Origin: Candidatus Peregrinibacteria bacterium | GTDB taxonomy: Bacteria > Patescibacteriota > Gracilibacteria > UM-FILTER-43-11 | Assembly (NCBI GenBank): GCA_030637565.1 | Contig: DAOWGG010000086.1 | Span: 1 to 11,631, forward strand | Direction: 5' to 3' | DNA: 11,631 nucleotides | Part shown: piece after piece, positions 1 through 11,631 of the stretch | Layout of the letters: each line of letters opens with the position of its first letter | Position numbering within the stretch: position 1 is the first letter of the stretch | The notes under the pieces: generated by a model | Database searches by the model: none | What the model saw: only the letters and a program-made list of their open reading frames with translations | What the model was told of the DNA's origin: nothing | Made by a program: the position numbers and the translations under genes

Positions 1-279
1 ATTGGTTCCAAATTTAACATACCCTACTCCAACAATACTGTATTCGAGTTTGAATACTCGACTTACTTTTTTGTAAGTTTTCGAAACCAAAAGAATTTCT
101 TTTACACCAGGTAATCGAACGACTTGCCCTTCATTAAGCTTTTGCTTGTCTCCAATAACACCAATAGCTGTTCGTTGGGTTCCGAACATCGCTTCACCTT
201 TTAGGTCGTGTTCTTCAATCACGTGTAGTACGTGGTCGGTCATTTCACGCGTTGCGTCTTTGCTCATTACTATAATCAT
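1..279 (-). CDS. aroF: DAHP synthase (type I-beta), N-terminal part, cut by window edge
   Basis: 3-Deoxy-7-phosphoheptulonate synthase condenses phosphoenolpyruvate with erythrose-4-phosphate, the first step of the shikimate pathway, in the cytoplasm. The 93 codons from the ATG at 279 to the window edge stay open. They begin MIIVMSKDAT and contain TAIGVIGD (about 42-49) and RLPGVKEILLVSKTYKKVSR (about 60-79), the pattern of the ferredoxin-like regulatory domain that precedes the barrel in Thermotoga-type DAHP synthases. The catalytic barrel lies outside the window. In the family this domain carries allosteric inhibition by Tyr/Phe, which fits the Phe/Tyr-rich leader peptide just upstream. The ATG at 279 is preferred over the in-frame ATG at 267 because MIIVM is the normal family N-terminus. 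There is no Shine-Dalgarno sequence. The family call is firm; the symbol aroF is by family convention. Confidence 0.85.
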   Translation of the reverse strand, partial: MIIVMSKDATREMTDHVLHVIEEHDLKGEAMFGTQRTAIGVIGDKQKLNEGQVVRLPGVKEILLVSKTYKKVSRVFKLEYSIVGVGYVKFGTN

Positions 280-314
280 TTTTTATGGGGTTAGCTTTTA
301 GTAATTGGTGGTGT

Positions 315-336
315 AAAAAAACCGCCTGGTAGCGGT
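315..336 (-). terminator. Intrinsic terminator of the aroF attenuator
   Basis: Read on the minus strand, ACCGC (336-332) pairs with GCGGT (325-321) around the loop TACCAG, which can tighten by one U.G pair. It is followed at once by a run of seven T, ending at 315. This is a compact Rho-independent terminator placed between the leader peptide and the aroF start, so it would stop transcription before aroF. Its left arm can instead pair with AGCGG at 369-365, which would abolish it. It would also end read-through transcripts from pheT. Confidence 0.75.
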
Positions 337-376
337 CATTCATTTCTATTGTATGAAATAACGGCCGCTTAGCGGG
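321..376 (-). promoter_or_regulatory. Attenuator with mutually exclusive hairpins (1:2, 2:3, 3:4)
   Basis: Four segments in the minus-strand RNA can pair alternatively. Segment 1 is CCCGC (376-372), inside the last sense codons of the leader peptide. Segment 2 is AGCGG (369-365), right after the stop codon. Segment 3 is ACCGCT (336-331). Segment 4 is GGCGGT (326-321), followed by T7. Pairing 1:2 has the TAA stop codon in its loop. Pairing 2:3 (AGCGG with CCGCT) can be extended by TTCAT with ATGAA and acts as antiterminator. Pairing 3:4 is the terminator. A ribosome stalled on the Phe/Tyr codons would cover segment 1 and free 2:3; one reaching the stop codon would cover segment 2 and allow 3:4. 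The geometry is read from the sequence; the mechanism is inferred from the trp/phe attenuator model. Confidence 0.75.
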
Positions 377-416
377 TTTCAAAGTAAAAACCAAAGAAAA
401 AAGACTGTTTATTCAT
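369..416 (-). CDS. Phe/Tyr-rich leader peptide of aroF (15 aa)
   Basis: The short open reading frame encodes MNKQSFFFGFYFETR and ends in TAA at 371-369. Six of seven consecutive codons (residues 6-12) are Phe or Tyr: TTT TTC TTT GGT TTT TAC TTT. Such density of the end-product amino acids, followed by alternative hairpins and a terminator before an aromatic-biosynthesis gene, is the signature of a ribosome-mediated attenuation leader, as in enterobacterial pheA and pheST. It is too short for normal gene calling. No Shine-Dalgarno sequence precedes it, and the predicted transcription start lies only a few bases before the ATG, so initiation would be nearly leaderless. An in-frame ATG at 443 would give a 24-residue version (MKNCYTKND added) if transcription comes through from pheT. 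Confidence 0.8.
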   Translation of the reverse strand: MNKQSFFFGFYFETR

Positions 417-425
417 ATCGTTTTT

Positions 426-453
426 AGTGTAGCAATTTTTCATGGGGTGTCAA
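426..453 (-). promoter_or_regulatory. Sigma70-type promoter of the leader-aroF transcript
   Basis: On the minus strand a perfect -35 TTGACA (453-448) is separated by 16 bp from the -10 TACACT (431-426). A TG dinucleotide one base upstream gives an extended -10 element. The -35 box begins 9 bp after the pheT stop codon. The expected start near 418-420 leads straight into the leader peptide ATG at 416. The perfect -35 and the placement support it; the -10 matches at four of six positions. Confidence 0.6.
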
Positions 454-461
454 AAGAATCC

Positions 462-2849
462 TTAATCCCGAATGGCTGCCCCCGTTGACTTTAAATTGGC
501 CAATACTTTTTTGTGGATTTCGCTTACTTCCTCCTCCTTTAGTGTTCGATCGTCTGCGCGGTAGGTAATGGAATACGTCAGACTTCTTTTATCTGCTCCA
601 ATATTTTCTCCTTCGTATTCATCGATTAAATCAATGTTTTTAACCAATGTTTTATCGGTTTTTTGAATCGCATTGGTGTAGTCCTGCGCTAGGTTCTTTT
701 TTGGAATTAACACACTTACATCCAATTGAATTGATGGATATTTAGGAAGCTCTTTGTATTTTGGGGTTTGATCGATATTCATTGCATGAATTGATTCCAT
801 ATTGATTTCAGCAATGGTGACTCGTTCTTTTATTCCAAAATTCTTTCCAATTTGTGGATGTAATTCATAAAGTGATCCAATGGTTTGACCTCTCAAAATT
901 ATGTCTGCTATACGTCCTGGATGTTGATGACTTTCGCTGTTTTTTTCGTTTGAAGGCTTTAATTTAAATCCTAAATGCTCAATGGTTCCTTGTAATTCTC
1001 TAAAATCAGATCCAACTGTGGTTATGATCAAATTGGATTCCTCTTCGGCTTTGTCGGCTTTTTTGTGGTAGGTACGAGCGAGCTCAAAGAGCTTAAATTC
1101 TTTCTGATAACGAGTGTTGTCGGCAATCATTTCCATTGTCCATGGAAGCAGGCTCTCTCTCATGATCGACAGTTCACTGCTGATAGGATTGGTCACTTCA
1201 ATGCTGGCACTTCCTTGCTCCATTCCACATTTCTTTAGTAGCTCAGGACCTAAAAATGAGAACGTGTATATTTCGTTGAAGCCAAATGAAACCAATTTGT
1301 CCTTCATCTCTTTCTCGAAACGTCGTCGTGCGTTGATTGCTACAGGTTTATTGCTTATTTTTGGGGCGACAAATGGGATTTCATCGTAACCATAAATTCG
1401 TACCACTTCTTCAATTAAATCCGCTTCCATATGAATATCACCCAACCTCCAGCTAGGAATAATGACTTCAAAACATTCTTTATTTTCTTTTAATTCAAAT
1501 CCAAGGTCATTTAGAATTCGTTTAACCTCCTTGTCTGGAATGTTATATCCTATCAATCGCTCCATTTGACTTTTTCGAAGTTCAATTGATCGATTTTCAG
1601 ATTTATAATTTTTAAATTCAACAACTTCGCTGGCTATTTTAGCGTTAGGACAAAGCTCTAAAATTAATTCCATACTTCGGGATAATCCCTCTTTTGCTAA
1701 TTCATTATCGACACCTTTTTCGTAAATAATCGCCGCGTCACTGATTTGCCCCAATCCTCGTACGCCTCGCCTGGTAAGTTCTGGGTTGTAAACAGGGGCA
1801 TGCAAAAGCACTCGGTTGGTTTTTTGGTTAATACCACTGTGTAATCCGCCCATAATTCCACATAGGTCGAACAGTTCGTTTCCGTCGTCGAATACCGTGA
1901 TTCCTTCGAATAATTCGATTTCTTTTTCATCCAATGTAATCACTTTTTCACCTTTCTTGCTTTTACGCATGGTCCATTTCTTGCCTTTTACTTGATCTAG
2001 GTCAAAAGCATGCATTGGCATTCCGAGTTCCAGCATTACGTAGTTCGTAATATCTACAATATTGCTGATGGGTCGGATTCCGCAGGCAATTAAGTGTTGT
2101 TTCATCCAATCGGGTGAATCTTTTACTTCGATTCCCGTTAAATAGACGGCCAAATAATTGGAGCACGCGTCTTTATCTTTGATTTTGATTTCGATTGGCA
2201 GAGGACTTCCGTTCTTGGTCCGTTCTTGGTCCGTTGTGGAGCTATCGTTTTTCCATTTACCCAATCCACAAGCAACGAATTCGCGAGCGAAGCCACGGTG
2301 GCTGAAAAGGTCTGGGCGGTTCGTGATCGCGTGGTTGTCTACATCAATCACCACATCATCTAATCCCAATGCTTTGGCTAACGGAGTTCCAGTAGGCGCA
2401 TTGATGTGACTCAGATCCACAATTTCATGCTCTCCTTTTTTAGGGAACATTTCGTCCAGTCCAATTTCTTCTGCAGCACAAATCATTCCAAAACTTTCTT
2501 CGCCTCGAATCTTCGCTTTTTCCATTTTTACCACGTCGGTTCCATGCCATTTTACTACGGCACCGAGTTGGGCAAATGCCACTTTCATTCCTTCTTCTAA
2601 ATTAGATCCTCCACACACCACTTGAATCTTTTCTTGTCCATTATCCACCATGGTAATGCGGAGTTTGTCGGCATTTGGATGGGGAAGGATTTTATCAATT
2701 TTACCCAAAACCACTTTATCTAAATGGGCTCCAGTGTCTTCCATGGTTTCTATTTCGGCACTACGAGCAGTAATGATTTCTTTGATTTTATCGTTGTTTT
2801 TTTCGGTTATGTCGATGAAGTTCGATAGCCAGTTGAGTGAGATTTTCAT
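462..2849 (-). CDS. pheT: Phenylalanine--tRNA ligase beta subunit
   Basis: Beta subunit of the cytoplasmic alpha2-beta2 phenylalanyl-tRNA synthetase, which charges tRNA-Phe and edits mischarged Tyr. The 795 residues match the normal bacterial length. The N-terminus MKISLNWLSNFI is typical. The EMAP-like tRNA-binding domain spans about 42-155 (PHPNADKLRI at 56-65, VCGGSN). NRPDLFSHRG (177-186) follows, then the B3/B4 editing domain (about 215-390, with ISNIVDITNYVMLELG and GIMGG), the B5 domain (about 415-485), the synthetase-like core (HPGRIADI, GSLYELHPQIG), and a C-terminal ferredoxin-fold anticodon-binding domain (about 700-795, starting near KYPSIQLDVSV). No pheS lies upstream here, although pheS-pheT is the usual order, so pheS must be elsewhere. 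An 11-bp tandem repeat lies in the coding region at 2209-2235. No Shine-Dalgarno sequence precedes the ATG. The gene runs directly into the aroF leader region without its own terminator. Confidence 0.97.
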   Translation of the reverse strand: MKISLNWLSNFIDITEKNNDKIKEIITARSAEIETMEDTGAHLDKVVLGKIDKILPHPNADKLRITMVDNGQEKIQVVCGGSNLEEGMKVAFAQLGAVVKWHGTDVVKMEKAKIRGEESFGMICAAEEIGLDEMFPKKGEHEIVDLSHINAPTGTPLAKALGLDDVVIDVDNHAITNRPDLFSHRGFAREFVACGLGKWKNDSSTTDQERTKNGSPLPIEIKIKDKDACSNYLAVYLTGIEVKDSPDWMKQHLIACGIRPISNIVDITNYVMLELGMPMHAFDLDQVKGKKWTMRKSKKGEKVITLDEKEIELFEGITVFDDGNELFDLCGIMGGLHSGINQKTNRVLLHAPVYNPELTRRGVRGLGQISDAAIIYEKGVDNELAKEGLSRSMELILELCPNAKIASEVVEFKNYKSENRSIELRKSQMERLIGYNIPDKEVKRILNDLGFELKENKECFEVIIPSWRLGDIHMEADLIEEVVRIYGYDEIPFVAPKISNKPVAINARRRFEKEMKDKLVSFGFNEIYTFSFLGPELLKKCGMEQGSASIEVTNPISSELSIMRESLLPWTMEMIADNTRYQKEFKLFELARTYHKKADKAEEESNLIITTVGSDFRELQGTIEHLGFKLKPSNEKNSESHQHPGRIADIILRGQTIGSLYELHPQIGKNFGIKERVTIAEINMESIHAMNIDQTPKYKELPKYPSIQLDVSVLIPKKNLAQDYTNAIQKTDKTLVKNIDLIDEYEGENIGADKRSLTYSITYRADDRTLKEEEVSEIHKKVLANLKSTGAAIRD
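2209..2235. repeat. 11-bp tandem repeat inside pheT
   Basis: The 11-mer CCGTTCTTGGT occurs at 2209-2219 and 2220-2230, followed by a partial third copy CCGTT. Because 11 is not a multiple of 3, the two copies are read in different frames (part of TTDQERTKNGS). The repeat falls in the linker before the B3/B4 domain, where length is expected to vary. Confidence 0.85.
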
Positions 2850-2853
2850 GTTT

Positions 2854-2879
2854 AATAACGTTGTGACGGAATAACGTCA
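2854..2879. promoter_or_regulatory. Repeat cluster just before pheT, possible operator
   Basis: AATAACGT occurs twice, at 2854-2861 and 2870-2877, 16 bp apart. TGACG (2864-2868) and CGTCA (2875-2879) form an inverted repeat with a 6-bp spacer. The cluster ends 5 bp before the pheT start codon, so it could be an operator or a 5' UTR stem. No convincing promoter was seen in this gap, and a function is not demonstrated. Confidence 0.3.
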
Positions 2880-2903
2880 TAACCATACCCTAAAAAGGCT
2901 AAT

Positions 2904-2924
2904 TTCGAAATTCGAAATTCGAAA
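2904..2924. repeat. (TTCGAAA)x3 tandem heptamer
   Basis: Three perfect copies of TTCGAAA follow each other at 2904-2910, 2911-2917 and 2918-2924. Each unit contains the palindrome TTCGAA, so the tract can form small hairpins. It lies between pheT and the upstream minus-strand gene. Confidence 0.9.
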
Positions 2925-2935
2925 AAATAACAAAC

Positions 2936-2956
2936 TCCAAATCCTAAATCTCAAAT
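2936..2956. repeat. Degenerate heptamer repeat (YYYAAAT)x3
   Basis: TCCAAAT, CCTAAAT and CTCAAAT follow with exact 7-bp period, 11 bp after the TTCGAAA tract. The last base reaches the stop codon of the neighbouring minus-strand gene. The pattern is pyrimidine triplet plus AAAT. Confidence 0.7.
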
Positions 2957-3354
2957 TATTTGGTGGGTTTTTTTGTTTTTGTAGCTTTTTTTTCAGCGAG
3001 CTTTTTTGCTTCCATTGCTTTCCCCTTCCCCTTTTCAGCTTGTTCTTGTAGGTATTTTGCTGGACTTTTTAAAAAACTAGATCCTTCTTTTTTTAGCTTC
3101 TTGAAAACATGAGATTCCTCACCGTGTTCTCCTTGAGCAAATTCGATAATATCATTGGTCATGGCAAAAATTTCCTCTCCCATTACCATTGGAGCGTCTT
3201 TTAGACCTTCATATTTTGTTCGATTTTTTGGAACCGCGAGCCATTTTTTTTGCCAACCATCTACCTTCTTTTTATCAACGCCTGTTTTTTCTCCGATTTT
3301 GCTGAATATTTTTTCAACAGGGTGATCATTTTTTGGGTTTTCTTTTTTAGGCAT
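2956..3354 (-). CDS. Hypothetical protein with Lys-rich C-terminal tail (132 aa)
   Basis: I do not recognise a family. The protein is small, soluble and strongly basic, with no signal peptide or membrane segment. Residues 1-35 are rich in Lys (MPKKENPKNDHPVEKIF...), residues about 36-100 look like an ordinary helical domain, and the last 25 residues are a Lys/Ala tail (KGKGKAMEAKKLAEKKATK). Such tails occur in nucleic-acid-binding or nucleoid-associated proteins, but that is only a suggestion. It has its own good promoter (TTGTCT-17-TATAAT) and is divergent from the gene at 3429. The ATG at 3354 follows the predicted transcription start by about 35 nt and has no Shine-Dalgarno sequence. Presence of the promoter and unbroken frame make it likely real. 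Confidence 0.7.
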   Translation of the reverse strand: MPKKENPKNDHPVEKIFSKIGEKTGVDKKKVDGWQKKWLAVPKNRTKYEGLKDAPMVMGEEIFAMTNDIIEFAQGEHGEESHVFKKLKKEGSSFLKSPAKYLQEQAEKGKGKAMEAKKLAEKKATKTKKPTK

Positions 3355-3369
3355 AATTTTAAATTGGGT

Positions 3370-3398
3370 TTGATTTTTTTAAATTTTGTCTATATATT
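3370..3398 (+). promoter_or_regulatory. Promoter for the plus-strand gene at 3429
   Basis: TTGATT (3370-3375) and TATATT (3393-3398) are separated by 17 bp, matching consensus at four and five positions. The predicted start near 3405 gives a short 5' UTR of about 24 nt. Its -10 box overlaps the -10 box of the divergent minus-strand promoter, so the two could compete for RNA polymerase. Confidence 0.45.
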
Positions 3399-3424
3399 AT
3401 ATCAGCTTTTTACTCCAAAGACAA
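3396..3424 (-). promoter_or_regulatory. Promoter for the minus-strand gene at 3354
   Basis: On the minus strand TTGTCT (3424-3419) is followed after 17 bp by a perfect TATAAT (3401-3396). The predicted start is near 3389, about 35 nt before the ATG. It overlaps the opposing promoter of the gene at 3429. Confidence 0.65.
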
Positions 3425-3428
3425 TTTT

Positions 3429-3851
3429 ATGTTGAGACCTATGCCCTTCACATCATCTTTTGATCTTCCTTCAGATGAGCCAATTCGTTCTTATGACCCT
3501 AATGACGTACAAGGAGCGAGTTATCGTATTTTAAGTGAGCTTGGACAAGGAAAGGACTTTCAGGAGGTTTTGACTCATTTAGGTCAGCGTCGGAATGATC
3601 CTGAAAATTTTGTTGCTGAGTCGACTTTAAGTTTAATTAGCCAAATTCGTCTTTTCCTTTCTGCTCGAATTCCTCGAAAAACTTCTGATTTAAGTGGTGA
3701 TGTAATGAGCGTTGGAGAGAAGTTGAGTCGAGCTTTTCCTGAAATTGATTTTTCTCCTGAAGAAATTGCTTCGATTGTCCCTCTTGTTCGTGACCGTTTA
3801 AAGATGACAGTCAATCATCATCGTGTTCATTCTCATCGATTTCCTCTCTAA
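3429..3851 (+). CDS. Hypothetical protein (140 aa)
   Basis: I do not recognise a family. The sequence is a plausible soluble protein without signal peptide or membrane segments. It has a disordered-looking N-terminus (about 1-28), a helical middle part (YRILSELGQGKDFQEVLTHL, then a segment around SLISQIRLFLSARI), a DFSPEEIASIVPLVRDRLK helix near the end, and a His/Arg tail (NHHRVHSHRF). An in-frame ATG at 3441 could be the real start (MPFTSS). Neither start has a Shine-Dalgarno sequence. It is divergent from the Lys-rich gene at 3354 and ends 10 bp from the 3' end of the candidate RNA on the opposite strand. The divergent promoter and ordinary residue composition support a real gene. Confidence 0.65.
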   Translation: MLRPMPFTSSFDLPSDEPIRSYDPNDVQGASYRILSELGQGKDFQEVLTHLGQRRNDPENFVAESTLSLISQIRLFLSARIPRKTSDLSGDVMSVGEKLSRAFPEIDFSPEEIASIVPLVRDRLKMTVNHHRVHSHRFPL

Positions 3852-3860
3852 ATTTAAATA

Positions 3861-4004
3861 GACCGAAATACCGTTTCCTGCCTCCTTTAGTCCCCGGGCG
3901 ACCCAGGTGGGTTTCTTCATCGTTCACACCACGGTGCGAAGAAATTTAGAATCCCTTGCAAAAGGTGTAGAGGAAATTACAGGCAGACAACGTATATTCC
4001 AGTC
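3861..4004 (-). ncRNA. Candidate 144-nt structured RNA of unknown class
   Basis: The two ends of this gap segment pair over 24 nt in the minus-strand RNA. Bases 4004-3981 pair with 3883-3861 to give 22 pairs, with one bulge and one G.A mismatch. Four pairs are G.U wobbles that work only if the minus strand is the RNA; on the plus strand they would be A.C mismatches. Inside lie a hairpin UUUCUUC/GAAGAAA (3944-3912) and a small CCC/GGG hairpin (3911-3902), and CCUUU (3965-3961) can pair with AAAGG (3888-3884). A TTGCCA-17-TAAAAT promoter is placed so that transcription would start at the first base of the closing stem. The rod shape recalls 6S-type RNAs, but I find no diagnostic motif of 6S, SRP, RNase P or tmRNA. 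No clear terminator follows. A degenerate inverted-repeat element is the main alternative. Confidence 0.5.
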
Positions 4005-4011
4005 ATGGTTT

Positions 4012-4040
4012 ATTTTAAGTTTACTTCTTTTTTTTGGCAA
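4012..4040 (-). promoter_or_regulatory. Promoter of the candidate RNA
   Basis: On the minus strand TTGCCA (4040-4035) and TAAAAT (4017-4012) are separated by 17 bp and match consensus at ten of twelve positions. Transcription would begin at about 4004-4006, the outer end of the long stem. It lies in the gap after the polymerase gene, with no protein start just downstream, so it points to an untranslated transcript. Confidence 0.55.
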
Positions 4041-4088
4041 TATTTTTTCGTTGTTCTGGAGTAGCCACACTTTAATATTTTGTTTTAT

Positions 4089-5048
4089 CTACCTTCGTTT
4101 TTCTGGATCTACCCATTTTATTCCCAGCTTCCTGCATACTTCTTTTTCAGTTTTACCAGCAACATATTCACCATCTTTGAATAAACCGTATTCGTTGAGG
4201 AGGAAGCCTTTTTTGATGGCGTGTTGGCGCATTTTTATGTTGAAAACTTTACTTCCGGTGAAATATAAAAGGGCTGCTCCATAGCTCTCTTCGGGTACAA
4301 ATCGAATATCAATTTGAAGATCATTTTTCTTAATAACAAAAGAGAATTTGGTTTCACCTCGCCCTAAAATTGTTAGATTTGGAAACGTTTTGAGGATCTG
4401 TTTTTCCGCATTAATGACAAGCCTTTTGGACCCCACTATTAAAACATCTAAATCCCCAACGGCCTTGGCTTGGCGACGGAAGCTGCCAGCGGCTTCGGCT
4501 TTTTTTACCCCTTTTATCTTTTTTAGGAGGTTGATGATTTTTTTGGCGATCGGCTCTACTTCACTTCGTTTGTGTTTTTTCTTTTTTTGGCGATCCGCTT
4601 CAATGGCTTCCAAAATTTTATCAATGGTTTTCTGTCCAAACCCTGGAAGAGCCAACAGCTCTTCGTTTTTAGCGGCCTTTACAAGCTCTTTTTTTGAAGT
4701 GATGCTTGCTAGCAAGAAAAGCTTTCCAATTCGTCCTGGGCCGAGCCCTGGAATCTTAAGCATTGCTCGTACTGTTTTAGGAATTTCCAGTCGTAAATCT
4801 TCTAAAAAACGCATTTTTCCTGTTTCAATGTATTCCATCATTTTTTGTGCGAGTGCTTTTCCGATGCGATTGATTTGAAGAAATTCGGCTTCATTGGCGT
4901 TTTGTTTTGTGATGGGGTCAGCCTCTTCTTTTAATACGCGTGCGGCTTCTCGATAGGCGCGTACTCGAAAAAATCCCTCCCCTAAAATTCCCATTAAATC
5001 GGCAATTTCATTGAATAGCTTATAGAAGTCGTTGTTGTATTTCTTCAT
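4089..5048 (-). CDS. PolX-family DNA polymerase core, lacking PHP domain
   Basis: Family X (pol beta-like) nucleotidyltransferase, expected to fill gaps in DNA repair in the cytoplasm. The 319 residues show the 8-kDa domain (about 1-85, GEGFFRVRAYREAARVL at 23-39), two helix-hairpin-helix motifs (IPGLGPGRIGKL at 99-110 and LPGFGQKTIDKI at 134-145), the palm motif GSFRR (188-192), the metal-binding pair D199/D201 in GDLDVL, the third Asp D247 in QIDIRF, and YFTGS (262-266). The C-terminal thumb helix ends at LGIKWVDPEKRR. All catalytic residues are present. Typical bacterial PolX continues into a C-terminal PHP nuclease domain of about 250 residues; here the frame stops where that domain would begin and nothing like PHP follows in the window. 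No Shine-Dalgarno sequence precedes the ATG. Confidence 0.9.
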   Translation of the reverse strand: MKKYNNDFYKLFNEIADLMGILGEGFFRVRAYREAARVLKEEADPITKQNANEAEFLQINRIGKALAQKMMEYIETGKMRFLEDLRLEIPKTVRAMLKIPGLGPGRIGKLFLLASITSKKELVKAAKNEELLALPGFGQKTIDKILEAIEADRQKKKKHKRSEVEPIAKKIINLLKKIKGVKKAEAAGSFRRQAKAVGDLDVLIVGSKRLVINAEKQILKTFPNLTILGRGETKFSFVIKKNDLQIDIRFVPEESYGAALLYFTGSKVFNIKMRQHAIKKGFLLNEYGLFKDGEYVAGKTEKEVCRKLGIKWVDPEKRR

Positions 5049-5099
5049 GATTTTATAGTCTCAATTGTGGGCTTTGGGTGCAAGTTTAAATCCTAATCA

Positions 5100-5128
5100 T
5101 TGAAAAAGATTGTATTAAGAGATATGTT
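5100..5128 (+). promoter_or_regulatory. Promoter of the GNAT gene, possibly giving a leaderless mRNA
   Basis: TTGAAA (5100-5105) and TATGTT (5123-5128) are separated by 17 bp. Only six bases lie between the -10 box and the ATG at 5135, so the A of the start codon falls at about +1. The purine run GAGGT touches the ATG directly and is too close to serve as a ribosome binding site. Confidence 0.45.
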
Positions 5129-5134
5129 TGAGGT

Positions 5135-5668
5135 ATGAGTTCTAAAAAATTATTAATCGAAGGTGAAAAAGTTTATTTAATACCTTCAACCAAAAAAGAC
5201 TTACCGGCTTTTGTAAAATGGATTAATGAGCCGGAGGTTATTCAGTTTACCCATGCGCGACCTTATAATCTGGAGCAGGAAGAAGCTTGGTTTGAACGTG
5301 TACAATCCAATGCTGATGAACCACTTTTTTCTATTTTCACCAATAGTGAAGATCGGCTGATTGGGAATTGCGGGATTCATTTTAATATGCCTCGAAATGA
5401 CCAATTTGATGGTAAGACATTTATTGGGATTATGATTGGGGAGCAGTCGGAATGGGGGAAGGGTTATGGAACGGATGCTCTTAAGACACTTTTGGGTTAT
5501 ATCAAAGAGACGTTTGATAAATCTGAAGTTTATTTAACGGTTTATACTGATCACAAAGCTGCCATTAGTCTTTATAAAAAATGCGGATTTGAGCCAGTGC
5601 TTCAGCGTGTAAAAAGAAATCGTTTTGGTGTTGAAAAAGAAGAATTAGTGATGTCTATATCTTTTTAA
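5135..5668 (+). CDS. GNAT-family N-acetyltransferase (RimJ/RimL type)
   Basis: Acetyl-CoA-dependent N-acetyltransferase, cytoplasmic, 177 residues, the usual single-domain length. The N-terminal strand (KVYLIPSTKKDLPAFVKWIN, about 12-31) resembles the Acetyltransf_3/RimJ-RimL branch. The acetyl-CoA-binding motif A is visible as QSEWGKGYGTDAL (104-116, Q-x-x-x-G-x-G-x-G/A pattern), and motif B as DHKAAISLYKKCGFEPV (139-155). The substrate cannot be read from sequence: protein N-termini, spermidine, amino sugars or an antibiotic are all possible for this branch. It is divergent from the PolX gene across an 86-bp gap and stands alone as a transcription unit. Confidence 0.9.
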   Translation: MSSKKLLIEGEKVYLIPSTKKDLPAFVKWINEPEVIQFTHARPYNLEQEEAWFERVQSNADEPLFSIFTNSEDRLIGNCGIHFNMPRNDQFDGKTFIGIMIGEQSEWGKGYGTDALKTLLGYIKETFDKSEVYLTVYTDHKAAISLYKKCGFEPVLQRVKRNRFGVEKEELVMSISF

Positions 5669-5724
5669 GTCTCAAGCGCGAGTAGTGTTTTGTCTTGTTA
5701 TTTGTTTTAGTATTGATTAATATT

Positions 5725-5771
5725 TACCTACACCATAGGTACTGGTATTTTTGAATCACTTGAAATGATTC
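5725..5771 (+). other. Two weak hairpins after the GNAT gene
   Basis: TACCTA (5725-5730) pairs with TAGGTA (5736-5741), and GAATCA (5753-5758) pairs with TGATTC (5766-5771) followed by TTT. Both are 6-bp stems with 5- and 7-base loops. Together they might end GNAT transcription, but the stems are AT-rich and the T-runs short. The rest of the 283-bp gap up to 5890 holds nothing I can identify apart from a 32-codon open frame at 5765-5863. Confidence 0.3.
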
Positions 5772-5894
5772 TTTCTCCACAGTATTATGACACAACCGAG
5801 TTAATCCTTTTAAATATTATCCAAATAGGGTTCCACTTAAATTTTCAAAAATCTTCTTTGTAGATTTCCAAAGATTTATCCTCATTTTACTTCT

Positions 5895-5914
5895 AGCCGC
5901 CATGAATGGCGGCT
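5895..5914. repeat. Perfect hairpin 1 (REP-like palindrome)
   Basis: AGCCGCCA (5895-5902) and TGGCGGCT (5907-5914) form an 8-bp perfect GC-rich stem with a TGAA loop, unusual in this AT-rich gap. No T-run follows, so it is not an intrinsic terminator. It stands 2 bp from a second hairpin, and the pair resembles repetitive extragenic palindromes. Confidence 0.7.
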
Positions 5915-5916
5915 CT

Positions 5917-5934
5917 ACGTTCCATTCGGAACGT
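5917..5934. repeat. Perfect hairpin 2 (REP-like palindrome)
   Basis: ACGTTCC (5917-5923) and GGAACGT (5928-5934) form a 7-bp stem with an ATTC loop. It ends 17 bp before the start codon of the thioredoxin-CcdA gene, so it would sit in its 5' UTR or mark a dispersed repeat. The ATTC loop is complementary to GAAT at the top of hairpin 1, so loop-loop pairing is possible. Confidence 0.7.
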
Positions 5935-5951
5935 GTTACTCGCTACTTACT

Positions 5952-7172
5952 ATGCTGAAAAAATTATTCCTTGTTGCTATTGCTAGCTTTTCTCTTTTTA
6001 TTACCCCGTTAGCTCTTGCTGTTGAGGCACCGATGGATGCCGTTCGTATTGATATTTTTGAGCGCCCTGATTGCGGACATTGTCAGGCTGAAAAGGCGTT
6101 TTTGAATGAATTGGCAAATGAGCGAGGGGATCTGATTTTGGTTTACCACGATATTTTTGAAAAAGAACACAAAAAGCATTTTATTGAATTGGCTGAACTT
6201 GAAGATATTCCAAAAGTGACCCCTATCACAATCATTGATGGAGTGCTTTTACAGGGATTTTCCAGTGCTGAAACCACGGGGAAGAAAATAGAAAACTTGA
6301 TTGAAAGTGCTAAAGGGAAGACACAATATACCTTTGAGGAGTTTATTGCGATGGGTGGAAGTCAGTCTATTGAAAGTGATGAAGGAACTTGCGATTCGGA
6401 TGGATGCGATGTGGATGCGATTGATTACACATTTGATGTCCCCTTTATTGGTCCGGTAAATATGGCGGCTTATTCTTTGCATACCCTCTCTTTGGTACTC
6501 GGTTTTGTGGATGGTTTTAATCCGTGTGCGATGTGGGTGTTGGTGATGTTTTTGACCATTTTGGCGGAGGCGGGTTCTCGTCGTCGTATGTTTGAAATGG
6601 CTGGTCTGTTTATTTTTGCTGAGGCGATTATGTATTATCTCATTCTCAATGTGTGGATGACGGCTTGGGATTTTGTTGGATTGGATCGCATTATTACTCC
6701 TATTGTTGGTTTTGTGGCTGTGGCTGCTGGTTCTTATTTTCTTTGGTTGTTTTATAAAAAAGACACCTCGTGTAAAGTGGGTAGCTTAGAAAGCAAACGA
6801 CGTACTCAGGAGAAGATCAGGGGATATGCGACCGCTCCAATGACGATTATGGTGGCTTTGGGGGTTTTGGCATTAGCCTTTTCCGTCAATATCATCGAGT
6901 TTGCCTGTAGTATTGGTATTCCACAAACATTCACTAAAATTCTCGATATGAATTATCTAAGCTGGACGGGTAAACAGTTCTATAATGCGCTTTATATTCT
7001 TATGTATATGGTCGACGACTTGATTGTGTTTGGGATCGCGTTGTATAGCTTTGATAAAATTGGTTTAACTACTCATAAATACACCCGTGCTTCTCATTTT
7101 ATTGGGGGGCTGATTATGTTGGCTTTGGGTTTGATTATGCTGGTTAATCCGACACTTCTTGTTTTCGGCTAA
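5952..7172 (+). CDS. Exported thioredoxin-fold / CcdA-DsbD-like membrane fusion
   Basis: Probable thiol-disulfide protein of the cytoplasmic membrane, 406 residues. A signal peptide or signal anchor spans about 1-23 (KK, hydrophobic run, ALA-VEA). A thioredoxin-fold domain follows (about 30-120) with active site CGHC (41-44) and the cis-Pro loop VTPITI (89-94). A linker holds a second pair, CDSDGC (C147, C152). From about 170 on there are roughly six membrane segments with single Cys residues at NPC (C192) and FACS (C319), the arrangement of CcdA/DsbD electron-transfer channels; a loop Cys is C274. By analogy, electrons pass from the cytoplasm through C192/C319 to the extracytoplasmic CGHC. 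Domain order is thioredoxin first, unlike DsbD, whose thioredoxin is C-terminal. The start ATG has no Shine-Dalgarno sequence and follows two strong hairpins. The gene stands alone and converges on the FkbM gene. Confidence 0.85.
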   Translation: MLKKLFLVAIASFSLFITPLALAVEAPMDAVRIDIFERPDCGHCQAEKAFLNELANERGDLILVYHDIFEKEHKKHFIELAELEDIPKVTPITIIDGVLLQGFSSAETTGKKIENLIESAKGKTQYTFEEFIAMGGSQSIESDEGTCDSDGCDVDAIDYTFDVPFIGPVNMAAYSLHTLSLVLGFVDGFNPCAMWVLVMFLTILAEAGSRRRMFEMAGLFIFAEAIMYYLILNVWMTAWDFVGLDRIITPIVGFVAVAAGSYFLWLFYKKDTSCKVGSLESKRRTQEKIRGYATAPMTIMVALGVLALAFSVNIIEFACSIGIPQTFTKILDMNYLSWTGKQFYNALYILMYMVDDLIVFGIALYSFDKIGLTTHKYTRASHFIGGLIMLALGLIMLVNPTLLVFG

Positions 7173-7183
7173 AGCCGAAAACA
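7160..7183. terminator. Palindrome at the convergent gene ends
   Basis: TGTTTTCGGCT (7160-7170) is the perfect inverse of AGCCGAAAACA (7173-7183), with the last bases of the TAA stop in the loop. It lies between two converging stops (7172 and 7206), where a bidirectional terminator is expected. There is no clean T-run outside the stem on either strand, so efficiency is uncertain. Confidence 0.45.
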
Positions 7184-7208
7184 GTCTCAAGTGCAAGTGC
7201 GAGTCTCA
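7184..7208. repeat. GTCTCAAG-type microrepeat
   Basis: The segment reads as GTCTCA-AGTGCA-AGTGCG-AGTCTCA, a 6/7-bp periodic repeat that reaches the stop codon of the FkbM gene. A shortened copy lacking one 6-bp unit follows the GNAT stop codon at 5669-5683 (GTCTCAAGCGCGAGT). Confidence 0.6.
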
Positions 7209-7892
7209 GGTGGTGCACCAGAGAAAGCCTAACTCCTTCATTTTGTTGTTGGGGAATTTTTGAACTTTATACCCCAAGCTTTCCAAATAGCTTTTGAGCT
7301 TATTGCTGTCTTCGCCTTCAATCCAATCGTGATATTCCAAAAAGATTGCATCAATTTTTTTGAACAGTTCTTTGGGGGCTCCGTAAATGATTTTAAATTC
7401 ACTACCTTCACAGTCTAATTTTAATAAATCACATTTTGATAGTCGGTTCTTTTGGAAGATCTTTTCCAATGTAATGGTTTGGACGGTTTGGGTTTCGCCC
7501 GTTGGTTCAATCGCCTTTTCCAGTGAGTGATTCAAATCCTCCTGGCTTACCTGTAATTCCATTTGGCCAATCGAGTCGCTGACGGCTAGTTGTTTTGGTG
7601 TTACATTTCGGATTCGATTGTTTTTTAGGTTGGTCTTCAAAAGCTCATAGTTGCCACTGTGTGGTTCAAAAGTATGAATGGGTACATCTGAATTGAGTGT
7701 TGCTGTCATGAGGCTAAAAAAGCCTAAATGACCTCCAATGTCGATGATTGAATTCTTTGCCTTTTTAATCGTCTCGTCGCAGAAGCGATACTGATGATCT
7801 AAGAAGAGTTCATTGGCTACGGCGAAGTCTCCGTCATTTCTGAGTGTTAACACTAATGACTGCCCCGATGCTTTAATTTCTTTTTGAATCAT
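7206..7892 (-). CDS. FkbM-family SAM-dependent methyltransferase
   Basis: S-adenosylmethionine-dependent methyltransferase, 228 residues, cytoplasmic, a typical length for the FkbM family. The SAM-binding motif I is IDIGGHLGFFSL (50-61), the acidic motif II is FEPHSGNYELL (75-85), and the family hallmark LLKLDCEGSEF (156-166) is clear. Family members methylate sugars, polyketides or other small molecules, often in surface polysaccharide loci; no glycosyltransferase genes lie nearby, so the substrate is unknown. The gene ends in UGA, good evidence that UGA is a stop in this genome. A palindrome AATCAT-TGT-ATGATT (7887-7901) covers its start codon and could affect initiation. No Shine-Dalgarno sequence. 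Confidence 0.9.
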   Translation of the reverse strand: MIQKEIKASGQSLVLTLRNDGDFAVANELFLDHQYRFCDETIKKAKNSIIDIGGHLGFFSLMTATLNSDVPIHTFEPHSGNYELLKTNLKNNRIRNVTPKQLAVSDSIGQMELQVSQEDLNHSLEKAIEPTGETQTVQTITLEKIFQKNRLSKCDLLKLDCEGSEFKIIYGAPKELFKKIDAIFLEYHDWIEGEDSNKLKSYLESLGYKVQKFPNNKMKELGFLWCTT

Positions 7893-7930
7893 TGTATGAT
7901 TGAATTGGTTTACATTTTAACAAAAATACT

Positions 7931-8188
7931 ATGAAAAAGTTACATATATTAGCTTTTGGGTTAACCGCCGGTCTGCTTTGGGGGTTTGCTGTTTTCGGTT
8001 TAGCAATCGCTTCTCTTTATTGGGATGTTGCTACCCCGATTGTTGACCTTTTGGGTAGTGGCTATTTAGGTTACAAAGCTACTTGGGGCGGTGCTTTGAT
8101 TGGAGGCTTGGAAGGGTTTTTTGATGTTGGCTTAGGAGCTCTTATCTTTGCGTGGCTATACAATTTCTTTTCTAAGAAATTCAAATAG
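7931..8188 (+). CDS. Small two-helix membrane protein, holin-like
   Basis: 85-residue membrane protein. One hydrophobic helix spans about 5-30 (HILAFGLTAGLLWGFAVFGL) and a second about 53-78 (GGALIGGLEGFFDVGLGALI), joined by a loop with GSGYLGYKATWGG; the tail is basic (NFFSKKFK). The pattern GYKA-x(3)-G-x-x-IG-x(3)-GF-D and the ending WLYN resemble a family of small bacterial proteins usually labelled bacteriophage holin although they occur outside prophages. No lysin or phage gene is nearby, so lysis is doubtful. It is divergent from FkbM across 38 bp and ends inside an 11-bp tandem repeat. Confidence 0.75.
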   Translation: MKKLHILAFGLTAGLLWGFAVFGLAIASLYWDVATPIVDLLGSGYLGYKATWGGALIGGLEGFFDVGLGALIFAWLYNFFSKKFK

Positions 8189-8213
8189 CTATCAAATAGC
8201 TTCCAAATTGCTT
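8181..8213. repeat. 11-bp tandem repeat x3 over a stop codon
   Basis: TCAAATAGCTA, TCAAATAGCTT and CCAAATTGCTT follow with exact 11-bp period. The first unit contains the final codons and TAG stop of the holin-like gene. An inverted copy of CAAATAGC occurs at 8231-8238. Confidence 0.85.
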
Positions 8214-8238
8214 TTAACGGCCATCTGATGGCTATTTG
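8193..8238. terminator. Inverted repeats between convergent genes
   Basis: CAAATAGC (8193-8200) is the inverse of GCTATTTG (8231-8238), and GGCCA/TGGCT (8219-8223 with 8228-8232) forms a smaller hairpin overlapping the right arm. The element lies exactly between the stops of the holin-like gene and the hydrolase gene, so a bidirectional terminator is plausible. No strong T-run is present. Confidence 0.35.
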
Positions 8239-8784
8239 TTAGCTATCTGAAATCAATTTGAGACACTCTTCATTCATCCACCTCCAATCACCGTGTATGG
8301 GGGCGTTGATATGGCCTGCGCCAGGGATTATTTTGAGTGGAACTTCTAAATTTTCTGCTAGAGTTTCAAATTCTTTCTCTAAAATAAAATTATCGTTATC
8401 GGAACCGATGACCTGAGTGTTTTGATTGCTTAAATCTAAATCTGGTAGTGGGAAGAAAGTGGTGATTTCTATGATTCCACAATCGTTTAAAGGCGGTGAA
8501 ACTAAAAAAACCTTTTTTGGTTTAATGTTCGGATTTTTACTGATGTAATGAAGCCATAGTGAACATCCTAAACTGTGGGCGGCAATTACCAATGTGTTTG
8601 TGTCGATATCTTTTAACTCTTTCTCTAAAGAAGTCATCCACTCATCCAATTTTGGCTCGTTGTAGTTAGGTAGGATTGGAAACAGTACCTTTTGATTTTT
8701 TTCTTTTAAGTGATTTTCTAAATATCCCTGCCAATGTTCGGGGTGTGTGCCGCCGTAACCATGAAGTAGTAAGAAGGTGGTCAT
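8239..8784 (-). CDS. RBBP9/YdeN-family alpha/beta hydrolase
   Basis: Small cytoplasmic serine hydrolase of 181 residues, the usual length for the RBBP9/YdeN family. The oxyanion region LLLHGYGG (5-12), the nucleophile elbow AHSLG (69-73, Ser71), the acid in SDNDNF (128-133, probably D131) and the histidine in GAGHIN (155-160, His158) form a complete catalytic triad. The start HGYGGTHPEHWQGYL and the late GDW-x-W motif are typical of this family. The natural substrate is unknown for most members. Its ATG follows the TspO stop codon directly (TAA-ATG), so it is very likely co-transcribed and translated by re-initiation. Confidence 0.9.
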   Translation of the reverse strand: MTTFLLLHGYGGTHPEHWQGYLENHLKEKNQKVLFPILPNYNEPKLDEWMTSLEKELKDIDTNTLVIAAHSLGCSLWLHYISKNPNIKPKKVFLVSPPLNDCGIIEITTFFPLPDLDLSNQNTQVIGSDNDNFILEKEFETLAENLEVPLKIIPGAGHINAPIHGDWRWMNEECLKLISDS

Positions 8785-9303
8785 TTAAGCGTTGAGGACT
8801 AAAAAGCTGATGTTTAAATAGGTGGCAAACAAGATCCAAAGCAAATAAGGTATCAGCAAATAAGCGGCTTTATGATTGGTTTTAAAAGCGGCTAGAATCA
8901 TGAGCTCTGCGACAATAATCATTCCAATGATTGCATAAAGGGCGCCCCCAATCGCTTGCTGTGTGAAGAATAGATAGGGCCATAGGTAAATCAACAATCC
9001 ATTCACGAAATACAGGCCTGTGAAAATTTTTCGCATACGATCGTTTTCGTAAAAATTCCACACGTGGTATCCCGCCAATCCGATCAAAACAAACAAGGTT
9101 GTCCATACAAATGGGAATATCCACGTAGGCGGTGTGATGTCGGGTCTGATTAATGAATCGTAAAACACACTTCCCTTTTCATCCATAATATTCCCGCGGA
9201 AACCTACAAAGAAAATAAAAGCAAAGGCAATTAAGCCAGAAAATAACTTTTCTTTTTTTGAGGTTTGTTCGCGGTTGAGTAGGTTTTTAAGCCAAGTAAA
9301 CAT
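8785..9303 (-). CDS. TspO/MBR-family membrane protein
   Basis: Five-helix membrane protein of the tryptophan-rich sensory/peripheral benzodiazepine receptor family, known to bind porphyrins and sterol-like ligands. Family marks are LIRPDITPPTWIFPFVW (51-67), LWPYLFF (107-113) and AAYLLIPYLLWILFATYLN (146-164). I start it at the ATG at 9303 (172 residues, MFTWLKN); a TTG at 9312 would add three residues (MLN) and has no supporting ribosome binding site. The first 20 residues are a charged cytoplasmic extension before helix 1. It lies 38 bp after the beta-propeller gene on the same strand and abuts the hydrolase, so the three may form an operon. The ligand here cannot be deduced. Confidence 0.9.
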   Translation of the reverse strand: MFTWLKNLLNREQTSKKEKLFSGLIAFAFIFFVGFRGNIMDEKGSVFYDSLIRPDITPPTWIFPFVWTTLFVLIGLAGYHVWNFYENDRMRKIFTGLYFVNGLLIYLWPYLFFTQQAIGGALYAIIGMIIVAELMILAAFKTNHKAAYLLIPYLLWILFATYLNISFLVLNA

Positions 9304-9310
9304 ATTTAGC

Positions 9311-9334
9311 AAGGATTAAGGACTAAGGATTAAG
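9311..9334. repeat. Tandem heptamer (AAGGAYT)x3
   Basis: AAGGATT, AAGGACT, AAGGATT and a partial AAG follow with 7-bp period, filling most of the 38-bp gap between the beta-propeller gene and tspO. It is the same kind of heptamer tract as at 2904-2956. Confidence 0.85.
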
Positions 9335-9341
9335 CAATCTC

Positions 9342-11631
9342 TTAATCTATTTTGAGAGAGTTGAGCTCTTCAATAGAATCGATGTCGTTGGCTTTAACTT
9401 TACCTTGAGATACAGAATAAAGCACATCATCCATGTAAAGCATTCGTTGAATGTTGTTTTCGTAATTGTAAGGCCAGTAATCACCCATTTTCAATAAATC
9501 TGCGTCGTCGTAATGAGTCACTCGGCCCCTTTGACTGAAGCCGTCAGTTGTATTTAAAGAGTAGACAACAGCTCCTGAAAAAGTGGTTTCGTAGCGGTCA
9601 TAGGTAGAAATTAAACAGCTTCCAAGTCCTTCACAGTCTTGGGTGCAAATTGCTTCCCCGTCAGGGCCTTCGGTGCAAGAAGGGATACATCGTTTCTGAC
9701 ATCCATTTGGACAAGTGGAATATCGATATTTGCTGCATTCCAAGCTTTCAGTATCTATTTTTTCCTGAATGCGAATTGGGAAGGCTAACAGTTCTTTATC
9801 CCTATCAAAGAGCAAGGCTTTGTGATTGTTTAATAATTCAGAATGGGTTCCGCGGTCGCCGATGAATTCAGCAAATTTTTGCTTTGGATTGGCAACATCG
9901 CTTACATCAAATAGTGCCATTTTAAATCCTTGCATCAATACGCGGTCCTTATCGGTTTCTATTGTGTCTTTTCCGAATCCAATAATGTGATTTTTATCAA
10001 ATGGGTGAAGGTAATTGCTGAATCCAGGAATCTTTAGCTTCCCTAGAATCTTTGGGTTTTCGGGGTCCTCCAAATCAATCACAAATAGTGGATCTACCTG
10101 ACGGAACGTTACCATATATAGGCGCTCTCCTAGGAATCGTGTGGAATAGATTTTTTCTCCTGGTGCAATGTCTTCAATCTTTCCTACGGTTTCCATATCA
10201 CCATTCAAAACATAGACATTGTTACTAGAGAGGTCACCGTTCCACTGATTGATTGTTGTGGCGATGCGGAAATGGTTGATGTGAGCGTCCATCGAAAATT
10301 GATTCAAGATTCGTCCGGGGACGCTTCCACGGGCTTTGTAGGTGATATTTCCATCTTCTAAGGCAAATCGATAAACCAACGTTTTTGTATGATCTCGACT
10401 CCAATCCCAGTCGGTGTAATGATCGTAACTTACTTGGCTTGTTGCTACATATAAGTGGGTTCGTGAAGAGTAAACATTTTCACTGGAGCCAATAAATACT
10501 TCACGATCCACTTCACCATTGGCATCATCTAGCGGAATTCCTGCGGTGATTAAATAGTTTGGTCGTGCGTGGCCGGGGAAATAATGAATGTCCGTACATC
10601 CCACCATTTTTTCGACAGTCTTGTCTCCGTCCTGAAATTGAGGTAGTAGATCTTCACCGGTTCTTACTTCATCCATAAGCCATACATCAGGTCGATCATT
10701 CAGAACTAAATAAAGTTTGTCATTGATGCGTCGAGAGGTGTTGTAATTACCGTCGAAGGTTAACTTTCGCTCTTCCTTTGGGTTGCTTCGATCACTCACA
10801 TCTAAAATAAATACTTTTGTTCGTGAGCCATTACGATAATAAGGGTGTGGGGCGATCATTGTTTTAATTATTGGTTCGCTGTAGCGTGTCCAGCTTTGTC
10901 CAATCACCACTAATTGGTCTCCGTTAATAAACATATCCCGTGGATTGAAACCTTCGTCATCAAAGCTAATGCTCGCTACTTCTTTCATATTGCTGGCTGG
11001 AAAAGCCTCAACAATTCGAACCGTATCTCCTTTAATAAGGTAAATGTATTTTCCATCATTCTTAATGATATCTGCTTCATCCACTCCTCTTACTTGAGTG
11101 TTGGTTTCCGAAAAATCTCCAGCAGTGTCTCCTCCGCCTGTTTTGAGCAAAGGCGACGCAGTGGATGCATCCATAGAAGGATCCATTTCTAGCATCACCA
11201 CATCGTCGTAATAGCGGTATTGAAAGCTTTGATCGGCTTTGAATTTTTCTTGCAAGGCGGCGCAAGATTTAATGGCAGGAAATTCTTGAGTGATCGATTC
11301 GTAATCTTGAGATACTTTGTCAGTTACATTTTCTTCTAATCTCCAGATCACTTCCGCCATTTCCCCCCGAGATACGTCTTTATCAAAAAATTGAATGGTG
11401 GTTGGAATGGCTTTCTTGTTTTCAAGTCCTTTTACAAATCCTGCAAACCATTCTCCTTGTGTTCCTGTTGTATCGGGGGCAACTTGCAGCGCCTTAGTGA
11501 CAATTTTACTCCCTTCGGCAAAGTTGATGTAATCAGCGGGCTTAAAGGTTCCATCGGGATGGCCTTTGACCCAGCCCATTTTTTTAGCGGTACAAACGTA
11601 TTTCGCGAACCATTCATTTTTAACATCCGGA
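9342..11631 (-). CDS. SLH-domain beta-propeller surface protein, 5' end outside window
   Basis: Secreted cell-surface protein; 762 residues are visible. The frame stays open through the right edge, and the 17 codons before the ATG at 11579 (PDVKNEWFAKYVCTAKK) complete an S-layer homology repeat, so that ATG is internal and the true start lies beyond 11631. Two SLH repeats are seen: ...GHPDGTFKPADYINFAEGSKI, and GEWFAGFVKGLENKKAIP ending SRGEMAEVIWRL. They would anchor the protein to the cell wall or S-layer. The rest is the secreted beta-propeller family (COG4880/PF09826), with its hallmark TNTQVRGVDEADIIK and recurring blade strands such as KVFILDVSD and MALFDVSD. An insert encoded at about 9613-9748 carries eight Cys in a short stretch. 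The function of the family is unknown; an adhesin or periplasmic scaffold is possible. The gene ends in TAA, 38 bp before tspO. Confidence 0.9.
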   Translation of the reverse strand, partial: PDVKNEWFAKYVCTAKKMGWVKGHPDGTFKPADYINFAEGSKIVTKALQVAPDTTGTQGEWFAGFVKGLENKKAIPTTIQFFDKDVSRGEMAEVIWRLEENVTDKVSQDYESITQEFPAIKSCAALQEKFKADQSFQYRYYDDVVMLEMDPSMDASTASPLLKTGGGDTAGDFSETNTQVRGVDEADIIKNDGKYIYLIKGDTVRIVEAFPASNMKEVASISFDDEGFNPRDMFINGDQLVVIGQSWTRYSEPIIKTMIAPHPYYRNGSRTKVFILDVSDRSNPKEERKLTFDGNYNTSRRINDKLYLVLNDRPDVWLMDEVRTGEDLLPQFQDGDKTVEKMVGCTDIHYFPGHARPNYLITAGIPLDDANGEVDREVFIGSSENVYSSRTHLYVATSQVSYDHYTDWDWSRDHTKTLVYRFALEDGNITYKARGSVPGRILNQFSMDAHINHFRIATTINQWNGDLSSNNVYVLNGDMETVGKIEDIAPGEKIYSTRFLGERLYMVTFRQVDPLFVIDLEDPENPKILGKLKIPGFSNYLHPFDKNHIIGFGKDTIETDKDRVLMQGFKMALFDVSDVANPKQKFAEFIGDRGTHSELLNNHKALLFDRDKELLAFPIRIQEKIDTESLECSKYRYSTCPNGCQKRCIPSCTEGPDGEAICTQDCEGLGSCLISTYDRYETTFSGAVVYSLNTTDGFSQRGRVTHYDDADLLKMGDYWPYNYENNIQRMLYMDDVLYSVSQGKVKANDIDSIEELNSLKID

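Follow-up and report, generated by a model that had tools for sequence, protein, structure and literature searches.

The sequence between pheT and aroF on the minus strand of the DNA analysed here (the window, 11,631 nucleotides in its whole length) is best read as controlling the aroF(-aroB) operon by classical ribosome-mediated transcription attenuation, a reading to which we give a probability of about 0.9. Promoter consensus, leader ORF, alternative pairings, terminator, conservation and the fit between leader codons and pathways are seen in the sequence and by comparison, and from them we infer the transcription start, the translation of the leader, the termination, the response to tRNA charging and any role of Tyr. 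The original prediction had listed a promoter, a Phe/Tyr leader, the 1:2, 2:3 and 3:4 pairings and a T7 run before aroF, and all were recovered on the minus strand (Table 1); its reading of these parts as an attenuator is supported by the comparison across the family and the class and by the antiterminator tests, its identification of aroF as a DAHP synthase gene by the PF18152 match in the window and by comparison with relatives, and its suggestion of a candidate phylum by the protein names of the close relatives (Candidatus Peregrinibacteria / Patescibacteria).

Parts of the predicted attenuator and neighbouring genes

The two promoter boxes match the consensus at 10 of 12 positions, with a spacer of 16 between TTGACA and TACACT, and TTGAC(A/T) is found again ahead of most of the relatives' leaders. 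Residues 6-12 of the leader peptide (FFFGFYF) comprise five Phe and one Tyr, and the UAA stop is the three-base loop between the CCGC of strand 1 and GCGG at 368-365. The predicted intrinsic terminator spans 336-315, between the leader ORF and aroF; its 5′ arm is the CCGC of strand 3 plus A336 (ACCGC 336-332), and in the window just 35 bases separate the T run from aroF. A scan of both strands of the window with the same thresholds returned two further leader-plus-terminator matches, at 4470-4526 and 8108-8188 on the plus strand, so the pattern by itself is weak evidence and conservation decides.

The leader ATG lies 9 bases behind the -10 box, and because transcription usually starts 6-8 bases behind such a box, about 2-4 untranslated bases would precede the AUG; judged from this spacing, the leader gene is probably near-leaderless. 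The distance is 8-9 bases in 10 of the 11 family members, the other one (G006) having 44 with its best-scoring promoter; in other families it is 7-10 in f5 (6/6) and f15 (1/1), 7, 13 and 18 in f20, 21-37 in the 13 f18 leaders, and mostly above 20 in the remainder (46 leaders overall).

From the promoter right behind pheT, the RNA would begin a few bases ahead of the leader ATG, so that translation of the leader would follow closely behind RNA polymerase. With an ample supply of charged tRNA-Phe, and perhaps of tRNA-Tyr, the ribosome would reach the UAA and cover strands 1 and 2, leaving 3 and 4 to pair and transcription to end at about 315; when charging is low, it would stall within the FFFGFYF run, 2:3 would form with 1:4 outside it, the terminator would be blocked, and aroF would be transcribed.

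Table 1. Coordinates of the predicted attenuator, its flanking genes and the second short ORFs of relatives
Feature	Position	Strand	Basis or remark
-35 box TTGACA	453-448	minus	consensus scan
-10 box TACACT, TG in front	431-426	minus	consensus scan
Leader peptide gene, MNKQSFFFGFYFETR, then stop	ATG 416 to TAA 371-369	minus	ORF; aligned with 10 relatives
Strand 1, CCGC	375-372	minus	partner of either strand 2 (UAA loop) or strand 4
Strand 2, GCGG-C-CGTT	368-360	minus	pairs with strand 1 or strand 3
Strand 3, AATG-A-CCGC	340-332	minus	antiterminator partner of strand 2
Strand 4, GCGGT, and T run (T7)	325-321 and 321-315	minus	predicted intrinsic terminator, 3′ arm
aroF (DAHP synthase), first 93 codons, ATG 279	1..279	minus	PF18152 1e-16; leaves contig
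pheT, Phe-tRNA synthetase beta chain	462..2849	minus	TIGR00472 2e-213
Second ORF ending in an aromatic/Cys-x-Tyr-Arg/Gln-like motif before aroF	L059, L060, L084, L067, L007, L058, L056, L053, L052, L065, L069, others		
Second ORF in hairpin, same-family relatives	L036:1684-1784; L031:3266-3383; L028:4969-5061; L030:1343-1453		
Second ORF in hairpin, same-family relatives (continued)	L033:530-640; L029:6009-6127; L027:4180-4280		

The aroF codons in the window match the ferredoxin-like domain PF18152, and the catalytic domain would lie past the contig end; in the aroF of a relative (G001), both PF18152 and PF00793 are present. Allosteric control via the ferredoxin-like domain, which the original prediction expected here, is a feature of Thermotoga-type DAHP synthases. 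On another contig of the same assembly (C16, L193), 13 opening codons resemble, by eye, the C-terminus of the relatives' aroF and are followed by aroB, and the genes downstream of aroF in three relatives (Pfam) are aroB in G001, aroB and an aroA-aroK fusion in G330, and aroA and aroK (shikimate kinase) in G277. The genome of the window encodes a prephenate dehydratase, and the same truncated frame also matches prephenate dehydrogenase, though below the cut-off; the genome gave no trpC match, and absences in this genome carry little weight because the assembly is 79% complete. A second DAHP synthase (PF00793), without the ferredoxin-like domain, lies on its contig C25 (L001), about 60 bases after another ORF, and no leader was seen on reading the sequence upstream of it. 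Elsewhere in the window, a PolX-like protein of 319 aa (4089-5048, minus) matches the polymerase part of that family only, with no PHP domain match, and a 406-aa protein (5952-7172, plus) without a Pfam or NCBIfam match seems, by eye, to begin like a thioredoxin, with a CxxC, and to continue into membrane helices.

Candidate leaders in relatives and the amino acids that they may sense

In the class sample of 353 genomes, the aroF domain was found in 87, of which 85 were over the cut-off; 87 of the 90 aroF places were taken, and 85 could be assessed (at least 150 bases upstream). A leader was scored where a short ORF had 5 or more (strict) or 4 or more aromatic residues in 8 and was followed by a terminator; other ORFs of these loci, among them spurious ones, and dinucleotide-preserving shuffles served as controls. 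Under the strict definition, leader and terminator were present at 43 of the 85 places, whereas they were found for 5/553 other ORFs and 1/425 shuffles; with at least 4 in 8, the corresponding values were 48/85, 13/553 and 7/425. At 19 more places there is an aromatic run, weak in some cases, without a terminator scored or placed by the finder. Predicted leader attenuation of aroF is common in this bacterial class.

In the window's own family, aroF is present in 13 of 18 genomes, and leader (at least 4 in 8) and terminator at 11 of these 13 places; in one exception (G005), the contig ends 195 bases upstream, and the other (G015) keeps aroF and has no leader. Three genomes (G277, G289, G340) have two aroF copies each, the one beside trp genes without a leader and the other with it, and in G339 the sole copy adjoins trp genes and has no leader. 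No convincing leader was found in several class members, among them f6, f21, G269, G276, G280, G296, G328 and G228; in f6 and f30, what directly precedes aroF looks, by eye, like the last part of a different gene. Relatives that keep aroF and have lost the leader, which the original prediction had named as contrary evidence, are thus found in part of the sample (G015, the trp-linked copies and several class members). Among 379 genomes drawn from the phylum's other classes, all 7 aroF places have leader and terminator with at least 4 in 8, and 6 of the 7 with at least 5. In other phyla, the strict pattern was found at 23 of 79 assessable loci, taken from the best 80 of at least 594 matches, vs 5/1224 control ORFs; the hits come, among others, from Calditrichota, Clostridia, Fusobacteria, Planctomycetes, Acidobacteria and Geomonas, and no Patescibacteria were among the best 80 of at least 594 matches in this named-genome scan. 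Three Syntrophaceae/delta-like leaders (L128, L149, L173) have a common C-terminal tail, VCPxLRR, behind the aromatic run.

The window's own leader has Phe and Tyr as aromatic codons and no Trp, and Tyr codons are present in most class leaders. A strong trpC match occurs in the genomes of 18/28 leaders with Trp codons vs 2/19 leaders without them (p 3e-4, kinship ignored), and, when leaders without a scored terminator are added (66 in total), with 26/41 vs 6/25 (p 0.002), so that the exceptions among all 66 are 15 of the 41 Trp-bearing leaders without a strong trpC match and the 6 of 25 non-Trp leaders with one; in some class members, trpC contains an in-frame TGA. Since Tyr recurs in the class leaders and Trp codons go with trpC, the codon make-up suggests that these leaders would sense more than one pathway product. 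A variant of the attenuator reading, in which Phe alone is sensed and the Tyr codon is merely part of the FGFYF motif, is a real, if minority, possibility; it is favored by Corynebacterium glutamicum, where, according to the excerpts of PMC11802643 and PMC4046766, the Phe-Tyr-Phe leader AroR of aroF responds to Phe limitation and not to Tyr availability, and it is at odds with the Tyr codons of most class leaders and with the association between Trp-codon leaders and trpC.

Much less probable is that the hairpin is merely the terminator of pheT, the short ORF being incidental and aroF being expressed from the nearby promoter with no attenuation. The pheT gene does lie directly upstream of the attenuator, its stop 8 bases ahead of the -35 box, and the two further leader-plus-terminator matches in the window are without known context, which would agree with such an explanation; however, relatives such as G006, G009 and G016 retain the leader and the competing pairing despite other ORFs directly upstream, and leader and terminator occur together far more often than in the controls. 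By eye, G001 and G012 have a pheT-like ORF that ends just ahead of the leader, and in G003, G006, G011 and G016 such an ORF lies farther upstream of it. A Phe leader with terminator was sought ahead of pheT itself, and none was found. Within the attenuator reading, the terminator may also serve pheT.

Alternative pairing of the leader RNA

As written, the helices 1:2 with 3:4 and 2:3 with 1:4 have the same predicted energy (-11.5 kcal/mol each), and the free RNA reaches its minimum (-20.8 kcal/mol) with an extended 2:3 enclosed by 1:4, rather than with 2:3 alone. RNA folded from base 357 onward, which mimics a ribosome at the stop, forms the terminator; because the free RNA prefers the antiterminator fold, shut-off in the absence of translation would need to be kinetic. 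The antiterminator duplex of the window beats shuffles at p 0.010. In the alignment of the eleven family members (A2), which are well aligned, RNAalifold with no structure supplied also gave 2:3 nested in 1:4; pairing of the terminator helix is complete across the 11 rows, its outer pair (101:119) being U-A in 8 and A-U in 3, and the 2:3 helix is 94% paired. Covariation of 2:3 is not above shuffles there (221 to 223 of 500 shuffles reach the paired and covariation values), as the 2:3 arms hardly vary within the family.

Between families, the arm sequences differ and the competing pairing stays, the antiterminator duplex reaching p<=0.05 against shuffles in 28 of 48 class leaders (combined p about 1e-28, kinship ignored); the other 20, including five of the six f5 leaders, miss this value, and the set of 48 probably includes one false leader (G311). 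The predicted 2:3 pairing is backed by complementarity and by the other families, not by covariation within the family. When 71 other loci were searched with a covariance model built from the family element, 8 weak matches (E 0.006-0.84) came up; going by their coordinates, 7 of these coincide with the aroF leaders in other families, and the eighth is on the opposite strand. Control by a metabolite-binding RNA or a T-box instead of ribosome position, in agreement with which the leader is structured and ends in a terminator, is hardly credible, since Rfam searches found no leader, T-box or riboswitch family in the window region (three below-threshold matches: SNORA30, DGCR5 and isrK) or in 15 related loci (only a tRNA, in L147), and the conserved parts are the aromatic codon run and short arms.

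Companion leaders, second short ORFs and known systems

Beyond its 11 source sites, the family model gave 12 matches at E <= 0.1 in 18 genomes. Four of them are opposite-strand mirrors, one (G006) is a Trp leader ahead of trpE, and three (G008, G003, G011) are Ile leaders, which leaves four that belong to none of these groups. When the genes of the same family were checked directly, Trp leaders with terminators were found ahead of 2/2 trpE-type genes (L236, L237), and Ile leaders with terminators ahead of 2/3 well-scoring PF00682 synthases (L244, L245). Seen by eye, L210 is another leader of the Trp-/Ile-rich kind in the same family, and L206 (G017:C95) is an attenuator-like match (E 1e-4) with a possible leader, MSNYPMLRWFLVINPLCGA, ahead of an ORF.

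In many relatives, another ATG-started short ORF lies between the terminator and aroF; the window's own genome has none. Outside the family, these ORFs end in motifs such as ICLY, SCLYRLWQ, PYLYQ, ICAYRN and YSYQN, and the end motif, which was picked after viewing the data and with some families omitted, is present at 19/45 loci vs 5/900 shuffles. The codon-position test of second ORFs was weak and favored coding only mildly, third positions being the most variable in three of four pairs (in one narrowly) and the least variable in the fourth (G289/G290). No marked folding was found for the second ORFs outside the family (z -2.8 to +1.8, 3/23 below -2, 60 shuffles each), and a hairpin switch is therefore proposed for family members only. 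In these, seven hairpins before aroF have z values of -1.8 to -5.3, with double changes at 3 of 13 consensus pairs, and the second ORF is Tyr-rich in six of the seven, not in G009; in G016, its ATG is far upstream. When the aroF start is taken as the in-frame ATG 11-12 codons ahead of the domain, it is predicted to be fully paired in five of the seven hairpins, with only its G in G010, and unpaired in G009. A covariance model of this second element (R2) recovers its seven source loci and, in addition, three opposite-strand mirrors and what may be called a weak remnant in G015 (L038, E 0.49); pair counts in which the mirrors and L038 had been included were set aside for that reason. In whole family genomes, two more weak matches appear (E 0.07, 0.09). 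As modeled, the second ORF of the family may be a translation attenuator, in which stalling at the Tyr codons would free aroF translation, the aroF start codon being predicted, in five of the seven, to be held in the hairpin base. With the balance of our judgement against it, much of the class could have two successive switches on the aroF operon, an aromatic transcription attenuator and then a second leader ORF, which ends in a conserved motif (CLYR, YLYR, CAYR, YSYQ) about 20-80 bases before aroF, which in the family would amount to Phe/Tyr(/Trp) transcription attenuation followed by Tyr translation attenuation.

Alternative hairpins are the basis of the Escherichia coli pheA, pheST and trp attenuators. 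Their leader peptides, such as pheL for pheA, carry codons for the product (excerpts of PMC11802643); unlike in these systems, the target here is aroF and merely 9 bases separate the -10 box from the leader ATG. The original prediction had considered a DAHP synthase under a Phe/Tyr leader undescribed, and this does not hold, since AroR of C. glutamicum is known (PMC11802643, PMC4046766, both in excerpt) and such a leader is predicted for Acholeplasma aroF (PMC8632094, in excerpt), where the uORFC-13-1 motif consists of a Phe uORF and a terminator, with 24 examples from Acholeplasma and unknown environmental DNA. Like aroR-aroF, the transcription of which rises under Phe limitation according to those excerpts, the window has an aromatic leader ahead of a DAHP-synthase operon, although its aromatic run is longer than in the actinobacterium. 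Likened by description in the excerpts, the uORFC-13-1 motif also has promoter boxes, a uORF with Phe codon(s) and a terminator ahead of aroF, but its model includes an RBS, in contrast to the probably near-leaderless leader of the window. Leaderless initiation is described for trpL, a Trp attenuator of the alphaproteobacterium Sinorhizobium meliloti, the RNA of which has its 5′ end at the ATG of the leader peptide (excerpts of PMC7298713), and the start deduced for the window would resemble it. In the open-access literature, no description of such leaders in Patescibacteria, Peregrinibacteria or Gracilibacteria was found, and what is new is their spread through Peregrinibacteria and other Patescibacteria, the probably near-leaderless leader gene, the companion Trp/Ile leaders and the second conserved short ORF.

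If true, the role proposed for the second ORF would make a two-step switch, transcription and then translation, on one operon. The comparison suggests that the codon make-up of the leaders tracks the aromatic pathways that a genome keeps, which would offer a reading of pathway use from sequence in mostly uncultured bacteria, and it also suggests that Patescibacteria, with their small genomes, run amino-acid operons by leader-peptide attenuation.
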